From Candidatus Methylumidiphilus alinenensis (GTDB lineage: Bacteria > Pseudomonadota > Gammaproteobacteria > Methylococcales > Methylococcaceae), in assembly GCA_003242955.1 (NCBI GenBank), contig QJPH01000314.1, positions 1-64,000 of the forward strand: a DNA stretch of 64,000 nt, in the 5' to 3' direction. The notes beneath the pieces were generated by a model. That model ran no database searches and was not told where the DNA came from. It saw only the letters and a list, made by a program, of their open reading frames with translations. Shown here piece by piece: positions 1 through 64,000 of this stretch. The stretch's first letter is position 1. Every line of letters begins with the position of its first letter. A program made the translations under genes and the position numbers.

Positions 1-15
1 TCAGGGGGATTTCTT

Positions 16-834
16 ATGGATTTACGCCTTAAACAACTAGGTCTGCGAGATTATCGGGAGGTCTGGGTAGCCATGCGTGAATTCACCGAAACGCGGGGGG
101 CCGAGACCGTCGATGAGCTTTGGTTGGTTGAGCATCCCCCGGTCTACACGCTAGGACGTAATGGCGACCCAGCGCATATTCTATTTTCAGAATCTGAAAA
201 AGCCCCTCCCTCCGTGGGAGACAATGCAATTGAATTAGGGCGTCATTCCGGCAGGGATCGCCGGAATCCAGATTCCATGGATGGCTCGGACCTACAACAT
301 CCCTGTAGCCTAGATTCCGGCGATCCCTGCCGGAATGACGAGCAACAACCTGTGTCAACAGCATCGAAGGTAGGATGCGTAGGTAAAATTCCCATAGTGG
401 AATCCGACCGAGGTGGACAAGTGACCTACCACGGCCCTGGGCAACTCATCGCCTACACCCTTTTCGACCTTAACCGGCTTGGCATCGGCATCCGCAGTTT
501 GGTGTCCGGCTTGGAAAACGCCGTCATCAACACGCTCTCCCAATATGGCATCAAGGCCGAAGCCCGCCGCGATGCGCCAGGGGTTTATGTGGATGGCAAA
601 AAAATAGCATCACTTGGACTACGCATCCGCAAGGGATGCAGCTACCACGGCCTGAGTTTGAATGTGAACATGGATTTAACCCCTTTTTCCGCCATCAACC
701 CTTGCGGATATCCGGGGTTGGAGATTACCCAATTGGTGGACTTGGGCGTTCCGGTCAAAACCTATGAAGTCGCCGTGCCGTTGGTGGGGGCGATTATGCG
801 GGAGTTTGGGTATGATGGGTTTGCGGTGGGTTGA
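16..834 (+). CDS. lipB: Octanoyltransferase LipB with in-frame repeat-encoded insertion
   Basis: LipB moves octanoyl groups from acyl carrier protein onto lipoyl domains, the first step of protein lipoylation, in the cytoplasm. Family motifs are clear: [12 protein letters not shown] (residues 132-143), [11 protein letters not shown] (catalytic Lys at about 196) and NPCGYPG (catalytic Cys230). At 272 aa it is about 60 residues longer than usual. The extra segment, roughly residues 59-123, lies between HILFS and the [10 protein letters not shown] strand and is encoded by a 100-bp palindrome plus flanking bases, without breaking the frame. The ATG follows a GGGGGA ribosome-binding site. The rest of the protein is intact, so it is probably functional if the extra loop is tolerated. 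No partner gene such as lipA is seen. Confidence 0.95.
241..340. repeat. 100-bp palindromic repeat inside lipB
   Basis: Two perfect 28-bp inverted arms (241-268 and 313-340) of the CGTCATTCCGGCAGGGAT type enclose a 44-bp centre containing CCATGGATGG. The same arm sequence recurs in intergenic DNA at 11520, 11690, 30795 and 48180. Here it is read in frame as part of LipB (residues about 76-109). Confidence 0.95.
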
Positions 835-954
835 TATTGTGAACCGCGGTAGTCAATCAACATTAAACTCCCTGTAGGATGTGCAAGGTTGGTAGGGTAC
901 TTATCGTGCATCATCATTCGGAGAATTGCAACACACTACATATTGAGGTGAGTT

Positions 955-1347
955 ATGGGCGCAACCCATGTGACGGTGACAATAAGAAACCCGGCAAGCC
1001 CAGAAAAATCATGGGAGGGGCTGTTTCTCGTCGATACGGGTGCGACGGATTCTCTCGTTGCAAGGGATTGCCTTGAGTCTATCGGGCTAAAGCCCAAGGC
1101 ACAGCGTATTTACGAACTTGCCGACGGTAGCGAAATCAAGATGGACATCACAACGGGCGACATTGAGTTTATGGGAGAGATTGTAGGGGGAACAATTATA
1201 ATTGGAGAACCTGGAACGGTACCGATCTTGGGAGTCACTGCCTTGGAATCCGTTGGTATTGATGTTGATCCACGCAATCAAACATTAAAACGTCTGCCTG
1301 CGACCCGGCTAAAGAAACTCAAGCCAAAAACGGGTATGACCGTATGA
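955..1347 (+). CDS. Retropepsin-like aspartic protease (clan AA)
   Basis: A 130-aa protein with one retropepsin-type domain. The catalytic motif LVDTGAT lies at residues 25-31 (Asp27), followed by a flap-like region ELADGSEI and a second hydrophobic motif VPILGVTALESVGI typical of single-domain bacterial aspartic proteases that act as dimers. There is no signal peptide or membrane segment, so it is probably cytoplasmic. The ATG follows GAGGTGAGTT. It stands alone between lipB and an unknown gene. Substrate unknown. Proteolytic activity is inferred from the fold only. Confidence 0.8.
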   Translation: MGATHVTVTIRNPASPEKSWEGLFLVDTGATDSLVARDCLESIGLKPKAQRIYELADGSEIKMDITTGDIEFMGEIVGGTIIIGEPGTVPILGVTALESVGIDVDPRNQTLKRLPATRLKKLKPKTGMTV

Positions 1348-1364
1348 TGGACACAGGGCGTAAG

Positions 1365-1395
1365 GGCGCAATAGCGGCTTGCCGCTTATTGCGCC
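1365..1395. terminator. Strong hairpin downstream of the protease gene
   Basis: GGCGCAATAGCGGC and GCCGCTTATTGCGCC pair almost perfectly across a two-base centre, 17 bp after the protease stop. There is no clear U-run, so this may be a REP-type repeat acting as a terminator. Confidence 0.45.
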
Positions 1396-1485
1396 GTATG
1401 TGGATGGTATGAACATCCGGCTCATACACGGTGTTCCGCTAATGCGTCCGGCCCTTTCAATCAATGGAGTCTGACCTATTTGATT

Positions 1486-1989
1486 TTACAAATTGAATTT
1501 TTTCAATTCAACAAAGCCCGCTTCGATCAAATCTTTTATTAATTTTTCTGCCAACTTGGGAAGCGGTGTTTGTTGGTTTAGTGTAGGTTGCGTTTCAAAA
1601 GGAGGGACATACGCCTGTTGGACAAAAGGATCAAAAATTGTTGGGTTAGCCTTTCTCTCATACGCTGTTAATATACGTATTGGGAGGAACATTTTTTTAG
1701 AACTCTCCTTTGAATACTGATAAGCTTCCATATCTTGAGTCAACCCTTGAAAAGCAGACCCTGAGAAGTTTAAATTTACTGTATAAGGCGAATTACTTTT
1801 AGGGTCACAAAAAAGTTGAAACATTTTCAAGGCTTTCTTTTTGTTAGGGTTACATCTGTATAATTTAACAAGATAATGTACAAAAAAATCAGTATAACAC
1901 ATATATTTAACAAGCCAAATAGCAACCTCAATATCACCAAGTTCATCTTTGGGTTTTTTTTTGAAATCTTTATATTCTTCAATTTTCAT
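1486..1989 (-). CDS. Hypothetical protein, AT-rich gene
   Basis: A 167-aa protein I do not recognise. It starts MKIEEYKDFKKKPKDELGD and is lysine-rich, with an aromatic middle (WLVKYMCYTDFFVHYLVKLY) and a C-terminal helix-like stretch (LAEKLIKDLIEAGFVELKK). No signal peptide. The start follows AGGGAGTAAGTCG, a good ribosome-binding site. Base composition is much richer in A+T than the neighbours, which suggests recent acquisition. No partner gene is visible. Confidence 0.55.
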   Translation of the reverse strand: MKIEEYKDFKKKPKDELGDIEVAIWLVKYMCYTDFFVHYLVKLYRCNPNKKKALKMFQLFCDPKSNSPYTVNLNFSGSAFQGLTQDMEAYQYSKESSKKMFLPIRILTAYERKANPTIFDPFVQQAYVPPFETQPTLNQQTPLPKLAEKLIKDLIEAGFVELKKFNL

Positions 1990-2229
1990 CGACTTACTCC
2001 CTATATAATTGCGGTATATGCCTATCGAACGACGACAGGCAAAGCCCTAAGCTTGAAAAACTTCAAACATCGCCAACTGGCGTACAGGCCTTGAAACGCA
2101 AGGCGTAGGCTAAAATATGAATTCCCGCAAAAAGGATACCCCAAATTCCTTGATTGTCAATGCGTGTAATGCGAAAAATGAACTCTCAGATAAAAATATT
2201 ATGGATAGCCGTACAGTATAAAGTTTTAG

Positions 2230-2796
2230 CTATAACCACTTGATCTCTATGGGTTCGGCTTTGCCCTGTCTGACCGGGTGCAGTTTAACGAACATGTCGA
2301 AAGCGAACCATAGAAACAGCCAGCCAGGCACTGCCTCGATCATCAGTCCGCGTCGGGCGATGGACCATGCGCCGGCACCGACGAAGGTCAGCGGAAGTAC
2401 CAGCTTTAGGTCAATGGGTAGGCCGGTCGCCGATTGGATGCGCCGGTTTAAATCCTCGATGGCAAATATAAAACTTGGGGATAGTTCTCCGTGGTCTGGA
2501 ACCACTCCCTCTAATTTAGGTGCTAGTCCAATCGACTCCACTAACACATCGACATCTTCCAGCAGCCCCATGATGCCTTTCGGGGTGTAGCGGCCCCGGT
2601 CGAATTGCATGGTCAGACTGCCGTTGGCCGGGTTGACCTTGACTTCTTGCACGCCCTCCTGTGCTTGCAGGTCGGTTTGTATGACTTGCAAGGTTGCCTC
2701 ATCCCTGTGTTGCGGATGCATTTTGATGCGCAAGCGACCCGGTGTCAGGCTGGCGACATGGGCGCGATGCTGCGGTTTTGGTTTGTTTTGGTTCAT
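2230..2796 (-). CDS. HMA2-type heavy-metal-associated domain protein
   Basis: About 188 aa from the internal ATG at 2796 (MNQNKPKPQHRAHVASLTPG), preferred because it lies beyond the stop of the upstream gene. The N-terminal half (to about residue 85) has the ferredoxin-like HMA2 pattern: SLTPGRLRIKM, VKVNPANGSLTMQFD and GIMGLLEDV. The CxxC metal motif of classical HMA domains is absent. The C-terminal half has one or two membrane helices (LVLPLTFVGAGAWSIARRG, VPGWLFLWFAFDMFV), so it is probably an inner-membrane protein. It follows a radical SAM gene on the same strand, with a hairpin between them. Function unknown. Confidence 0.65.
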   Translation of the reverse strand: MNQNKPKPQHRAHVASLTPGRLRIKMHPQHRDEATLQVIQTDLQAQEGVQEVKVNPANGSLTMQFDRGRYTPKGIMGLLEDVDVLVESIGLAPKLEGVVPDHGELSPSFIFAIEDLNRRIQSATGLPIDLKLVLPLTFVGAGAWSIARRGLMIEAVPGWLFLWFAFDMFVKLHPVRQGKAEPIEIKWL

Positions 2797-2844
2797 GGTG
2801 TCAACCCTGCTTGGAACGATTTGGCTTGGAACATACAGTTTATC

Positions 2845-2880
2845 TGAAAAGGGATGACATCGCTCAGGCGGTGTCATCCC
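2845..2880 (-). terminator. Hairpin after the radical SAM gene
   Basis: GGGATGACATCGC (2851-2863) pairs with GCGGTGTCATCCC (2868-2880). Read on the minus strand it is followed by UUUUCA, like a rho-independent terminator. It touches the radical SAM stop codon and precedes the HMA2 gene, so it may reduce read-through. Confidence 0.6.
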
Positions 2881-3725
2881 TAAATGCTCAATCGCGCATC
2901 CATCCCTGTCTTGCGAATTTCCGCCGCGAAGGCTTCCATCCATTCGCTGGGCAGGGCGGCAAGCCTTGGGGCTTCGGTTTGCATTGAAGGGCGGGCAAGC
3001 CCATAAAGCAGAACGCCCGATAAAGGGATGTCTTGGTTTTGGAAAGCCACCAATAAATCCAGATAGGCCTTACGCTCCTCCAATGAGGGCGGGTGTCCGT
3101 CAACGGCAAACAAGCAAGTTTGCAGCCAAGTTGGGCATAGGTGCGCAACAGATTCAAGATTACACCGCACAGTTTCTAGCGCATGGTGTACGCCATTGAT
3201 GCGCTGGATGCCGGCTTCCGTGGCACTATCTAGCTTGAACCAGACCTCCCCGCCCAATTCGCCCCAATGCGCCAGCCCTTTTTGGACGGGTTCCCTACGG
3301 ACCAAGCTGCCATTGGTGATAAGCACCAGCTTAATCTTGCCGAGTAAATCGTAGTCGCCAGCCGCCGCACCTATCAATCCAACAACCTGGTCGAATTCCG
3401 CCGAACTAGTGGGTTCGCCATTGCCGGAAATGGCAATGTCGCGGATGGTTTGCTGTTCCGGGGCGATGTCAAAACGCCGGAAAAAATCGCCATGTATCAC
3501 ATCGTCCAGAAAATCGCGTAGTTCGGTTTCCAGCAGACCCAGATCACAAGTCGGGGCACTGCCACGCGTCAGGCCCGGCACCTGGCAATACATACAATGC
3601 CAGTTGCAGGCATTGTTAGGGTTGAGGTTGACGCCAATGGACAGCCCCTTGCTGCGACGGGAAATGACAGGATATATGTAGGTCAGGCCGACACTGTCAC
3701 GGCTGTGGTTGGTGGTTGTGAGCAT
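2880..3725 (-). CDS. Radical SAM protein
   Basis: A 281-aa cytoplasmic iron-sulfur enzyme. The cluster motif is C40-N-W-H-C44-M-Y-C47 (CX3CX2C), followed by the glycine-rich ISGNGEPTSSAEF motif that binds S-adenosylmethionine and by LVLITNGSLV. This resembles the wyosine-type / MoaA-like branch of short radical SAM proteins without a C-terminal SPASM domain (no later cysteine cluster). The start is the ATG at 3725. It lies upstream of the HMA2 gene and downstream of a strong terminator after the ZIP gene. The substrate cannot be predicted. Confidence 0.8.
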   Translation of the reverse strand: MLTTTNHSRDSVGLTYIYPVISRRSKGLSIGVNLNPNNACNWHCMYCQVPGLTRGSAPTCDLGLLETELRDFLDDVIHGDFFRRFDIAPEQQTIRDIAISGNGEPTSSAEFDQVVGLIGAAAGDYDLLGKIKLVLITNGSLVRREPVQKGLAHWGELGGEVWFKLDSATEAGIQRINGVHHALETVRCNLESVAHLCPTWLQTCLFAVDGHPPSLEERKAYLDLLVAFQNQDIPLSGVLLYGLARPSMQTEAPRLAALPSEWMEAFAAEIRKTGMDARLSI

Positions 3726-3763
3726 GGAAGGGTTGGATGATTTTTTCAGTCACTATTACATTA

Positions 3764-3796
3764 AGACCGACTCGGTTTTTAAAACCGAGTCGGTCT
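3764..3796. terminator. Perfect 16-bp inverted-repeat terminator
   Basis: AGACCGACTCGGTTTT and its exact complement are separated by one T. The arms are rich in A/T at the loop side and U-rich sequence (TATTTTATT) follows on the plus strand. It lies between the radical SAM start and the ZIP stop and probably ends the ffh-ZIP transcript. Confidence 0.7.
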
Positions 3797-3812
3797 ATTT
3801 TATTCAGGGTCA

Positions 3813-4604
3813 CTAAAAGCCAAGGCTATCCGCGTAGCGATGCACCCCCTCTATCAACAAGACCCCGGCAAGGATGAGCACCATTTGTTGCACCACCGCC
3901 TCAGTGTGGGTTTTTTTGTGCAGAGTGGGGATAAGATCGGCAACGGCGATATAGATAAAGCTGGACGCCGCCAAGGCGAGGAAATAGGGGAGCGATTCAT
4001 GCACATGCCCCAGGCTAAAATAGGCCAGCACACCACCCGCCACGGTACCTAGGCTGGACAGTAGATTGTAGAATAAAGCCCTTGCCTTCGAATATCCGCT
4101 TTGCAGCAGGATGGCAAAATCTCCCACTTCCTGTGGAATCTCATGGGCGGCGACGGCTAGGCTGGTGACTATGCCCAAATGCAAGTCGGTCAGGAAGGCA
4201 GCCGCAATCAAGACCCCATCGACGAAATTGTGGATGCCGTCGCCCATGACTATCAGTGTACCAGCCGGCTGGTGGTAATGTTCTTCGCCATCGTTGTGGG
4301 CTTCGCAATCGTGGGTATGGCAGTGCCGCCACAACAGCAGCTTTTCCAGCAGAAAAAAAACTAGAATGCCGATAAGGACGGTGGCAAAGAGGCTCTGTAC
4401 ATGATCAACCCCGGCGTTTTCCACTGCATGGGGCAACAAGTCCAAAAACGCAACGCTGAGCAGCGCACCCAGCGCAAAGCTGACCCCGTGCGGCAGAACG
4501 CTTGAATAGTGCCTATCAGGGACCAGTAAGAACAAAGACGCGGCCATAACGCTTAACACGCCGCCAATGAGGGTGAACAGGATGATCCAGATGAGTAAAT
4601 GCAT
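3813..4604 (-). CDS. ZIP family divalent metal transporter
   Basis: A 263-aa inner-membrane transporter with about eight predicted helices that would import zinc or other divalent metals. The ZIP signature residues are visible: HNFVDG (125-130) in helix 4 and HEIPQE (154-159) in helix 5, which form the binuclear metal site. A histidine-rich cytoplasmic loop (residues 94-111, HCHTHD...HYH) is typical of the family. It begins 18 bp after ffh on the same strand and is probably co-transcribed with it, ending at the 16-bp hairpin. Metal specificity cannot be read from the sequence. Confidence 0.9.
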   Translation of the reverse strand: MHLLIWIILFTLIGGVLSVMAASLFLLVPDRHYSSVLPHGVSFALGALLSVAFLDLLPHAVENAGVDHVQSLFATVLIGILVFFLLEKLLLWRHCHTHDCEAHNDGEEHYHQPAGTLIVMGDGIHNFVDGVLIAAAFLTDLHLGIVTSLAVAAHEIPQEVGDFAILLQSGYSKARALFYNLLSSLGTVAGGVLAYFSLGHVHESLPYFLALAASSFIYIAVADLIPTLHKKTHTEAVVQQMVLILAGVLLIEGVHRYADSLGF

Positions 4605-4622
4605 GTTACAGCTTTACTAAAC

Positions 4623-5987
4623 TCAAAACGTCGGTGCCCGCTTGCCCATCATGGCTTTCGCGCCGCGCATCATCGAGGAAATATCGCCACCTTTCTTGAA
4701 CTTCTTCATCATCTTCTGCATCTGCTCGAATTGTTTGAGCATTTTGTTGATCTCAGGCACTTCAGTTCCAGAACCCTTGGCGATGCGGTTCTTGCGCGAG
4801 CCGTTGAGGACATCGGGAGTCAAGCGTTCCTTCTTCGTCATCGAGTCGATCATGGCGAGTTGTTGGAACAATTCCTTCTCGTTGACTTTATCTTTGATAT
4901 GCTGCGGCATGTTGGAGACACCGGGCAGCTTGTCCAGCATGGCCATCACGCCGCCCATGTTTTTCAATTGGGTCAACTGGTCGCGATAGTCTTCCAAATT
5001 GAAATCCTTGCCCTTGTGGATTTTTTTCGCCAGCTTCTCGGCCTTTTCCTTGTCCATTTTGCGCTCCACCTCCTCGATCAAGGTGAGCATGTCACCCATT
5101 CCCAAAATCCTAGAGGCAAGGCGGTCGGGGTGGAACAATTCCAAGGCGGCGGTCTTTTCGCCTATTCCAAGGAATTTAATGGGCTTACCGGTGATATGAC
5201 GGATGGACAATGCCGCCCCGCCTCGGGCATCACCGTCGGTCTTAGTCAAAACAATGCCCGTCAAGGGCAGCGCGTCATGAAAAGCTTTGGCGGTGTTGGC
5301 GGCATCTTGGCCGGTCATGCTATCGACCACAAACAGGGTTTCGATAGGCTTGATGGCGGCATGGACCTCTTTGATTTCTGACATCATTTCCTCGTCGATA
5401 TGCAAACGGCCTGCGGTATCGACGATGACTACATCAAAGTATTTCTTGCGTGCAAAGATAATGGCATTTTTGGCGATGTCCACGGGTTTTTGCGTAATGT
5501 CGCTGGGGAAGAACTCAGCCTTGACCTCGGTGGCAAGGGTTTTTAATTGCTCTATGGCAGCCGGGCGATAGATGTCGGCAGAGACCACCAAAACCGACTT
5601 GCGCTCGTTTTCCTTCAGCCAGCGCGCCAGCTTTGCAACAGTGGTGGTCTTGCCTGCACCTTGCAAGCCGGCCATGAGGATTACCGCCGGTGGCTGGCAA
5701 GCTAGGCTGAGCTTCTCATGGGCTGTACCCATGATGGCCTTCAACTCTTCGTGGACGATTTTTACCAGCGATTGTCCAGGGCTGAGGCTTTTCTCGACCT
5801 CTTGACCGAGCGCCCGTGTTTTCACATGCTCGATGAAGTCTTTCACCACGGGCAATGCCACGTCGGCTTCTAGCAGAGCCGCCCGAACATCGCGCAGGGT
5901 TTCTTGGATGTTGGTTTCGGTCAGGCGACCCTGACCGCGAATTTTTTTGAGCGATTCGTTAAATCGTTGGGTTAGGTTATCGAACAT
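4623..5987 (-). CDS. ffh: Signal recognition particle protein Ffh (SRP54)
   Basis: The GTPase subunit of the bacterial signal recognition particle, which binds 4.5S RNA and signal sequences and delivers ribosomes to FtsY. At 454 aa it has the usual length. The N domain covers about residues 1-90. The G domain has the P-loop GLQGAGKTTT (107-116), DTAGR (about 190) and TKTDGDARGG (about 247). The methionine-rich M domain runs from about residue 300 and ends MKKFKKGG...MMGKRAPTF. It is the first gene of a likely two-gene transcript with the ZIP transporter. Confidence 0.98.
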   Translation of the reverse strand: MFDNLTQRFNESLKKIRGQGRLTETNIQETLRDVRAALLEADVALPVVKDFIEHVKTRALGQEVEKSLSPGQSLVKIVHEELKAIMGTAHEKLSLACQPPAVILMAGLQGAGKTTTVAKLARWLKENERKSVLVVSADIYRPAAIEQLKTLATEVKAEFFPSDITQKPVDIAKNAIIFARKKYFDVVIVDTAGRLHIDEEMMSEIKEVHAAIKPIETLFVVDSMTGQDAANTAKAFHDALPLTGIVLTKTDGDARGGAALSIRHITGKPIKFLGIGEKTAALELFHPDRLASRILGMGDMLTLIEEVERKMDKEKAEKLAKKIHKGKDFNLEDYRDQLTQLKNMGGVMAMLDKLPGVSNMPQHIKDKVNEKELFQQLAMIDSMTKKERLTPDVLNGSRKNRIAKGSGTEVPEINKMLKQFEQMQKMMKKFKKGGDISSMMRGAKAMMGKRAPTF

Positions 5988-6146
5988 GTAAATATTACCT
6001 TTAAGCTTGGCTACGGAGGATTGTCGGTTCCGATTGGCAATGTTTGCCTAGTCTTAGACGTTGGTGCCGATGTGCAATCAGTAATTTTACATCGACAGAC
6101 GGAAGAATTACTCATTTTTCTAAAAATTGGATATGGTTGAGTGTGA

Positions 6147-7100
6147 TTATGGGGTAATGCGCAAGGCCATTTCATCCGCCGCGCTCACGACGGCATCAAT
6201 CATATCCGCGCCCCCCGCAATATGACCCGCGTTGGGCAATATTCTCAGCCTCGAGAACGGCAAATGTTTGTGCAATAGACAAGCGGACTCAACCGGGCAA
6301 ACTAGGTCGCGCCTTCCATGGATCAAAATGACCGGAACATTGGGTATCAATCGGCAATCGAGTAGAATTTGGTTTTCGCTTATAAAATAGCCATGGATGC
6401 CATAATGCACTTCTATCCGCGCTTGCTGGAGCACTAGGGACGAAACGTGGCCTTCGGAGTCTGGGGGGATGAATTCATTCCCTAACGCCACTTGCCCCCC
6501 CCAAATCGACCAAGCCCTCGCAATGCGGCGTTGGGCCAACTCGTCTTCGCCATGCAACAATGTGTGAATTGCTGCAATATAATCGCCGTTTCCTTCACCA
6601 TGAAGGGCTGCGATTAGATCGTTCCAAAGTTCCGGGTAGATACGGTTGGCTCCGTCTTTGATATACCAATCCAAATCCCGTTGCCGTGCCAAGAAGGTGC
6701 CTCGCAATACCAGTCCATTAACCCGGTGAGGGAAAGATTCGGCGTAAAGCAGGGCCAAGGTTGCGCCCCAAGACCCGCCGAACAACAGCCAACTTTTTAT
6801 TCCCAAATGCTTGCGGATCAGCTCCATATCTGCCAACAAATGGGATGTGGTGTTACCCTCCAGCCGACCATGGGGGGTGGATCGTCCCGAGCCACGCTGA
6901 TCGAACAAAATGGCACGGTATTTGTCTGGATCGAAAAAACTACGATGATAGGTTTTGCAACCAGAGCCCGGTCCGCCATGCAGAAAAACCACGGGGATGC
7001 CCTCCGGGTTGCCACATTCCTCGACATATAGACTGTGACCATTGCCCACCTTCAAAATATGCACGGCATAGGGAACAATGGGCGGGTAGAGTTCTTTCAT
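6147..7100 (-). CDS. pip: Prolyl aminopeptidase (S33 family)
   Basis: A 317-aa cytoplasmic alpha/beta hydrolase that removes N-terminal proline from peptides. The oxyanion motif HGGPGSG (41-47), nucleophile elbow GGSWG (Ser110), catalytic Asp265 (HGRRDLVCP) and His293 (NAGH) are all present. DQRGSGRSTPH (67-77) is the family signature. Length matches the family. The start MKELYPPI is standard. It stands alone, with an ordinary spacer to ffh and repeat DNA upstream. Confidence 0.93.
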   Translation of the reverse strand: MKELYPPIVPYAVHILKVGNGHSLYVEECGNPEGIPVVFLHGGPGSGCKTYHRSFFDPDKYRAILFDQRGSGRSTPHGRLEGNTTSHLLADMELIRKHLGIKSWLLFGGSWGATLALLYAESFPHRVNGLVLRGTFLARQRDLDWYIKDGANRIYPELWNDLIAALHGEGNGDYIAAIHTLLHGEDELAQRRIARAWSIWGGQVALGNEFIPPDSEGHVSSLVLQQARIEVHYGIHGYFISENQILLDCRLIPNVPVILIHGRRDLVCPVESACLLHKHLPFSRLRILPNAGHIAGGADMIDAVVSAADEMALRITP

Positions 7101-7514
7101 AGAGCAAATTCCAGGGTAGTACAGGGCCTTCAGGTCGATTCAACACGCTATTATCATGCGGCCCGAAACATCATAAGCGGACAATTTTCCGTCATGGGTA
7201 ATCAAGCGCATAGGTTCGGCAAAAGCCTGACATGGCTTTAAGCAAAGCGAAATCCATCGTCCAAGGTTGGCAAACTGTGGGGTACAAGAGATGCCCTCGT
7301 ATCCACGCACGATAAACTAAGGCAAGACAAGTCGCCTGAATCAATCACTTGCACAACCTACTGATTACCGTCCATGGCCTGGATTTCGGCATCCCTGCCG
7401 AAATGACGGCTTTTCCCGATTTTCCTGACTTGTGTATAAAGGCAAGGGCAGGAGCTTGGGAACGAGCAAGCAAAAAGTGATGCGGGAGGCAAGCCTTGCA
7501 CTCCCGTCTTAATG

Positions 7515-7545
7515 CAAAAAAGGAAGGGGGATTACTCCCCCTTCC
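7515..7545 (-). terminator. Rho-independent terminator of the outer-membrane protein gene
   Basis: GGAAGGGGG and CCCCCTTCC pair around a six-base loop. On the minus strand a run of six T follows. It lies downstream of the gene ending at 7680. Confidence 0.8.
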
Positions 7546-7581
7546 TCTCTGACTAACTGATGTTACGCAACCCTGTAGGCT

Positions 7582-7672
7582 GTAGCCCGGATGGAGCCGC
7601 TTGCGGCGCAATCCGGGTTTGTGACCACCAGGTTCTCCCGGATTACGCCGCAAGCGGCTCCGTCCGGGCTAC
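7582..7672. repeat. 91-bp palindrome (36-bp arms)
   Basis: GTAGCCCGGATGGAGCCGCT... (7582-7617) and its complement (7637-7672) match at 34 of 36 positions. It ends 8 bp from the outer-membrane protein stop codon. Confidence 0.85.
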
Positions 7673-7679
7673 GTCACTA

Positions 7680-8654
7680 TCAGAACTTGAAGCCGAAATA
7701 GCCGCCCGCAGTCAGGCCGTCAGTGCTTACGCCCTTAAGCTGAACAAGGGGGAGGCCATTGAGTCCAACTTGGTTGTGGTAGCTCAAATCGCCGCCAGTG
7801 AAGTTGTAACGGAAATCAACACCTGCGATTAGCGCTTTCCAGATGGCAAACTCGCCACCCACGCCCAACATCAAACCGGGGTTCAACACCGTAACGCCGC
7901 TGGATGGCGGGGAGATGACGTTCACGGACAGACCGAACGGAATGACCCACGGGGTGAAAATCGTACCCGTGTTGAACTTGACCTTCGGCGAAGCTGAAAG
8001 GGTGAATTGGGTCACTTGATTTTGAATGGTCCCCAAAGCCCCAACCTTGCCAACGGCAGTGCTTGCAGCCGCCACCAGAGTGTTCGTAGCGGTGCCGAAG
8101 TTCATGTATTGGAACATCAATTCGGCATCAACCGCGACCAGATCGGTAAAGCCCCACAGGTCGTTGGTCAAACGGTGGTCAAAGCCGGCACCGACATACC
8201 AGCCAGCACCGCCATTGCTTTCATTTTGGATAGGCGCACCCGTCAAAACGGAGTTGCTGACCAGCAATTCATCGTTGCGGTTGTGGGTCATGCCCGCATA
8301 ACCGCCACGGAAGAACACGGTGTTATTATTTTCTTTGGACTGCTTTTCGTGTTCGATCAATTTGGCTTCAACCGCTTGTTCGGCAGTTGCGGTCTGCTGA
8401 GAGGTGGCAACAGCCGTTTTGGCCTCGGAGTGGGTTCTGCCCAGTTCGCCGCGCAACGCTTGAACTTCCGCTTCCAAAGCGCGTAATCTGGCTTCTGAAC
8501 TGGATGTGGATACTACAGAGCTACTAGAACTTGTGGCTACTGATCTATTGGTGTGCTTTTTTGCATTTTTATGGGCAAAAGCCGCCGATGGTGCTACGGC
8601 AAGCGCAGAAGCGACTGCCAAGCTAATTAAAGTCGTTTTAGTGATGGTTTTCAT
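7680..8654 (-). CDS. Outer-membrane beta-barrel protein
   Basis: A 324-aa protein with a classical signal peptide (cleavage expected after AFA, residue 27), a serine-rich stretch (residues 38-52), a short coiled coil (about 52-108: LRALEAEVQALRGELG) and a C-terminal region of alternating hydrophobic strands ending in GGYFGFKF, the terminal Phe typical of Bam-inserted barrels. The barrel part (FFRGGYAGM, WYVGAGFDHRL) resembles OmpA-like or small porin domains. The periplasmic coiled coil ahead of the barrel is like porins that trimerise or bind peptidoglycan. Start ATG follows AAGGTAGGGTAG. Substrate unknown. Confidence 0.75.
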   Translation of the reverse strand: MKTITKTTLISLAVASALAVAPSAAFAHKNAKKHTNRSVATSSSSSVVSTSSSEARLRALEAEVQALRGELGRTHSEAKTAVATSQQTATAEQAVEAKLIEHEKQSKENNNTVFFRGGYAGMTHNRNDELLVSNSVLTGAPIQNESNGGAGWYVGAGFDHRLTNDLWGFTDLVAVDAELMFQYMNFGTATNTLVAAASTAVGKVGALGTIQNQVTQFTLSASPKVKFNTGTIFTPWVIPFGLSVNVISPPSSGVTVLNPGLMLGVGGEFAIWKALIAGVDFRYNFTGGDLSYHNQVGLNGLPLVQLKGVSTDGLTAGGYFGFKF

Positions 8655-9096
8655 ACGATCTACCCTACCTTAAAGCATTTAATTGGAATTTAATCCGTTG
8701 TTTAAAAGCAACAGATAGTTGCTCTGCGTGAAATCGTAACAAAGATTTTTCATTTTTACAACAACTTTGTGGCATTAGTTATACAGCATTGATCGGGTGG
8801 CCTTGGTTTTGGCGCCTATCATTAGCAAGAAAGGGTCGTTGGTCACCGAAACCCCCCAGCCGCCTGAATGACGAAAATTTAGAATCGCTGCGTCAGGGGT
8901 GTTACGATCTCATTCGGTAATGAAATATCTGGGTTTCACTTATTAGATGGTTTGACCCGAAGCGTTGAAGTTCCCTTGCGCTTAGGCAATTCCATAAGCG
9001 TCAAATGGGTACACAAACAAGCCATTGACTAAAAAACAACCTGTAAAACGACAATAGCACCCTAGTAATTTTTATGATGTTGAAAACGCGGTAAAT
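8655..9096. other. Intergenic region without recognisable features
   Basis: Divergent upstream region shared by the outer-membrane protein gene (minus) and the DUF202 gene (plus). It must contain both promoters, but I see no confident -35/-10 pair, no repeat of the families seen elsewhere and no open frame with coding character. Confidence 0.4.
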
Positions 9097-9474
9097 ATGT
9101 CCGACCTAAACGACCCCCGTGTATTGTTTGCCGCCGAACGCACCCTGCTGGCTTGGAATCGTACTTGCCTTGCACTAATGGCTTTTGGCTTTATGATCGA
9201 ACGCTTCGGGCTATTTCTAAGGATACTCGAACCCAATAGCCGACACTTGCCCACCCATAATGTCTCAGCCTGGATCGGCCTAGCCTTCATCATTCTTGGC
9301 GGGATTCTTTGCCTGTTGTCTTCAATTCAATATTGGCGATTCCTGCGCACACTAAAAACTGTCGAGATTCCCGAAAGGTATTGGACGTTTCTTCCGATAT
9401 TCAACAATTTGGTGTTGATGTTGATATCGGTTATGTTGATTGCTTACATGCTTTATACAGTGTTTGCGGTTTGA
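9097..9474 (+). CDS. DUF202 (YidH-type) membrane protein
   Basis: A 125-aa inner-membrane protein. The family pattern is clear: an N-terminal DPRVLFAAERTLLAWNRT segment, then three membrane helices (residues about 23-45, 58-78 and 97-120). The AERT-W-R-T stretch is the conserved amphipathic start of DUF202. Function is unknown in the family. A hairpin at 9499-9527 lies 25 bp after the stop. Confidence 0.85.
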   Translation: MSDLNDPRVLFAAERTLLAWNRTCLALMAFGFMIERFGLFLRILEPNSRHLPTHNVSAWIGLAFIILGGILCLLSSIQYWRFLRTLKTVEIPERYWTFLPIFNNLVLMLISVMLIAYMLYTVFAV

Positions 9475-9498
9475 TTACTTTTAAAATCAATCATTACC

Positions 9499-9527
9499 GT
9501 AAGGGCGGGTTCCAAACCCACCCTTAC
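9499..9527. terminator. GGCGGGTT-type hairpin after the DUF202 gene
   Basis: GTAAGGGCGGGT pairs with ACCCACCCTTAC across a five-base loop. This is the recurring AGGGCGGGTTCCAAACCCGCCC repeat of the window, here probably acting as terminator. Confidence 0.6.
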
Positions 9528-9545
9528 TAGGCTGGCATTTTTTAA

Positions 9546-9564
9546 GGCGGGTTTAGAACCCGCC
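9546..9564 (-). terminator. GGCGGGTT hairpin directly after the oxygenase stop codon
   Basis: GGCGGGTTT and AACCCGCC pair with a two-base loop. It is adjacent to the TAG stop of the minus-strand oxygenase gene. No U-run follows on that strand. Confidence 0.5.
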
Positions 9565-10545
9565 CTACCGAAATACGGACAAAAGCTTGTTCTTCAACTT
9601 GAGTGCAAACATGACCAACTTCCACGAGCGAGAATTAAGTATGGCATTGTAGTTCACCATGTGTCCAGATCCGTCCATTTCTTGTTTGATGTTCATAAAC
9701 CGCCGCAAACGGTCTTCCTTTTCCACCAACAGCTTTTGATACATTTCAAGCAAGCCGTCTCGCTGGGTAAACAAGTTGCGCAAATTCCGTACATCCTCTT
9801 CGCTCAGGGTTTTACCTGCTTGGATGTCTTTGGGAAAGGGTCTGCACAAGTAGAAGGTGGTGTGCGGTGCAACAGCGTCTTCAACCGGGCGGTCCTTGGT
9901 GTAAAGATAGATGGCGAAGGATTTGCGCGACAGGTGTTTACGGTCTTCGGGCAAATGGATGGTTTCGAAGCCGTGCCAAGAATATTCACTGGTTTCAAAA
10001 ATCACGCACCGGTTGAACAAAGGCAGAATACTTTCGATCTCGTCAACTTCGGGGTGGCGCGGGTCGGAATGCAGTTCGATCAGACCGCCCCAATTGTCCT
10101 CCCATTCCTTGTTAAGGTAAACCAACAAGTTCAATCGGCGGTGCAACATGCGGCGTTCGTCGATATTGAAATCGACATGAATATCCAGAGCCTGTCCATC
10201 AAGGTTTTCATGGGTGCCCCCCCCAAACAAGGTTCCGTCGGCAATCAAGTCGGGTATGCCAGTGATGGCTGAAACGGCATCAAGGAATTCTTTCGAGTTG
10301 ATGTATTGATAAAACTGCTTGTAGAAAGGGCTGATATCGGACACCACTTCATGCACCGACTTGCCACCAACCTCGCCCATCTCGTTGATTGCTTTGCTGG
10401 GATCAAAACTTGGGAAGTCCCGCAACAAGGATTCGCAAAACTCAGGTTGCAAAAATCCGTCGATACACACATGGCGGAATGGTAGGGCCGCTTGGAAAGT
10501 TTTCTGTATCTCGTCTGCCCGGTTGATGATTTCTGGATTGATCAT
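9565..10545 (-). CDS. 2-oxoglutarate/Fe(II)-dependent oxygenase
   Basis: A 326-aa protein with a prolyl-4-hydroxylase-like double-stranded beta-helix domain. The iron ligands are visible as H123-x-D125 (IHVDFN) and H191 (SWHGFE), with R207 in HLSRKSFAIYLY placed to bind 2-oxoglutarate. RRLNLLVYLNKEW before the second His is typical of the family. The C-terminal 70 residues are helical and charged (LLEMYQKLLVEKEDRLRRF), ending in ILNSRSWKLVMFALKLKNKL, a pattern often seen in proteins of glycan and surface-polysaccharide clusters. Substrate unknown, possibly a saccharide or peptide side chain. Confidence 0.85.
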   Translation of the reverse strand: MINPEIINRADEIQKTFQAALPFRHVCIDGFLQPEFCESLLRDFPSFDPSKAINEMGEVGGKSVHEVVSDISPFYKQFYQYINSKEFLDAVSAITGIPDLIADGTLFGGGTHENLDGQALDIHVDFNIDERRMLHRRLNLLVYLNKEWEDNWGGLIELHSDPRHPEVDEIESILPLFNRCVIFETSEYSWHGFETIHLPEDRKHLSRKSFAIYLYTKDRPVEDAVAPHTTFYLCRPFPKDIQAGKTLSEEDVRNLRNLFTQRDGLLEMYQKLLVEKEDRLRRFMNIKQEMDGSGHMVNYNAILNSRSWKLVMFALKLKNKLLSVFR

Positions 10546-10670
10546 GGGTTGAATTCTGGAAAATGTTAAGATAAACGGCTTAATGCAATTATCCCTATTA
10601 TGTTTGATGCCTTGATCTTTTTCAATGTTAAGGCATAGTTCAAACCATTTTTTAATCGTGGAGCAATGCG

Positions 10671-11078
10671 ATGAGTTTTCAAGGGGCAGGTGGTACGCCG
10701 GGGGGGGTGGGGTCTTTCATCATTGGTTTTGTGATGATGTGTTCAGGGTTTTATTTACTCTTGCATTCCATCCACGTCAGCAATTCTTTCAGTTTTGGCG
10801 CGAGTTTGTACCAAATTCCGATGTTCGGATATTCAGCCTCAATCACTGGCGGCACCTTGTTGATACCGTTTGTTTTTGGCATCGGGATGATTTTTTATAA
10901 TGCCCGAAATCTGATTGGCTGGGCGCTGGTCGTGGGTGCGGTCAGTGCGATGGTAATCGGTGTATTGTCCGGCCTGCGTTTTACTCTCCATGATATGACG
11001 CTATTTGATTTACTCACCATCCTTGTGCTGTCCATCGGCGGGCTAGGCTTGTTTCTCAGTTCATTGCGGTCTACTTGA
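10671..11078 (+). CDS. Small four-helix membrane protein
   Basis: A 135-aa protein with a glycine-rich start (MSFQGAGGTPGGVGSF) and four predicted membrane helices (about residues 15-33, 57-75, 80-100 and 110-132). I do not recognise a named family beyond general small inner-membrane proteins. Its last 8 bp overlap tail-to-tail with the chagasin-like gene on the other strand. Confidence 0.65.
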   Translation: MSFQGAGGTPGGVGSFIIGFVMMCSGFYLLLHSIHVSNSFSFGASLYQIPMFGYSASITGGTLLIPFVFGIGMIFYNARNLIGWALVVGAVSAMVIGVLSGLRFTLHDMTLFDLLTILVLSIGGLGLFLSSLRST

Positions 11079-11466
11079 CAATAACCGGAAACTCGACCCG
11101 ATTCGCCGGTGCCACGGCTTGCTCCCAAGGGCGGCGATATTCCAAGCGGAGGGTTTCCGTTCCTGGCTTCACTGCACGGAATGTCCAATGTTCAATGCCG
11201 CCACCCCCCATCAACCCCTTGTCGGGATTGTCGGCAGCGTAGACAGGCTTTCCTTCTTGAACGACAATGCCGCTCGATTGCCCATCAAATACCCAACGAT
11301 AGCCGGTCGTCGGGTTCGACCCTAGTGTTAGCTGAAAGGCTTGCCCGACTTGTAATTCAATGGTGCGTCCATTGTCGGCATCGGTCGCCTTCTGCGGTTT
11401 TGCATGGAGTGGGTTCGTTATCATTAGGGATGCGAGTAATACGAGCGGGGCGGTTTTGCGGTTCAT
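11071..11466 (-). CDS. Chagasin/amoebiapain-type cysteine protease inhibitor (I42)
   Basis: A 131-aa exported protein: signal peptide to about residue 22 (ITNPLHA) then one immunoglobulin-like inhibitor domain. All three inhibitory loops of the I42 family are present: NPTTGYRW (51-58), GGGG (87-90) and RPWE (112-115). It would block papain-type cysteine proteases in the periplasm or outside the cell. The physiological target in bacteria is generally unknown. Convergent overlap with the membrane protein gene. Confidence 0.92.
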   Translation of the reverse strand: MNRKTAPLVLLASLMITNPLHAKPQKATDADNGRTIELQVGQAFQLTLGSNPTTGYRWVFDGQSSGIVVQEGKPVYAADNPDKGLMGGGGIEHWTFRAVKPGTETLRLEYRRPWEQAVAPANRVEFPVIVK

Positions 11467-11519
11467 AGTGGTTCCTGATTAGCAAGATTGTTCAGCCAAT
11501 TTGTAAACCTAGCCGTATT

Positions 11520-11690
11520 CGTCATTCCGGCAGGGATTGCCGGAATCCAGAACACAGGGAGGTGAATCTAGTTTGCCCTCCATGGCTACTGGATGCATTC
11601 GGGACATCCGTGTCCCGAACCCTTCGGGCGGCTAAGCCGTGCAAATCGGCTATCCTGCCGATTTGTCCGGCAATCCCTGCCGGAATGACG
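11520..11690. repeat. 171-bp palindromic repeat
   Basis: Outer arms CGTCATTCCGGCAGGGATTG (11520) and its complement (ending 11690) are 25 bp. Between them lie nested smaller hairpins, including TTCGGGACA/TGTCCCGAA and CGGCTATCCTGCCGATTTG. The same composite arrangement recurs near 30430-30545 and 30795-31010. Confidence 0.85.
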
Positions 11691-11770
11691 GCGTTTTGGG
11701 TTTAGCTGAAACATCTTCCTAATCAGGTCAGTTTATACTATCCACAATAGACTCTATAGAGAAAAACAGG

Positions 11771-11915
11771 ATGGATTTGAAAGTTTTCCAAGATATGGGC
11801 CAGACTGTTTGGCGCTGGTTGCATGATGACGAGAACAACCGGGACACGCTTTCCTGAATTGCCGCGGGAGTGGTTGCCGTTGTTGGGGCTTGTGGAAATT
11901 TTGGAATCAAAACCT
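11771..11915 (+). pseudogene. Possible decayed N-terminal fragment of a membrane-anchored protein
   Basis: ATG at 11771 opens a 28-codon frame (MDLKVFQDMGQTVWRWLHDD) ending at a TGA (11855-11857). The same frame then continues as IAAGVVAVVGACGNFG, like the start of a membrane helix, before running into a repeat. The pattern of a short WxW segment plus a helix looks like a conserved N-terminal anchor cut off by a stop and a repeat. This is an inference from pattern only. Confidence 0.25.
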
Positions 11916-11921
11916 GCGTAG

Positions 11922-11942
11922 GGGCGGGTTCCAAACCCGCCC
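11922..11942. repeat. GGGCGGGTTCCAAACCCGCCC hairpin
   Basis: Exact copy of a small palindrome that also occurs at 29618-29638 and 38719-38739, with variants at 9499 and 9546. Confidence 0.85.
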
Positions 11943-12277
11943 TTTTGCCCCATCTGGCTGAATCAACACTAAAGGAGCGAATCCCTTATGTCCAAAGCCG
12001 GTTTGAAACAACGTACAATAGTGGGCCACCTAGATGAAAAGGGCTTGGGTATAGGGCCTATCGGGTTACGGCGCAAGCGGCTAACCTGACCTATAGCCCA
12101 TAGGCATTTTGGTAAAAAATGTAGGATGTGCCGAGGAACGAGGCGCATCATTCGCGTTTTCAGACCTGCACGGTTGATGGGCTTCGCAAGCTCAGCCCAT
12201 CCTACGTCACATAGATATTTTTCGAGTGAAATGGGAGTAATTCAGATTGTTTTCAATGATTATAATAAGGTAATATT

Positions 12278-12934
12278 ATGTTTATTTGGTCAGACACATT
12301 TAATACAAATATAGAGCTTGTTGATTTACAGCACAAGAACCTTTTTCAGTTGCTTAACAAGCTGAGCTTAAACATTAAACAAGACAATATAAGCTATGAA
12401 GATGTGAATAACTCTATTAAACTGTTAATCCATTATACAGAAAATCATTTACGCGATGAAGAACTCCTGATGATGGAAAGTCGCATTGATAAGCGGCATT
12501 TAACTAAACACCGTATGGAGCATAATTCTTTTTTGTATGATGTTGGCCTTTTTAGCGATATAACTTCTTCCGATGATCGCCGCATCACTAGAAAAGCGAC
12601 AAATCTGGTGCGCTTCATAACCTATTGGCTAATATTCCATATCTTAGGGACGGACATGCTTATGTCTGCACAATTGACTAATATTAAAGCAGGAATGAGT
12701 CCTCAGCAAGCGTTTGATATGTTGAAAGACCATAAGATTGACCCTGCTACAGTCAACTTAATGCTGGATGCAATCATTAACCTATGGCTTGATGCCAAAG
12801 AGCGCTGCAATCAGATGGAGATAAAAGTGACTGAATTGCAAAAGACAATAGAGTCTCTCCAATCCAAACAGGAACCTTCTACCATAAACCAATCTGAGGA
12901 TTCGGCCTTGGAAATGGATTGGTTCATCAAATAG
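12278..12934 (+). CDS. Bacteriohemerythrin-like protein 1
   Basis: A 218-aa cytoplasmic protein with an N-terminal hemerythrin fold (about residues 1-130) that would bind oxygen at a di-iron site. Ligand candidates are DLQH (His19), NHLRDEE (His57, Glu61), the HLTKHRMEH segment (His78, His82) and HILGTD. A helical tail follows, with coiled-coil character near residues 165-190 (KERCNQMEIKVTELQKTIES). The gene is clearly richer in A+T than its surroundings. A close paralogue follows 54 bp downstream. In methanotrophs hemerythrins are thought to supply oxygen to methane monooxygenase, but no such gene is nearby. Confidence 0.85.
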   Translation: MFIWSDTFNTNIELVDLQHKNLFQLLNKLSLNIKQDNISYEDVNNSIKLLIHYTENHLRDEELLMMESRIDKRHLTKHRMEHNSFLYDVGLFSDITSSDDRRITRKATNLVRFITYWLIFHILGTDMLMSAQLTNIKAGMSPQQAFDMLKDHKIDPATVNLMLDAIINLWLDAKERCNQMEIKVTELQKTIESLQSKQEPSTINQSEDSALEMDWFIK

Positions 12935-12988
12935 ATAGTTCAGCAGAGTTGGTGCTTATGATGATAAAATCACTGTAAGGATGTTTAA

Positions 12989-13612
12989 ATGCTTTTGTGG
13001 TCGGGTAGTTTTGAGACAAAAATCGACTTTGTCGATAGGCATCATAAAGAGATATTTCAACTGCTGAATAATCTTATAAACAAAATGCAACAGGGAAATA
13101 TAAGCCATGAAGATATTGATAGTGCCGTACATCTATTGATCCACCATACTAAAAACAATTTCCATAATGAAGAACTATTAATGCTAGAAAGCCATGTCGA
13201 TCAAAGGCATTCGGCTATGCATCACATGGAACATCAATCCTTCATCTATGATATTGATAATTTTAGTGAAATATCAGGTTCTTATGATCGTAGAATTACC
13301 GGAAAGGTAGATAAACTCGTGCGCTTCATGACCTTTTGGCTAACCTATCATACCTTGGGTACGGATAAGCTTATGGCCGCGCAAATTGCCAATATTAAGT
13401 CGGGCATGACACCTCAACAAGCCTACGATTCATTGAAAGATCAAAAACAGGATCCTGTCACCGTCAAAATGATACAAGATTCATTGCTTAACTTATGGCT
13501 TGAGAGTAAGGAGAGATGCGCACAGTTGGAAAAAAAGTGCGGCGAATTTGAAAAAAACATAGAAGAACTCAAGGTAGAATTGCAAATAATGACCTTCACA
13601 CACCATAATTAA
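12989..13612 (+). CDS. Bacteriohemerythrin-like protein 2
   Basis: A 207-aa paralogue of the preceding protein, similar over its whole length, with the same layout: DRHHKE near residue 20, NNFHNEE, HSAMHHMEHQSF and the YHTLGTD end of the hemerythrin domain, then a coiled-coil tail (KERCAQLEKKCGEFEKNIEELK). It is also A+T-rich. Start ATG follows TAAGGATG. The pair is a tandem duplication. It is followed at 24 bp by the GtrA fusion gene, but a functional link is not evident. Confidence 0.85.
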   Translation: MLLWSGSFETKIDFVDRHHKEIFQLLNNLINKMQQGNISHEDIDSAVHLLIHHTKNNFHNEELLMLESHVDQRHSAMHHMEHQSFIYDIDNFSEISGSYDRRITGKVDKLVRFMTFWLTYHTLGTDKLMAAQIANIKSGMTPQQAYDSLKDQKQDPVTVKMIQDSLLNLWLESKERCAQLEKKCGEFEKNIEELKVELQIMTFTHHN

Positions 13613-13636
13613 CTATTTTAAGATCGAGTACCCTAC

Positions 13637-15541
13637 ATGGACTTAACGGTTTTAAAATCACGCATACCCCATTCATTTTGGCGTTTTGCGTTGGTGGGCA
13701 TCGGCGGTTTGTTAGTCGATTTGACCGTCCTCTATGTTGGCCTTTGGGGTTTGGGCTTGCCATGGTTTTTAGCGAAGGTGTTTTCCTTTTTTACCGCCGC
13801 AACATTCACTTGGTGGATGAACAGGCAATATAACTTTGGCAAAAGCGACAAATCCATCATTATTGAATGGGGAAGCTTTTTAGCAACCAATGCTTTTGGC
13901 GGCTTTGTCAATTTATCCATTTACACCGCCGCTGTCACACAGTTTCCCCCTTACGTTTGGATGCCTGCCGTGGCGACTGGATTAGGCTCGTTGGGTGGCC
14001 TATTTTTTAATTATTTGCTGTCCAAACATATCGTTTTTAGCAAAATCTCCAAGCAGGAAATCATTGCCAAGTACGCTGAGATAGCGGATGTCCCTCCTTT
14101 TCCCCGCATACTTTATTTAATCACTTTTCTTGTTTGCTTGACCTTTGGCTTGGTGGCACTTTGGTTTGGCATGGACACCCGTTGGGATTTAACAACTTAC
14201 CCACTGTACAACGATTGGGCATTTGTCAACGGACTGGCCGACAGCAATTGGCTGCTAAGCCAGATAGCCAATTTATACAATCCACTGCTGGCAGCGCCTT
14301 ATACAATGGCGACCGAACGTCTGCCCGCACAGGCCATCGGATTCGCATTGGGTACGCTTCATGGTTTTAACTTTCTGCCCTTGTCTGCCATCGCCTGGCA
14401 TCTTTTGACTTTAACCCACCCGCGCCATCGCCTTTATGCTTCTGCTATTTTGGCCTTGGTTGGGTTGTGTGGTGCCGGAGGGCTTTCCGAAATTGGCATC
14501 ATGTTTTATGACAATGTGTTAAGTTTGGGGGTGTTGGCCTCAATTCTGTTGGTGGTGTCAAACTGGAACAAAATCATCCATGGATCTAAGCTTACAAGCA
14601 TTGCCTGGACGGCCGTAGCCGGCGTTCCTGTAGGAATGGTTTTTGGGTTGAAACAATCCATGGTGATATATTGTGTTGGGCTGACGGTGGCTTTTCTTGT
14701 TGCCGACATGGCCCCACTGCGCCGGGTACGCACGAGTTTTTGCTTTGGCATCGGGGTTTTGATTGGATTCGCCTTGAGCGGGGGTTATTGGGCCGTGCAT
14801 TTGTGGAAAACCGTTGGCAATCCCTTCTTCCCTTATTTTAATCAAACATTCCGCACGCTATTGGTTCTGCCCGTTCCTTACCGGGCTCCCGATTTTATTC
14901 CGCAGGGTCTCGTTGAAAAAATTTTGTTCGTTTTTCGTTTTAGCTTCAATAGCCACTTGTGCGGAGAAACCGGCTTTCGTGATTTTCGTATTTTGGCACT
15001 ACTAATCCTACTTCTGCTGGCTGCACTGGCGAGGATTTGGCGCAAGCAGCCCCATCCTTTTACCCATCCCGGGCCTACTGTTTGGATTTTGGTGGCGGGT
15101 TTAGTGACCTATGCCATTTGGGTTCCTTGGCTTGCCATTTACCGCTATATTGTACCCTTGGAAATACTTGCCCCATTGTTGTCAATAGCCGCCATTGGGC
15201 TATTACCACTGGGAAAAAGAACACGCCTAGGCGCTGCGGTCAGCTTAATAGCTTTTTTAACTGTTTCAACGATACCAAGCCACTGGTTACAGACACCTTG
15301 GGAGGACAGCAATTCTCATTTTGGCAAAAACGCCGTCATTCCGGCTAGGATGCCGGAATCCAGTGCCATGGATCACTGCCATTATGTTAAGGATTTTCCG
15401 TTCGCACTGAGCCTGTCGAAGGGTGGACGGAAAATCCCCAGATTATTGATCGTTAAGCCGTTCATGGTTCGACAGGCTCACCACGAACGGCTTAACTTAA
15501 TGGCAGTGAGTGCCATGGATGGTAACGAGTCGGTTGAGTAG
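13637..15541 (+). CDS. GtrA domain fused to a polytopic glycosyltransferase-like protein, C-terminus replaced by repeats
   Basis: The N-terminal 140 residues are a four-helix GtrA domain (FWRFALVGIGGLLVDLTVLY, RQYNFG), the class thought to move undecaprenyl-linked sugars across the inner membrane. A second unit from about residue 155 has about ten helices (WLLSQIANLYNPLLAAPYTM, LTHPRHRLYASAILAL) like membrane glycosyltransferases that use such lipids. The native sequence seems to end near IPSHWLQTPWEDSNSHFGKN (about residue 567). The last 65 or so residues (NAVIPARMPESSAMDH, FALSLSKG, MVRQAHHER) are translations of known repeat types. The gene is therefore probably truncated, perhaps inactive. 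Confidence 0.8.
   Translation: MDLTVLKSRIPHSFWRFALVGIGGLLVDLTVLYVGLWGLGLPWFLAKVFSFFTAATFTWWMNRQYNFGKSDKSIIIEWGSFLATNAFGGFVNLSIYTAAVTQFPPYVWMPAVATGLGSLGGLFFNYLLSKHIVFSKISKQEIIAKYAEIADVPPFPRILYLITFLVCLTFGLVALWFGMDTRWDLTTYPLYNDWAFVNGLADSNWLLSQIANLYNPLLAAPYTMATERLPAQAIGFALGTLHGFNFLPLSAIAWHLLTLTHPRHRLYASAILALVGLCGAGGLSEIGIMFYDNVLSLGVLASILLVVSNWNKIIHGSKLTSIAWTAVAGVPVGMVFGLKQSMVIYCVGLTVAFLVADMAPLRRVRTSFCFGIGVLIGFALSGGYWAVHLWKTVGNPFFPYFNQTFRTLLVLPVPYRAPDFIPQGLVEKILFVFRFSFNSHLCGETGFRDFRILALLILLLLAALARIWRKQPHPFTHPGPTVWILVAGLVTYAIWVPWLAIYRYIVPLEILAPLLSIAAIGLLPLGKRTRLGAAVSLIAFLTVSTIPSHWLQTPWEDSNSHFGKNAVIPARMPESSAMDHCHYVKDFPFALSLSKGGRKIPRLLIVKPFMVRQAHHERLNLMAVSAMDGNESVE
15374..15508. mobile_element. CACTGCC-type inverted-repeat element, copy 1
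   Basis: 18-bp ends CACTGCCATTATGTTAAG (15374-15391) and CTTAACTTAATGGCAGTG (15491-15508) match as inverted repeats at 17 of 18 positions. A 12-bp direct repeat AGTGCCATGGAT sits immediately outside each end (15362-15373, 15509-15520), as expected of a target duplication. The interior carries a palindrome with TTCGACAGGCTCA arms. It lies in a CGTCATTCCGG-type repeat inside the glycosyltransferase frame. Confidence 0.85.
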
Positions 15542-15585
15542 GGGATTGATTAATCGTCGATTGCGGATTCTAGTTCAACGGCTAC

Positions 15586-16179
15586 TCAGGTTGCCTCTTT
15601 CGCTTCGACAAGGATTTCGACAGCTTCTTTCAGTACATATAATCCGATTAATAACCCGATTATCAAATCCACAATGCTCAACCCGGTCACTGCGACAATG
15701 CCCCCTGAAGCGAAAACAGCAAGGTTGGCAATCACATCAGCCCTTGTGCAGATGTAGCTCGCCCGCAGGTGGACCTCGCCGCGATGGAATTTTGCAACTT
15801 GCGTCAGTACGTAAAGATTGACTGCAAACGAAACGGTGGAATAAACCATCATTACCGACCCGACCGGCTCGCTGCCAAAAAACCATCGCCTCACCACATC
15901 CAAGATGATGCCGATGCCGAGTAAAACCAAAATTCCGCCACTCCAACGAGCGGCATTTTTTTTGAACGCCAGTCCACGCGAGATGGCCATGAGGGACAAC
16001 CCATAGGTTATCGCGTCGGTCAGCATGTCAAGCGCGTCGGCTAGTAGGCCGGTTGATTCCGCCAAAAGGCCCGCAATTGTGCCGATGGCGAACATCGTCA
16101 AATTCAAAGCAAGCGCAACACGCAGCGTTTTGCGCTCCGCTGATGTGTTGGCGCATGCCTTTGCGCAGTCACAACTCAT
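15586..16179 (-). CDS. Cation diffusion facilitator-type transporter
   Basis: A 197-aa inner-membrane protein with five to six predicted helices. Its N-terminus is cysteine-bearing (MSCDCAKAC), a possible metal-binding tip. The metal-site helices of CDF exporters are visible as LLADALDMLTDAITY and CTRADVIANLAVF. The cytoplasmic C-terminal domain of classical CDF proteins is missing, which is usual in the short form found in RND-efflux operons. It begins 1 bp after the lipoprotein gene and is the last gene of the metal-efflux operon. Predicted role: exporting zinc, cobalt or cadmium to the periplasm for the RND pump. Confidence 0.85.
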   Translation of the reverse strand: MSCDCAKACANTSAERKTLRVALALNLTMFAIGTIAGLLAESTGLLADALDMLTDAITYGLSLMAISRGLAFKKNAARWSGGILVLLGIGIILDVVRRWFFGSEPVGSVMMVYSTVSFAVNLYVLTQVAKFHRGEVHLRASYICTRADVIANLAVFASGGIVAVTGLSIVDLIIGLLIGLYVLKEAVEILVEAKEAT

Positions 16180-16180
16180 T

Positions 16181-16840
16181 CTAGTTTGAACGCGCCGGAA
16201 TGGTTTGGAAAACCCCGTCTTTCCCCATCATTTCGTAAAAATCATGGATCATGGTTTCCCAGCGTTCGGTCTGATCGGTATTCCGCAAATAGGTCAGCGG
16301 CGGCAGCATCGTTATGCCTTCGGCGGCTTCCGCCACTTGATAGGTCTTGAGGGTCTTGCTGTTGCCGTCCCTGAGGGTGGCTTCCAAAAAGTCTTCGTCG
16401 CCTTTCACCACGCAGGGTGTGATGGCTAGGCCACCAAAGGCCGCACCTGCCACGCAGTCGGTGATGGCATTGGCGGTGTTGTCATCAAATGGCTGGAAGT
16501 TATAACGGGACAGGATGCGCGTGGTCCGGATCGTCATGATCCAATCGGCTTTCTGGATTTCCTTGTCGTGAATCGTGCCATCGTCGGTAAAGATGACGAA
16601 ACCGGGGAATGCATCAAGGCTGCGCCGTTGGAACAAGGCGACGAATTCCGCTGGCAAGCGCTTATCCTGTTGGATGTGGATGTACATCATGGGCTTTTGG
16701 CCCAATTTGGACGAGTCCGGGCCTTTTATGGGGGTAATGGCGGTCTGCTGCGTCGCACAGCCGAGGAGGGCCGCTGCGCACAGGCAGAATGCGATTCGTT
16801 TAAGCCATTGTGTCATGGTCATATCTGGTCTCTTGTTCAT
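16181..16840 (-). CDS. Putative lipoprotein of the metal-efflux operon
   Basis: A 219-aa protein with a lipoprotein signal (LCAAALLGCATQQ, lipidated Cys at about residue 28). No named domain recognised. The middle has a beta-rich stretch (WIMTIRTTRILSRYNFQPF) and a small hydrophobic segment (AITDCVAGAAFGGLAITPC). The start overlaps the stop of the second CzcC-like gene by 4 bp, so it is translationally linked to the efflux genes. A role as outer-membrane accessory of the pump is inference from position. Confidence 0.7.
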   Translation of the reverse strand: MNKRPDMTMTQWLKRIAFCLCAAALLGCATQQTAITPIKGPDSSKLGQKPMMYIHIQQDKRLPAEFVALFQRRSLDAFPGFVIFTDDGTIHDKEIQKADWIMTIRTTRILSRYNFQPFDDNTANAITDCVAGAAFGGLAITPCVVKGDEDFLEATLRDGNSKTLKTYQVAEAAEGITMLPPLTYLRNTDQTERWETMIHDFYEMMGKDGVFQTIPARSN

Positions 16841-18306
16841 TCGGCGGGTGCCGGTGCTTGATCGACCGTGCTGATGGTGCGCAGCCGGTCTGATCTGATT
16901 TTCTGCGGTTCGTCGGTTTGGGCCATGAGATCGGCTTTGGGCTCGACTCCAAGGGATTTTGCCAGTTCATAGTAGGCATTCACCCGGTTGATGGCTGCTG
17001 TGTAATAGTCTAGCATGACGGATTTGTAGGTGCGCTGGGCATCAATGAAATCCAGCACGGTGGCGGCCCCGTGCCTATAAGCCAGTTCCATCCTGTCACG
17101 GGTTTGTGTGGCGTGATTGAGCAACTCCGCTTCAAAGCGCTTAACCACCGCGTTGGTGCTGACCCAGTTGGCATAGGCGTTCACCACGTCGTTGCGCACA
17201 CCCAGCTCGGTTTGCTCCGCCGCCAGCCGCGTCTGGTTGAGGTTGACAGCCGCCTTACTGACCTCGCCTTGGTATTGGTAGAACAAAGGTAGAGGCAAAC
17301 TAATGCCCACAAATCCAGTATTTAAATTCGTGTTGCCTGGGTCTAAGGCATAGCCCGCGTCCAACGTGATATCAGGAATTTTGAGGCGGCGCGCCAATTC
17401 CAAGTCCTTTTCGGCCTGGTCCGCCCGGCGTTTGTCCCCTTCCAAGTCCGGCCTAAGCGACAGTGCCTTGTTGATCATGGCATCCCGCGACAGATCCTGT
17501 CCGATGTCCTTCAACTGCGGAAAGCGGTCTTCCGCCACGAACTGCATGCTTTTGTCCGGCCAGTTCAGGATGACTGCCAGGGTGCCTTGGGCTTGCTCCA
17601 CCGCCGCCTGGGCGTTGTCGAGGTCTGAACTGGCCCGAAGACTCTCGGATTCGACGCGAAGGAGGTCAGACTCAGAGATATCCCCGCTTTGCAGACGCAA
17701 ACGGTTGCTGGCGAGGATCTCCACGTAATGGTTGACCATTTCCTGGGCCAGCCAGCGCACCTTTTGTGCCTGCAACAGGCCGAAATAGGCATCCCTTACC
17801 ACGTTGGTGAAGATGCGGATGGCATCGCGGAAATCGCTTTCGGCGGCCTGGGCGGCGATGGCACTGCTTTGCATGCGCAAGCCCCGCTTGCCCGCCATTT
17901 CGATCAACTGGGAAAGCGTGGCCCACATGCCGGGCCCGCAGTTTTGAGGGTTGGTTTGGGTGCCTATGGGGCAGCCAGCCGAAGGAGCGTTTGTGTTGGG
18001 ATTCTTACTCAACTCCCACACTTGGACACTGATATTCGGGTTGGGTATGGCGGCGGCGATGATTTCCTGGGCTTGGGCGGATTCAAGGTTGTACCGGGCG
18101 GCCAGCAGATTAAGATTGCGCTGGTAAAACAACTGGATGGCTTGTTCTTCGCTCAAGCTGACAGTTTCTGCATGCAAGCGCGGGGAAAAGGCAAAAATCC
18201 ACATCACCGCAAACACAAACAAGCATTGAATAAGCAAAGATCGGGCAAAGGATGTGTTAACCCAGATGTTTTTTTCAACGGATGACATTAGATGCCTAAC
18301 TGTCAT
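16837..18306 (-). CDS. czcC: CzcC-like outer-membrane efflux protein (second copy in the operon)
   Basis: A 489-aa TolC-family channel. Signal segment near residues 25-46 (FVFAVMWIFAFSPRLHAET), then two TolC repeats with long helices (SAQAQEIIAAAIPNPNISVQ, ESESLRASSDLDNAQAAVEQ) and the family ending YKSVMLDYYTAAINRVNAYYELAKSLG. It is very similar over its length to the gene immediately upstream (18303-19838), so the two come from a tandem duplication. The start overlaps the upstream stop by 4 bp. It should form the outer-membrane exit of the CzcA pump. Confidence 0.92.
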   Translation of the reverse strand: MTVRHLMSSVEKNIWVNTSFARSLLIQCLFVFAVMWIFAFSPRLHAETVSLSEEQAIQLFYQRNLNLLAARYNLESAQAQEIIAAAIPNPNISVQVWELSKNPNTNAPSAGCPIGTQTNPQNCGPGMWATLSQLIEMAGKRGLRMQSSAIAAQAAESDFRDAIRIFTNVVRDAYFGLLQAQKVRWLAQEMVNHYVEILASNRLRLQSGDISESDLLRVESESLRASSDLDNAQAAVEQAQGTLAVILNWPDKSMQFVAEDRFPQLKDIGQDLSRDAMINKALSLRPDLEGDKRRADQAEKDLELARRLKIPDITLDAGYALDPGNTNLNTGFVGISLPLPLFYQYQGEVSKAAVNLNQTRLAAEQTELGVRNDVVNAYANWVSTNAVVKRFEAELLNHATQTRDRMELAYRHGAATVLDFIDAQRTYKSVMLDYYTAAINRVNAYYELAKSLGVEPKADLMAQTDEPQKIRSDRLRTISTVDQAPAPAE

Positions 18307-19838
18307 TCTACGGATACCGGCCGGTTTGCCGAGTTGATTGTGCGCAAACGTCCGGCATCGATTTTCTGCGGATCATCGGCATGGGCAGTGAGATCGGCAT
18401 TGGGTTCGACCGCTAGGGATTTGGCCAAGTCATAGTAAGCATTCACCCGGTTGATGGACGCTGTGTAATAGTCCAGCATCACGGACTTGTAGGTGCGCTG
18501 GGCATCGATGAAATCCAGCACGGTGGTGGCCCCGTGCCTATAAGCCAGTTCCATCCTTTCCCGGATTTGCGTGGCGTGTTTGAGCAACTCCGCTTCATAA
18601 CGTTTAACAACCTTGTTGGTGCTGACCCAGTTGGCATAGGCGCTCACCACGTCGTTGCGCACACCCAGCTCGGTTTGCTCCGCTGCCAGACGCATCTGGC
18701 TAAGGTTGACTGCCGCTTGGCCGGCCTCGCCTTGGTACTGGTAGAACACGGGAACTTCAAGGCTGACCCCCGCAAAACCAGTGTCCTTTACAACGTTACT
18801 GGGATCCCTCGCATAGCCCGCGTTTACCGTCACATCGGGGTATTTCAGGCGGTGCGCCAAAACTAAATTCTTTGCGGCCTGGTCCGCCCGCTGTTTGTCC
18901 CCTTCCAAGTCCGGCCTAAGCGACAGCGCCTTGTTGATCATGGCTTCCCGCGACAGGTCCTGCCCGATGTCCTTGAACTGCGGCTGGCGGTCCTCCGCCA
19001 CGAACTGCATGCTTTTGTCCGGCCAGTTCAGGATGGTCGCCAGGCTGCCTTGGGCTTGCTCCACCGCCGCCTGGGCGTTGTCGAGGTCTGAATTGGCCCT
19101 GAGACTCTCAGTCTCTATGCGGATGAAATCCGATTCGGCGATATCGCCGGCCTGAAAGCGCAAACGGTTGCTGGCGACGATATCCTTGTAATAATTGACA
19201 ATTTCCTGCATCAGCCCACGCACCTGCTGTGCCTGCGCCAGACCGTAATAGGCATCCCTTACCATGTTGGAGAAGATGCGGACGGCATCGCGGAAATCGC
19301 TTTCGGCGGCTTGGGTGGCGATGGCGCTGCTTTGCATGCGCAAGCCCCGCTTGCCCGCCATTTCGATCAATTGGCTGAACGTGGCATACATGGCAGGTCC
19401 GCAGTTTATATTCCCGCCCGTGGCGCTTGTTGGGCAACCTTGCGCTGTGGCGTTTTGGTTGGGATTCCTGCTCAACTCCAACACTTGGACGCTGATGGTC
19501 GGGTTGGGGATGGCGGCGGCGATGACCTCTTGGGCCCGGTAGTTGTCGATGTTGTAACGCGCCGCCAGCAGATTTAGGTTGCGTTGGTAGAACAGCGCAA
19601 TCGCCTGGCCTTCCGATAGTTTGACGGGTTCCGCCGCCAGGGCCAGCGAGGATGACAAGGAAATCAAAACCAAACCGGCAAGCCAAAACCTGAGAATTGC
19701 TGAATATCCAAAACAATGACAGGGCTTTGGCGTGTAGTTGTCGGGGGCATGGCCCATTCTTACATAGCCATTTATAGGGTTGGTTTTGTTCATGGGGATG
19801 TTAAAATGGTTCATTCCGGCCATAATAGTGCGCGGCAT
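18303..19838 (-). CDS. czcC: CzcC-like outer-membrane efflux protein (first copy)
   Basis: A 511-aa TolC-family protein in the heavy-metal CzcC/CusC branch. The listed start directly abuts the czcA stop. ATG codons at residues 9, 16 and 28 are alternatives, and the signal helix is WLAGLVLISLSSSLALAAE. The mature protein has the two-repeat TolC layout with IPNPTISVQVLELSRNP and NAQAAVEQAQGSLATILNWP. A family-wide C-terminal block (ERMELAYRHGATTVLDFIDA) is nearly identical in the downstream copy. Duplicated outer-membrane channels in one pump operon are unusual. Confidence 0.92.
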   Translation of the reverse strand: MPRTIMAGMNHFNIPMNKTNPINGYVRMGHAPDNYTPKPCHCFGYSAILRFWLAGLVLISLSSSLALAAEPVKLSEGQAIALFYQRNLNLLAARYNIDNYRAQEVIAAAIPNPTISVQVLELSRNPNQNATAQGCPTSATGGNINCGPAMYATFSQLIEMAGKRGLRMQSSAIATQAAESDFRDAVRIFSNMVRDAYYGLAQAQQVRGLMQEIVNYYKDIVASNRLRFQAGDIAESDFIRIETESLRANSDLDNAQAAVEQAQGSLATILNWPDKSMQFVAEDRQPQFKDIGQDLSREAMINKALSLRPDLEGDKQRADQAAKNLVLAHRLKYPDVTVNAGYARDPSNVVKDTGFAGVSLEVPVFYQYQGEAGQAAVNLSQMRLAAEQTELGVRNDVVSAYANWVSTNKVVKRYEAELLKHATQIRERMELAYRHGATTVLDFIDAQRTYKSVMLDYYTASINRVNAYYDLAKSLAVEPNADLTAHADDPQKIDAGRLRTINSANRPVSVE

Positions 19839-22800
19839 CTATTCCTTGAAGGCTTCCGCAGGCCTGGGCAGACGTTCATCCTTAGGATTGGCAATCCAGA
19901 CATACAGTGTCGGCAGCAGCAATGCGCTCATGATGAGATCGACTATGAGTCCGCCGACGATGACGATAGCGAACGGGCGTTGCGAATCGGAGCCGATGCC
20001 ATGGGACATGGCGGCAGGCAATAGGCCCAGCGTGGCCACCAGCATGGTCATCATGATGGGGCGCAACCTGAGCACGGCACCTTCCACAGCGGCTTCCATG
20101 ATGGTCATTCCCCTGACACGAAGCTGGTTGATGTATTCCACCATAATGATGCCGATTTGCACAGAGACACCGAACAGTGCCAGGAACCCCACCCCGGAGG
20201 ACACGCTAAAATGGGTGCCGGTGACATAAAGGGCCAGCAATCCACCGATGGGGGCAAGGACGATATTTACCATGACCAAGAGTGCCCACTTGATTGAATT
20301 GAATACCGAAAACAGGATGAAAAAAATCATCAGGATGGTGAACGGGACGATGACCAACAGCCGCGCATTCGCCCGCTTTTGGCTCTCATATTCGCCTGCC
20401 CAGTCGATACGGTAGCCATCAGGTAGTTTCACTTGCTCGTTCACCCCCTTGATGGCTTCCTGCACGGTGGACCCAAGATCGCGCCCACGCACACTATATT
20501 TGATGGCGATAAATCGCTGGCTGCCCTCACGGTAGATCATCGATGCGCCGTCCTCGACGTTGATGGTGGCCAGTTGGCCCAAGGACACCCGTTCACCGCT
20601 GGGTGCGAGCAGACGGACACTGGCGATGTCCTCCAGGGTGTTGCGGAACGGCTCCTGATAACGGACCACCAGATCAAAGCGGCGTTCCCCTTGCAAGACT
20701 TGGCTGACAGCGCGGCCACCGAGGGCGGTCTCCACAGCATCCTGCACGTCGGACATGTTGAATCCGAAACGGTCGGTTTTTGCGCGGTCTACTTTGACAT
20801 TGACGTTGGGTTGGCCGACGACGCGGAACACCCCTAGGTCGGCAACACCCTTGATCTTGCGCATCACCGCGACAATGTCGTCGGCGGTATGTTCAAGCTG
20901 TTTTAGATCCCCGCCATAGAGCTTGACCGCAAGCTGCCCCTTGACACCACTGACTGCCTCTTCCATGTTATCGGCGATAGGCTGCGAAAAATTCCAAATG
21001 GCACCCGGAATTTTTAGCAATTCTGTGTTCATCGCATTGATCAGGTCATCCTTGCCATTAAACTGCTGACGCCATTGCTTATGCTGCTTCAAATCCACGA
21101 AATATTCGGTATTGAAAAAGCCAGTGACATCCGTGCCGTCATCCGGGCGTCCAAACTGAGAGACGACTTGCTTTACCTCCGGAAAACTCGCGAGTGTCTG
21201 GCGTGCCTGCTGTGCGACGCGTCCGGCCTCGGTGGGACCAGTACTCGAAGGCAGGGTGCCGCGCACCCAGACGGCACCCTCGTCGAGATGGGGCAGGAAT
21301 TCCGAGCCAATGGCCCCGCCCGCCCAAAGCCAAATGCTACCACTCAAAGAGGCGACGGCTAATCCGAGTGTGATCCAACGGTGCTGGATGCACCAAGTGA
21401 GCACCCGGCGGTAGATTCCGGTTATTAATTCCATGACCGGGTTATGCCATTCCTTGGCACCTTTGCGCAGTACAACGCTGGCGATTACAGGGATCATGAC
21501 CATGGAAAAGATCAATGCGCCGAGCAAGGCGAAAGAAACTGTCCAAGCCATCGGGTGGAACAGTTTCCCTTCGACACGCTGCAAGGTGAAAATAGGCAAA
21601 TAGGCGGTGATGATGACACCGATGGCATAGAACACCGGGCGCTGCACTTCGTGGGCCGCATGGGAGATGACCTCGCTGATGGGCTTTTTTTGCTCCCTGC
21701 GCATTTGCAAATGCCGGGAGATATTCTCCACCATCACCACTGCGCCATCGACGACCATGCCGAAATCCAGCGCACCCAGTGATAACAAATTGGCCGGAAT
21801 ATGATTGAAATTCAAAAGGATCGAGGCGAACAGGAGTGAAAACGGGATGGTCATCGCCACTATCAGCGCACTGCGGAAATTGCCCAAGAACAAGAATAAA
21901 ATCGCGACAACCAGCAACATGCCTTCCGTCAGGTTGTACAGAACGGTATGCGAGGTATACTTGACCAGATCGCCGCGGTCGAGATGGGGAACGATCTTTA
22001 CACCCGGCGGCAGGAAATGCCCGTTGAGTTCCTTGACTTTCGCTTCAATTGCTTTGATGGTGGTATTAAATTCTGCGCCTTTTCTCAGCAGCACAATGCC
22101 TTCGACGACATCGTCATTGTCGATGACCCGCCCGTCCTCGCGATGAATCGCTTTGCCAGCCTGCCCCAGGCGGATCTTGGGCCCCTGGGTCACCGTGGCG
22201 ACATCACGGACCCGAATCGGCGTGATACCCTGGACCTTGACGACCGTGGCAGCAATGTCGGCGACATCCCGCACTAAGCCCACCGCGCGGATATTGATCT
22301 GCTGGTTGCCACGTTCTATGAAGCTGCCGCCGGCATTGATGTTGTTGGCCGCCAGGGCGTTGTTGACATCGGTGATGCTTAGCCCATAGCTCATCAATTT
22401 GTTTGGATCGACCCGCACCTGATATTCCCGCGTCAAGCCGCCGAAACCGGAAACATCCACAACATTGGGTACGCTTTTGAACCGTTTGGGCAGTTCCCAG
22501 TCTTGGATCGCCTTGAGTTCCATCAGGTCGAATTGCGGGTTGCTGCTGGCGAGGGTGTACCAGTAAATCTGTCCGACCGGGCTGAAATCCGGTCCCATCA
22601 CAGGATTCAGGTTAGAAGGCAGGCTCACTTGCGAGAGTTTCTCCAGAACCCGCTGCCGATTCATGAAGTCATCCGAATCGTCATCGAAAATCAGCGTGAC
22701 GACAGAAAGGCCAAAGATCGAAATCGAGCGCAGGTTGGTTAAATGTGGCAAACCAGCGGTTTGAATCTCAATGGGCACGCTGACCTGTTGTTCGACCTCC

Positions 22801-22976
22801 TCGGCGGCGCGGCCAGGCCACTGGGTGATGATCTGCACCCAGTTGTTGGCGACATCCGGGTAGGCTTCGATGGGCAATTCATGGAAGGCGAAGCCACCCC
22901 CCAACATCAACACAAGACCGATAAAAGCAACCAGCAGTTTCTCGCGTAGCGCGAAATCGACAATCCCTTCGATCAT
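19839..22976 (-). CDS. czcA: RND heavy-metal efflux pump CzcA/CusA
   Basis: A 1045-aa inner-membrane proton-driven transporter of the HME-RND family that exports divalent or monovalent metals. Twelve helices are expected: the N-terminal helix (LLVAFIGLVLMLGGGFAF), the block after residue 340 with the proton-relay motif ALDFGMVVDGAVVMVENI, and the C-terminal block (GVGFLALFGVSVQIGIIMVEYI). The relay sequence DFGMVVDG without the CusA methionine trio being assignable leaves the substrate class open, with the divalent Czc type more likely given the CDF gene. Starts in a 4-bp overlap with czcB. Confidence 0.95.
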   Translation of the reverse strand: MIEGIVDFALREKLLVAFIGLVLMLGGGFAFHELPIEAYPDVANNWVQIITQWPGRAAEEVEQQVSVPIEIQTAGLPHLTNLRSISIFGLSVVTLIFDDDSDDFMNRQRVLEKLSQVSLPSNLNPVMGPDFSPVGQIYWYTLASSNPQFDLMELKAIQDWELPKRFKSVPNVVDVSGFGGLTREYQVRVDPNKLMSYGLSITDVNNALAANNINAGGSFIERGNQQINIRAVGLVRDVADIAATVVKVQGITPIRVRDVATVTQGPKIRLGQAGKAIHREDGRVIDNDDVVEGIVLLRKGAEFNTTIKAIEAKVKELNGHFLPPGVKIVPHLDRGDLVKYTSHTVLYNLTEGMLLVVAILFLFLGNFRSALIVAMTIPFSLLFASILLNFNHIPANLLSLGALDFGMVVDGAVVMVENISRHLQMRREQKKPISEVISHAAHEVQRPVFYAIGVIITAYLPIFTLQRVEGKLFHPMAWTVSFALLGALIFSMVMIPVIASVVLRKGAKEWHNPVMELITGIYRRVLTWCIQHRWITLGLAVASLSGSIWLWAGGAIGSEFLPHLDEGAVWVRGTLPSSTGPTEAGRVAQQARQTLASFPEVKQVVSQFGRPDDGTDVTGFFNTEYFVDLKQHKQWRQQFNGKDDLINAMNTELLKIPGAIWNFSQPIADNMEEAVSGVKGQLAVKLYGGDLKQLEHTADDIVAVMRKIKGVADLGVFRVVGQPNVNVKVDRAKTDRFGFNMSDVQDAVETALGGRAVSQVLQGERRFDLVVRYQEPFRNTLEDIASVRLLAPSGERVSLGQLATINVEDGASMIYREGSQRFIAIKYSVRGRDLGSTVQEAIKGVNEQVKLPDGYRIDWAGEYESQKRANARLLVIVPFTILMIFFILFSVFNSIKWALLVMVNIVLAPIGGLLALYVTGTHFSVSSGVGFLALFGVSVQIGIIMVEYINQLRVRGMTIMEAAVEGAVLRLRPIMMTMLVATLGLLPAAMSHGIGSDSQRPFAIVIVGGLIVDLIMSALLLPTLYVWIANPKDERLPRPAEAFKE

Positions 22977-24172
22977 TGATTATCCCTCTTCTCGTCCTCC
23001 TCGAACGCCGTCGGGTTCTCCGTCCTGGCGGCGGCGGAAAGTTGCAAGGCATTGCTGACCACTTGATCCCCAACCTGCACCCCTGTAATGATCATATGGG
23101 TTCCATCCGCGTTCGTGGCTCCGGTCTGGACTTCGGAACGGCGGAATTTTTTTCCACCCTGCGGAAAGAATACCCAGTCTTTGTCATGCAGCCGAAAAAT
23201 GGCCGTTGCCGGAACAGCAACCACAGATATTTTGTCTTGTGAAACGAAGATCGCGGTGGCAAACATGCCAGGGCGCAGAATGCCTTGGGCGTTGTCCAGT
23301 TCAATACGGACCTTGGTGCTTCGGGTGGCGGGGTCGAGCAAGCCAAATATGTTCACCACCTTGCCCTGTAATGCAAGCTTGGGGTAGGCGTTTAAACGGA
23401 TTTTAGCGGTGTCGCCCAAGTGGACATCGGCAAGATTGTTTTCGAAGACATCGCACAACAGCCAGACCCGGCTGAGGTCGGCAATCGTAAACAGGTTGGG
23501 CGTGGCATCCAAAGATTTGGCGGCGGTGCCTAGGGCAACATTTTGTTCCACGATGATTCCGCTGACCGGTGCCCGCAATTCGACAAAGGACGACGGATTC
23601 TTGGTGTCCGCATTCAACAATTGCACTTGGGTGATGGCGTTTTCGGTGTTGGCCTTGGCGTCGGTCAAGACATTTTCCGATGCCTGAAGATCCTTCAGGG
23701 CCACGACGGCACCCCGCTCGTATAGAAACTTGTTGCGGTCATAATTGCGTTGGGCCAATAGCTCGTCAGATCTAGCCTGCTTCAAAGCGGCAATGGCGTT
23801 CGCAAGGTCGGGGCTGTGAATCTTCAGCAACAATTGCCCTTTTTTGACCGTATCGCCGAGCCGGGCATGGATTTCTACGATACGACCCCCGGACAGGCCA
23901 TTCACGCCAACGGTGCGGCTGACATCCGGGGCAATCGAGCCATTCACCGACAGTTCTTTCGAAACCGAACGGGTTCCGGCCTTTACCAAGGGGAATTCAT
24001 CGGGTCGGGGAACCTCGATAACATTATTATCGGTAATGACATCGACTTGGGCAGTTGGAGCCGTCGGTAAAGTGGTCGCCTGTACATTAGTTTCTTTCTG
24101 CTGCTCGCAGCCTGCCAGCAATAGAAAGGCGCACAAATAAACAAGGCATCTCATAATCTGCGGAAAATTCAT
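22973..24172 (-). CDS. czcB: RND efflux periplasmic adaptor CzcB
   Basis: About 399 aa from the ATG at 24172 (MNFPQIMRCLVYLCAFLLL), chosen because it lies one base after the TGA of the PII-like gene and gives a lipoprotein signal (LLLAGCEQQ). The membrane-fusion-protein fold is visible: beta-barrel and lipoyl halves (GRIVEIHARLGDTVKKGQLL and VELRAPVSGIIVEQNV), a helical hairpin (ALKQARSDELLAQRNYDRNK) and the C-terminal membrane-proximal part. It links CzcA to the outer-membrane channel. Metal-binding His-rich tails are absent. Confidence 0.93.
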   Translation of the reverse strand: MNFPQIMRCLVYLCAFLLLAGCEQQKETNVQATTLPTAPTAQVDVITDNNVIEVPRPDEFPLVKAGTRSVSKELSVNGSIAPDVSRTVGVNGLSGGRIVEIHARLGDTVKKGQLLLKIHSPDLANAIAALKQARSDELLAQRNYDRNKFLYERGAVVALKDLQASENVLTDAKANTENAITQVQLLNADTKNPSSFVELRAPVSGIIVEQNVALGTAAKSLDATPNLFTIADLSRVWLLCDVFENNLADVHLGDTAKIRLNAYPKLALQGKVVNIFGLLDPATRSTKVRIELDNAQGILRPGMFATAIFVSQDKISVVAVPATAIFRLHDKDWVFFPQGGKKFRRSEVQTGATNADGTHMIITGVQVGDQVVSNALQLSAAARTENPTAFEEDEKRDNQ

Positions 24173-24173
24173 G

Positions 24174-24500
24174 TCATGGCCTATCTTGGGATCTTTCCTT
24201 GGTGCTGATCCGTATGCCTTCCTGCACATCCAGGATAAAAATCCTGCCATCCCCAGGGTTTCCGGTATGGGCATGCTCGATCAGTATCGAAACAATCGTT
24301 TCGACAAGTTCGTCGGGTACAATCATTTCAATGCGTTTTCTCAGAAAAAATGGCTCAAATTGATGGCTGGTGCTCAGTCTCTCTGTGCCTATGCCACTGC
24401 AATCTGACACGCTAATCCCCGGGAAGCCGGGTAAATCGAGCAATTTTGAAATTAAATCATGAAGCACATAAGGTTGTATGTAGGCGCGTATTTCTTTCAT
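24174..24500 (-). CDS. PII-like protein leading the metal-efflux operon
   Basis: A 108-aa small ferredoxin-like protein of the PII superfamily. It has the MKEIRAYIQPYVLHDLISKL start, a T-loop region (CSGIGTERLSTSHQFEPFFLRKRIEMIV) lacking the uridylylated Tyr of GlnB, and the B-loop HTGNPGDGRIFILDVQEGIRI. Such PII-like proteins are known in front of RND metal pumps and carbon-transport genes, where they may sense nucleotides or metals. It is the first gene of the operon and its stop is one base before czcB. A TATAAT-like sequence lies upstream at 24591-24596 on the minus strand. Confidence 0.85.
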   Translation of the reverse strand: MKEIRAYIQPYVLHDLISKLLDLPGFPGISVSDCSGIGTERLSTSHQFEPFFLRKRIEMIVPDELVETIVSILIEHAHTGNPGDGRIFILDVQEGIRISTKERSQDRP

Positions 24501-24847
24501 AATTTTATTATTTGGAAGTAGGGCGGCAAACCTTTGCCGGCAACAACCACGAATATTATTGGTTATTTAAGCAATATCTGTGCCGCGTGTATTATAGGCC
24601 AAGAGGAATGCCAATAGGCAGGCATTATCAATCGTCTTGAACTGTGGGCGACGATTCGGGCTGTAACTTCTTTACAAAGTATGGTTTCTATCAACCCATG
24701 GCGGCGTGAAAAAAACCACCGTTTCCGGATTCCCCCAGCGGTCCATGCCGGGGTAGGCGCTGCCGGAACGCGATGGCTTATTCTTTAACTGAATAGGATT
24801 GTGCCGGAATGATGGGAATGTCCCCATCATTCACGGCACAATTTGGG
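24501..24847. other. Intergenic region: efflux-operon promoter and ppdK terminator
   Basis: The part near 24500-24600 must hold the promoter of the efflux operon (TATAAT-like at 24591-24596, no confident -35). A long hairpin at 24798-24843 follows ppdK. No coding sequence is seen. Confidence 0.55.
24798..24843 (-). terminator. Hairpin downstream of ppdK
   Basis: ATTGTGCCGGAATGATGGG pairs with CCCATCATTCACGGCACAAT, with a short bulge, 5 bp after the ppdK stop. No strong U-run, so termination efficiency is uncertain. Confidence 0.6.
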
Positions 24848-27556
24848 CTATCCCTCCAGCAATACAGCGTGTGCCGCCGCCAGACGTGCCACCGGGACTC
24901 TGGGGCCGGAACAGGATACATAGGTCAGGCCAGCCTTGTGACAGAAGAAAATTGACTCGGGATGACCGCCCGCCTCGCCGCAGATACCGACCTTGAGTTC
25001 TGGCTTGGTCTGGCGTCCCTTGGTCACGGCGATTTCCATCAGTGGGCCTACACCGTTAATATCCAAAGCCTCAAAGGGGTTGTCGCTGATGATACCCTGC
25101 TCAATGTAAAGCGGTAGGAACTTATTCTCAGCATCTTCTCGTGAGAACGACAGGGCCGCCTGAGTCAGATCGTTGGTGCCGAACGAGAAGAATTCAGCCA
25201 CTTCTGCCACCTCGCTGGCTCTGACACAAGCGCTAACAGTCTCAATCATGCTTCCGAACTTAACATTCAGCTTAATGCCGGACTTGGCTTCGACCTCTGC
25301 TGTGATTTCATCCACCCATATTTTCACCTGCTTCAATTCGGCGAGATTGATGACTTGGGGCACCATGATTTCGGGATGTACATCCACACCCGCTTTTAAA
25401 CAGGCAGCGGTTGCTTCCAACACGCCGCGAATCTGCATCTTGTAGATTTCAGGATAGGTGATGCCCAGACGGACGCCGCGATGGCCGAGCATCGGGTTGA
25501 CTTCGTACAGTTCGCGGACTTTGCGCAGCATCCGTTCCTTTTTAGACAGGGAGGCGTTGATTTCATCCGGTGTCAAATCCCCACCGAGCAAAGAGCCGCC
25601 AGCGGCCAAGTGACCCTTGACGACTTTTTGATAATGCAAAATATCGTCAATGTCTTCGACCAATTGATGCTCATTGGGCAGGAATTCGTGCATCGGCGGG
25701 TCAAGCAGGCGTACCGTCACCGGGCGAGGTGCCATCGCAGTGAAGATTTGTATGAAATCATCGCGCTGAATGGGCAGCAATTTGTTCAAGGCTTCCACCC
25801 GTTCTTCGACGCTGCGCGCCAAAATCATGTCAACCACCAGAGGCAACCTTTCTGACGCATTGAACATGCGTTCTGTGCGACACAAGCCAATGCCCACCGC
25901 ACCAAACTCCACGGCCTTTTTTGCGGCATCTGGGGTATCGGCGTTGGCCATGACTTTCAAACGTGCGAAATCGTCCGCCCAACCGAGCAGCGTCTTCAGT
26001 TCTTCTGAGAACACCGAAGGGATAGTCGGGATTTCGCCCAGATAGACATTGCCAGTGCCGCCGTCTATGGTAATGATATCGCCCTCTTGCAGGATAATGT
26101 CGCCTATGGTCGCCAAGCGGGCGCGGGTGTCAACATGGATGCCCTCGGCACCTGCAACGCAAGCTTTGCCCATGCCGCGCGCAACAACGGCGGCGTGGGA
26201 GGTTTTGCCGCCACGGCTGGTCAAAATACCTTGGGCAGCGAAGAATCCATGAATGTCCTCGGGTTTGGTCTCTTCACGCACTAGGATGACTTTTTCACCC
26301 GCACGGCCCCGAATTTCTGCGTTGTCGGCATCGAACACCACGATGCCGCTAGCTGCGCCGGGTGAAGCTGGCAGACCTTGAGCCAATGGTTTTTGAACGT
26401 GTTTGGGGTCCAGGGTCGGATGCAGCAATTGTTCCAAGTCATTAGGTTTGACGCGCAGCAGAGCCTTGGTCTTGTCTATCAACCCTGCTTTTTCCATTTC
26501 CACTGAGGTGCGCACCAAGGAATGGGCATTCATTTTGCCATTGCGCGTTTGTAGGCAATAGAGCACACCCTTTTCGATGGTATATTCGTAATCTTGCACT
26601 TCCGCATAATGCTCTTCCAAGTTGTCGCGCAATTCCACCAACTGGCGATACAAGTCAGGCATTTCATTCTTCAATTCCTGCACTGGCTTAGGCGTGCGGA
26701 TGCCGGCAACCACATCCTCGCCTTGGGCGTTGACCAGGTATTCACCATACATTTCGTTGACACCCGTGGCGGGGTTGCGGGTGAAGCCCACACCGGTGGC
26801 GCAATCGTTGCCCAAGTTGCCGAACACCATCGTCACAACATTGACGGCGGTTCCGTTTGCCATAGCCGGGGTAATTTTAAATTCGCGGCGATAATCGACG
26901 GCGCGTTTGCCCATCCATGAGTTGAACACCGCCTTGATGGCGATTTCCAGTTGTTCGTAAACATCTTCCGGGAATGGCTTACCGATGTGGCTGCGGACGA
27001 CATTCAGGAAACGCTCGCTAACATCTTTCAGGTGTTCCGCATTTAAGCCAATATCCGCCTTGACACCGGCTTGGCGTTTCACCTCATCAAACTGTTCGTC
27101 GAACAATTCGTCTGGCACTCCCAAAGCCACTTTGCCAAACAGTTGGATGAATCGGCGGTAGGCATCATAACCGAAGCGTTCGTTCTGCGTCTGCGCAATC
27201 AGACCTGGCAGAGTCGATGCGTTCAGCCCAAGGTTGAGGATGGTGTCCATCATGCCTGGCATGGACATCGCCGAACCCGAACGCACTGAAACCAATAAAG
27301 GGTTTTCAGCACCGCCAAAACTTTTTCCCGTGGCTTGTTCCAAGGCTTGGACGTGACCATTGACTTCATCCATCAAACCTTCTGGCAAACCTTGCAAATC
27401 TTGATATTCCAAGCAGGCCTCCGTGGTGATGACGAAGCCCGGCGGCACATTCAGGCCAAACTGGGTCATCTCGCAAAGGTTGGCGCCCTTGCCGCCGAGA
27501 AGATGCTTGTTTTTGCCATCACCTTCCGCAAATGAAAAAACGTATTTCTTACTCAT
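24848..27556 (-). CDS. ppdK: Pyruvate, phosphate dikinase
   Basis: A 902-aa cytoplasmic enzyme that interconverts pyruvate + ATP + Pi and PEP + AMP + PPi. The N-terminal ATP-grasp domain (LGGKGANLCEMTQFGLNVPPG) is followed by the phosphohistidine domain (TSRGGKTSHAAVVARGMGKA, catalytic His) and the C-terminal TIM barrel (FGTNDLTQ, VGICGEAGGHP with catalytic Cys). Full length for the family. The start has an AAGGAG ribosome-binding site. In type I methanotrophs PpdK works with pyrophosphate-dependent glycolysis. It is the last gene of a four-gene unit with AtpC-like, cytidylate-kinase-like and LOG proteins. Confidence 0.97.
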   Translation of the reverse strand: MSKKYVFSFAEGDGKNKHLLGGKGANLCEMTQFGLNVPPGFVITTEACLEYQDLQGLPEGLMDEVNGHVQALEQATGKSFGGAENPLLVSVRSGSAMSMPGMMDTILNLGLNASTLPGLIAQTQNERFGYDAYRRFIQLFGKVALGVPDELFDEQFDEVKRQAGVKADIGLNAEHLKDVSERFLNVVRSHIGKPFPEDVYEQLEIAIKAVFNSWMGKRAVDYRREFKITPAMANGTAVNVVTMVFGNLGNDCATGVGFTRNPATGVNEMYGEYLVNAQGEDVVAGIRTPKPVQELKNEMPDLYRQLVELRDNLEEHYAEVQDYEYTIEKGVLYCLQTRNGKMNAHSLVRTSVEMEKAGLIDKTKALLRVKPNDLEQLLHPTLDPKHVQKPLAQGLPASPGAASGIVVFDADNAEIRGRAGEKVILVREETKPEDIHGFFAAQGILTSRGGKTSHAAVVARGMGKACVAGAEGIHVDTRARLATIGDIILQEGDIITIDGGTGNVYLGEIPTIPSVFSEELKTLLGWADDFARLKVMANADTPDAAKKAVEFGAVGIGLCRTERMFNASERLPLVVDMILARSVEERVEALNKLLPIQRDDFIQIFTAMAPRPVTVRLLDPPMHEFLPNEHQLVEDIDDILHYQKVVKGHLAAGGSLLGGDLTPDEINASLSKKERMLRKVRELYEVNPMLGHRGVRLGITYPEIYKMQIRGVLEATAACLKAGVDVHPEIMVPQVINLAELKQVKIWVDEITAEVEAKSGIKLNVKFGSMIETVSACVRASEVAEVAEFFSFGTNDLTQAALSFSREDAENKFLPLYIEQGIISDNPFEALDINGVGPLMEIAVTKGRQTKPELKVGICGEAGGHPESIFFCHKAGLTYVSCSGPRVPVARLAAAHAVLLEG

Positions 27557-27616
27557 AATAATCTCCTTGGGTTGAAAAAAGGCAAAGTGTATGGGCCAAA
27601 AAAACGTATCAAGCCA

Positions 27617-28075
27617 TTATTTGCGTTTACCGTTTAATTTAGCCATTTCGATATGTTCGAGCACCCGCAACTGGGCGAGTGCCTTGAGTAATTCCAACTT
27701 AGCGACATCTCGCACACTGTCGATGGCGCTAGTCTTGAGTACTTGTTCGGCATTGGCCTTCGCGTCCACGGCGGACTCCCGGTCAATTTCGTTTGAACGC
27801 AGCATTTGATCGGCAAGAACTGTCACATTGGAGTTTTTCACCTCCAAGTAACCGCCTGAAACATAATAGATGAGGCGTTCGTTTTGGACGGTTTCCAGAC
27901 GGATTTCACCGGGCTGGAGCTTGCTTAGAAAAGGCGCGTGGCGAGGCAAAATACAGACTTCCCCAAAGGCAGCAGGCGCAACCAAGCTGAAGCAAGACCC
28001 CATAAATATCTGTTGCCCTACATCGGCGATTTCCACCTGTAGAGTGCTACGAGTATCGGAGTTTATGCCTTGCAC
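27617..28075 (-). CDS. atpC: F1 ATP synthase epsilon subunit-like protein (solitary)
   Basis: A 152-aa protein with the epsilon-subunit layout: N-terminal beta-sandwich (LQVEIADVGQQIFMGSCFSL, AFGEVCILPRHAPFLSKLQPG, VSGGYLEVKNSNVTVLAD) and a C-terminal two-helix part (EIDRESAVDAKANAEQVL). It is not next to other ATP synthase genes, so it is probably a second, specialised copy. GTG start, supported by AAGGAG eight bases before, overlapping the end of the upstream gene by 13 bp. A link to PpdK (ATP/AMP/PPi balance) is inferred only from the operon. Confidence 0.85.
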   Translation of the reverse strand: MQGINSDTRSTLQVEIADVGQQIFMGSCFSLVAPAAFGEVCILPRHAPFLSKLQPGEIRLETVQNERLIYYVSGGYLEVKNSNVTVLADQMLRSNEIDRESAVDAKANAEQVLKTSAIDSVRDVAKLELLKALAQLRVLEHIEMAKLNGKRK

Positions 28076-28785
28076 AAAGGAATCTCCTTGAACAGGCCCG
28101 CCTCTCGCATAGCCAGCAAGATCACCGCAGAGGCCCCTTCTGCTGGAATGTGGTCGGTATTAAGCACCAGATCGAAGTTCTTGGCGAACTCCAAAGAACA
28201 ATGCTCAATCCTGTCACTGTAAAGATCGACGACTGCTTTGTGCCGTTTGTTATTGATCTCAAATACCTTATGTTCGGCCTTCTGCAACGGGATGTCGAAC
28301 TCTTCAGCGATGCGATGCGCACAAACAACTTTAGAACCCACGACGCGGACCCGGAATATCGGTTTGCCTGAAAGAATCAAGTGCGCACCCCGACCCATGA
28401 TGATGCAGTTGTTGCGCGAAAGCTCATCCACTACGTTGCAAAGGTGGCGACGGTAATCATTCAGCGTGGCCGGGTTGCCGCTGATTAAGCTGTACAGGAA
28501 AGCACTGAGACCCGCGCTAGACTGTTCGTCGTGAGGCTCGAAATGGTATTTTTCCGTCTTGGCATTTTTGGCAACCCTATCGAGGATTTCCTGGTCATAT
28601 ACCGGTATGCCCAAGGAATGCGAAAGCTTTTCCGCGATTAGCTCACCCAACGCCCCGTAATCACGGGATATGGTAATCACCAGGGAATGGGGTTCTTCTT
28701 CGTGTCTTCGATGGAGGTGGGTTTTGGCTTCAAAATCTTTGGCAAGGACGCTTTTCAAATAAGTCAAAGGGTCGATGATGGGCAT
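28063..28785 (-). CDS. Cytidylate kinase-like family protein
   Basis: A 240-aa protein of the cytidylate-kinase-like P-loop group. The start of the kinase fold is VITISRDYGALGELIAEKLS, where the GALGE stretch replaces the canonical GxxGxGK P-loop, then IPVYDQEILDRVA, CIIMGRGAHLIL and FRVRVVGSKVVCAHRIAEEF. C-terminal residues YSDRIEHCSLEFAKNFDLVLNTD match the LID/nucleotide-binding part. The usual P-loop lysine is not evident, so activity is uncertain. Lies between the LOG gene (24 bp gap) and atpC. Confidence 0.8.
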   Translation of the reverse strand: MPIIDPLTYLKSVLAKDFEAKTHLHRRHEEEPHSLVITISRDYGALGELIAEKLSHSLGIPVYDQEILDRVAKNAKTEKYHFEPHDEQSSAGLSAFLYSLISGNPATLNDYRRHLCNVVDELSRNNCIIMGRGAHLILSGKPIFRVRVVGSKVVCAHRIAEEFDIPLQKAEHKVFEINNKRHKAVVDLYSDRIEHCSLEFAKNFDLVLNTDHIPAEGASAVILLAMREAGLFKEIPLCKA

Positions 28786-28809
28786 GGATGGGGTTCCTAT
28801 TGAGTTTTC

Positions 28810-29517
28810 TTAAGTCTCGTAATCAAGAGTCCCGCGCCGACCGGACTGGCCCGGAGGCAAGGCTTCGGAGGATTTGCATTGATTCCTATCGCGATGTCGG
28901 TTCATGATGGCGACCACTTCGTAAGGGTCGTCTGTGATGGAGATCAATCCCAGTTCATCGGGATCAATCATTTTGTCGGCTAGAGCCTTGGTCTTGATCC
29001 ATTCCACAAGCCCTGACCAGTATTCGGAGCCAAATAAGATCAACGGCATCCTACGGGTCTTGTGCGTTTGCATTAGAGTAAGTGCCTCGAAAAACTCGTC
29101 CATGGTGCCAAACCCGCCCGGTAAACAAACATAACCGATTGAATATTTGATGAACATGACTTTACGGACAAAAAAATAGCGAAACTCCAACTCCAAACTC
29201 TGGTAGGGGTTGGGTTTTTGTTCGGCAGGCAATTCGATGTTCAGTCCGATGGACGTGCTGTTTTTGAGCCAAGCACCCTTATTGGCTGCCTCCATGATGC
29301 CAGACCCTCCACCGGTTATTATTGTATAACCCTCGGAGGCAAGCAGACTAGCGATACTTTGCGCAGCGTTGTAGTACACTGAACCCGGCTCGACGCGGGC
29401 TGACCCGAATATCGAAACTGCAAATTGTACTTGCGCCAATTTATCGAATCCTTCGATGAATTCACTCATGATGCGGAACATCCGCCAGGATTCGTCGCCT
29501 TTTAGGTCTTCAATCAT
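28810..29517 (-). CDS. LOG family (TIGR00730-type) protein
   Basis: A 235-aa Rossmann-fold protein of the LONELY GUY / PpnN group, which hydrolyses nucleoside monophosphates to base and ribose 5-phosphate. Motifs: SIFGSARVEPGS near the start, GGGSGIMEAANKGAW and PGGFGTMDEFFEALTL (the PGGxGTxxE signature). It is the first gene of the LOG - kinase-like - AtpC - PpdK unit. The tail after residue 200 is basic and may be disordered. Nucleotide hydrolysis is expected from the motif. The true substrate is unknown. Confidence 0.88.
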   Translation of the reverse strand: MIEDLKGDESWRMFRIMSEFIEGFDKLAQVQFAVSIFGSARVEPGSVYYNAAQSIASLLASEGYTIITGGGSGIMEAANKGAWLKNSTSIGLNIELPAEQKPNPYQSLELEFRYFFVRKVMFIKYSIGYVCLPGGFGTMDEFFEALTLMQTHKTRRMPLILFGSEYWSGLVEWIKTKALADKMIDPDELGLISITDDPYEVVAIMNRHRDRNQCKSSEALPPGQSGRRGTLDYET

Positions 29518-29617
29518 ACAGATAAAGCGTTTTCCACATCTAATAATTACTTGTTGAATCTCATGGTCCTACAAACCCCCTAAATCAACGGCTTGTTCCT
29601 ATAGTCGTCATTCGTAG

Positions 29618-29638
29618 GGGCGGGTTCCAAACCCGCCC
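29618..29638. terminator. GGGCGGGTTCCAAACCCGCCC hairpin after rdgB
   Basis: Perfect small palindrome three bases beyond the rdgB stop (minus strand). Same repeat as at 11922 and 38719. It may serve as terminator. Confidence 0.6.
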
Positions 29639-29641
29639 ATA

Positions 29642-30253
29642 TTAATCTTTACCAAAATGTAAATTCCTAGCCAGCACCCGCAACGCCTGACCCCGATGGC
29701 TCAGTCTATTCTTAACTTCCGGCGGCAATTCGGCGGAGGCGCAACCCTGTTCTGGCACGAAAAATAGTGGGTCGTAGCCGAAACCATTTTTGCCCCGTGT
29801 TTTCCGTAAGATTCTGCCTTCCCAAGCAGCATCGGCTACTATTGGATCAGTGTCTTCGGCATCCCGCACATACACCATCACACAACGAAAACGCGCTGAC
29901 CGTTTGTCATCCTCCACCCCCGCCAATTCCCTTAACAACTTCGCATTATTTTCTTGATCGCCCACACCCACACCGGCATAACGGGCTGAAAACACACCCG
30001 GTGCTCCTCCTAAAGCATCCACCTCCAGGCCGGAATCGTCGGCGATGGCAGGCAACCCGCCCAACCTCGCCGCATGGCGAGCCTTAATCAGGGCATTTTC
30101 CAAAAAAGTCTGCCCGGTTTCCTCGGCTTCTTCATTAGTAAACAACGCTTGTGGCAGGATTTCAATGTTTAGCTCATCTAACAGCGATTGGATTTCGCGG
30201 ATTTTACCGGGGTTGTTGGAGGCGAGGATGATTTTTTTCAGAATTTTCAGCAT
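29642..30253 (-). CDS. rdgB: XTP/dITP pyrophosphatase RdgB (HAM1)
   Basis: A 203-aa cytoplasmic enzyme that removes non-canonical purine nucleotides (ITP, XTP) by hydrolysis to the monophosphate, keeping them out of DNA and RNA. Signature residues: IILASNNPGKIREI at the start, IADDSGLEVDALGGAPGVFSA and GKNGFGYDPLFFVPE. Full length. It stands upstream of the LOG operon, separated by 124 bp and a hairpin. Confidence 0.95.
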   Translation of the reverse strand: MLKILKKIILASNNPGKIREIQSLLDELNIEILPQALFTNEEAEETGQTFLENALIKARHAARLGGLPAIADDSGLEVDALGGAPGVFSARYAGVGVGDQENNAKLLRELAGVEDDKRSARFRCVMVYVRDAEDTDPIVADAAWEGRILRKTRGKNGFGYDPLFFVPEQGCASAELPPEVKNRLSHRGQALRVLARNLHFGKD

Positions 30254-31758
30254 CTGATAATTAAATAGTAGAACTCAGTTGTGCCAACTTTGTCTTTTAA
30301 AAATTGGCTTGGTTGGGTATTCATTATTATATTGATTTATTAAGAAGAAAATTCTGTACAAAGTAACCGATGCTTTAGGTCTTAAACACCATCGCTCGTT
30401 GTTAGAAGTCCCACTGGGCTAGGAATCGCCGTCATTCCGGCCGGGATGCCGGACAAATCGGCAGGATAGCCGATTTGCACGGCTTCGCCGCCCGAAGGGT
30501 AAGGGACATGGATGTCCCTTATGCATCCAGTGCCATGGATGGTAACTAGCCGTTTGCACGAGTGTTTGGTTTTTTACTGTTGCTGGTTCCCAAGCTCCAG
30601 CTCTTATCGTTATACACAAGTCCGGGCAAGTCCGAAAAACCGTCATTTCGGCAGGGATGCCGAAATCCAGGCCAAGGACGGTAACCACTCGGCTGTGCAA
30701 GTGCTTGATTCAGATAGCTTGCCAGTCCGTAGTTGAACTGGTTCCCAAGCACCGGCTCTCGCCGTTATACACAAGTCCGACCGAGCAAGAAACGTCGTCA
30801 TTCCGGCAGGGATTGCCGGAATCCAGAAGCCATGGAGGGCAACTCGTCGTTTAGCAAGTGTTTGATTTTGTTAATTCCAAATCAACAACTTCACCTCCCT
30901 GTGGACTGGATGCATGAGAGACATCCATGTCTCTCACCCTTCGGGCGGCGAAGCCGTGCAAATCGGCTGTCCTGCCGATTTGTCCGGCAATTCCTGCCTT
31001 AATGACATACCCCCCAACACTTTTGTATAACGACGAGATATCCAGCTTGAGAAAACCTTTGCCTCGCAAGTTCTATGTTATTTAACACCGGAAGCAGGAG
31101 CTTCCAATGCCGCATTCCCAAGCTGGAGCTTGGGAACGAGCAGAATCGCTCGTAGTTAGTAACCGTTCACTCCCTCTGCCTTTTGTGCTGGTTCCCAAGT
31201 TCCAGTTCCCATCGGCATACACAAGTCCGGCTAAGCCAGAAAAGCCGTCATTTCGGCAGGGATGCCGAAATCCAGGCCATGGACGGTAGCCAGCCAGTTG
31301 TGCAAGTGCTTGATTAAGATTACTTGCCAGCCAGTAGTTTCACGTCCTTGGACACCGGGACATCTATCGTGGTCCGTAGTTTGCCATCCGTGAACGCTGG
31401 ACTTCGGCATCCGTGCCGAAATGACGAGTCTCCAACATTTGTGTATCACGATGAGAGATGGTACTTGGGAGCTAGTAGAAGTTAAATTGGAGAGCGTATT
31501 AGACTTTATCGGAAACCTAGTTAGTGGTCTCGCCGCTGCTGGATTAGTGGAAGGTTTCCGATGAAGTCTATTCTTCAAGGATTTTGTGAATTTCTTCAAC
31601 GATTGGGGCTTACCACATGATTACACCTTAAGTAGTTCCTGCGGAGTACAGATTTTAGGCGGTTTAAAAAAATGGAGGCCGGTCTAGCCTTTTACCTATA
31701 GTGTAAAATTTAAATAAAAAAAACAGGGCCTTACCTCTTTCTTCCTCAACGCACCCAA
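30254..31758. repeat. 1.5-kb gene-free cluster of dispersed repeats
   Basis: From 30426 to about 31480 the DNA is built almost entirely from modules seen elsewhere: CGTCATTCCGGCNGGGAT palindromes (30428, 30795), CGTCATTTCGGCAGGGATGC palindromes (about 30642, 31247, 31399), GTTCCCAAGCTCCAGCTCT..ATACACAAGTCCGG modules (about 30585, 30750, 31190), and ATCGGCAGGATAGCCGATTT hairpins. They are arranged head-to-tail with little unique sequence. The last part (31501-31574) has the 18-bp inverted repeat also found beside yefM. No coding sequence supported. Confidence 0.85.
31501..31574. repeat. Inverted pair of the TTTCCGAT repeat, left side of yoeB
   Basis: AGACTTTATCGGAAACCT (31501-31518) and GAAGGTTTCCGATGAAGTCTATTCT (31550-31574) are inverted copies of one sequence. 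A third copy lies at 32308-32332 on the other side of the toxin-antitoxin genes. Confidence 0.85.
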
Positions 31759-32022
31759 CTAACCATCATAATGAAAGCGGCAGGCAATAATCACCAACTC
31801 ATTATCCGTTGCCCGGTATACAAGTCGGTGAGTATCGTCGATACGTCTTGACCAATAACCGGACAGATTGCTGCGTAAAGGCTCAGGCTTGCCGATGCCT
31901 TCAAACGGCTCTCGCGCCGCCGCCGAAATTAAAGAGTTAATACGCTTGAGTGTTTTTCTGTCTTGCTCCTGCCAGTATAAATACGCTTCCCATGCGTCTG
32001 GTACAAAACGAATGCAACGCAC
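31759..32022 (-). CDS. yoeB: YoeB-type toxin (Txe/YoeB family mRNA interferase)
   Basis: An 87-aa RelE-fold ribonuclease that cuts mRNA at the ribosome when freed from its antitoxin. The YoeB core [19 protein letters not shown] and [11 protein letters not shown] is intact, with catalytic candidates Glu47, Arg66 and His84 (CRFHYDG ending, as in characterised YoeB). Full length. It begins 2 bp after the antitoxin gene, so the two are co-translated and the antitoxin is made first. Confidence 0.95.
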
Positions 32023-32024
32023 GA

Positions 32025-32288
32025 TTAACCATCATCGGAAGTCAGTTTATGGACTTGAGACAATCCAGCCTTGTCTTGGCGAATCGCCCGCGCCAATGCA
32101 TCTGCGTTGGCTGGGGTGGAAAGCAAATGCAAGGTTTCCATCATGCTATTGTAATAATCAAGGGACATGACTACGGCATCGCCTTCGTTGTCTCGGCGGC
32201 TGATAACGGTGACATCGGCATCTTTCTGCACGTCATCCAATATAGATTTAAGTGTTTGGCGTGCATGGGAGTAAGTAACAACTCTCAT
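32025..32288 (-). CDS. yefM: YefM-type antitoxin (Phd/YefM family)
   Basis: An 87-aa antitoxin: N-terminal DNA-binding half ([44 protein letters not shown]) that represses its own operon, and a flexible C-terminal half ([19 protein letters not shown]) that wraps the toxin. Only 52 bp separate it from the zinc-ribbon gene upstream. The GGTTTCCGAT repeat is in that gap. Confidence 0.95.
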
Positions 32289-32307
32289 ATTATCAACTCA
32301 TTATTCT

Positions 32308-32332
32308 GAAGGTTTCCGATAAAGTCTATTCT
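32308..32332. repeat. TTTCCGAT repeat, right side of yefM
   Basis: GAAGGTTTCCGATAAAGTCTATTCT differs at one of 25 positions from the copy at 31550-31574, and 18 of its bases are the exact complement of 31501-31518. Confidence 0.85.
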
Positions 32333-32340
32333 ACTCCGCC

Positions 32341-32877
32341 TTATGCCTCATGCCTTGGAAAAGTCTGTTTCAGCTTGAACCACACTTTCTTTGTCAATTT
32401 GACTATCCGGTCTATCATCACGCCCGCTTGCGCCATGCCTTCCGTGGCAGGTTCTTCTTGTAAGACTTCGGCAACCGTCACCAGTGCGTTGGCTTGCACA
32501 GGCTGTTCTTCAGCGATTGTCTCTGGTTCCTCCTCATCAAACGGCAATTCCGTCCAATCAAGCTGTTCGTACTGTTCCTTAACGACCTCAGGTTGAACCG
32601 GAAAATCGCTTAGCTCAATAGCATCGGCATCAAGTGTGGCCGGTTGGAGTAGAAAGCCCTGCACCAGCAAGGCCAAAGGTTCCCGCTTAAGCCGCAAGGA
32701 TGCTTCCACGGCTTGCAGGGCCAGTACCTCGTCGCCTGTTGCCAGAAGCGCGATAGACCGCTTAAGCCAGGCAACCGCATCAGACTCGATAGCCATTAAT
32801 CGTGTAAGGTCGGTCTTACAACGAGGACACACAGGGTCTTGCCGCAATCTGGCCTGGCAGGTGGGGCAGCGTTCCAT
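32341..32877 (-). CDS. Zinc-ribbon protein of the Hsp70 operon
   Basis: A 178-aa protein. The N-terminus has a four-cysteine zinc ribbon (CPTCQARLRQDPVCPRCKTD, C4/C7/C17/C20). A short helical region with TPR character (AWLKRSIALLATGDEVLALQAVEASLRLK) follows, then an acidic Pro/Glu-rich linker (about residues 100-135) and a basic end (IVKLTKKVWFKLKQTFPRHEA). It begins on the last base of the Hsp70 stop codon (TGATG overlap), so it is translationally coupled to Hsp70. No named family. A role in substrate recognition is inference. Confidence 0.75.
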   Translation of the reverse strand: MERCPTCQARLRQDPVCPRCKTDLTRLMAIESDAVAWLKRSIALLATGDEVLALQAVEASLRLKREPLALLVQGFLLQPATLDADAIELSDFPVQPEVVKEQYEQLDWTELPFDEEEPETIAEEQPVQANALVTVAEVLQEEPATEGMAQAGVMIDRIVKLTKKVWFKLKQTFPRHEA

Positions 32878-34643
32878 CAGGCATCCAAGTAGTACACAAT
32901 ATCGGCCAACTTGTCTGTGGCAACCTCGACCGCATCAAAATCTTTACCGGCCAGGCCATCCTTGATTTGCTCTATCAGATCAATCATGTCCACCCGGTCT
33001 TCATCGGAGGCTTTTTCGAGCAAGCTTTGCGCTTTTTCTGCCAAAGCGCGGCCCTTGACTTGAACGTGGTGTTCCTCTGTCTCGCTATCGGCTGCCGTTT
33101 CCGGCTCAAACCCGGCATCATCATCCCCGAACAGGGCTCTGACCCGCGCCTTGGCCACGTCAATTTCCCCTTCTTGAAAACGGGCAATGGCGTTATTGAT
33201 GGTGATGGATTTTTCTAGGCCGGTATCCTTTTCGCGGGCCGAAACGTGCAGAATACCGTTGAGGTCCAAATCCAGCTTGATAGTGATTAAATTCCCGGCA
33301 GGCACATTGCGTAGTCCTTTGACTAAGAACTCGCCAATTTCAATGTTGTTCAGTGCGTCAATATCCTCCCCTTGGAAAACCTTGACCTCCACTATTTCCT
33401 GGCCATCGACGGCGGTATAGAACGCTTCAGTCTTGCTGACGGGCAGCGGGCTGTTCTTGCGTATGATGGGAACGTATTTAAACGGGTAATAATAATCCCC
33501 ATCGCCAATGTCCCCTATCGCGCTAGTGCCATAGGTGTAAGGTGTCACATCCACCAGTACGGCAGACACCGACTCACCGGCAATCATTCCGGCTTGGATG
33601 GCCGCGCCCATGGCAACGCAAAGGTCGGGGTCGATGTTGCGTTGCGGTTCCACGCCAAATTCCGCGAACAGCCGCTCGCCGACCACGGGTGTGCGGGTGC
33701 TGCCGCCAACCAGCAAAATCTCGTCAATGTCCGAAGCGGTCAAATTGGCCCCGCTCAGGGCGATATGCACCGCCTCCAGAGTTTCGTCAATGTACTCGGC
33801 GATCATCGCTTCATATTCGTAGCGGGACAGTTCCAGTGACAAATGGACTGGCGCACCTTCCTTCTCGATGAGGTATTCTTCGTCAATGCGCACGAAAGGC
33901 TCGTCGGACAGTCCGCGTTTAGCGGTTTCCGCAGCCCGATTGACGCGGGCCATGACTTGGCGCGATTCGCCAATGTCAATGCCATGCTGCCCGTGGATAT
34001 GATCGACGATGTGTTTGACAATCTTGGCATCAAAATCGTCGCCGCCCAACTTGTTGTTGCCATGGCTGGCTAAGACTTCGACGACATCATCCTCGATGCT
34101 GACCACCGACACGTCAAAGGTTCCACCGCCCAAGTCGTAAACCAAGATGCGTTTGCGCCCTTCATGCCGGGCCTCATAAGCCAAGGCGGCAGCAGTGGGT
34201 TCGTTGATAATCCGCACAACGTCGAGTCCGGCGATCTCGCCCGCTTCCCGTGTGGCTTGGCGCTGGGCATCTGAAAAATAGGCCGGTACGGTGATGACGG
34301 CTTTGTGGACAGGCTTTCTGAGGTAGTCTTCGGCGACGGCTTTCAGATGTTTCAAAATGACGGCGGAGATTTCCTGCGGACTGTAATGCTTTCCCGCCAT
34401 CTCCACTTGGATGTCCTCTCCCATGCGCCGCTTGATGGATTTGATGGTGCGTTCAGGGTAGAGGATGTATTGGTTACGGGCCGGTTCGCCGACCAGTATT
34501 TGCCCGTTTTCGCCAATGCCGACGAAAGAGGGCAGCATTTTCCGGCCTTCTCCGTCCACAATCACGGTCACTATACCATTTTCCACAATGGCCACTTCCG
34601 AGTTGGTCGTGCCCAGATCAATACCGATGATGATTTCACTCAT
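32877..34643 (-). CDS. Hsp70 family chaperone (DnaK-like, divergent)
   Basis: A 588-aa Hsp70. Nucleotide-binding domain motifs: IIGIDLGTTNSEVAIVENG, VYDLGGGTFDVSVVSIEDD and ILLVGGSTRTPVV. The substrate domain starts near residue 385 (DVTPYTYGTSAIGDIGDGDY), where the family normally reads DVTPLSLGIET. The lid is short and the C-terminal EEVD-like tail is missing. It overlaps the GrpE-like gene by 4 bp. It is distinct from standard DnaK, which is longer and sits with dnaJ. Likely a specialised chaperone served by the J-like and GrpE-like proteins of the same operon. Confidence 0.9.
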   Translation of the reverse strand: MSEIIIGIDLGTTNSEVAIVENGIVTVIVDGEGRKMLPSFVGIGENGQILVGEPARNQYILYPERTIKSIKRRMGEDIQVEMAGKHYSPQEISAVILKHLKAVAEDYLRKPVHKAVITVPAYFSDAQRQATREAGEIAGLDVVRIINEPTAAALAYEARHEGRKRILVYDLGGGTFDVSVVSIEDDVVEVLASHGNNKLGGDDFDAKIVKHIVDHIHGQHGIDIGESRQVMARVNRAAETAKRGLSDEPFVRIDEEYLIEKEGAPVHLSLELSRYEYEAMIAEYIDETLEAVHIALSGANLTASDIDEILLVGGSTRTPVVGERLFAEFGVEPQRNIDPDLCVAMGAAIQAGMIAGESVSAVLVDVTPYTYGTSAIGDIGDGDYYYPFKYVPIIRKNSPLPVSKTEAFYTAVDGQEIVEVKVFQGEDIDALNNIEIGEFLVKGLRNVPAGNLITIKLDLDLNGILHVSAREKDTGLEKSITINNAIARFQEGEIDVAKARVRALFGDDDAGFEPETAADSETEEHHVQVKGRALAEKAQSLLEKASDEDRVDMIDLIEQIKDGLAGKDFDAVEVATDKLADIVYYLDA

Positions 34644-35293
34644 AATTTGTTTGCCTTGACTTCAGCGAGTCGTAATGTTTCTTCACCCCACTGGAAACCT
34701 TTACGCAGTTCCGCCGTAACCACGCCGTTTTCCAAATCGGACCTGTGGTCCAATTCCACGACTTTCATCGTGTGGGGATCGACGGGCCGACCTAGGGTTT
34801 CCAAGGGACGAACTTGATGGCGGGCTAAGGTTTCCTCCAAGCGGCGCAGGGTCATCGCTTGACCTTCACGAATACTTTGGATGAAATTCCTATCCTGCCG
34901 TAATGATTTGAAACTAAACCAGCCTTTGATGGGCCGGTAATTATTGAGCGCCGCCTGCCCTGCCGAAAGGCGGTCGTAAAAATCGAGCAATTCAACCAAT
35001 AAACTCCGCAACACAGCCCTACGGGTTGCAGCTAAATTTAGGCGGGACTGCTCCAATTCCTTTTCCAACTGCACATGGCTAGTGTGCAAAAGCTCTTGGG
35101 CCTCCTTTAATTGGCTTGAGACGTTGCCAAACTGGCGCGCTTCAGTCTTGACCTCGGTACGCAAGGCCGAAAGCTCCGCGAGCAGGGAAAATAAGTCAGT
35201 CTGCCCGTCAGGTTCCAAAGATTCTGAATCAAGTTTGTCCAGATATCCGCTGAATACCGCCAACAGTTCGGTTTTGCGGTTTTCGTCCATCAT
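34640..35293 (-). CDS. GrpE-like nucleotide exchange factor
   Basis: A 217-aa protein with a long N-terminal coiled coil (about residues 35-95, LRTEVKTEARQFGNVSSQLK) and a GrpE-like C-terminal head (ALRRLEETLARHQVRPLETLG, GRPVDPHTMKVVELDH, GVVTAELRKGFQWGEETLRLAEV). The order and the HxMKVVE block fit GrpE, which releases ADP from Hsp70. It overlaps the Hsp70 and J-like genes by 4 bp each, so all three are coupled. Not the housekeeping GrpE, judged by weak similarity and context. Confidence 0.85.
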   Translation of the reverse strand: MMDENRKTELLAVFSGYLDKLDSESLEPDGQTDLFSLLAELSALRTEVKTEARQFGNVSSQLKEAQELLHTSHVQLEKELEQSRLNLAATRRAVLRSLLVELLDFYDRLSAGQAALNNYRPIKGWFSFKSLRQDRNFIQSIREGQAMTLRRLEETLARHQVRPLETLGRPVDPHTMKVVELDHRSDLENGVVTAELRKGFQWGEETLRLAEVKANKL

Positions 35294-35616
35294 GTAGATG
35301 CTTTTGTTTTCAATAGATCGTCAAGTGCGGACTCGGCCAAAGCACCAACGAACAAGTCGGCATCAGGCCGCTGAATATCCTTAAGGCTCAAAGCGGAACG
35401 CAGCAGACAGTCAAGGTCCACTTTTTCGCGGTGGAAAAGACGGTGATTGCTGCGCTGCTTTTCGTTTTGAATCTGCTCGAAGGCATTACGAAAACGTTGG
35501 AAAGCCTCGACATTATGCTCGGGCGGATATTCCTTTACTTTTTTTAAGTAAGCTTTCTTAATGGACTCGTCGCTGGCATCCTCGGCGACCTCTAGTATTT
35601 CATAAGGAGTTTGCAT
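35290..35616 (-). CDS. J-domain-like protein lacking the HPD motif
   Basis: A 108-aa protein whose first 55 residues follow a J-domain (MQTPYEILEVAEDASDESIKKAYLKK, FRNAFEQIQNEKQR). Where the HPD tripeptide should stand the sequence is YPPEHN (residues 30-35). HPD normally stimulates Hsp70 ATPase activity. The rest is helical without zinc fingers or a client-binding domain. It begins 11 bp after the TPR gene and overlaps the GrpE-like gene by 4 bp. Its likely role is to connect Hsp70 to the TPR protein. Confidence 0.8.
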   Translation of the reverse strand: MQTPYEILEVAEDASDESIKKAYLKKVKEYPPEHNVEAFQRFRNAFEQIQNEKQRSNHRLFHREKVDLDCLLRSALSLKDIQRPDADLFVGALAESALDDLLKTKAST

Positions 35617-35627
35617 ACTGTGTTGTC

Positions 35628-38117
35628 TTATCGGGATTTAGGCAATTTCTTAGCCGGACCAAATGGAGATGCCCCGCCAAGCAAACTGCCCAAATCGACG
35701 CCTAACTCCCCCATTACCATCACCGCAGCTATATCCATCAGTTCCTGATGGGACATGTTTTTCAGCGGCAGACTGACCGGTAATGCTTTGGCAAGCATGG
35801 CGATTAATTCAGCACGTGGCATATCCTCCAATTCATCCATACGTTTCATCATGGCAGGTGCCATACTTGGGCTGAAATCTTCAAGACCGGGGGGTAAATC
35901 TTCGTCAAACCCGAAGTCCAGCGGATCGTCTAGCTCGCGGAAGAATTTCCCGATCATCATAGATGTACGGATATCCTTGTCCCGATGGGCGCGTTCCATG
36001 GCTTGGTCCAAGCGGCTTTCATCCGCAGGGGTCATTCGATTCGCCATGCCTTTGCATTTGGCGTAAACCTGAAAATACACGGCAGCGGCCATTACGGGGA
36101 AATGCCTCAATGCTTCCGTGCCACAAATATATAATTGTTCAAACAGGGCGCTACTAACTAAAGCCTGTCCCAAATTGAAAAAATCATCTTGGGTAAACCC
36201 CGGTTGTTTGAGGCTTCTTGTTAGGATGGGGCTTAATGGCTTCAAGGCATCGGGCAAACGTCGCTTTTCCCCGATGTTATAATGCTCAATTAGTTTGACC
36301 AACCCCGACAATTCTGCCCGATTGGCTGTGTATTTCTTGTCCAAGCCAGGAACCAATCCTGCCACTGCGCTGAGTGGCTGGTCCAAGCTTAACACCTCAA
36401 TATTCAACTGAAACTGTGCCGACAGTCCACCGCCGCCGAGACGCCAAGCTTCCGCCAGTAATCCTGCGGCATGCTGGCGGTCTTTTTTCCGCAGAGCCAA
36501 CAGCCCTTCAACAATGCATAGGGAGACGTTGCGCCTGTGGGTGTCCAAGGCGCGCGCTTGGTCCAATTCCTGTTGAGCTAGATCAAACTTTCCGGCCCGA
36601 AACTGTTTTCTTGCATGGCCGATATGGGCACCAATAAGCAACTGGCGTGCCGAACTGTTAATGGGGTCTATTTTGAGCAAGGTTTTAGCCAAACCGGCGG
36701 CTTTCTTGAAAGCTTTACGCCGATTGGCGTTATGCATCGCCAAAGTCAGCAATTCCACATCTTTGGGAAAGCGCTTTAACGCCCTTTCCAGCCATTCTTG
36801 GGCTTCTTTTGGTTCTTCTATCCTCTCATAAAGGCCAACCAAAGCCACATAGGTCATTTGGTCGCCAGGATCCACCTCCAAACTTTTTTCCAAGGCACCA
36901 ACGGCGATTTCGGGAACTTCATGTTCCGCTAATTTGGCGATGTGGCGAAGAATTAAAGCCTCGTCCATTCTGTCTCGCCCTGGTTCCGGCATCCGGGCAA
37001 GTTCTTCAATGGCTTTGTACCAATGAGTTGCCGCTTGGGGATATTGGCCTTGAGCCTCCTCATGCAGTGCGCGTATGCGTTGGCGTTCGAATGCGGATAG
37101 AAAGCCGAATGCCTTCTGGAAAGAGTCCATGCCTTCCGGGAAATCCACCAGCATGGCAAGGCAGAAACGGCGGCAGTTTGATTCGCCCAAGATTTTACGG
37201 TTGCTTAGCACCGTGTTGAAAACCAGCCTGTGGTTTGAACTGTTGGCTATTTTTTTCGCATCACGCAACAGGTTGAGTTGCTCTTTGCCGTAACCGTTGA
37301 GTTTCTGGATGAGTGCCTGCTGCTTGGGAGGAAGTTCAGAAAGGGCGACCAAATCTGGCCCAGTGGCACGGGCTAGACCTTGCAACGCATGAGCCAAACG
37401 TCGGCACGCCGAACCCTCTTCAACCCGGCCCAGCATTTCCAAGCCGGCTGAACGGTCGCTCCCCATCAACAACAATGCCTTCAACACGGTGCGAACGTTC
37501 CGGTAGGGCGAACGGGACGGAATTTGCCTTAACGCCTCCTCGGACTCTTCGTCTCGACCCGCACAATAAGCTTTGATTGCCCGTTTGACAACAGAATGGT
37601 GTTTGGCAATGGGGTGCTCCTGGGGGAATGCTGCCAGCAGTTTTTCATTCTGCAAGGCCAATACCGCCAAGGTTTCCGGCAGCTTCCGACCAACCGGGCC
37701 TTGCTCCGTGACCGAGCCTGCTTCTGCCAGCAGCTTTGCCAGCTTAGGAAACTGACCGGCATGGACCAGCCAGCCCAGATAAGCATCGGAAAGCAGGGAC
37801 TTTGGTTCCAGTTTGGTGTAGTTGTCCCATAGGATGATAGCCTCCTGCCACATGCCTTTGTCAGCAATCTGCAATGCACGTTGCCGATAGGCTTCAGCCA
37901 ACCCTTGCTCCCAATCTGGGCGATGTTCCAGCTTTAGCAAATTCTTGAAATGGACAATCGCCTCCTTGTAACGGCGATGTTGCATAGCAAAACTGGCTTC
38001 GGCCTGAAGGTCGTCGATTTTAGTTTTTGGGGGGGTAACGGCTTTCATGGCATTTAAAGAAAATATTTTGCAGCAAGCTTTTTTTAAAAAGCCAAGATTC
38101 TGCATAAAATTAGGCAT
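35628..38117 (-). CDS. Large TPR-repeat protein of the Hsp70 operon
   Basis: An 829-aa protein made mostly of helical tetratricopeptide-like repeats (AMQHRRYKEAIVHFKNLLKL, QWLERALKRFPKDVELLTLA, ALDTHRRNVSLCIVEGLLAL). No signal peptide and no membrane segment, so it is cytoplasmic. The end has an acidic segment (EDLPPGLEDFSPSM) and a hydrophobic/Gly tail. The start is uncertain: ATG at 38117 or at 38048 (MKAVTPPKTKIDDLQ), neither with a clear ribosome-binding site. First gene of the Hsp70 - GrpE - J operon. It is probably the scaffold that selects clients. No named family. Confidence 0.75.
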   Translation of the reverse strand: MPNFMQNLGFLKKACCKIFSLNAMKAVTPPKTKIDDLQAEASFAMQHRRYKEAIVHFKNLLKLEHRPDWEQGLAEAYRQRALQIADKGMWQEAIILWDNYTKLEPKSLLSDAYLGWLVHAGQFPKLAKLLAEAGSVTEQGPVGRKLPETLAVLALQNEKLLAAFPQEHPIAKHHSVVKRAIKAYCAGRDEESEEALRQIPSRSPYRNVRTVLKALLLMGSDRSAGLEMLGRVEEGSACRRLAHALQGLARATGPDLVALSELPPKQQALIQKLNGYGKEQLNLLRDAKKIANSSNHRLVFNTVLSNRKILGESNCRRFCLAMLVDFPEGMDSFQKAFGFLSAFERQRIRALHEEAQGQYPQAATHWYKAIEELARMPEPGRDRMDEALILRHIAKLAEHEVPEIAVGALEKSLEVDPGDQMTYVALVGLYERIEEPKEAQEWLERALKRFPKDVELLTLAMHNANRRKAFKKAAGLAKTLLKIDPINSSARQLLIGAHIGHARKQFRAGKFDLAQQELDQARALDTHRRNVSLCIVEGLLALRKKDRQHAAGLLAEAWRLGGGGLSAQFQLNIEVLSLDQPLSAVAGLVPGLDKKYTANRAELSGLVKLIEHYNIGEKRRLPDALKPLSPILTRSLKQPGFTQDDFFNLGQALVSSALFEQLYICGTEALRHFPVMAAAVYFQVYAKCKGMANRMTPADESRLDQAMERAHRDKDIRTSMMIGKFFRELDDPLDFGFDEDLPPGLEDFSPSMAPAMMKRMDELEDMPRAELIAMLAKALPVSLPLKNMSHQELMDIAAVMVMGELGVDLGSLLGGASPFGPAKKLPKSR

Positions 38118-38767
38118 TTAGCGGATAATGTAAGCATTTTGACAGTGCAATAATAGCACAGCAATTATTACAAGGCTAGAACGTCGTCTTTCCATCAGCA
38201 ATTCTTATTTTGGCAAAGACTTTAAGTGCAGGTTTTGAACCCGCCCCTACGCAGACACTAATTTTGAATTATCAATGTATGGTAGTGTTCCAATACTGGA
38301 TATGGCGACGAAAAACCTAGCCCATAGTGGCAACGCCGCCAAACTTTCAATTTGAAACGTTATCCTCCTCACTACCGCTTTTACGTTGCGTCGTTGCGCC
38401 GTTGCGTGAGAAAAAATCTTTGCCAGACTCCACAGCGGTACTGCGAGGAAGCAAAAAGAAGGTCTCACGCAACGGCGCAACGGCGCAACGTTAAGAGCAA
38501 AACATTGTGGGCTGTAAACGATAAGGCGATAACGATTTACAGCCGAGCCGCGCTTGTAGCGGTTGCAGTTCGCATTCGATACGGAGATTGCCTTGCCGTC
38601 TGCGGCATGTCAGGGTGGGCGCGTATCGAACCCGAGTGTGAACCGCTAAAACGAGCCGATCTATCTTTTTAACGCACTACCTCATCTCCACGTCTGAATC
38701 ACTACCTGTCGATTCGTAGGGCGGGTTCCAAACCCGCCCGACTTTCCTCAAAATGGGAATAGCTGCC
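38118..38767. repeat. Intergenic region of palindromes
   Basis: Contains an inverted repeat with ACGTTGCGTCGTTGCGCCGT (about 38381) and its complement near 38465-38492, a GTAAACGATAAGGCGATAACG hairpin (38513-38545), an imperfect palindrome of GATACG arms (about 38558-38648) and a GGGCGGGTTCCAAACCCGCCC hairpin at 38719-38739 close to the xfp stop. The TPR operon promoter should lie near 38120-38200. I see no gene. Confidence 0.7.
38719..38739 (-). terminator. GGGCGGGTTCCAAACCCGCCC hairpin downstream of xfp
   Basis: Exact copy of the palindrome at 11922 and 29618, 28 bp after the phosphoketolase stop. Possible terminator. Confidence 0.55.
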
Positions 38768-41203
38768 TTAATAAGGCCAGCGCCAATTGACAATCTCCGG
38801 CATGTCAATGCCGTGCTCGTAGGCATAATGACGGCATGCTATTTGCTTATTCCTGAACTTCTCCTTGGCATGGGCACCGGCGACATGCAAACTAGGCACC
38901 CGGTCGATCACGTCGATTGCCAGGCTGAAACGGTCAATCTGGTTTTGGATGGCCAACTCCAGTGGCGTATTGATGTTGCCCTTTTCCTTGTAGCCTCGCA
39001 CATGCAAGTTGGCGTGGTTGGTTCGGCGGTAAGCTAGGCGGTGGATCAGCCAAGGGTAGCCATGGAAGTTGAAGATGATTGGCTTGTCCACAGTAAACAA
39101 GCTATCAAAATCCCGATTGCTAAGCCCATGCGGATGTTCATGCTCGGGTTGCAGCTTGAACAGGTCAACCACATTGATGAAGCGGAGCTTCAGTTCCGGG
39201 AATTCCTCCCGCAACATGGCTGTGGCCGCCAAGGCCTCCTTAGTGGGGATGTCGCCGCAGCCGACCATGACAGCGTCAGGTTCGGTGCCTTGGTCATTGC
39301 TGGCCCAATCCCAGATTCCCAAACCCTTCGTGCAATGGATGACGGCGGACTCCATATCCATATATTGGGTGTGCATTTGCTTGTCGGATACGATGACGTT
39401 GACGTAGTTCTCGCTGCGTAGGCAGTGGTCGGCCACCGACAGCAAGCTATTGACATCAGGTGGGAGGTAAATCCGCGTGACCGCCGCACTTTTGTTGACC
39501 ACCACGTCGAGGAAGCCGGGATCCTGATGGGTGAAGCCGTTGTGGTCCTGCCGCCAAACCGTGGAGGTGATGAGCAGGTTGAGCGAGGCGATCTCCTCGC
39601 GCCAGCTTAGATTATTGCAGATTGACAGCCATTTTGCATGTTGGTTAAACATTGAGTCGATGACATGCACGAACGACTCGTAAGTCGAGAAAAAGCCGTG
39701 CCGACCGCTCAACAAATAGCCTTCTAGCATCCCTTCCATGGTGTGTTCGCTGAGCATTTCGATGACCCGCCCGTCGGTTGCCAGTTCTGTGCCGTCGCTG
39801 TCTTCAGGAAAGTACTCGGCTATCCAGAATTTCTTGCTTACCTCGTAAATCGCCCCGAGTTTGTTGGAAGTGTTCTCGTCAGGTCCGAATACGCGGAAAT
39901 TGCGCATATTGCCCTTCATGATGTCGCGCAAAAAACGCCCCAGCGGCGGGGTGTTTTCGGCATCAATTTGTCCGGGCTTTTCGATGGCAATGCCATAGTC
40001 GCGGAAATCCGGCATGCGCAGTGCTTTTTTCAGGCTCCCCCCGTTGGCGTGGGGGTTGCGGCCCATACGGTAGCTGCCGACAGGGGCAAGCGAGCGGATT
40101 TCGGCCACAGGCGCACCTGCATCGTCAAACAGTTCCTCTGGCTTGTAGCTACGCATCCAATCTTCCAACAGTTGCAAATGAGCGGGGTTCTTCTGCACAT
40201 CCGACACTGGCACTTGGTGCGACCTCCAGAAGCCCTCGACCTTGTGCCCATCGATTTCAGCAGGGGCACCCCAACCTTTGGGAGTGCGCAAGACGATCAT
40301 CGGCCAGCGTGGGCGCTTTGCGACGCCAGTTTCCCTAGCTTCCCGTTGAGCCTCTCTGATATCGGCAATGGCGCGGTCCAGCGTTGCAGCCATCGCTTGG
40401 TGCATGGTCTCATGATCCGAGCCTTCGACGAAGTAAGGGGTCCACCCGTAGCCTTGGAACAACTGCCCCAACTCTTCGTGGGAAATTCTCGCCAGAAGGG
40501 TCGGGTTGTTGATCTTGTAGCCGTTCAGGTTCAGGATCGGCAGCACCGCACCGTCGCGAATGGGGTTGAGGAACTTGCTGATGTGCCAAGAGGTTGCCAA
40601 CGGTCCGGTTTCTGCCTCGCCGTCGCCGACCACTGCTGCGACAATCAGATCAGGATTGTCGAACGCAGCCCCGCAGGCATGGGACAATACATAACCCAAT
40701 TCGCCCCCTTCATGGATGGAACCCGGCGTTTCCGGTGTGCAATGGCTACCGATGCCGCCGGGAAAGGAGAATTGCTTGAAAAACGCCAGCAAGCCTTCCT
40801 CGTCCAGGCTTTTTTCGGGGTAGACTTCCGAATAGGACCCTTCCAAATAAACGGGTGCCAATACGCCCGGTGCGCCATGCCCAGGGCCAGCCATGAAAAT
40901 CATGTCGATATCTTGCGCCTTAATGACCCGGTTCAAATGGGTGTAGGCAAACGATAATGCAGGACTGGCACCCCAGTGGCCCAACAGGCGGTTCTTGATA
41001 TGCTCGGGTTTTAACGGTTCCTTCAGCAGCGCATTGTCGCGCAGGTAAATCATGCCCAAGGCCAGATAATTGCACGCATTCCAAAAGGCATCAGTCTTGC
41101 GCACCTCCTCCGCACTGAGCGGCGCACCATTGACTGTAGAGCGTGCTTCACCAAATGCGCTCAATTTGTTTCCTACAAGTGTTTTTTCCGATACTGTTGT
41201 CAT
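38768..41203 (-). CDS. xfp: Xylulose-5-P/fructose-6-P phosphoketolase
   Basis: An 811-aa thiamine-diphosphate enzyme that splits xylulose 5-phosphate or fructose 6-phosphate with phosphate into acetyl phosphate plus glyceraldehyde 3-phosphate or erythrose 4-phosphate. Motifs: [38 protein letters not shown], the TPP site [17 protein letters not shown], and the C-terminal [15 protein letters not shown]. Full length. The start has GGAGAACG upstream. In methanotrophs it gives acetyl-CoA precursors directly from the ribulose monophosphate pathway. It stands alone. Confidence 0.97.
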
Positions 41204-41314
41204 AAATAACGTTCTCCAGTAGATTAAACAATGTAAATCTAATTATTTTACCTCCTATTGATACCACGTTATGATTGCAATATTATTAATTTGTAATTTC
41301 AATTAGGACTCTTC

Positions 41315-41755
41315 ATGTTTTTGATATCAAAGTTTACCTCCTTGCTTTTAGTTATTTTCTTGGTCTCTTGCGCGAGTTTACAGCAACAGCAATCTACACC
41401 TAGTCTGCTGGACACGGAGTGGCTTCTGGAAGATTTGGGTGGCAAGGGTGTGCTGGACCGAATCCAGGCGACACTGGCCTTTCCTGCCCCTAATAAAGCC
41501 GCTGGAAATGGTTCCTGTAACCGGTTCTTTGGAGGGGTGGAAATTAAAGGCGAGACAATCAAATTCGACCAATTGGCTACGACCCTCATGGCCTGCCCTA
41601 GCGAAGCAATCTCAAATCAGGAATCAAATTATTTGCTAGCACTCCAGAAGGCTGAAAGGGTTGTCATTGATGGCCCATTTCTATTGATCTACGCGAAGGA
41701 ACTCGATAAGCCATTACGGTTTACTCGGATCAGCCATACAGGAAAGCCACAATAA
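41315..41755 (+). CDS. META-domain lipoprotein (HslJ-like)
   Basis: A 146-aa outer-membrane or periplasmic lipoprotein: signal peptide with lipobox LVSC (Cys at 19), then one META domain (DTEWLLEDLGGKGVLDRIQ, NGSCNRFFGGVEIKG, ATTLMACPSEAISNQE, ending in RFTRISHTG). HslJ proteins of this fold are linked to stress resistance, function not known precisely. The TAA stop (41753-41755) coincides with the duplicated target of a small mobile element that starts at the next base. Confidence 0.88.
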   Translation: MFLISKFTSLLLVIFLVSCASLQQQQSTPSLLDTEWLLEDLGGKGVLDRIQATLAFPAPNKAAGNGSCNRFFGGVEIKGETIKFDQLATTLMACPSEAISNQESNYLLALQKAERVVIDGPFLLIYAKELDKPLRFTRISHTGKPQ

Positions 41756-41920
41756 GGTGATTTCCAATAATGAATCCACCAAAACCGAAATGAATTGTCC
41801 ACGAAAATCACCAACAATTCCTCCACAAATCACCTTGCCAAGCTGGAGCTTGGCGTTCCTTCTGGGAGCGCCAAGCCCCAGCTTGGCCTTTGGATGGGAT
41901 GTTCTTTATTGGATATCACC
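41756..41920. mobile_element. 165-bp small inverted-repeat element, copy A
   Basis: Ends GGTGATTTCCAATAA and TTATTGGATATCACC are inverted repeats (14 of 15). TAA flanks both ends (41753-41755, 41921-41923) as a 3-bp target duplication. Inside lies a CCAAGCTGG...CCAGCTTGG hairpin. Copies B and C are at 52480 and 58206. No coding capacity. Confidence 0.85.
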
Positions 41921-42130
41921 TAAGACGATATGCTAGGATTGGCACGGACAAGCCTAACAACAATTCTCAGTTTGGCTAGAACGCTGTCATTCCGGCCTGG
42001 ATGACGAGCTATTTTTCATGGCTTCGGCTCAAAATGAGAATTGCTGGAAACTTAACTACCTGCCCGGATTGGCGCGGAGTTTCGTGTATAATAAAGGGTT
42101 TGCAATTGATAGCAACCTTGCGCCGTCCTT

Positions 42131-43060
42131 GTGTCTAGCCTCACCCCCGTCATCGTTCAGGCAGAAAACCTAACGAAACATTACGGCAAGCAATGTGTCG
42201 TCAATAATATTTCCTTCCAGATCATCAAGGGGGAATTTTGCGGCATTCTCGGGCCTAACGGTGCCGGCAAAACCACGACATTGAAAATGCTGGTAGGCAA
42301 CACCCCCGCCAGCGCAGGCATGCTTAGCGTACTGGGTTTTCCCATTCCACAACAGGCCCGCGCCATGCGTAGCCGCATCGGTGTAGTGCCGCAGTCGGAT
42401 AACTTGGATCTAGACTTTACCGTAAAGGAAAACCTGCATGTTTATGGCCGTTATTTTGGCCTTAAACGCGCCGAAGTCGAACGACGCATTGCAGAACTCT
42501 TAGCATTCGTCGCGCTGGAGGAAAAAACCGACTCGTGCATCAAGCAGTTGTCTGGGGGCATGAAGCGCAGGCTTTCCATCGCCCGTGCGTTGATTAACCG
42601 GCCAGAATTGTTGATTCTTGACGAACCCACTACCGGGCTGGACCCGCAAATACGCCAGAACATTTGGCAATTGCTCCGCCAGTTACAGAAAGACGGCCTC
42701 ACCATTATTCTTACCACCCATTACATGGATGAAGCGGAACGGCTGTGTGGACGTATTATTCTGATGGATCGTGGACGCATACTTGCCGACAGCACCCCGG
42801 AAGAACTGGTGCGCGAACGAATAGAACCCCATGTGCTCGAAGTGTTCGGCACTGGCGTTTCTGCCTGGAAGAATGCCAACCCGTTGACCGGGCCTATCCG
42901 CTGCGAACAAGTGGGGGAAACCTGTTTTTATTACGGCGCGGATTTATCGGAGTTGGTCCAAACCTTGGACGGTTGGCCTGGCCTTCGCTACGGTTACCGG
43001 CCAGCCAATCTGGAGGATGTGTTCCTCAAATTGACAGGCCGGGAGTTGCGGGATGCCTAA
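42131..43060 (+). CDS. ABC transporter ATP-binding protein (NodI-like)
   Basis: A 309-aa ATPase subunit of a two-gene exporter. Walker A GPNGAGKTT (41-49), ABC signature LSGGMKRR and Walker B LLILDEPTTGLDP are complete, with a NodI-type C-terminal extension from about 225. The start is GTG at 42131. No good ribosome-binding site is visible, and no upstream ATG is available. The stop overlaps the permease start by 8 bp. NodI-J type pumps export lipo-oligosaccharide or similar hydrophobic products. In this organism substrate is unknown. Confidence 0.92.
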   Translation: MSSLTPVIVQAENLTKHYGKQCVVNNISFQIIKGEFCGILGPNGAGKTTTLKMLVGNTPASAGMLSVLGFPIPQQARAMRSRIGVVPQSDNLDLDFTVKENLHVYGRYFGLKRAEVERRIAELLAFVALEEKTDSCIKQLSGGMKRRLSIARALINRPELLILDEPTTGLDPQIRQNIWQLLRQLQKDGLTIILTTHYMDEAERLCGRIILMDRGRILADSTPEELVRERIEPHVLEVFGTGVSAWKNANPLTGPIRCEQVGETCFYYGADLSELVQTLDGWPGLRYGYRPANLEDVFLKLTGRELRDA

Positions 43061-43817
43061 GTTTCCGCTTCGTTGGCTGGCTGTATGGAGCCGTAATGCA
43101 TTGGCTTGGCGCAAGTCTATCAAGACGGCGTTGTTGGGTGGCCTTGCCGAACCCTTGTTCAATTTGTTCGCATTGGGCTATGGCCTAGGCAGCTTTATCG
43201 GCAGGGTGGATGGCATTTCTTATGTCGCCTTCCTGACTGCCGGTATGATTTCAGTCAGCGCAATGAACGCCGCAACCTTCGAAGGGCTGTATCTGGCCTA
43301 CACCCGAATGGCCGTGGCAAATACCTGGGACGGTATGATGGCCAGCCCCTTGAACGTCTCCGATGTGGTGATGGGCGAACTGCTGTGGATGGCCACCAAA
43401 AGCCTGATTAGCTCAAGCCTGATTTTGCTGGTGGCTTCAAGCTTCGGACTGATCGCCAGTTGGCAGGTGTTATGGGTGTTGCCGGTCGCCTTCCTATCCG
43501 GTTTATGCTTCGGCAGCATGGCATTGGTGGTAACCTCCTACGCGCAAGGTTACGATTTTTTCGTATATTACATTTCCTTAGGGGTGACGCCGATGATTAT
43601 GCTCGGCGGCGTTTTCTTCCCGACCGCCGCCCTGCCCGATATTGTCCGCCAAAGCAGCGGCTGCCTGCCCTTATACCATGTGGTGGAGTTGGTGCGTCCC
43701 TTGGTTGCCGGCCGCTTCGATTGGCCTTTGTTGCCTCACCTCCTAGTTCCACTGGCCTACGCACTGGTTTCGACCTTGTTTGCGATTTGGCGGTTTAAGC
43801 GGAGGTTGTTGCGCTAA
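43053..43817 (+). CDS. ABC transporter permease (NodJ-like)
   Basis: A 254-aa inner-membrane subunit with six predicted helices, of the ABC-2 permease family. Landmarks: MPKFPLRWLAVWSRNALAWRKS at the start, LFNLFALGYGLGSFIGRVDG, and the ABC-2 signature ISLGVTPMIMLGGVFFPTAAL near residue 183. It overlaps the ATPase gene by 8 bp, so the pair is a translationally coupled exporter. Confidence 0.92.
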   Translation: MPKFPLRWLAVWSRNALAWRKSIKTALLGGLAEPLFNLFALGYGLGSFIGRVDGISYVAFLTAGMISVSAMNAATFEGLYLAYTRMAVANTWDGMMASPLNVSDVVMGELLWMATKSLISSSLILLVASSFGLIASWQVLWVLPVAFLSGLCFGSMALVVTSYAQGYDFFVYYISLGVTPMIMLGGVFFPTAALPDIVRQSSGCLPLYHVVELVRPLVAGRFDWPLLPHLLVPLAYALVSTLFAIWRFKRRLLR

Positions 43818-43823
43818 TTTCGC

Positions 43824-44717
43824 TTATGACCCAGTCAGCCGGAATTCAGCTTCCCGGTACTTGGCGGCGGTCTTCGCCAGTACCTCCGGGGGAAGCCTTG
43901 GACCCGGAGGGGTTTTTTCCCAATCCAGTGTTTCCAGATAGTCGCGGACGATTTGCTTGTCGAAGCTTGGTGGGCTTATGCCTACCCGGTATTCGTCCAC
44001 CGGCCAGAAACGTGAGGAATCAGGAGTCAAGACCTCGTCAATAAGGTATAATTGGCCTTTGGCATCAAGGCCAAACTCAAACTTGGTGTCGGCGATGATG
44101 ATGCCCCGCTCCAAGGCGAAGTCCGCCGCTTCACGGTAAATGTGCAGGCTGGCATCACGGACTTGTTCGGCCAACGCCTGTCCGAGCAACCCGACCGCCT
44201 TGGCAAAGTCTATGTTCTCGTCGTGGGCGCCCTGTTCCGCCTTGGTGGAAGGAGTGAATACCGGTTCCGGCAATTTTTGCGCCATTTGCAGACCCTCGGG
44301 CAGCGAAATTCCGCACACTGCCCCAATCTTTTGGTAATCTTTCCAACCTGAACCGGTCAAATAACCGCGTACCACTGCTTCCACCGGCAGTGGGCGCAGT
44401 TTTCTCACTACCATGGCCCTGCCATCCAGCAGTGCGCATTCCTCGGTATTATTGACAACGTCCTCCAGTTTAAGGCCGGATAAATGATTGGGAATGATAT
44501 GCTGCATTCTGTCGAACCAGAAATTGGAGACGGCAGTGAGTACACGGCCTTTGCCGGGAATGGGGTCGGGCAGGATGACATCAAAGGCGGAAAGCCGGTC
44601 AGTAGTGACGATGAGCATGTGCTCGTCGTCAATGTTGTAAATATCGCGCACCTTGCCACGCGCTTTCAAAGAAAGGCTGGTCAAGGCGGTTTCGTACAAA
44701 GTTATTGGAGGTTTCAT
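43824..44717 (-). CDS. purC: Phosphoribosylaminoimidazole-succinocarboxamide synthase
   Basis: About 297 aa from the ATG at 44717 ([14 protein letters not shown]), preferred over the longer frame because it matches the family N-terminus. PurC joins CAIR and aspartate in purine biosynthesis, using ATP. Motifs: [47 protein letters not shown] and [13 protein letters not shown]. The C-terminus converges on the ABC permease stop (6 bp apart), so the two transcripts overlap at the ends. Confidence 0.96.
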
Positions 44718-44810
44718 GTTTTGTTTCGTGGGCTGTTTAAATGAAATGCGGGTTATGATGTAGTTTGTCATGCATGTTGGCAAGAGAGAATTAGATCAGC
44801 GACTGTTTCC

Positions 44811-45629
44811 ATGAGTTGGCTCGGGAAGTTTATCGGCGGAACGTTTGGATTCCTAATGGGTGGCCCTATGGGCGCACTGTTTGGAGCGGCTGTTGGGCAT
44901 CAATTTGACCAAGGTGAGGGTCAAGGTCCGTTTCAAGCAGAGGTCGGTTCAGTAGAACAATACAAAGCCCAGATGGCTTTCTTCACTGCTGTATTCTCGG
45001 TCATGGGACATATCGCCAAGGCTGACGGGCGGGTGAACGAAGCGGAGATAGAGTTTACCCGCAAAGCCATGACACGAATGCAATTAAACGAAGATATGCG
45101 AAAAACAGCCATGCGGTTGTTCAACGAGGGCAAGCGTGTCGATTTTCCATTAGATGACGTGTTGCGGCAGTTTCGCTCCGAGTGTCAAAACCGGTTCAAC
45201 TTGCTGCGTTATTTTGTCGAGCTTCAGCTTGAACTTGCTTTGTCGGATAGTGTACTCCATGCTGCCGAAGAAAGGCTTTTGTCTCATATCTGCGAACGGC
45301 TACATTTTTCCCGCTTTGAGCTTCATGCCTTGAAAACCATGTTCGAGGCCCAATTTAGACTAGGGGGGTGGCAGCAGCAGCAAAATTATGGGAGAGTGCA
45401 GTCCGGGCGCAGGGAACCCTCCTTGGCAGATTCCTACGTTGTATTGGGATTGGACCCTTCGGCAAGCGACCAGGATATCCGCCGCGCTTACCGTCGGCTT
45501 CTGAGCCGCCACCATCCCGACAAGTTGGCAGCGCTAGGGGCGAATGAGGAAAAAGTCCGGCTTGCCAACGAGAAGACCCATGAGATTCGACAAGCCTGGG
45601 ATATCATACGCAAAGTCCGCAATCTATGA
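44811..45629 (+). CDS. djlA: Co-chaperone DjlA
   Basis: A 272-aa membrane-anchored J-protein. The N-terminal helix (FIGGTFGFLMGGPMGALFGAAVG) anchors it in the inner membrane, a TerB-like domain follows (FFTAVFSVMGHIAKADGRVN, about 50-165), and a C-terminal J-domain with a full HPD motif (RRLLSRHHPDKLAALG, about 235-250). It stimulates DnaK and affects envelope stress signalling in enterobacteria. Divergent to purC and 19 bp before yajQ. Confidence 0.95.
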   Translation: MSWLGKFIGGTFGFLMGGPMGALFGAAVGHQFDQGEGQGPFQAEVGSVEQYKAQMAFFTAVFSVMGHIAKADGRVNEAEIEFTRKAMTRMQLNEDMRKTAMRLFNEGKRVDFPLDDVLRQFRSECQNRFNLLRYFVELQLELALSDSVLHAAEERLLSHICERLHFSRFELHALKTMFEAQFRLGGWQQQQNYGRVQSGRREPSLADSYVVLGLDPSASDQDIRRAYRRLLSRHHPDKLAALGANEEKVRLANEKTHEIRQAWDIIRKVRNL

Positions 45630-45648
45630 ATTTTTGAGGAAAAACTGA

Positions 45649-46131
45649 ATGCCTTCATTCGACATTGTTTCAGAAGTCAACTTGCATGAAGCCGCCAACG
45701 CAGTGGATCAAGCCAGTCGCGAGGTGAATACACGTTTTGACTTTAAGGGTTCGGGGGCAAAGTACGAACTGACTGAATCCGTGATTACTTTAACCGCTGA
45801 AAACGACTTCCAGCTACAGCAAATGATGGATATCCTCCATCTGAAACTTGCCAAACGCGATGTTGATATCGCAAGCCTCAAAGCCGACGATCCGCAGATT
45901 AGCGGCAGACAGGCTAAACAGACGGTCACGCTAATTCAAGGTATAGACACCACTTTGGCTAGAAAAGTTGTTAAACTCATCAAAGACAACAAAATGAAAG
46001 TGCAGGCTGCAATAAATGGCGACAAAATAAGGGTGAGCGGCAAGAAACGGGACGATTTGCAGGAATGCATGTCCATGTTGCGCACAGGAGAATTTGAACA
46101 GCCGTTGCAGTTCAATAATTTCAGGGATTAG
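45649..46131 (+). CDS. yajQ: YajQ family nucleotide-binding protein
   Basis: A 160-aa protein of two ferredoxin-like domains (MPSFDIVSEVNLHEAANAVD, FKGSGAKYELTESVITLTAE). Some members bind cyclic di-GMP and act as transcription co-factors. The GSGA(K/E)YEL motif is typical. Full length. It follows djlA closely and is probably in the same transcript. Confidence 0.94.
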   Translation: MPSFDIVSEVNLHEAANAVDQASREVNTRFDFKGSGAKYELTESVITLTAENDFQLQQMMDILHLKLAKRDVDIASLKADDPQISGRQAKQTVTLIQGIDTTLARKVVKLIKDNKMKVQAAINGDKIRVSGKKRDDLQECMSMLRTGEFEQPLQFNNFRD

Positions 46132-46223
46132 ACTTTATGTGACCACGTTTTATTGGATTACGCTCGCCAAGCGGTTTCATCTGGGCTACAGCGGGATTCA
46201 ACGGCACGGAACGTTACATCAGT

Positions 46224-46366
46224 TACAGCGTTATATATATATTAATTGCTTAATGTACATCCATGTCGGCAAAGGGTTGCCGACCTACTGCGTGAAGGGC
46301 CGTAGGGCGGCAACCCTTTGCCGCCAACGATAAACAAAGTAATCAATCGACATTAAAAACGCTGTA
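46224..46366. mobile_element. 143-bp TACAGCG inverted-repeat element
   Basis: Ends TACAGCGTTATATATATATT (46224) and CATTAAAAACGCTGTA (ending 46366) are inverted relatives that share TACAGCGTT and an AAT-rich part. Inside is a GGCAAAGGGTTGCC / GGCAACCCTTTGCC hairpin. The same TTAAAAACGCTGTA end occurs at 53132-53145, beside another hairpin. Confidence 0.6.
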
Positions 46367-46400
46367 TTTGAAAAAATATTTAATATAAATAGAGATATCA

Positions 46401-47549
46401 ATGACATTTAGTAAATCAAAATTGACACGCATAGGCGTTTTTTATGATGGTAATTATTTCTTTCATGTCAGCAATTACTACCAATACCAACATGAGCGGA
46501 AGGCCAGAATTAGTATTGATGGGTTGCATGAATTCATCAGGCATCAAGTAGCCGAGGCCGAAGGGGAAGATGTAAAATACTGCCAAATCGTCGATGCGCA
46601 TTATTTCCGAGGGCGACCTCGCGCACAAGAGGCAGAAGCTCGGGGCTTGTTACTTCGCGAACGCCAATTCGATGACATACTGATGCGGGAAGGTGTTATC
46701 ACCCATTATTTGCCTTTGGGACCGGATGGCGAGAAAGGCATTGATGTGTGGCTTGCCTTGGAAACATATGAACTGGCTATTTACAAGCGTTTCGACGTTA
46801 TCGTATTAATTGCCTGCGACGGAGACTTCCTGCCACTGGTACGAAAACTAAACGCACTCGGTGCAAGGGTAATGTTGCTTGGATGGGGGTTTTCGTATAT
46901 CGACCAAAGCGGGAAGGATAGGGAGACGCGGACTGCCCAAGTACTTCTGGAAGAGGTCACATACCCGGTATTGATGCACCATATCATTGATGACCGCTCA
47001 CGCAAGGGGGATCAAAGGATCGATCAATTATTTGTGCCGCACAAGGAAACTGGCTCTTACCAAAAGCCGATGGAAATGAAAAAATCCCAGGCCCTGGTCG
47101 CGCCAGCTTTGTCTGCCGGTCCGTCTAATGGCATGGCACCAATCAATGTCAGGACAACAGTAGATGCCCAGACTGTGGCTGAAGCCCCTGCCGCAGCCGA
47201 TATTACAGCTACAGCCGATACTTTGGCTAGAGACGATGGACCGCCCTCGTCCGATTCAGAAGCCAGCCCCGGTAATTTATCCACAGCCAATGGCCCGACA
47301 TCAACCCTCAGTATTACGCCTACTCTGACTGGCACTCTATCAAATGGTGTTTTGGTGGGGAAAATTCAGGCTTTGCGGGAAGGATTTGGCTTTATTACCC
47401 CTAACGACGGAAGTGGAAACCTTTTCTTTTTCCATGCTTCAGTATTAAATGCGGACTTCAACGAACTGCGCGTGGGCGACGAAGTGACCTACAAAATCGG
47501 CAATAACGACAAAGGGATTTGCGCGGTGGATGTTGAGATTATGGTCTAG
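46401..47549 (+). CDS. NYN-domain ribonuclease-like protein with C-terminal cold-shock domain
   Basis: A 382-aa cytoplasmic protein. Residues about 10-190 form a PIN-like NYN domain: IGVFYDGNYFF (Asp16), ALETYELAIYKRFDVIVLIACDGDFLPLVRKL with acidic residues of the nuclease site. A low-complexity linker (about 215-310, Ala/Thr/Ser-rich) leads to a cold-shock/S1-like domain at the C-terminus (VGKIQALREGFGFITPNDGS, FFFHASVLNADF) that should bind RNA. Combining a predicted RNase with an RNA-binding OB domain suggests RNA processing or decay. Alone, preceded by a small repeat element. Confidence 0.88.
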   Translation: MTFSKSKLTRIGVFYDGNYFFHVSNYYQYQHERKARISIDGLHEFIRHQVAEAEGEDVKYCQIVDAHYFRGRPRAQEAEARGLLLRERQFDDILMREGVITHYLPLGPDGEKGIDVWLALETYELAIYKRFDVIVLIACDGDFLPLVRKLNALGARVMLLGWGFSYIDQSGKDRETRTAQVLLEEVTYPVLMHHIIDDRSRKGDQRIDQLFVPHKETGSYQKPMEMKKSQALVAPALSAGPSNGMAPINVRTTVDAQTVAEAPAAADITATADTLARDDGPPSSDSEASPGNLSTANGPTSTLSITPTLTGTLSNGVLVGKIQALREGFGFITPNDGSGNLFFFHASVLNADFNELRVGDEVTYKIGNNDKGICAVDVEIMV

Positions 47550-47727
47550 TACCGCGTTTTCAATAGCAAATTTTTGCTCGTTCCCAAGCTCCTGCTTGGG
47601 AATAGGGTTTTTGAAGCTCCCGCTTCTCTAAGAACAGCCAAGCTGGAGTTTGCAAGAAAAGAGTTCCCAAGCCGGAAAAGTCGTCGTTTCGGCAGGGATG
47701 CCGAAATCCAGGCAATGGACGGTAACT

Positions 47728-47896
47728 AAGTAGGTGACCATATATTTTTTAACTTTTTGGCTGGCAGGTAGTTGAGCCGTTCGTGGTGAGCTTGTCGAAC
47801 CATGAACGGTTTAACCGACCATCCTTCGACAGGCTCAGGACGAACGGTTAAGCCTTATTTCCTAGTTGTTAAAAAACTTATGAACATCTACTTAGT
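47728..47896. mobile_element. Inverted-repeat element with CTAAGTAG ends
   Basis: CTAAGTAGGTGACCATATAT (47728) and its relative ACTTATGAACATCTACTTAG (ending 47896) are imperfect inverted repeats of about 28 bp. TA is present at both edges. The element interrupts a repeat that is continuous at about 30673-30710 (GGACGGTAACCACTCGG..). Confidence 0.6.
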
Positions 47897-48068
47897 CGGT
47901 TGTGCAAATGCTTGATTCAGGTAACATGCCATCCTGTAGCTTCATGTTCGCGGTTTCTGGGGCATCTGTCGTGGCCCCGGTTTTGCCATCCTTGGACGCT
48001 GGATTTCGGCATCCCTGCCGAAATGACGGGACTCCAATACTTGTGTATAAGGATGAGAGCCGGAGCTT

Positions 48069-48213
48069 CACTGCCTTTAAGTTAAGCCGTCATACCGGCA
48101 TGGATTGCCGGTATCCAGAACACAGGGAGGTGAATCTAGCCCGCCATCCATGGCCTTTGGGTTCCGGCATTCCCTGCCGGAACGACGGGTTTTTCCTTAA
48201 CTTAATGGCAGTG
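48069..48213. mobile_element. CACTGCC-type inverted-repeat element, copy 2
   Basis: Ends CACTGCCTTTAAGTTAAG (48069-48086) and CTTAACTTAATGGCAGTG (48196-48213). The 11-bp AGCCGGAGCTT is directly repeated outside (48058-48068, 48214-48224), a perfect target duplication. The interior carries a CGTCATACCGGCATGGATTG palindrome. Confidence 0.88.
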
Positions 48214-48281
48214 AGCCGGAGCTTGGGAACCAGCCTGACTTCTTTCGGGAAGTTGTTTTTGACCAAATCCTAACCATAAAG

Positions 48282-49310
48282 ATGCCCGACCATCACAAGG
48301 ACACCCTGTTAGCCGACTGGCGACAGCGCGCAATCGATTTCGAGCAGGAAATCAAGCAAATCGTACTCGGTTTGGACTGCGCGGTTCGCCACATCACCTT
48401 GGCGATTTTCGCCCGTGGACATGTGCTGCTGGAAGGCGATGTCGGCGTAGGCAAGACGACCTTATTGCGCGCCGTGGCCTGTGGACTGGGCGGTGCGTAT
48501 GAGCGCATCGAGGGGACCATCGACTTGATGCCGACTGATCTGGTCTATCACACCTATATTAACGAATCCGGCAAACCGCAAGTCGATCCCGGACCCATCC
48601 TAAAGCACGGCGAAGCCTTGTCGGTGTTTTTTTTCAACGAGGTCAACCGCGCCCGCCCACAAGTCCACTCCCTATTGCTGCGGGTCATGGCCGAGCGTAG
48701 CGTCACTGCTTTCAACCGGGAGTATTTTTTTCCGCATTTGCTGGTGTTCGCCGACCGCAACCGGGTGGAAAAAGAGGAAACCTTTGAGATTCCGTCAGCG
48801 GCCCGAGACCGCTTCACGATGGAATTGCACATAGAGACTCCAAACGACCCGGCCTTGCAACGCCAACTAATGTTTAACCCGAAATTCCACGACGTGGACC
48901 GGTTGATTGATTCCATCCGTCCCGGTATATTGCCTTATGCCCAAATCAGCGACATAGCCCAGGCCATCCAGCATGAGATTCAAGCCAGCCCCACACTACA
49001 AGACTACGCCTTGGCACTGTGGCAGGCGACCCGCAAGCCGAAGGATTTCGGTGTCAAGCTGGACGGCGTGGACATGGGCCGGCTGATCTTGGCCGGTGCC
49101 AGCGCCCGCGGCATGAGCCTGATGATGCGCACCGCCCGCGCCAACGCCTGGTTTTCCGGGCGCGGTTATTTGACACCGGAAGACATCCATTCGGTATTCC
49201 GTGAAACCGTCGCCCACCGGGTGTTCTTCACGCCGGTTTATGAAATGCGGCGGGAGGCGATAGCCGGGGAGTTGATAGGGCAGATTTTTGAAAAAGTGGC
49301 GGTGCCTTGA
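48282..49310 (+). CDS. MoxR-family AAA+ ATPase (MxaR-like)
   Basis: A 342-aa AAA+ ATPase. Walker A GDVGVGKTT (about 53-61). Walker B reads VFFFNEVNRARPQVHSLLLR where most MoxR proteins have DE, so the first acidic residue is Asn here. Sensor/arginine-finger region: FADRNRVEKEETFEIPSAA. MoxR proteins assist cofactor insertion in partner enzymes such as methanol dehydrogenase. The sequence recalls the MxaR branch, but no mxa, von Willebrand or DUF58 partner genes are nearby. The start follows CATAAAG; a solo gene surrounded by repeats. Confidence 0.85.
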   Translation: MPDHHKDTLLADWRQRAIDFEQEIKQIVLGLDCAVRHITLAIFARGHVLLEGDVGVGKTTLLRAVACGLGGAYERIEGTIDLMPTDLVYHTYINESGKPQVDPGPILKHGEALSVFFFNEVNRARPQVHSLLLRVMAERSVTAFNREYFFPHLLVFADRNRVEKEETFEIPSAARDRFTMELHIETPNDPALQRQLMFNPKFHDVDRLIDSIRPGILPYAQISDIAQAIQHEIQASPTLQDYALALWQATRKPKDFGVKLDGVDMGRLILAGASARGMSLMMRTARANAWFSGRGYLTPEDIHSVFRETVAHRVFFTPVYEMRREAIAGELIGQIFEKVAVP

Positions 49311-49416
49311 TTGATTGCTCCATTTTCCACCCATACACGCGACATGCCCAGCACAAGGGTAAAACGCCGATCCAACGCAGCCAACACAATGCAGCCGAAG
49401 CCCCGGAGAGTCTATG

Positions 49417-49516
49417 CATGGCTCAACTTGAAAACCAGGAAACCGGGACATACCACGGCTATCCAATGCCTGAATCAGACCCTATGGCTGCTGAAATCGT
49501 TAAGATATGGAATAAG
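49417..49516 (+). other. Short open frame of doubtful status
   Basis: The frame starting at 49417 reads MAQLENQETGTYHGYPMPES and stays protein-like to about 49516 (MAAEIVKIWNKE), then overlaps the opposite-strand gene. It may be the start of a decayed gene. No family recognised. Confidence 0.2.
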
Positions 49517-49532
49517 GAAAAAATTTCCTTTT

Positions 49533-49820
49533 TCATTCCACATTTGGCTTGTCTGTTTGTTCCACTTGCAAACGTTCATAGATGCTACGGGCCTCGTGTG
49601 GCATATCCTGTTGTTCATATTCTTCTGCAAGCTCCATCAATCGGCAACGGGCTTCTTGTCCCTCAATGGAATCCGCATTTCGTTCGGCTAACTCATAATA
49701 CAGTTCAATGGCCTGATGCGGTGATCCGTTGCCTCGGTAGTCATTGGCCATCTGAAGCAGATTGCTTAACAGCGGCAGGACGACCTCCGATTCGCTGTTT
49801 ACTTCGTATACGGTACTCAT
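49533..49820 (-). CDS. Small TPR-like protein
   Basis: About 95 aa from the ATG at 49820 (MSTVYEVNSESEVVLPLLSN). It contains two to three helices with a TPR-type pattern (QAIELYYELAERNADSIEGQ, EARSIYERLQ). Preferred start because of its better N-terminus; a longer frame adds six residues. No signal. Function unknown. Probably a monocistronic gene ahead of the universal stress genes on the same strand. Confidence 0.55.
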   Translation of the reverse strand: MSTVYEVNSESEVVLPLLSNLLQMANDYRGNGSPHQAIELYYELAERNADSIEGQEARCRLMELAEEYEQQDMPHEARSIYERLQVEQTDKPNVE

Positions 49821-49936
49821 GGTTTTCTCTCCGGTCAAGATTTAGCGGTAAATTTGATTGTATGGATTCGATTCTCTGAAGGCAAAAAAAGCTGATGCGG
49901 TTCACCGCGTTTACACTATTCTGCTGCTCAATCACC

Positions 49937-49965
49937 AAAAAAAGCCGGATGGCGGTCCATCCGGC
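49937..49965 (-). terminator. Rho-independent terminator after the USP pair
   Basis: GCCGGATGG and CCATCCGGC with a CGGT loop, followed on the minus strand by seven T. It lies about 90 bp after the stop at 50055. Confidence 0.85.
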
Positions 49966-50054
49966 AATCGAGGGCAGGGTAGGCAGGAACTATATAAGTA
50001 ATGATAAAGCAAAAAACACTCCATCGTCTGTGCGCTAACGCACAAAGATTGTTT

Positions 50055-50525
50055 TTATCGGCTACCAAACCGAAGCGATTGTGCATGTCCATTCACTCCA
50101 AATAAGCCAAATACAATTACCCCCAAGACAAAGATAGCAGCTTGGGCTAATTCTAGGCCTTTTGGTACCGGGATGACGCTCAGCAGTAACGCCAACACGA
50201 CGAGCGACGGCACCAAGCCAAACACGATAATCAACGCGATGATAAAGACGGGTTGTTCCGCTCCGGTTGGTTTGGTATGTGCAAAACCGGAAACAACTTT
50301 AATGATGGTTTGACCAAATAGAACTGCCGAACCAAACGATAATTCTGGAGATTCAATAATCGCGAATAGCGATCTGCCGACGCTCACGTCTACGATTGAA
50401 ATCACCACCAAGGGAAGCACAATGAACAGCAAATCCCCCAATATGGCGTACATTGCAGCTTTTCGATGAACCTTATGAGTTTCATCAACGATGACAGCTG
50501 CGGGTGCGGAGGGTTCCTTAGTCAT
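50055..50525 (-). CDS. Membrane protein paired with the USP gene
   Basis: A 156-aa protein with four predicted membrane helices (about residues 25-45, 60-80, 88-115 and 125-148) and short charged ends. No named family. It overlaps the universal stress protein gene by 8 bp (50518-50525), so the two are coupled. A role as membrane partner of that protein is inference. Confidence 0.65.
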   Translation of the reverse strand: MTKEPSAPAAVIVDETHKVHRKAAMYAILGDLLFIVLPLVVISIVDVSVGRSLFAIIESPELSFGSAVLFGQTIIKVVSGFAHTKPTGAEQPVFIIALIIVFGLVPSLVVLALLLSVIPVPKGLELAQAAIFVLGVIVFGLFGVNGHAQSLRFGSR

Positions 50526-51882
50526 TCAACCCCGTCATCATGGCTAATAAATCCGCTAGATTTCCAACCGTTTTTTTCGTTGGCATGGCGTGTTCATGAA
50601 CCACTAAAATGGGTACTCCAGAGTCATGCAGAATGGCTTTGGTGACACTGGGATGAATCAATTGAGCAAATCCCATACGACCATGGGAACTCATCGCGAT
50701 AAGCTGTGGCTTATGGGTTTTCACGTAATCCAGAATTCCAGCTTCCACATTTGTAGCTTTAGATTTAACCGTGATTAGCCGGATTCCCAAGGAACGAAAC
50801 GCCATTTCCAGCCCATCAAGCGCATCGGAAGCCTTAAGGTGGTGTTCAAATGTCGTCTCCACCGTCAGAACCGTAATGTTGGGTTTGGCAGTTTGTAGGA
50901 TATCCTTGAGAACGAGGAATACTGGAAGGGATTCCGGGCTGAAATCCGTCGTGATTAAAATCTCCTTTGGCAAACTGGGTTCGGCTTTTGGTTCACACAC
51001 CACGATCACAGGCGTTCGTGAGGCATGAAGCAGCGTTTCGGTAAATGAACCATTAATCAACCTAGCCGATAAGGATTGTTTGTGTGCGACCAACACAATC
51101 AACTTAGCAGAGATAGCCTCGCTTAACTGGACGATTTGCTTAACGGGGTCGCCATGCAGAACATGAAACTCCACATGTTCCCTGTTAGCAATGGGTATGA
51201 TTTGCATTAGCCTGGCAAACTCGTTGAACGCCCAACGTTCGACAATTTCCATTGCAAGCGGCAGAACCGCTATCCATGGCAATTGGCTCCAGTGGTAAGC
51301 GGTTTTTATGCTGATGTTCTCAAAAGCCGGATGCACCGCAATCAAATCCGACGGTGTCAGAGATTCTGGAGGGAATGCATTTTCCAAATCCATGCAATAA
51401 ACAAGCTTTAGCCTGTCATTGGGTTTTGTCCACACCAAAGCCAAACGGAGTGTCAACTCTGAATTGGAAGAAAAATCGACAGGTACGACGATATTTCTAC
51501 CCATTGCCGAAGCAGGGACTAAATTGCCCCTGGTTGCCAGCTTCACCCTAGCCAGTTTTGTTGCTGCCAATTTCGCCGCTACCACGAGCTCCGACGCGAT
51601 TAGCTCCGACGCGACTAACTCCTTCGCTGCCAGCTCTGCCACGGCCGGATCCGGAGCACTTCTCATCGGCGATTTTATTTCGCTGGATTCTGTATCTTTC
51701 GTTGCGGGAAGTGATTGGCGGTTTTTTTTCCTAAAGAAAGCAAATGCCAAAAGAATCACGGCAAGCCCTACGGCTATATAGCGATCATTGAACGAAAGAT
51801 CATCTGCGGCTAACACGACAGTAGTGCCTGACCAGAAAACTGTCAACACTGCCCATATCTGCATCGATTTCTGTCTAAACAT
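50518..51882 (-). CDS. Universal stress protein with two USP domains and a membrane anchor
   Basis: A 454-aa protein. An N-terminal hydrophobic start and a helix (about residues 35-50, YIAVGLAVILLAFAFF) are followed by an Ala/Lys/Leu-rich linker (AVAELAAKELVASELIASEL) and two USP domains: about 130-295 (NIVVPVDFSSNSELTLRLAL, ending LLHASRTPVIVVCE) and about 305-430 (EILITTDFSPESLPVFLVLK, AMSSHGRMGFAQLIHPSVTK). Nucleotide-binding Gly motifs are only partly visible in the second domain. Start ATG follows AAGGTGAAAAACC. Likely acts at the inner membrane under stress. Confidence 0.85.
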   Translation of the reverse strand: MFRQKSMQIWAVLTVFWSGTTVVLAADDLSFNDRYIAVGLAVILLAFAFFRKKNRQSLPATKDTESSEIKSPMRSAPDPAVAELAAKELVASELIASELVVAAKLAATKLARVKLATRGNLVPASAMGRNIVVPVDFSSNSELTLRLALVWTKPNDRLKLVYCMDLENAFPPESLTPSDLIAVHPAFENISIKTAYHWSQLPWIAVLPLAMEIVERWAFNEFARLMQIIPIANREHVEFHVLHGDPVKQIVQLSEAISAKLIVLVAHKQSLSARLINGSFTETLLHASRTPVIVVCEPKAEPSLPKEILITTDFSPESLPVFLVLKDILQTAKPNITVLTVETTFEHHLKASDALDGLEMAFRSLGIRLITVKSKATNVEAGILDYVKTHKPQLIAMSSHGRMGFAQLIHPSVTKAILHDSGVPILVVHEHAMPTKKTVGNLADLLAMMTGLND

Positions 51883-51977
51883 GGTTTTTCACCTTAACTC
51901 AATGGGTTTCCGTTTATCTCAAGTGTAAAAAGAAGCCGACATAGCCAGCTTCTTTTTGAGTGCAAACCACTATTCGT

Positions 51978-52220
51978 TCACTTGCCCTGCGGGGCCTTCC
52001 AAGGCAGGTATCCGGGTGGATAGGCCGCAGGCGATGCTGCCGGGGCGGCAACTGCTGCTGGTACGGCGGCTACAGGTTGGGCTACATCGGGTACTGCCGT
52101 CGGCACTACGGATGCAGCAGCGATGGGTGGCGCGGCTTCCGCGGCAGCCGGCTTTTCTTCGGCCAAACCGGCTAACGGCAAAGACAAGAGCAAAATAAAT
52201 CCAACAACTAATTTCCGCAT
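51978..52220 (-). CDS. Small exported Ala/Pro-rich protein
   Basis: An 80-aa protein: signal peptide (MRKLVVGFILLLSLPLAGLA), then a mature part almost entirely of Ala, Pro and Val, ending YPPGYLPWKAPQGK. The start has an ideal AAGGAG site eight bases before. No domain can be recognised. It may be a cell-envelope linker or small periplasmic peptide. Upstream of the USP operon on the same strand with about 95 bp between. Confidence 0.7.
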   Translation of the reverse strand: MRKLVVGFILLLSLPLAGLAEEKPAAAEAAPPIAAASVVPTAVPDVAQPVAAVPAAVAAPAASPAAYPPGYLPWKAPQGK

Positions 52221-52335
52221 GATCGAACTCCTTAAGTAATGAGTATTTCTAGGATGGTTATTGCCAACGATTATGGCACTATCTTTATACTACTTCCCCA
52301 TTAAGGAAGTCTGTTCGATACCGCACAGAAACCAC

Positions 52336-52672
52336 GGCTATCAGCTTAAGGCGGGACAGACCCAAAGCTTAACCGTTCGCCCTGAGCTGCGAGCCTGTCG
52401 AGCAGTCGAAGATTGGACGGTTAAGCCGTTCATGCTTCGATCCTTCGACAAGCTCAGGACTCACCACGAACGGCCTTAAGGTGATTTCCAATAATGAATC
52501 CACCAAAACCGAAATGAATTGTCCACGAAAATCACCAACAATTCCTCCACAAATCACCTTGCCAAGCTGGAGCTTGGCGTTCCTTCTGGGAGCGCCAAGC
52601 CCCAGCTTGGCCTTTGGATGGGATGTTCTTTATTGGATATCACCTAAACTGTCCCGCCTTAAGTTAATAGCC
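52336..52672. mobile_element. 337-bp inverted-repeat element with 8-bp duplication
   Basis: Ends GGCTATCAGCTTAAGGCGGG (52336) and CCCGCCTTAAGTTAATAGCC (ending 52672) are inverted repeats over 24 bp with 2 mismatches. The 8-bp GAAACCAC lies directly outside each end (52328-52335 and 52673-52680), a perfect target duplication. It carries two other repeats within. Confidence 0.85.
52480..52644. mobile_element. 165-bp small inverted-repeat element, copy B
   Basis: Same sequence as copy A (41756) from GGTGATTTCC to GATATCACC, with TAA on both sides (52477-52479, 52645-52647). It is inserted into the larger 52336-52672 element. Confidence 0.9.
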
Positions 52673-52760
52673 GAAACCACCGATAGCCACATTACAGCAT
52701 TTTTGCCGAATTCCTTGTCGCATTAACTTATGGCTCTGTATAAACCCCAAAGAACCTAAC

Positions 52761-52928
52761 TTATTTCAACTTTGCCTGTGGGCTTCGGGCTCGAATAGCG
52801 TGAACACGACCATGATGTAAGCGATAACCATGGTCATTCAAGTAAACCCGCGTACTAATATAGGCCATGAAACCAAAGCCGGTCACAGTCCAGAGCGTAA
52901 TCAAGATGATCATCTTGTTTTGAAACAT
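52761..52928 (-). CDS. Small single-helix membrane protein
   Basis: About 55 aa from ATG at 52928 (MFQNKMIILITLWTVTGFGF), supported by a perfect AAGGAG site seven bases upstream. One membrane helix near residues 6-24, then a basic tail (YLNDHGYRLHHGRVHAIRAR). The longer frame to 52994 lacks a ribosome-binding site. No family known. Confidence 0.65.
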   Translation of the reverse strand: MFQNKMIILITLWTVTGFGFMAYISTRVYLNDHGYRLHHGRVHAIRARSPQAKLK

Positions 52929-52995
52929 GTTATTTCTCCTTAAGGTATTATTTTTTATTTCCAGAATGACTATTGCCAGTGAGGACTTGGTCATA

Positions 52996-53094
52996 GTTCA
53001 GCCCGATGGGTGCGTTTGTGGAGTGCGGCGACTCGTCGCCCATGGTTCGGAAAGCGGCGACGAGTCGCCGCACTCCACATTTGGTTGGCTGAAC
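52996..53094. repeat. 99-bp palindrome of CGACTCGTCGCC type
   Basis: Perfect 23-bp arms (53018-53040 and 53056-53078), with an outer GTTCAGCC/GGCTGAAC pair at the ends (52996 and 53094). It can fold into a long hairpin. A TTAAAAACGCTGTA end related to the 46224 element follows at 53132-53145. Confidence 0.85.
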
Positions 53095-53162
53095 GATGAC
53101 CAAGGCCAATTAAACAATGTAATCAATTGAAATTAAAAACGCTGTAAATATGGTTTTGATGG

Positions 53163-53354
53163 CTATTTGACATCTTTGACAGAAAAGGGGTTGTCCGCAT
53201 TTTTAGCCGCTAATACAGTTTTTTGAACTGCCTTTTCGTCTGCGGCCATCCGTTGTTGGCAATCGAATAGCCCTAGCCCGACCATGATGGACATGCCGGT
53301 TATGTAAACACTATCTGAAAGATCTATTGGCTGGTGTCTGATTTTCGTTTGCAT
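53163..53354 (-). CDS. Small single-helix protein, unknown
   Basis: A 63-aa protein (MQTKIRHQPIDLSDSVYITG) with one possible membrane helix (SIMVGLGLFDC) and a charged tail (AVQKTVLAAKNADNPFSV). The ATG is preceded by AAGGAG at seven bases. Function unknown. It sits in a run of several small genes with strong ribosome-binding sites between 52.0 and 53.9 kb, all on the minus strand. Confidence 0.6.
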   Translation of the reverse strand: MQTKIRHQPIDLSDSVYITGMSIMVGLGLFDCQQRMAADEKAVQKTVLAAKNADNPFSVKDVK

Positions 53355-53594
53355 GGTGTGCTCCTTATTAGTGGGGAAAAAGGCTTTCGGCAGGGTGGAA
53401 AGGGTCTTGATAAAATTGCCCCTAAGGCGATACCCAGCGCAGGAACATCGGGTTAGGGTGCGGGCAAGTTAAATCAGAGGCTTCGCTGCCTTTTTCTTGC
53501 ACCCATCCCGAAGCCCCTTTCGCTTCGCTCCTTCCCCTTTGAGGGGAAGGAGCCAACTCAACAACATTGGTCATTGTGCCTGGGTATCCAGAGC

Positions 53595-53882
53595 TCACTT
53601 GAATTTGGCAACAGCGCTGGCCAAGCCGGTCCTAAGGTCATCCCAAACTTCAATGGCAGTCTCTTTGAGCGTCCCCCAAGCATCGCCGCTGGCTTCCTCC
53701 AGCTCTTTGATCTTCGCCGTTGCCGCATGCTGTTTGGTGCGCAACACATCGACTTCTCCGGCGTATCTGATTTGCAGATCCGCAGTTGCGTTCTCCGCCT
53801 TGATTGACAAAAGGTCGATCTGGGCGCTCCACTCTTTAAGTTCCGATGCCAGACTTTCTATGTACTCGTCTTTGGTTTTCAT
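53595..53882 (-). CDS. Coiled-coil stress protein (sll1863-like)
   Basis: A 95-aa protein made of a long amphipathic coil (MKTKDEYIESLASELKEWSA, IDLLSIKAENATADLQIRYA) with a terminal helical part (AWGTLKETAIEVWDDLRTGL). This pattern matches the small stress-response family typified by cyanobacterial sll1863. It sits alone on the minus strand, with no partner, about 240 bp from the next small gene. Function in that family is poorly known. Confidence 0.75.
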   Translation of the reverse strand: MKTKDEYIESLASELKEWSAQIDLLSIKAENATADLQIRYAGEVDVLRTKQHAATAKIKELEEASGDAWGTLKETAIEVWDDLRTGLASAVAKFK

Positions 53883-54088
53883 GGGGTTTACCTTGTTTGT
53901 TGATGGGAATGTTTAACGGTGACTTGTCGTCACGGAGACAGGTTAGCCACAAAGTTAGGCATCGTCGGTACGATGGCACACATAGTGCATTTCTGTCGAA
54001 GACAAGTGAGGGAATGCAGGAAGTTTGGTGAAGGAATGCGATTGGGTACGGCAATCGGATGTCGATATCCTGAACCCCGCTTCTGCCC

Positions 54089-54159
54089 CACTGCCATTAA
54101 GTTAAGCGTTCCATCAAAGGCTGATTTCACGCTTAATACATCTTAACTTAATGGCATTG
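54089..54159. mobile_element. CACTGCC-type inverted-repeat element, copy 4 (short)
   Basis: Ends CACTGCCATTAAGTTAAG (54089-54106) and CTTAACTTAATGGCATTG (54142-54159). At 71 bp it is a deleted version of copy 3: the internal TCAAAGGCTGATTTCACGCT is shared with 57726-57854. No direct repeats at the borders. Confidence 0.8.
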
Positions 54160-54357
54160 AGTCAAAGGGGGGGAGCGAAGCGAGGGGGCCAAAACGATGA
54201 TTGTGGATCGTCATCCCGACCGGAATGCCGGCGTTCTTGCCAAAATGAGAATTGCTATCAAAAATCCCCCTTGCCCCTCTTTTTGCAAAGGGGGACAATA
54301 GTGATGCTATGTGCGATACAGCACATACCTAAAGCCGAAAATCTGCTATGATTTTTT

Positions 54358-54437
54358 GCCAAGAGGCCAAGAGGCCAAGAGGCCAAGAGGCCAAGAGGCC
54401 AAGAGGCCAAGAGGCCAAGAGGCCAAGAGGCCAAAAG
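54358..54437. repeat. 8-bp tandem repeat (GCCAAGAG) upstream of a Crp/Fnr gene
   Basis: Nine exact GCCAAGAG units run from 54358 to 54429, and one degenerate unit (GCCAAAAG) ends at 54437. The array stops 49 bp before the ATG at 54487, so it lies in the likely promoter or 5' leader. Unit length is not a multiple of three. Confidence 0.95.
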
Positions 54438-54486
54438 TACACCGAATGTCAGCATTTTGTTGGCCTGCAACCTAAATATTTTTTTT

Positions 54487-55230
54487 ATGAACACAGTTCC
54501 CCATAGTCCACGGCAAAACCATCTGATCGATGCCCTACCCAACGCCGAATATGAGCACCTATCGCCTAACCTGGAATTGATCCCGATGCCGCTCGGCAAG
54601 GTCATTTACGAGTCAGGGGACATCTTGTGTTACGCTTATTTCCCGACGACCTGCATCATTTCACTACTTTATGTGATGGAGAATGGCTCATCGGCCGAAA
54701 TTGCCGTGGTCGGCAACGAAGGCATTGTCGGTGTCGCCCTGTTCATGGGAGGGCAAACCATGCCCAATCGGGCTATTGTGCAGAGCGCCGGCCACGCTTA
54801 TCGGCTGCGGGCGACTCATCTGATGCTGGAGTTCAACCATGCCGAAGGGGGTCGCGTAGGGATATTCCACAATTTGTTGCTGCGCTACACCCAGGCGCTG
54901 ATTACCCAAATGGCGCAGACAGCGGTCTGCAACCGGCATCATTCGGTGGACCAGCAACTCTGTCGCTGGCTGTTGTTGAGCCTCGACCGGCTCGCCGCGT
55001 CCGAATTGACCATGACCCAGGAATTGATCGCCAACATGCTCGGTGTGCGCCGCGAAGGGGTCACGGATGCAGCCGGGAAATTGCAGAAAGCGGGGTTGAT
55101 TGAATATCGCCGTGGCCACATCACCGTGCTCGACCGGCCGGGATTGGAGGAACGGGTTTGCGAGTGCTACCAAGTGGTCAAAACAGAATTCGAGCGCCTG
55201 CTCCCCGACCTCCACGGCAAGGCACACTGA
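54487..55230 (+). CDS. Crp/Fnr family transcription regulator 1
   Basis: About 247 aa from the ATG at 54487 (MNTVPHSPRQNHLIDALPNA). A longer frame uses a TTG 30 bases upstream. The N-terminal half is a cyclic-nucleotide-binding-like barrel (about 1-150: GKVIYESGDILCYAYFPTTC, EIAVVGNEGIVGVALFMGG). The C-terminal HTH is LIANMLGVRREGVTDAAGKL. The absence of Fnr-type cysteines (CX2C near the start) suggests it does not bind an iron-sulfur cluster. The tandem repeat upstream could alter its expression. Confidence 0.88.
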   Translation: MNTVPHSPRQNHLIDALPNAEYEHLSPNLELIPMPLGKVIYESGDILCYAYFPTTCIISLLYVMENGSSAEIAVVGNEGIVGVALFMGGQTMPNRAIVQSAGHAYRLRATHLMLEFNHAEGGRVGIFHNLLLRYTQALITQMAQTAVCNRHHSVDQQLCRWLLLSLDRLAASELTMTQELIANMLGVRREGVTDAAGKLQKAGLIEYRRGHITVLDRPGLEERVCECYQVVKTEFERLLPDLHGKAH

Positions 55231-55423
55231 TTTTGTCATCTGTTATGGAATGACATTGCCACTGAACGGGTTAAGGTGCGGTAACGCACAGACGGCGGCA
55301 AGCTCTTGCGGTAGCTTGGCCTATTGCTTAGCGGGTGCATAGCCCCAGGCAGCCTTCGGTATTGGGATTGACCTTAATCCTTGTGCCCCCGTTGAATTTG
55401 CCAGAATATAGCAGGAGAGCACC

Positions 55424-56131
55424 GTGTCATCCGTCCAAGCTGTACCCGTCACCAATCGTCTGCTATCCGCCCTGCCCCGCAAGGAGCGCGAATTGCTGCT
55501 TAGTCATTGCGAACCCGTCGAACTTGTCATTGCCGAGACGCTGCACCGTGCTGGAGAACCCATCCCGCATGTTTACTTCCCCACCGGAGGCTTCATTTCA
55601 TTAGTGATGCCCATTGATGCCAGCGAATATTTGGAAGTGGGCCTAGTTGGCAATGAAGGCATGCTGGGCATTACCCTGATATTAGGCGTTGATGCCGCGC
55701 CATTCCATGCCTTGGTGCAGGGGGCAGGCACTGCGTTGCGGATCACGGCGGCTGAGTTTCTCCAGCTACTGGAACAAAGTCCGGCACTACGGCCGGAGTT
55801 GCAGCGCTACCTCTACGTATTGATGAGCCAGATCGGACAAACAGCCGCATGCAACCGCTACCATGTGGTGGAGGCGCGCCTTGCCCGTTGGTTGTTGATG
55901 ACGCAGGATAGGGCGAACTGCGACACGTTCCATATCACGCATCTATTCATGGCCTTCATGCTGGGGGTGCGGCGTGTCGGCATTACCAAAGCGGCAAATT
56001 TGCTTCAACAGCAAAAAATCATCAGCTACCACCGTGGCGACATCACCATCCTCGACCGCGCAGGCTTGGAAGCCGCCTCTTGCGGGTGTTACCGGGCAGG
56101 GAAGGAAACCTACGAGCGGATACTGGGTTAA
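55424..56131 (+). CDS. Crp/Fnr family transcription regulator 2
   Basis: A 235-aa paralogue of the preceding regulator, with the same order: barrel domain (GKVIY-like IAETLHRAGEPIPHVYFPT, VGLVGNEGMLGITLIL) and HTH (MAFMLGVRRVGITKAANLLQ). Start is GTG at 55424, supported by AGGAGAGC six bases before. The ending ILDRAGLEAASCGCYRAGKE corresponds to ERVCECYQVVK in regulator 1. It has no upstream tandem repeat. Confidence 0.88.
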   Translation: MSSVQAVPVTNRLLSALPRKERELLLSHCEPVELVIAETLHRAGEPIPHVYFPTGGFISLVMPIDASEYLEVGLVGNEGMLGITLILGVDAAPFHALVQGAGTALRITAAEFLQLLEQSPALRPELQRYLYVLMSQIGQTAACNRYHVVEARLARWLLMTQDRANCDTFHITHLFMAFMLGVRRVGITKAANLLQQQKIISYHRGDITILDRAGLEAASCGCYRAGKETYERILG

Positions 56132-56344
56132 TGGAACCTGATTAGGAAGATTCATCAGCTAGCGGCAAAAGCATCGTCATACCGGGACGGGCATGTGATC
56201 ACAGAGGAAGTCCCAGCCTCCACCAAGCATGGGGCAGCCGTTGTGTTTAACCTCCCTGTCGAAAAGGGCGACGAGCACTATGAGCGTTAACGCACCGACT
56301 AGGCTGGGCAGTTGGTGTAATCTTGATCTGTCCCGTTAGCCTAA

Positions 56345-56662
<318 letters not shown>

Positions 56663-56668
56663 GCCCTT

Positions 56669-56771
56669 GGAGTGCAAGGCTTGCCTTGTCCATTAGCAAT
56701 TCTGATTTTGGCTCAGAGTGAGAATTGCTGTTTGCCCAAAGCACTCTTGCAAGGCAAGCCTTGCACTCCCG
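56669..56771. repeat. Palindrome with GGAGTGCAAGGCTTGCCTTG arms
   Basis: GGAGTGCAAGGCTTGCCTTG near 56669 and its complement ending about 56770 enclose an AGCAATTCTGATTTTGGCTC hairpin. The same arms occur at 62924-62983. It may also terminate the collagen-like gene. Confidence 0.75.
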
Positions 56772-56858
56772 GCATCAACCAAATACCGCATAGTTCGTGT
56801 ACATCACTTTTAATAGCACCCACTAAACTACCCATCACCACTGCTTGCAAGGCTCACT

Positions 56859-57665
56859 ATGAAAATCCGGGTTGGCTACGAATTCATCTACGACTGTCCC
56901 CAACCGACGCCGATGATATTGACGTTGAACATTCATTTTACCCGCGCATCCGATATCATCACGGCCGACCACCTCATCACCAACCCGTCGGTCCCCATCA
57001 CCGCCTATCGCGATGCCTTCGGCAATTGGTGCAGCCGGATCGTTGCGCCAAAGGGTCGGCTCCGACTTTCGTCCGATGCGCTCGTCAACGATTCGGGCAG
57101 GACAGACATTGTCAACGCTTCGGCCCAGCAGTATCCTGTGCAAGACCTGCCCGAGGAAACACTAGTCTTCCTGTTGGGAAGCCGGTATTGCGATACCGAT
57201 CACCTGTCTCAGAAGGCTTGGGATCTGTTTGGCAAATCGCCTGTTGGTTGGTGGCGTGTCCAAGCCATCTGCGACTTCGTCCATCGCCATGTCACCTTTG
57301 GTTACGAACACGCGCGGTCTACGCGGACAGCCGGGGAGACTTTCCTTGAGCAGAAAGGTGTCTGCCGCGATTTTGCGCACCTAGCGATCACCTTCTGCCG
57401 CTGCATGAATATCCCGGCTCGTTACTGCACCGGCTATCTGAGTGACATCGGCCTGCCGCCACCTTACAGCACTATGGATTTCGCCGCTTGGTTCGAGGTC
57501 TTCCTTGGTGGGCACTGGTACACCTTTGATCCACGCAACAACGCGCCGCGCTTCGGTCGTGTGCTGATCGCAAGGGGACGGGATGCGGCCGATGTACCGA
57601 TGATCCATACGTTTGGACCCAATACATTGGCAAGCTTCAAAGTCTGGACAGACGAGGTGCAGTAA
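56859..57665 (+). CDS. Transglutaminase-like domain protein
   Basis: A 268-aa protein of the bacterial transglutaminase-like family. The Cys site is GVCRDFAHLAITFCRCMNIP (Cys about 171) and the aspartate region WYTFDPRNNAPRFGRVLI (Asp about 223). At the usual His position the sequence reads MDFAAWFEVFLGGHWYTFD, so Ala stands there; a His lies a few residues later. It begins MKIRVGYEFIYDC, typical of this group. No signal peptide. May cross-link or cleave peptides; activity uncertain. Confidence 0.82.
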   Translation: MKIRVGYEFIYDCPQPTPMILTLNIHFTRASDIITADHLITNPSVPITAYRDAFGNWCSRIVAPKGRLRLSSDALVNDSGRTDIVNASAQQYPVQDLPEETLVFLLGSRYCDTDHLSQKAWDLFGKSPVGWWRVQAICDFVHRHVTFGYEHARSTRTAGETFLEQKGVCRDFAHLAITFCRCMNIPARYCTGYLSDIGLPPPYSTMDFAAWFEVFLGGHWYTFDPRNNAPRFGRVLIARGRDAADVPMIHTFGPNTLASFKVWTDEVQ

Positions 57666-58013
57666 GAGGGTATGGTCAAAAACAACTTCCCGAAAGAAGT
57701 CTGGCTGTTTACCAGGCTCCGGCTTCACTGCCATTAAGTTAAGCGTTTAATCGGAACGCCAAGCCCCCATCAGGGTGTACCGCGCCAAACTGGGGCTTGG
57801 CGTTCCGTCAAAGGCTGATTTCACGCTTAATGCATCTTTAACTCAATGGCAGTGAGGCTCCGGCTCTCATCGTTACACACAAATGTTTGAGGCCCGTCAT
57901 CCCGGCCGGAATGACGGATTTTCCAGTTTGGCTGGACTCGTGTATTATGAGTCGAGCTAGAGCTTGGGAATGAACAAAATATCTATTCTATCGTTTTCCT
58001 TTTGGAGAAAGAA
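57666..58013. repeat. Intergenic region with CACTGCC element
   Basis: Mostly copy 3 of the CACTGCC element (57726-57854), then a GTCATCCCGGCCGGAATGAC palindrome (57897-57916) and a GTCGAGCTAGAGCTTGGGAA module (57951-57970). The small gene starts at 58014. No other gene. Confidence 0.8.
57726..57854. mobile_element. CACTGCC-type inverted-repeat element, copy 3
   Basis: Ends CACTGCCATTAAGTTAAG (57726-57743) and CTTTAACTCAATGGCAGTG (ending 57854). AGGCTCCGGCT is directly repeated on both sides (57714-57724 and 57855-57865), an 11-bp target duplication. The interior has a GGAACGCCAAGCCCC hairpin. Confidence 0.85.
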
Positions 58014-58193
58014 ATGTCGACCGTTACAATTGTAGACTCAGAAGAAGCAAGAAAAGAAGCAGAAATGGCTGAAATTCGCGCCCGTGAGGCTGAAGCTAAC
58101 GCTCTTGAAGCTGAAGCCCGCGCACGTGAAGCCGAAGCTCATGCAAGAGAGGAAGCCGCAAACAGTGGCACTAGGGGGAATGGGAATTCTTAA
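58014..58193 (+). CDS. Small Ala/Glu-rich coiled-coil protein
   Basis: About 59 aa from the ATG at 58014 (MSTVTIVDSEEARKEAEMAE), supported by GGAG six bases before. The body is a highly repetitive acidic-basic helix (REAEANALEAEARAREAEAH), predicted to be a coiled coil, ending in a glycine-rich tail. No family recognised. Confidence 0.55.
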   Translation: MSTVTIVDSEEARKEAEMAEIRAREAEANALEAEARAREAEAHAREEAANSGTRGNGNS

Positions 58194-58205
58194 TACCCGA
58201 TGGTA

Positions 58206-58355
58206 GGTGATTTCCAATAATGAATCCACCAAAACCGAAATGAATTGTCCACGAAAATCACGAACAATTCCTCCGCAAAACCTTGCCAAGCTGGGGCTTG
58301 GCGTTCCTTCTGGGAGCGCCAAGCCCCAGCTTGGCCTTTGGATGTGGACATCACC
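58206..58355. mobile_element. 150-bp variant of the 165-bp element, copy C
   Basis: Same ends and most of the interior as copies A and B, but about 15 bp are missing near the right end (GATGTGGACATCACC). The flanks are GTA and TTA, so the 3-bp duplication is imperfect or mutated. Confidence 0.75.
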
Positions 58356-58482
58356 TTACGCAGCACCCACCTATAGGCCGTAGCCTCCATACGGGCTACC
58401 ACTATTCAAAGTCTGGACAGACGAAGTGCGGTTAGCCCATCACCCATCAGCAATTTTCGCGGGCTGAAGCCCACTCCTACTG

Positions 58483-60492
58483 CTAAAATAACTTCTCAAA
58501 CTCTTCCGCCGACACGGGTTTGGAAAACAAATACCCTTGCCCATAATCGCAACCGGCCAGCAACAGTAAGTCGCGCTGTTCCAGCGTTTCTATCCCCTCG
58601 GCGATAACCTTCATGCCCAGTTTGTGCGCCATCAGGATGATGGCCTCGCACAACGCCAAATCGGTGGAGTTGCCAGTCAGATTGCAGACAAAGTTCTGGT
58701 CTATCTTCAAGTAATCAATGTCAAATTTTTTCAGGTAGGCCAGCGACGAATAGCCGGTGCCGAAATCGTCGAGCGACACTTGCATGCCTGTGTCCCTAAA
58801 GGCAATCAATTTTGCTGCCACTATGGGGGAAATGTCCAGCAACAAGCTTTCGGTGATTTCCACTACAATACACGACCCAGGCAGGCCCAAGCGCTGTAAA
58901 TACTTGAACCAATCACCATGGTCGACGCCTTTGTCATGAAACTGCACGGGGGATTTGTTGACGCTAATTTGGAAAAGAGGGTAATGATTCGTGCGCCATT
59001 TTCCCACCTGATTGGCCGCCTGTTGGAATACCCATTCGCCTATCTCAATAATCATTCCGGTATCTTCTGCGACCGGGATGAATACGGCAGGGCTGATTAG
59101 CCCAAGCGTGGGATGTTGCCAGCGGACCAGTGCTTCGGCTTTGTGGATGTCGCCGGTCGCCAATTCCACAATGGGTTGGTAAGCCACCCAGAATTGATGG
59201 TCGGCCAATGCGCTGTGCAAGTCATTTACCAGCCGCAACCGGGTCTCTGCCGCTTGCTGCATGCCCAACGTGAAATAACAAAAACGGTTGCGCCCCTGCT
59301 GTTTGGCGGCGTACATGGCCTGGTCGGCTTTTTTGAGCAGATCGTCCACGTCAATGGCATCATCTGGATACAGCACAATGCCGATGCTGAACGAAACATA
59401 GCAGCTTTCATTTTTTAATTGGAACGGTGCCGCCATACTGTTTAGAATGCTCTGGGCAACACGGGCAATGCTTCGCGGATCGTCCAGTTCGCCCAAAATG
59501 AGGGTGAATTCATCGCCGCCCAAGCGCGCCAGCGTGTCGATCTCGCGTATGCAGCCTTGCAGGCGTTGCGCGATTTCCTTTAGTAACCTATCCCCGATGT
59601 CATGACCGAGTATGTCGTTGATGTCTTTGAAATGGTCAAGGTCGAGAAACATGAGTGCAAACTTCTGGTCTGCCCGATGTGATTTTTTGATGGCCTGCTG
59701 TAGCCTGTCAAGAAACATTCGACGGTTTGGAAGCCCGGTAAGCGAATCAATGTAGGCTTGATGGTGAATGACTTCCTCCGACCGCTTTTTATCCGTGATG
59801 TCTAATACCGCCACAAGACAGCTTTGCCGGGTTTTGTCGGCAATCGCTTCAATAGTCACCCAGCGGAGGTTGCCATTCGCCTGTAGGCTTATCTCGCAGC
59901 ACAGTGTGCTACCACAAGCAAACACATTTCCCAGAAATTGGTTGAAAATAGCCTGGTATTCGCTGGATACGGAATTTGTAAAGTGTTTCCCGGATAAATT
60001 GGATCGCTCGAAACCTAGTAAATCTTCCCCGCGGAAATTCGTCTGCTTGATGATGCCCCCAGACCCCAAAATAAAATAGGCAATCGGGGCAAAATCGAAC
60101 AGTTCGGCATAGCGTTCCAGTGCTATTTCAGCCATTGAGCGGGATTCGCGCAATGCCTCGTTCTGCATCTCCAACTCAATCTGATAGACTTGCAATTCAT
60201 GCACAAGCTTGTGTGCGGCGGTCTTCTGTGAAACCATCAGGTGGCCTGCCGCGGCCTTCTGTGCGTCGGCTAGTTTTCCTGCTGCGGTCTTCTGTGCATC
60301 GGCTAGTTTTTCTGCCGTGGCCTTCTGTGCATCGGCCAGTTTGACCGCCACGGCTCGCTGTGCATCGGCCAATTGGCTAGCCGTAATATGGTCGTCGGCG
60401 AGCAGCCGTTCTGCTCGTTGGCGCAGTTCAGCGATTTGGCGCAGTTCAGCCGCATTCTGAATAGGGTTAAGTTTCTTTCTCATTATTGACAC
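58483..60492 (-). CDS. PAS-GGDEF-EAL cyclic-di-GMP protein
   Basis: A 669-aa protein. After a 40-residue start it has about four repeats of KLADAQKAAAG (roughly residues 37-95), a helical linker, then a PAS domain (about 120-245, AELFDFAPIAYFILGSGGII), a GGDEF domain (LTGLPNRRMFLDRL, LARLGGDEFTLILGEL with complete GGDEF) and an EAL domain (EALVRWQHPTLGLISP, EITESLLLDISPIVA, DDFGTGYSSLAYLKKF). Both the cyclase and the phosphodiesterase signatures are intact, so the protein may make or break cyclic di-GMP. The start lies inside the last bases of the CheB-CheR gene. Confidence 0.93.
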   Translation of the reverse strand: MSIMRKKLNPIQNAAELRQIAELRQRAERLLADDHITASQLADAQRAVAVKLADAQKATAEKLADAQKTAAGKLADAQKAAAGHLMVSQKTAAHKLVHELQVYQIELEMQNEALRESRSMAEIALERYAELFDFAPIAYFILGSGGIIKQTNFRGEDLLGFERSNLSGKHFTNSVSSEYQAIFNQFLGNVFACGSTLCCEISLQANGNLRWVTIEAIADKTRQSCLVAVLDITDKKRSEEVIHHQAYIDSLTGLPNRRMFLDRLQQAIKKSHRADQKFALMFLDLDHFKDINDILGHDIGDRLLKEIAQRLQGCIREIDTLARLGGDEFTLILGELDDPRSIARVAQSILNSMAAPFQLKNESCYVSFSIGIVLYPDDAIDVDDLLKKADQAMYAAKQQGRNRFCYFTLGMQQAAETRLRLVNDLHSALADHQFWVAYQPIVELATGDIHKAEALVRWQHPTLGLISPAVFIPVAEDTGMIIEIGEWVFQQAANQVGKWRTNHYPLFQISVNKSPVQFHDKGVDHGDWFKYLQRLGLPGSCIVVEITESLLLDISPIVAAKLIAFRDTGMQVSLDDFGTGYSSLAYLKKFDIDYLKIDQNFVCNLTGNSTDLALCEAIILMAHKLGMKVIAEGIETLEQRDLLLLAGCDYGQGYLFSKPVSAEEFEKLF

Positions 60493-62779
60493 TTAATTCC
60501 GCCTCTAATTTCTTGCTTGTGGACAAATCATCCACTTTGACCTGTAGTTCTGCGTTCACGGTTTGCAGTTCCTCGTTTAACGACTGCATCTCTTCCTTGG
60601 AAGTCATCAATTCCTCATTGGAGGACTGCAATTCTTCATTGGTCGATTGCAACTCCTCATTGGACGACCTAAGTTCTTCCTGCCAGGTTTGCATTGCTTC
60701 ACGCATCGTCTGTAGTTCGTCGCGGGCTTCTTGCAATTCGGCCTGCAAAAACTGCTGTGCCGCGTTGGGTGACTTGCGGACGGGTGGCTTCGCGACATCG
60801 GTAAATACGATGATCAGCAAACCCTTTAAGGTTAGGGGTTTGGTGATTGCCTGCACCGTGAGGTTGATGGATTGTGTCCCGCCATTAGTATCCACCGTCA
60901 AACCTAGCAGGTGAACGGCGTCGATTTGGTGTTGCGCTTTCTTCAAAGCACTGGCAAGTTCATGGCGCAGCCCCTCGCGCGCCATGGCGTAAATATTCCA
61001 ATTGGCCTTGCCTGCGGCCGGCTCCAGATATTTGCCGGTGCGGCCACTGGTGTAAAGAATGTCGCCATCGGCATTGGTCAATACTGCCGCCGGAGAGAAA
61101 TGTTGCAACAGCAACTGGTCTGCCAGCGTTTCCAGATTGGCGATAGGCTTGGGTCGGCTGTCCTCGTCTTGGGCTATGGATGCCACTGGAAAATATTTTG
61201 CCGGGAAATCAATTTCATTGATCGGCAAAAGGTGTTCAATACGCTGATAAATCCTTGATTTATTGTCAATAAGATGAAATAGATGGGGAAAGCCGCCTAT
61301 CGTTTCGGCATTGCCGAGCAGCAAAACACCCTGTTTGACCAAACTATAGTGGAACAGCGGAATCAGCTTTTTCTGCAATTCAACCCCGAGATAAATCAGC
61401 AAATTTCGACAGGAGATGATGTCCAGCCTAGTAAACGGCGGGTCCATGATGACATTCTGGGGGGCAAAGATAATCATGTCACGAATTTCTTTGTTGATGC
61501 GATAGCCAGCCCCATCGGCGCTAAAAAAACGGGCAAGGCGTTCTACCGAAACATCAACGACACTATGGGATGGGTAGAAACCAATGCGCGCCAAGTCAAT
61601 CGCATCTTGATCGATATCTGTGGCAAAAATTTGTAAAGTGAACCGTTGCTTGAGTTGGTTTTGTGCCAAGACTTCTTTGAAGATGATGGCAAGGGAATAG
61701 GCTTCTTCCCCCGTCGAGCAGGCCGGTATCCAAGCACGCAATGCCTTGCCCAACGGATAACCGGCCAATAGCGCGGGAAAGACATCGTCCTTCAGAAATT
61801 CCCAGACAGCGGGATCGCGAAAGAAATGGGTGACACCGATCAGCAGTTCCTTGAACAGTAATGCAATCTCCTGTGGATTTTCCCGCAGATAGCGCACGTA
61901 TTGGGCAATGACATTGATTTGGTGCAGTTCCATGCGCCGTTCGATGCGGCGGTAGAGGGTATGCTTTTTGTAAAGTGAGAAGTCATTGCCAGTCCTTTCC
62001 CGCAACAGGATGGCGATTTGTTCTAGGGCACTTTGCGATTTCAGTTCCAGGATCGGTTCCGTGACGGTGCGGAGTCCGCGCCTGTTGTAGTTGAGATAGG
62101 CGAATATCCGCCCCCACAGTTCTTCCGGTGGTGCAACGATGTCTATGAGTCCTTCAGCAATCGCACTGCGCGGCATGGAATCGAATTTGGCCGAATCAGA
62201 GGATTGCGCCACGGCCAGCCCGGCATTCTCCTTGATGGCACGCAGACCCAAGGTACCGTCGGAACCCATCCCGGAGAGTACGACTCCGACGGCCCGTTCA
62301 TGTTGGTCGTCGGCCAGTGCCCGGAAAAATGAATCAATCGGCAGGCGCAACCCCCTGGGTGCGACGGGATCCAGCAGGTGAAGCTTGCCATGCAAGATGG
62401 ACAGGTCTTTGTTGGGCGGAATCACATACACGCAATTCGGTTTGACTTGCATGCTGTTGGCGGCCTGGGACACCGTCATCTGAGTGGCCCGTTGCAACAA
62501 TTCTGGCAGCATGCCTTTGTAAGCCGGGTCCAAGTGCTGAATGACGATGAATGCCGCACCACAGGTAACCGGGATAGGGCTAAAAAATTGTTCCAAGGCT
62601 TCCAGGCCCCCGGCTGACGCGCCTATGGCGATGATGGATGGCGCACTTTCCACTGTGACGATTTCATGGTCTTTCGGCGTGGTTGCGGACTCATTGCCGA
62701 TGCCGACTGGCTTTAAGGAAGCATGCGCTGGCTTGACGGGACGGGATTTGACCATATGAGCGTGATTTGATTTAGGCAA
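60467..62779 (-). CDS. CheB-CheR fusion (MCP methylesterase/methyltransferase) with C-terminal coiled coil
   Basis: About 770 aa from TTG at 62779, supported by GGGAGA six bases before; ATG at 62812 is an alternative. Residues about 50-230 are CheB (IIAIGASAGGLEALEQFFSP, VIQHLDP, SGMGSDGTLGLRAI), then CheR (ERTGNDFSLYKKHTLYRRIE, IPACSTGEEAYSLAII, SCRNLLIYLG), a PAS-like part (TNADGDILYTSGRTGKYLEP) and a coiled coil (SNEELQSTNEELQSSNEELM). It would act on chemotaxis receptors or as sensory hub. No receptor gene is adjacent. The last 26 bp overlap the GGDEF-EAL gene, making a coupled signalling pair. Confidence 0.93.
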   Translation of the reverse strand: MPKSNHAHMVKSRPVKPAHASLKPVGIGNESATTPKDHEIVTVESAPSIIAIGASAGGLEALEQFFSPIPVTCGAAFIVIQHLDPAYKGMLPELLQRATQMTVSQAANSMQVKPNCVYVIPPNKDLSILHGKLHLLDPVAPRGLRLPIDSFFRALADDQHERAVGVVLSGMGSDGTLGLRAIKENAGLAVAQSSDSAKFDSMPRSAIAEGLIDIVAPPEELWGRIFAYLNYNRRGLRTVTEPILELKSQSALEQIAILLRERTGNDFSLYKKHTLYRRIERRMELHQINVIAQYVRYLRENPQEIALLFKELLIGVTHFFRDPAVWEFLKDDVFPALLAGYPLGKALRAWIPACSTGEEAYSLAIIFKEVLAQNQLKQRFTLQIFATDIDQDAIDLARIGFYPSHSVVDVSVERLARFFSADGAGYRINKEIRDMIIFAPQNVIMDPPFTRLDIISCRNLLIYLGVELQKKLIPLFHYSLVKQGVLLLGNAETIGGFPHLFHLIDNKSRIYQRIEHLLPINEIDFPAKYFPVASIAQDEDSRPKPIANLETLADQLLLQHFSPAAVLTNADGDILYTSGRTGKYLEPAAGKANWNIYAMAREGLRHELASALKKAQHQIDAVHLLGLTVDTNGGTQSINLTVQAITKPLTLKGLLIIVFTDVAKPPVRKSPNAAQQFLQAELQEARDELQTMREAMQTWQEELRSSNEELQSTNEELQSSNEELMTSKEEMQSLNEELQTVNAELQVKVDDLSTSKKLEAELSVNNEKET

Positions 62780-63229
62780 GGAATGTCTCCCTTTATTGAC
62801 AGCATATAGCATCCTACCCTGAAGTTCTGTTCGATGCCGCACAAAAAAATGTATCACGGACCCTGCCTTTAGGGGTGCGATTAAAAGTGATACACACGAA
62901 GTAGGCAATACTTGAAATTACGCCGGGAGTGCAAGGCTTGCCTTGCTTGCACACCCCATCGCAAGGCAAGCCTTGCACTCCCGCATCGCTTTTAATCGCA
63001 CCCGCCTTTAGGTGTTTTTAGACTATGTGCGAAGGCGCACTGACTGCGGTCGGATTTAGGGATAATCTTTTTAACAGATCGTTATCGCAGTGCCTCATTT
63101 AACTTGATAGCCCCATTAATTCTAAAACTATTCATGTGGCTAAATCGTTAATTATGCCCCTCTTTATAATGGGTTTCCGCACTACATGCGATAGCGACAT
63201 CAAACCGTCATTTTTTTAGGATAGTCCCC
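62780..63229. repeat. Intergenic region with a large nested palindrome
   Basis: Outer arms GGGTGCGATTAAAAGTGA (62873-62890) and TCGCTTTTAATCGCACCC (62986-63003), inner arms CGGGAGTGCAAGGCTTGCCT (62924) and its complement (ending 62983). Promoters of the CheB-CheR gene (minus) and the small protein gene (plus) should lie on either side. Nothing else recognised. Confidence 0.8.
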
Positions 63230-63310
63230 ATGGGCAAATATGTGATTGGATGGCTGTTAGGCATTCCGGCAATTGTGCTGGTTTTTATTTACCTCGTATT
63301 CGGAAAATAA
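63230..63310 (+). CDS. Very small membrane protein (26 aa)
   Basis: ATG at 63230 opens MGKYVIGWLLGIPAIVLVFI, a 26-residue peptide with a single membrane helix and a charged end (FGK). It is preceded by AGGATA at 7-8 bases and lies 11 bp before the BON gene. Similar one-helix peptides are frequent near stress genes in proteobacteria. It may regulate a membrane enzyme. Confidence 0.6.
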   Translation: MGKYVIGWLLGIPAIVLVFIYLVFGK

Positions 63311-63321
63311 AGGATATCACC

Positions 63322-63801
63322 ATGCAAAGTTTAGGAAAAGTAAACTTTACCGAAGAATCGGCTGTTAAAGTGGTTGTGAGAAACTTTAATTTAAAGGCTA
63401 TCACAATACCCTACCAAATAGGCTTGTCAACGTTAGTTTTGGCAGCAGGACTAATGCTGGCAACTGGCGCAATCCGCGCCGAAGGCACTACCCCCGCCCA
63501 CCCGCAACTCGAAAACACCGCACGGAATTCCCGTGATAATGGCAGTGCCACCCTCACGCCTGAAGATCAAAAGGAAACTCGCGGTGACATCAATCTCACG
63601 GCTGCCATCCGCCGGGCTGTCGTCAGGAGAAAATCGCTGTCAATTGACGCACAAAACGCCAAGATCATCACCCGCAACGGTGTTGTGACCCTGCGCGGAC
63701 CCGTCGAAAACGCTGCGGAAAAAATCAAACTGCAAAAAATCGCCCAAAAAACACGGGGAGTCAAGCAGGTTGATAATCAACTCGAAATCAAAACGCCTTA
63801 A
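63322..63801 (+). CDS. BON-domain protein
   Basis: About 159 aa from the ATG at 63322 (MQSLGKVNFTEESAVKVVVR), chosen because an AGGATATCACC site precedes it. A signal-like segment (STLVLAAGLMLATGAIRAEG) directs export; the mature part has one BON domain (GDINLTAAIRRAVVRRKSLS, NGVVTLRGPVENAAEKIKLQ, KQVDNQLEIKTP). BON proteins bind phospholipid at the envelope and are induced by osmotic stress. It overlaps no other gene; the next gene starts 21 bp later. Confidence 0.88.
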   Translation: MQSLGKVNFTEESAVKVVVRNFNLKAITIPYQIGLSTLVLAAGLMLATGAIRAEGTTPAHPQLENTARNSRDNGSATLTPEDQKETRGDINLTAAIRRAVVRRKSLSIDAQNAKIITRNGVVTLRGPVENAAEKIKLQKIAQKTRGVKQVDNQLEIKTP

Positions 63802-63822
63802 TCGGCTCAACGGAGAAACATC

Positions 63823-64000
63823 ATGAATAAAGCAGTTTTTTGCATCGCCAAAAATATCGATCAGGCCGAGCATATTGTCAATAGTTTGAAGTTTGCCGGC
63901 TTCTCGAATAACGATATTTCCGTCCTATTGCCGGATAAATCCGGCACCAAGGACTTCGCCCATGAAAAGCACACTAAGGCACCGGAAGGTGCTGCCATCG
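63823..64000 (+). CDS. General stress protein (partial at window end)
   Basis: The N-terminal 59 residues of a gene cut by the window. They read MNKAVFCIAKNIDQAEHIVN, then KFAGFSNNDISVLLPDKSG, and belong to a general stress protein family (YflT-like) that continues with a glycine-rich membrane region. GGAG precedes the ATG by seven bases. It follows the BON gene and was probably transcribed with it. Confidence 0.75.
   Translation, partial: MNKAVFCIAKNIDQAEHIVNSLKFAGFSNNDISVLLPDKSGTKDFAHEKHTKAPEGAAI

Follow-up and report, generated by a model that had tools for sequence, protein, structure and literature searches.

The window, that is, the whole 64,000-nucleotide stretch of DNA analyzed here, contains at positions 13637 to 15541 a membrane protein gene that ends in repeat DNA, and this raises the question of how the gene came by its present 3' end. 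According to the open reading frame check, the frame is stop-free throughout and encodes 634 amino acids, of which residues 566 to 634, a 69-residue tail, are encoded by the repeats. Residues 1 to 565 (13637 to 15331, forward strand) make up a GT-C-like polytopic membrane protein with a GtrA domain (PF04138) at residues 16 to 134 (2.9e-17 in Pfam). Homologues from the same genus are 53 to 70% identical to the product, and the homology extends to about residue 558.

For the remainder of the protein outside GtrA, no family was found in Pfam or NCBIfam, and a sequence search of the PDB with the product returned no match. The model of a full-length homologue, L010 (pLDDT 62), shows helices to about residue 544, followed by an alpha/beta region. 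The top PDB folds for this model were GT-C transferases, all with E values of 0.01 or above, and the best fold for its GtrA part was dolichyl-phosphate-mannose synthase, not below an E value of 0.01. The preliminary description of this DNA had labeled the product a glycosyltransferase; the label is weakly backed, by the GtrA domain and, for the rest, by GT-C-like folds at these E values. Thus, the product is likely, but not proven, to be a glycosyltransferase. Ahead of the gene, at 12278 to 13612, lie two tandem related open reading frames (218 and 207 amino acids) of hemerythrin-type appearance, probably a duplication.

Nested repeats at the 3' end of the gene

Codon 566 opens at 15332, and the CGTCATTCCGG repeat begins with that base, within one residue of the position at which the preliminary description had placed the end of the real protein sequence. 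The end of the real protein is less sharp, clear homology already stopping at about residue 558 and residues 559 to 565 not being clearly alignable. The first segment of the tail (15332 to 15373, forward strand; residues 566 to 579; GCCGTCATTCCGGCTAGGATGCCGGAATCCAGTGCCATGGAT) is the left part of an outer CGTC-tagged REP that is multicopy in the draft genome of the organism (6.57 Mb, 597 contigs). It reads CGTC ATTCCGGC-TAGGAT-GCCGGAAT CCAG, with the CGTC tag, the AT-starting stem of 8 to 9 bp and the CCA tail that characterize such REPs. There follows, on the same strand, an IS4-type MITE of 135 bp (15374 to 15508; residues 580 to 624) with the ends CACTGCCATTATGTTAAG and CTTAACTTAATGGCAGTG and a core of two TTCGACAGGC palindromes. 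The 12-bp sequence AGTGCCATGGAT is present as an exact duplication on both flanks of the MITE (15362 to 15373 and 15509 to 15520, forward strand, the right copy encoding residues 625 to 628), and it is the sole 12-mer in the window that recurs at that spacing. The outer REP then continues as a linker from 15521 to about 15553 (forward strand), as judged by alignment to uninterrupted copies, and provides codons 629 to 634 and the stop codon TAG (15539 to 15541).

Within the window, the outer REP is uninterrupted at 7339 to 7410, 30640 to 30710 and 31244 to 31317, and these copies display the empty site; therefore, the REP came first and the MITE second. Both the insertion of an inverted-repeat element into the outer repeat with a 12-bp duplication and the nested order of the two repeats were thus as had been proposed. 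Other copies of the outer REP take the form of head-to-head dimers (e.g., 241 to 340); the copy at the gene tail has the left arm alone, and no right palindrome arm was found in 15501 to 16000. A search of 15000 to 16000 against Rfam gave weak matches, far under the gathering scores.

Loss of the C-terminal domain

Four homologues of the same genus (L010, L011, L013 and L018) extend 122 to 128 residues beyond about residue 558. The alignment hence upheld the proposed loss of the C-terminal region and, on this comparison, a soluble C-terminal domain is missing from the product. The structure predicted for that domain by itself had a pLDDT of 43 and was set aside. Homologues that end there without repeats do exist in part, alongside the four full-length ones: L012 (genome G002), which has no repeat, ends at about residue 554; L014 (G001) and L024 (G003) have lost most of the same domain through internal deletion, again with no such repeats. 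The nearest homologues, from G006 and G004 (about 70% identical), are full length. In the tree, the window protein fell outside the pair formed by the G001 and G002 proteins, which are sisters with full support, some inner branches being open. This position implies that the domain has been lost at least twice in the genus.

The gene next after the homologue in G001 to G004 is, as we take it from reading by eye, GH30-like; in the window, the next gene is cation-efflux-like and lies on the opposite strand. Replacement of the C-terminal region by two successive insertions, as had been put forward, is not upheld in that form, insertions removing no DNA and the right arm of the outer REP being gone. 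Because coding region, right arm and GH30-like gene are all missing, a separate deletion or rearrangement is needed, and the same three absences point to one with an end in the REP. The order and cause of the domain loss are nevertheless unproven, because in three relatives this domain was lost although no such repeats are present.

The loss in sister-clade relatives at almost the same point, with no repeats, would suit a different history, in which a plain deletion truncated the gene first and a REP, repeats of this kind being common near the 3' ends of open reading frames (PMC3733652), then settled by the new end and lent it a stop codon. We put this history at somewhat under an even chance, given that the closest homologues are full length, that no coding remnant of the domain is seen between gene and repeat, and that the truncation of the outer repeat itself suggests its involvement in the rearrangement. 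In the reading we prefer, repeat DNA has replaced the 3' end of the gene, and a CGTC-tagged REP, of which the left part remains, is the new 3' end. The 135-bp nonautonomous MITE inserted into this REP later, with its 12-bp duplication, and the frame continues to the stop codon of the outer repeat, so that the 69-residue tail stands in place of a domain of 122 to 128 residues.

A MITE family with common ends

The 18-bp ends of the element at 15374 to 15508 differ from one another at one base, and the window contains eight such ends, where chance would give 0.07. A single long hairpin is the predicted fold of the element (z = -10.3), and its core has eight near-full copies in the draft genome. 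Matches to the end sequence of the family (CACTGCCATTAAGTTAAG) at up to two mismatches number 277 in this genome, versus none for a reversed-pattern control. Three further elements with the same ends lie on the forward strand of the window, namely, one of 145 bp with a CGTC-type core and the target site duplication AGCCGGAGCTT (48069 to 48213), one of 129 bp with a CGCCAAGCCCC-type core (57726 to 57854) and a shortened one of 71 bp (54089 to 54159).

The ends were also found in five of the six other genomes of the genus, and of 311 genomes in the order, 40 contain exact end pairs 117 to 147 bp long. Exact pairs 116 to 146 bp long in named public genomes came, among the matches listed, from Methylococcales, Legionella and other Legionellales, Thiotrichaceae (e.g., Thiomargarita) and Thiocystis. 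Duplications of 11 to 12 bp flank 54 of 75 elements of the organism's own genome and 69 of 115 public elements. The search of phages gave no match, and that of plasmids gave partial matches in Comamonas alone; a published name for the ends or for the TTCGACAGGC repeat was not found in the open-access literature. Some distant end pairs (L057, 1132 to 1518; L042, 1501 to 2399) enclose composites made up of multiple palindrome units or of more than a single element.

The inner element is short, multicopy and devoid of coding capacity, and has terminal inverted repeats and a target site duplication within the 10 to 13 bp of IS4-derived MITEs. Its ends read CACTG and so depart from the -AATR consensus of the IS4 subgroup, while some sister copies and the insertion sequence (IS) L071 read CAATG. 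We class it as an IS4-type MITE and make no claim that it belongs to the IS4 subgroup. REPIN/RAYT elements are not known to have terminal inverted repeats or a target duplication, and the inner element was ruled out as one of them by the presence of both. It shares with REPINs, which are moved by RAYT tyrosine transposases (PMC3116915), the paired inverted palindromes, a size of about 100 bp and the many copies, but terminal inverted repeats and duplications of 11 to 12 bp are marks of a DDE cut-and-paste enzyme.

The rebuilt target sites form a palindrome, TTCCCA-(A/C)GCT..AGC-TGGGAA, and the duplication lies in the middle of it (TTCCCACGCTCCAGCGTGGGAA being the target hairpin of the elements). 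At 12-bp sites of the organism's own genome, 8.6 of 14 mirrored pairs match versus 3.5 expected, and at 11-bp sites the values are 6.2 of 13 versus 3.25. The insertion site in the gene tail, CC|AGTGCCATGGAT|GG, fits this pattern weakly. The preference for the hairpin target would account for the location of most MITE copies outside genes, and among the 75 own-genome elements, the copy studied here is alone in being read through by a really long open reading frame (584 codons, the next being 154).

Core groups and element lengths

The 190 elements fell into 43 core groups with a coverage filter, 40 at an E value of 1e-8 and 32 at 1e-3; six groups were present among the sampled elements of the draft genome, in which the CGTC REP dimer is the most frequent core. 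Two inverted palindromes and a linker make up nearly all cores, and the window also contains free copies of several of these palindromes, with no ends around them. One free pair of TTCGACAGGC palindromes without inverted-repeat ends lies at 47770 to 47857. Judged from sequence comparison, the family is defined by its ends alone, the cores being unrelated among groups.

The lengths are not evenly spread. With one mode length counted per core group, the 36 groups at 116 to 146 bp lie at 121 to 125, 133 to 137 or 143 to 146 bp, with none at 126 to 132 or 138 to 142 bp, and within 117 to 147 bp the peaks are near 122, 134 and 145 bp. The period is 11.1 to 11.2 bp (R = 0.76 to 0.80; P of ∼2e-4, the lowest value possible with 5,000 draws, under uniform or jittered nulls), for a pattern that was noticed first and tested afterwards, and the scan that yielded most public elements allowed 116 to 146 bp only. 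Lengths read by hand from the order-wide scans gave an R of 0.65 at 117 to 147 bp (29 entries). Outside this range the periodicity is weak, with R values of 0.21 at 86 to 116 bp (n = 9) and 0.23 at 148 to 178 bp (n = 15).

Stepped lengths at 117 to 147 bp agree with a helical phasing of the ends. At about 120 to 145 bp, both ends would have to meet on short, stiff DNA, so that lengths differing by roughly one turn of the helix (11 bp) would be favored. The preferred lengths could instead go back to a small number of ancestral core sizes, or to the size that REP dimers usually have, with no helical constraint, and most cores are indeed built on one plan of two palindromes and a linker, with a periodicity that fades beyond 117 to 147 bp. 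This explanation is possible but rather doubtful, since the lengths of 32 to 40 groups whose cores show no detectable similarity fall into the same three classes, with nothing in the gaps. In addition, IS50, an IS4-family element, is said to have been found by Goryshin in 1994 to be under length and twisting (helical) constraints. A likeness to the phasing that we favor is offered by the Paramecium IESs (PMC3464196), whose helically periodic lengths are explained by end pairing; these are, however, eukaryotic, number tens of thousands, are excised by a domesticated transposase and have a period of about 10.2 bp.

A candidate IS4-type transposase

A partner within the genus was located by way of an IS of a related family and a protein search. 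In G006, the locus L242 carries an exact 18-bp MITE end followed by the N terminus of an IS4-type transposase, cut by the contig end; its match to Nterm_IS4 (E value of 0.004) is under the cutoff, and it is 33 to 38% identical to L071. The draft genome contains a broken copy, L185, 90% identical to L242 over 401 bp, and seven further copies of the L242-type left end lie at contig ends in G001 and G006. A second class of left end in G001 (L248, 508 to 628, and L249, 1 to 133), likewise cut by contig ends, has the same 18-bp end and the same target hairpin but a different inside (GGTGAAACCCGTTTAAAAACAATG). Left ends of the IS type lay in the hairpin target in seven of nine cases in one set and in both cases of another.

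Complete ISs were found in the same bacterial family (L071 to L073; 1,378 to 1,381 bp), with a transposase carrying PF01609, PF13006 and the Y-R-E-K motif. Both ends of L071 and L073 read CAATGCCGTTAAGTTAAG, two mismatches away from the MITE ends, and the right end of L072 is poorer. Ends in common with an IS encoding an IS4-family transposase are therefore present, exact in L242 with its weak Nterm_IS4 match and with two mismatches in L071 and L073. In the draft genome, a profile search with Nterm_IS4 gave nothing above threshold, and none of the 12 DDE_Tnp_1 loci had the MITE ends; within the genus, known from draft genomes, assembly gave no intact autonomous IS whose ends match these exactly. 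The IS4 subgroup (PMC2266710) is similar in its duplications of 10 to 13 bp, its Y(2)R(3)E(6)K motif and the strong target selectivity of some members. The IS found in the bacterial family resembles it further in its length of about 1.38 kb and its -AATR-type ends (CAATGCCG), whereas the window element is only 135 bp long, is gene-free and ends in CACTG.

Proposed course of events and the repeat-coded tail

A putative IS4-type transposase acting in trans would recognize the 18-bp ends only, cut the element out and paste it elsewhere. Its preferred landing site would be the center of small REP-like hairpins, so that most copies would land outside genes; in the present case, the REP that served as target would already have been at a gene end. 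With the ends and their spacing as the sole requirement, any pair of palindromes between two ends could become mobile, and the cores would differ accordingly. The protein may stay in the membrane with the function of its soluble domain lost, or the gene may be decaying. We consider this account as a whole probable, from the REP-replaced 3' end and the later MITE to the trans-acting IS4-type transposase, the helical lengths and the loss of function or decay of the gene.

The tail is probably without function. The preliminary description was right that the frame had stayed open: the MITE and one duplication total 147 bp, or 49 stop-free codons, so that the frame is kept with or without the MITE and reaches the TAG of the outer repeat. 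It is not a special outcome, however, 52 of the 190 related elements being stop-free. In-frame insertion by design was rejected, frame-neutral length and stop-free frame both being within chance. The intact frame across 49 inserted codons could also be taken as the mark of a selected, functional new C terminus, like that proposed for the in-frame palindromic elements of Rickettsia, and repeat-coded protein parts are known in Rickettsia and Coxiella (PMC3733652, PMC5896051). We find this quite improbable: besides the frequency of stop-free frames, a frame-neutral length has a 1-in-3 chance, no other own-genome copy lies in a comparably long open reading frame, and the tail is absent from every homologue. 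An assembly artifact or chimeric contig at the 3' end, which repeats at this spot in a draft of 597 contigs might suggest, is the least credible explanation, considering the exact 12-bp duplication, the motif-fitting site and the neatly nested position within a repeat that is found uninterrupted at other sites.

Comparison with known repeats

Repeat-coded protein ends are already known (PMC3733652, PMC5896051); the gene tail studied here is a clear case of repeats remodeling a protein end, and the MITE is a variant that combines IS4-type ends with exchangeable REP-like cores and stepped lengths. QMITE1 and QMITE2 of Coxiella (PMC5896051) are also bacterial MITEs over gene 3' ends, and enhC of strain Dugway is extended into one, but they are longer (QMITE1 is ∼400 bp) and their authors found no orthologues in other genomes. 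Compared by description only, the MITE in hupL of Thiomargarita (PMC4853749) is similar in lying within a gene, in its 10-bp direct and 19-bp inverted repeats, in its many copies and in a parent IS that was not found; it differs in its length of about 205 bp.

The outer repeat has the CGTC tag, the AT-starting 8-bp stem and the CCA tail in common with the CGTC-tagged REPs, which include dRS3 of Neisseria and RPE-4 and RPE-6 of Rickettsia, are mostly head-to-head dimers, lie at times inside open reading frames and in some families within palindromes (PMC3733652). Unlike these, the outer copy is one-armed with a 6-base loop, and CGTC dimers occur here inside IS4-type ends as well. CGTC REPs have been reported without a dedicated transposase (PMC3733652), and the MITE family would tie them to a DDE transposase family. 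More broadly, the IS4-type end pair might be a general carrier of palindrome pairs, with cores swapped across gammaproteobacteria, lengths in helical steps and REP hairpins serving as both cargo and landing site. We offer this tentatively, inclining slightly against it; if true, CGTC-type REP dimers, said to have no mover, would thereby gain one. A family defined by its ends, with many cores and stepped lengths, would amount to a natural experiment on the permissible spacing of transposon ends. Within the window, four or five CGTC-type repeats are clustered within 1 kb at 30430 to 31440.
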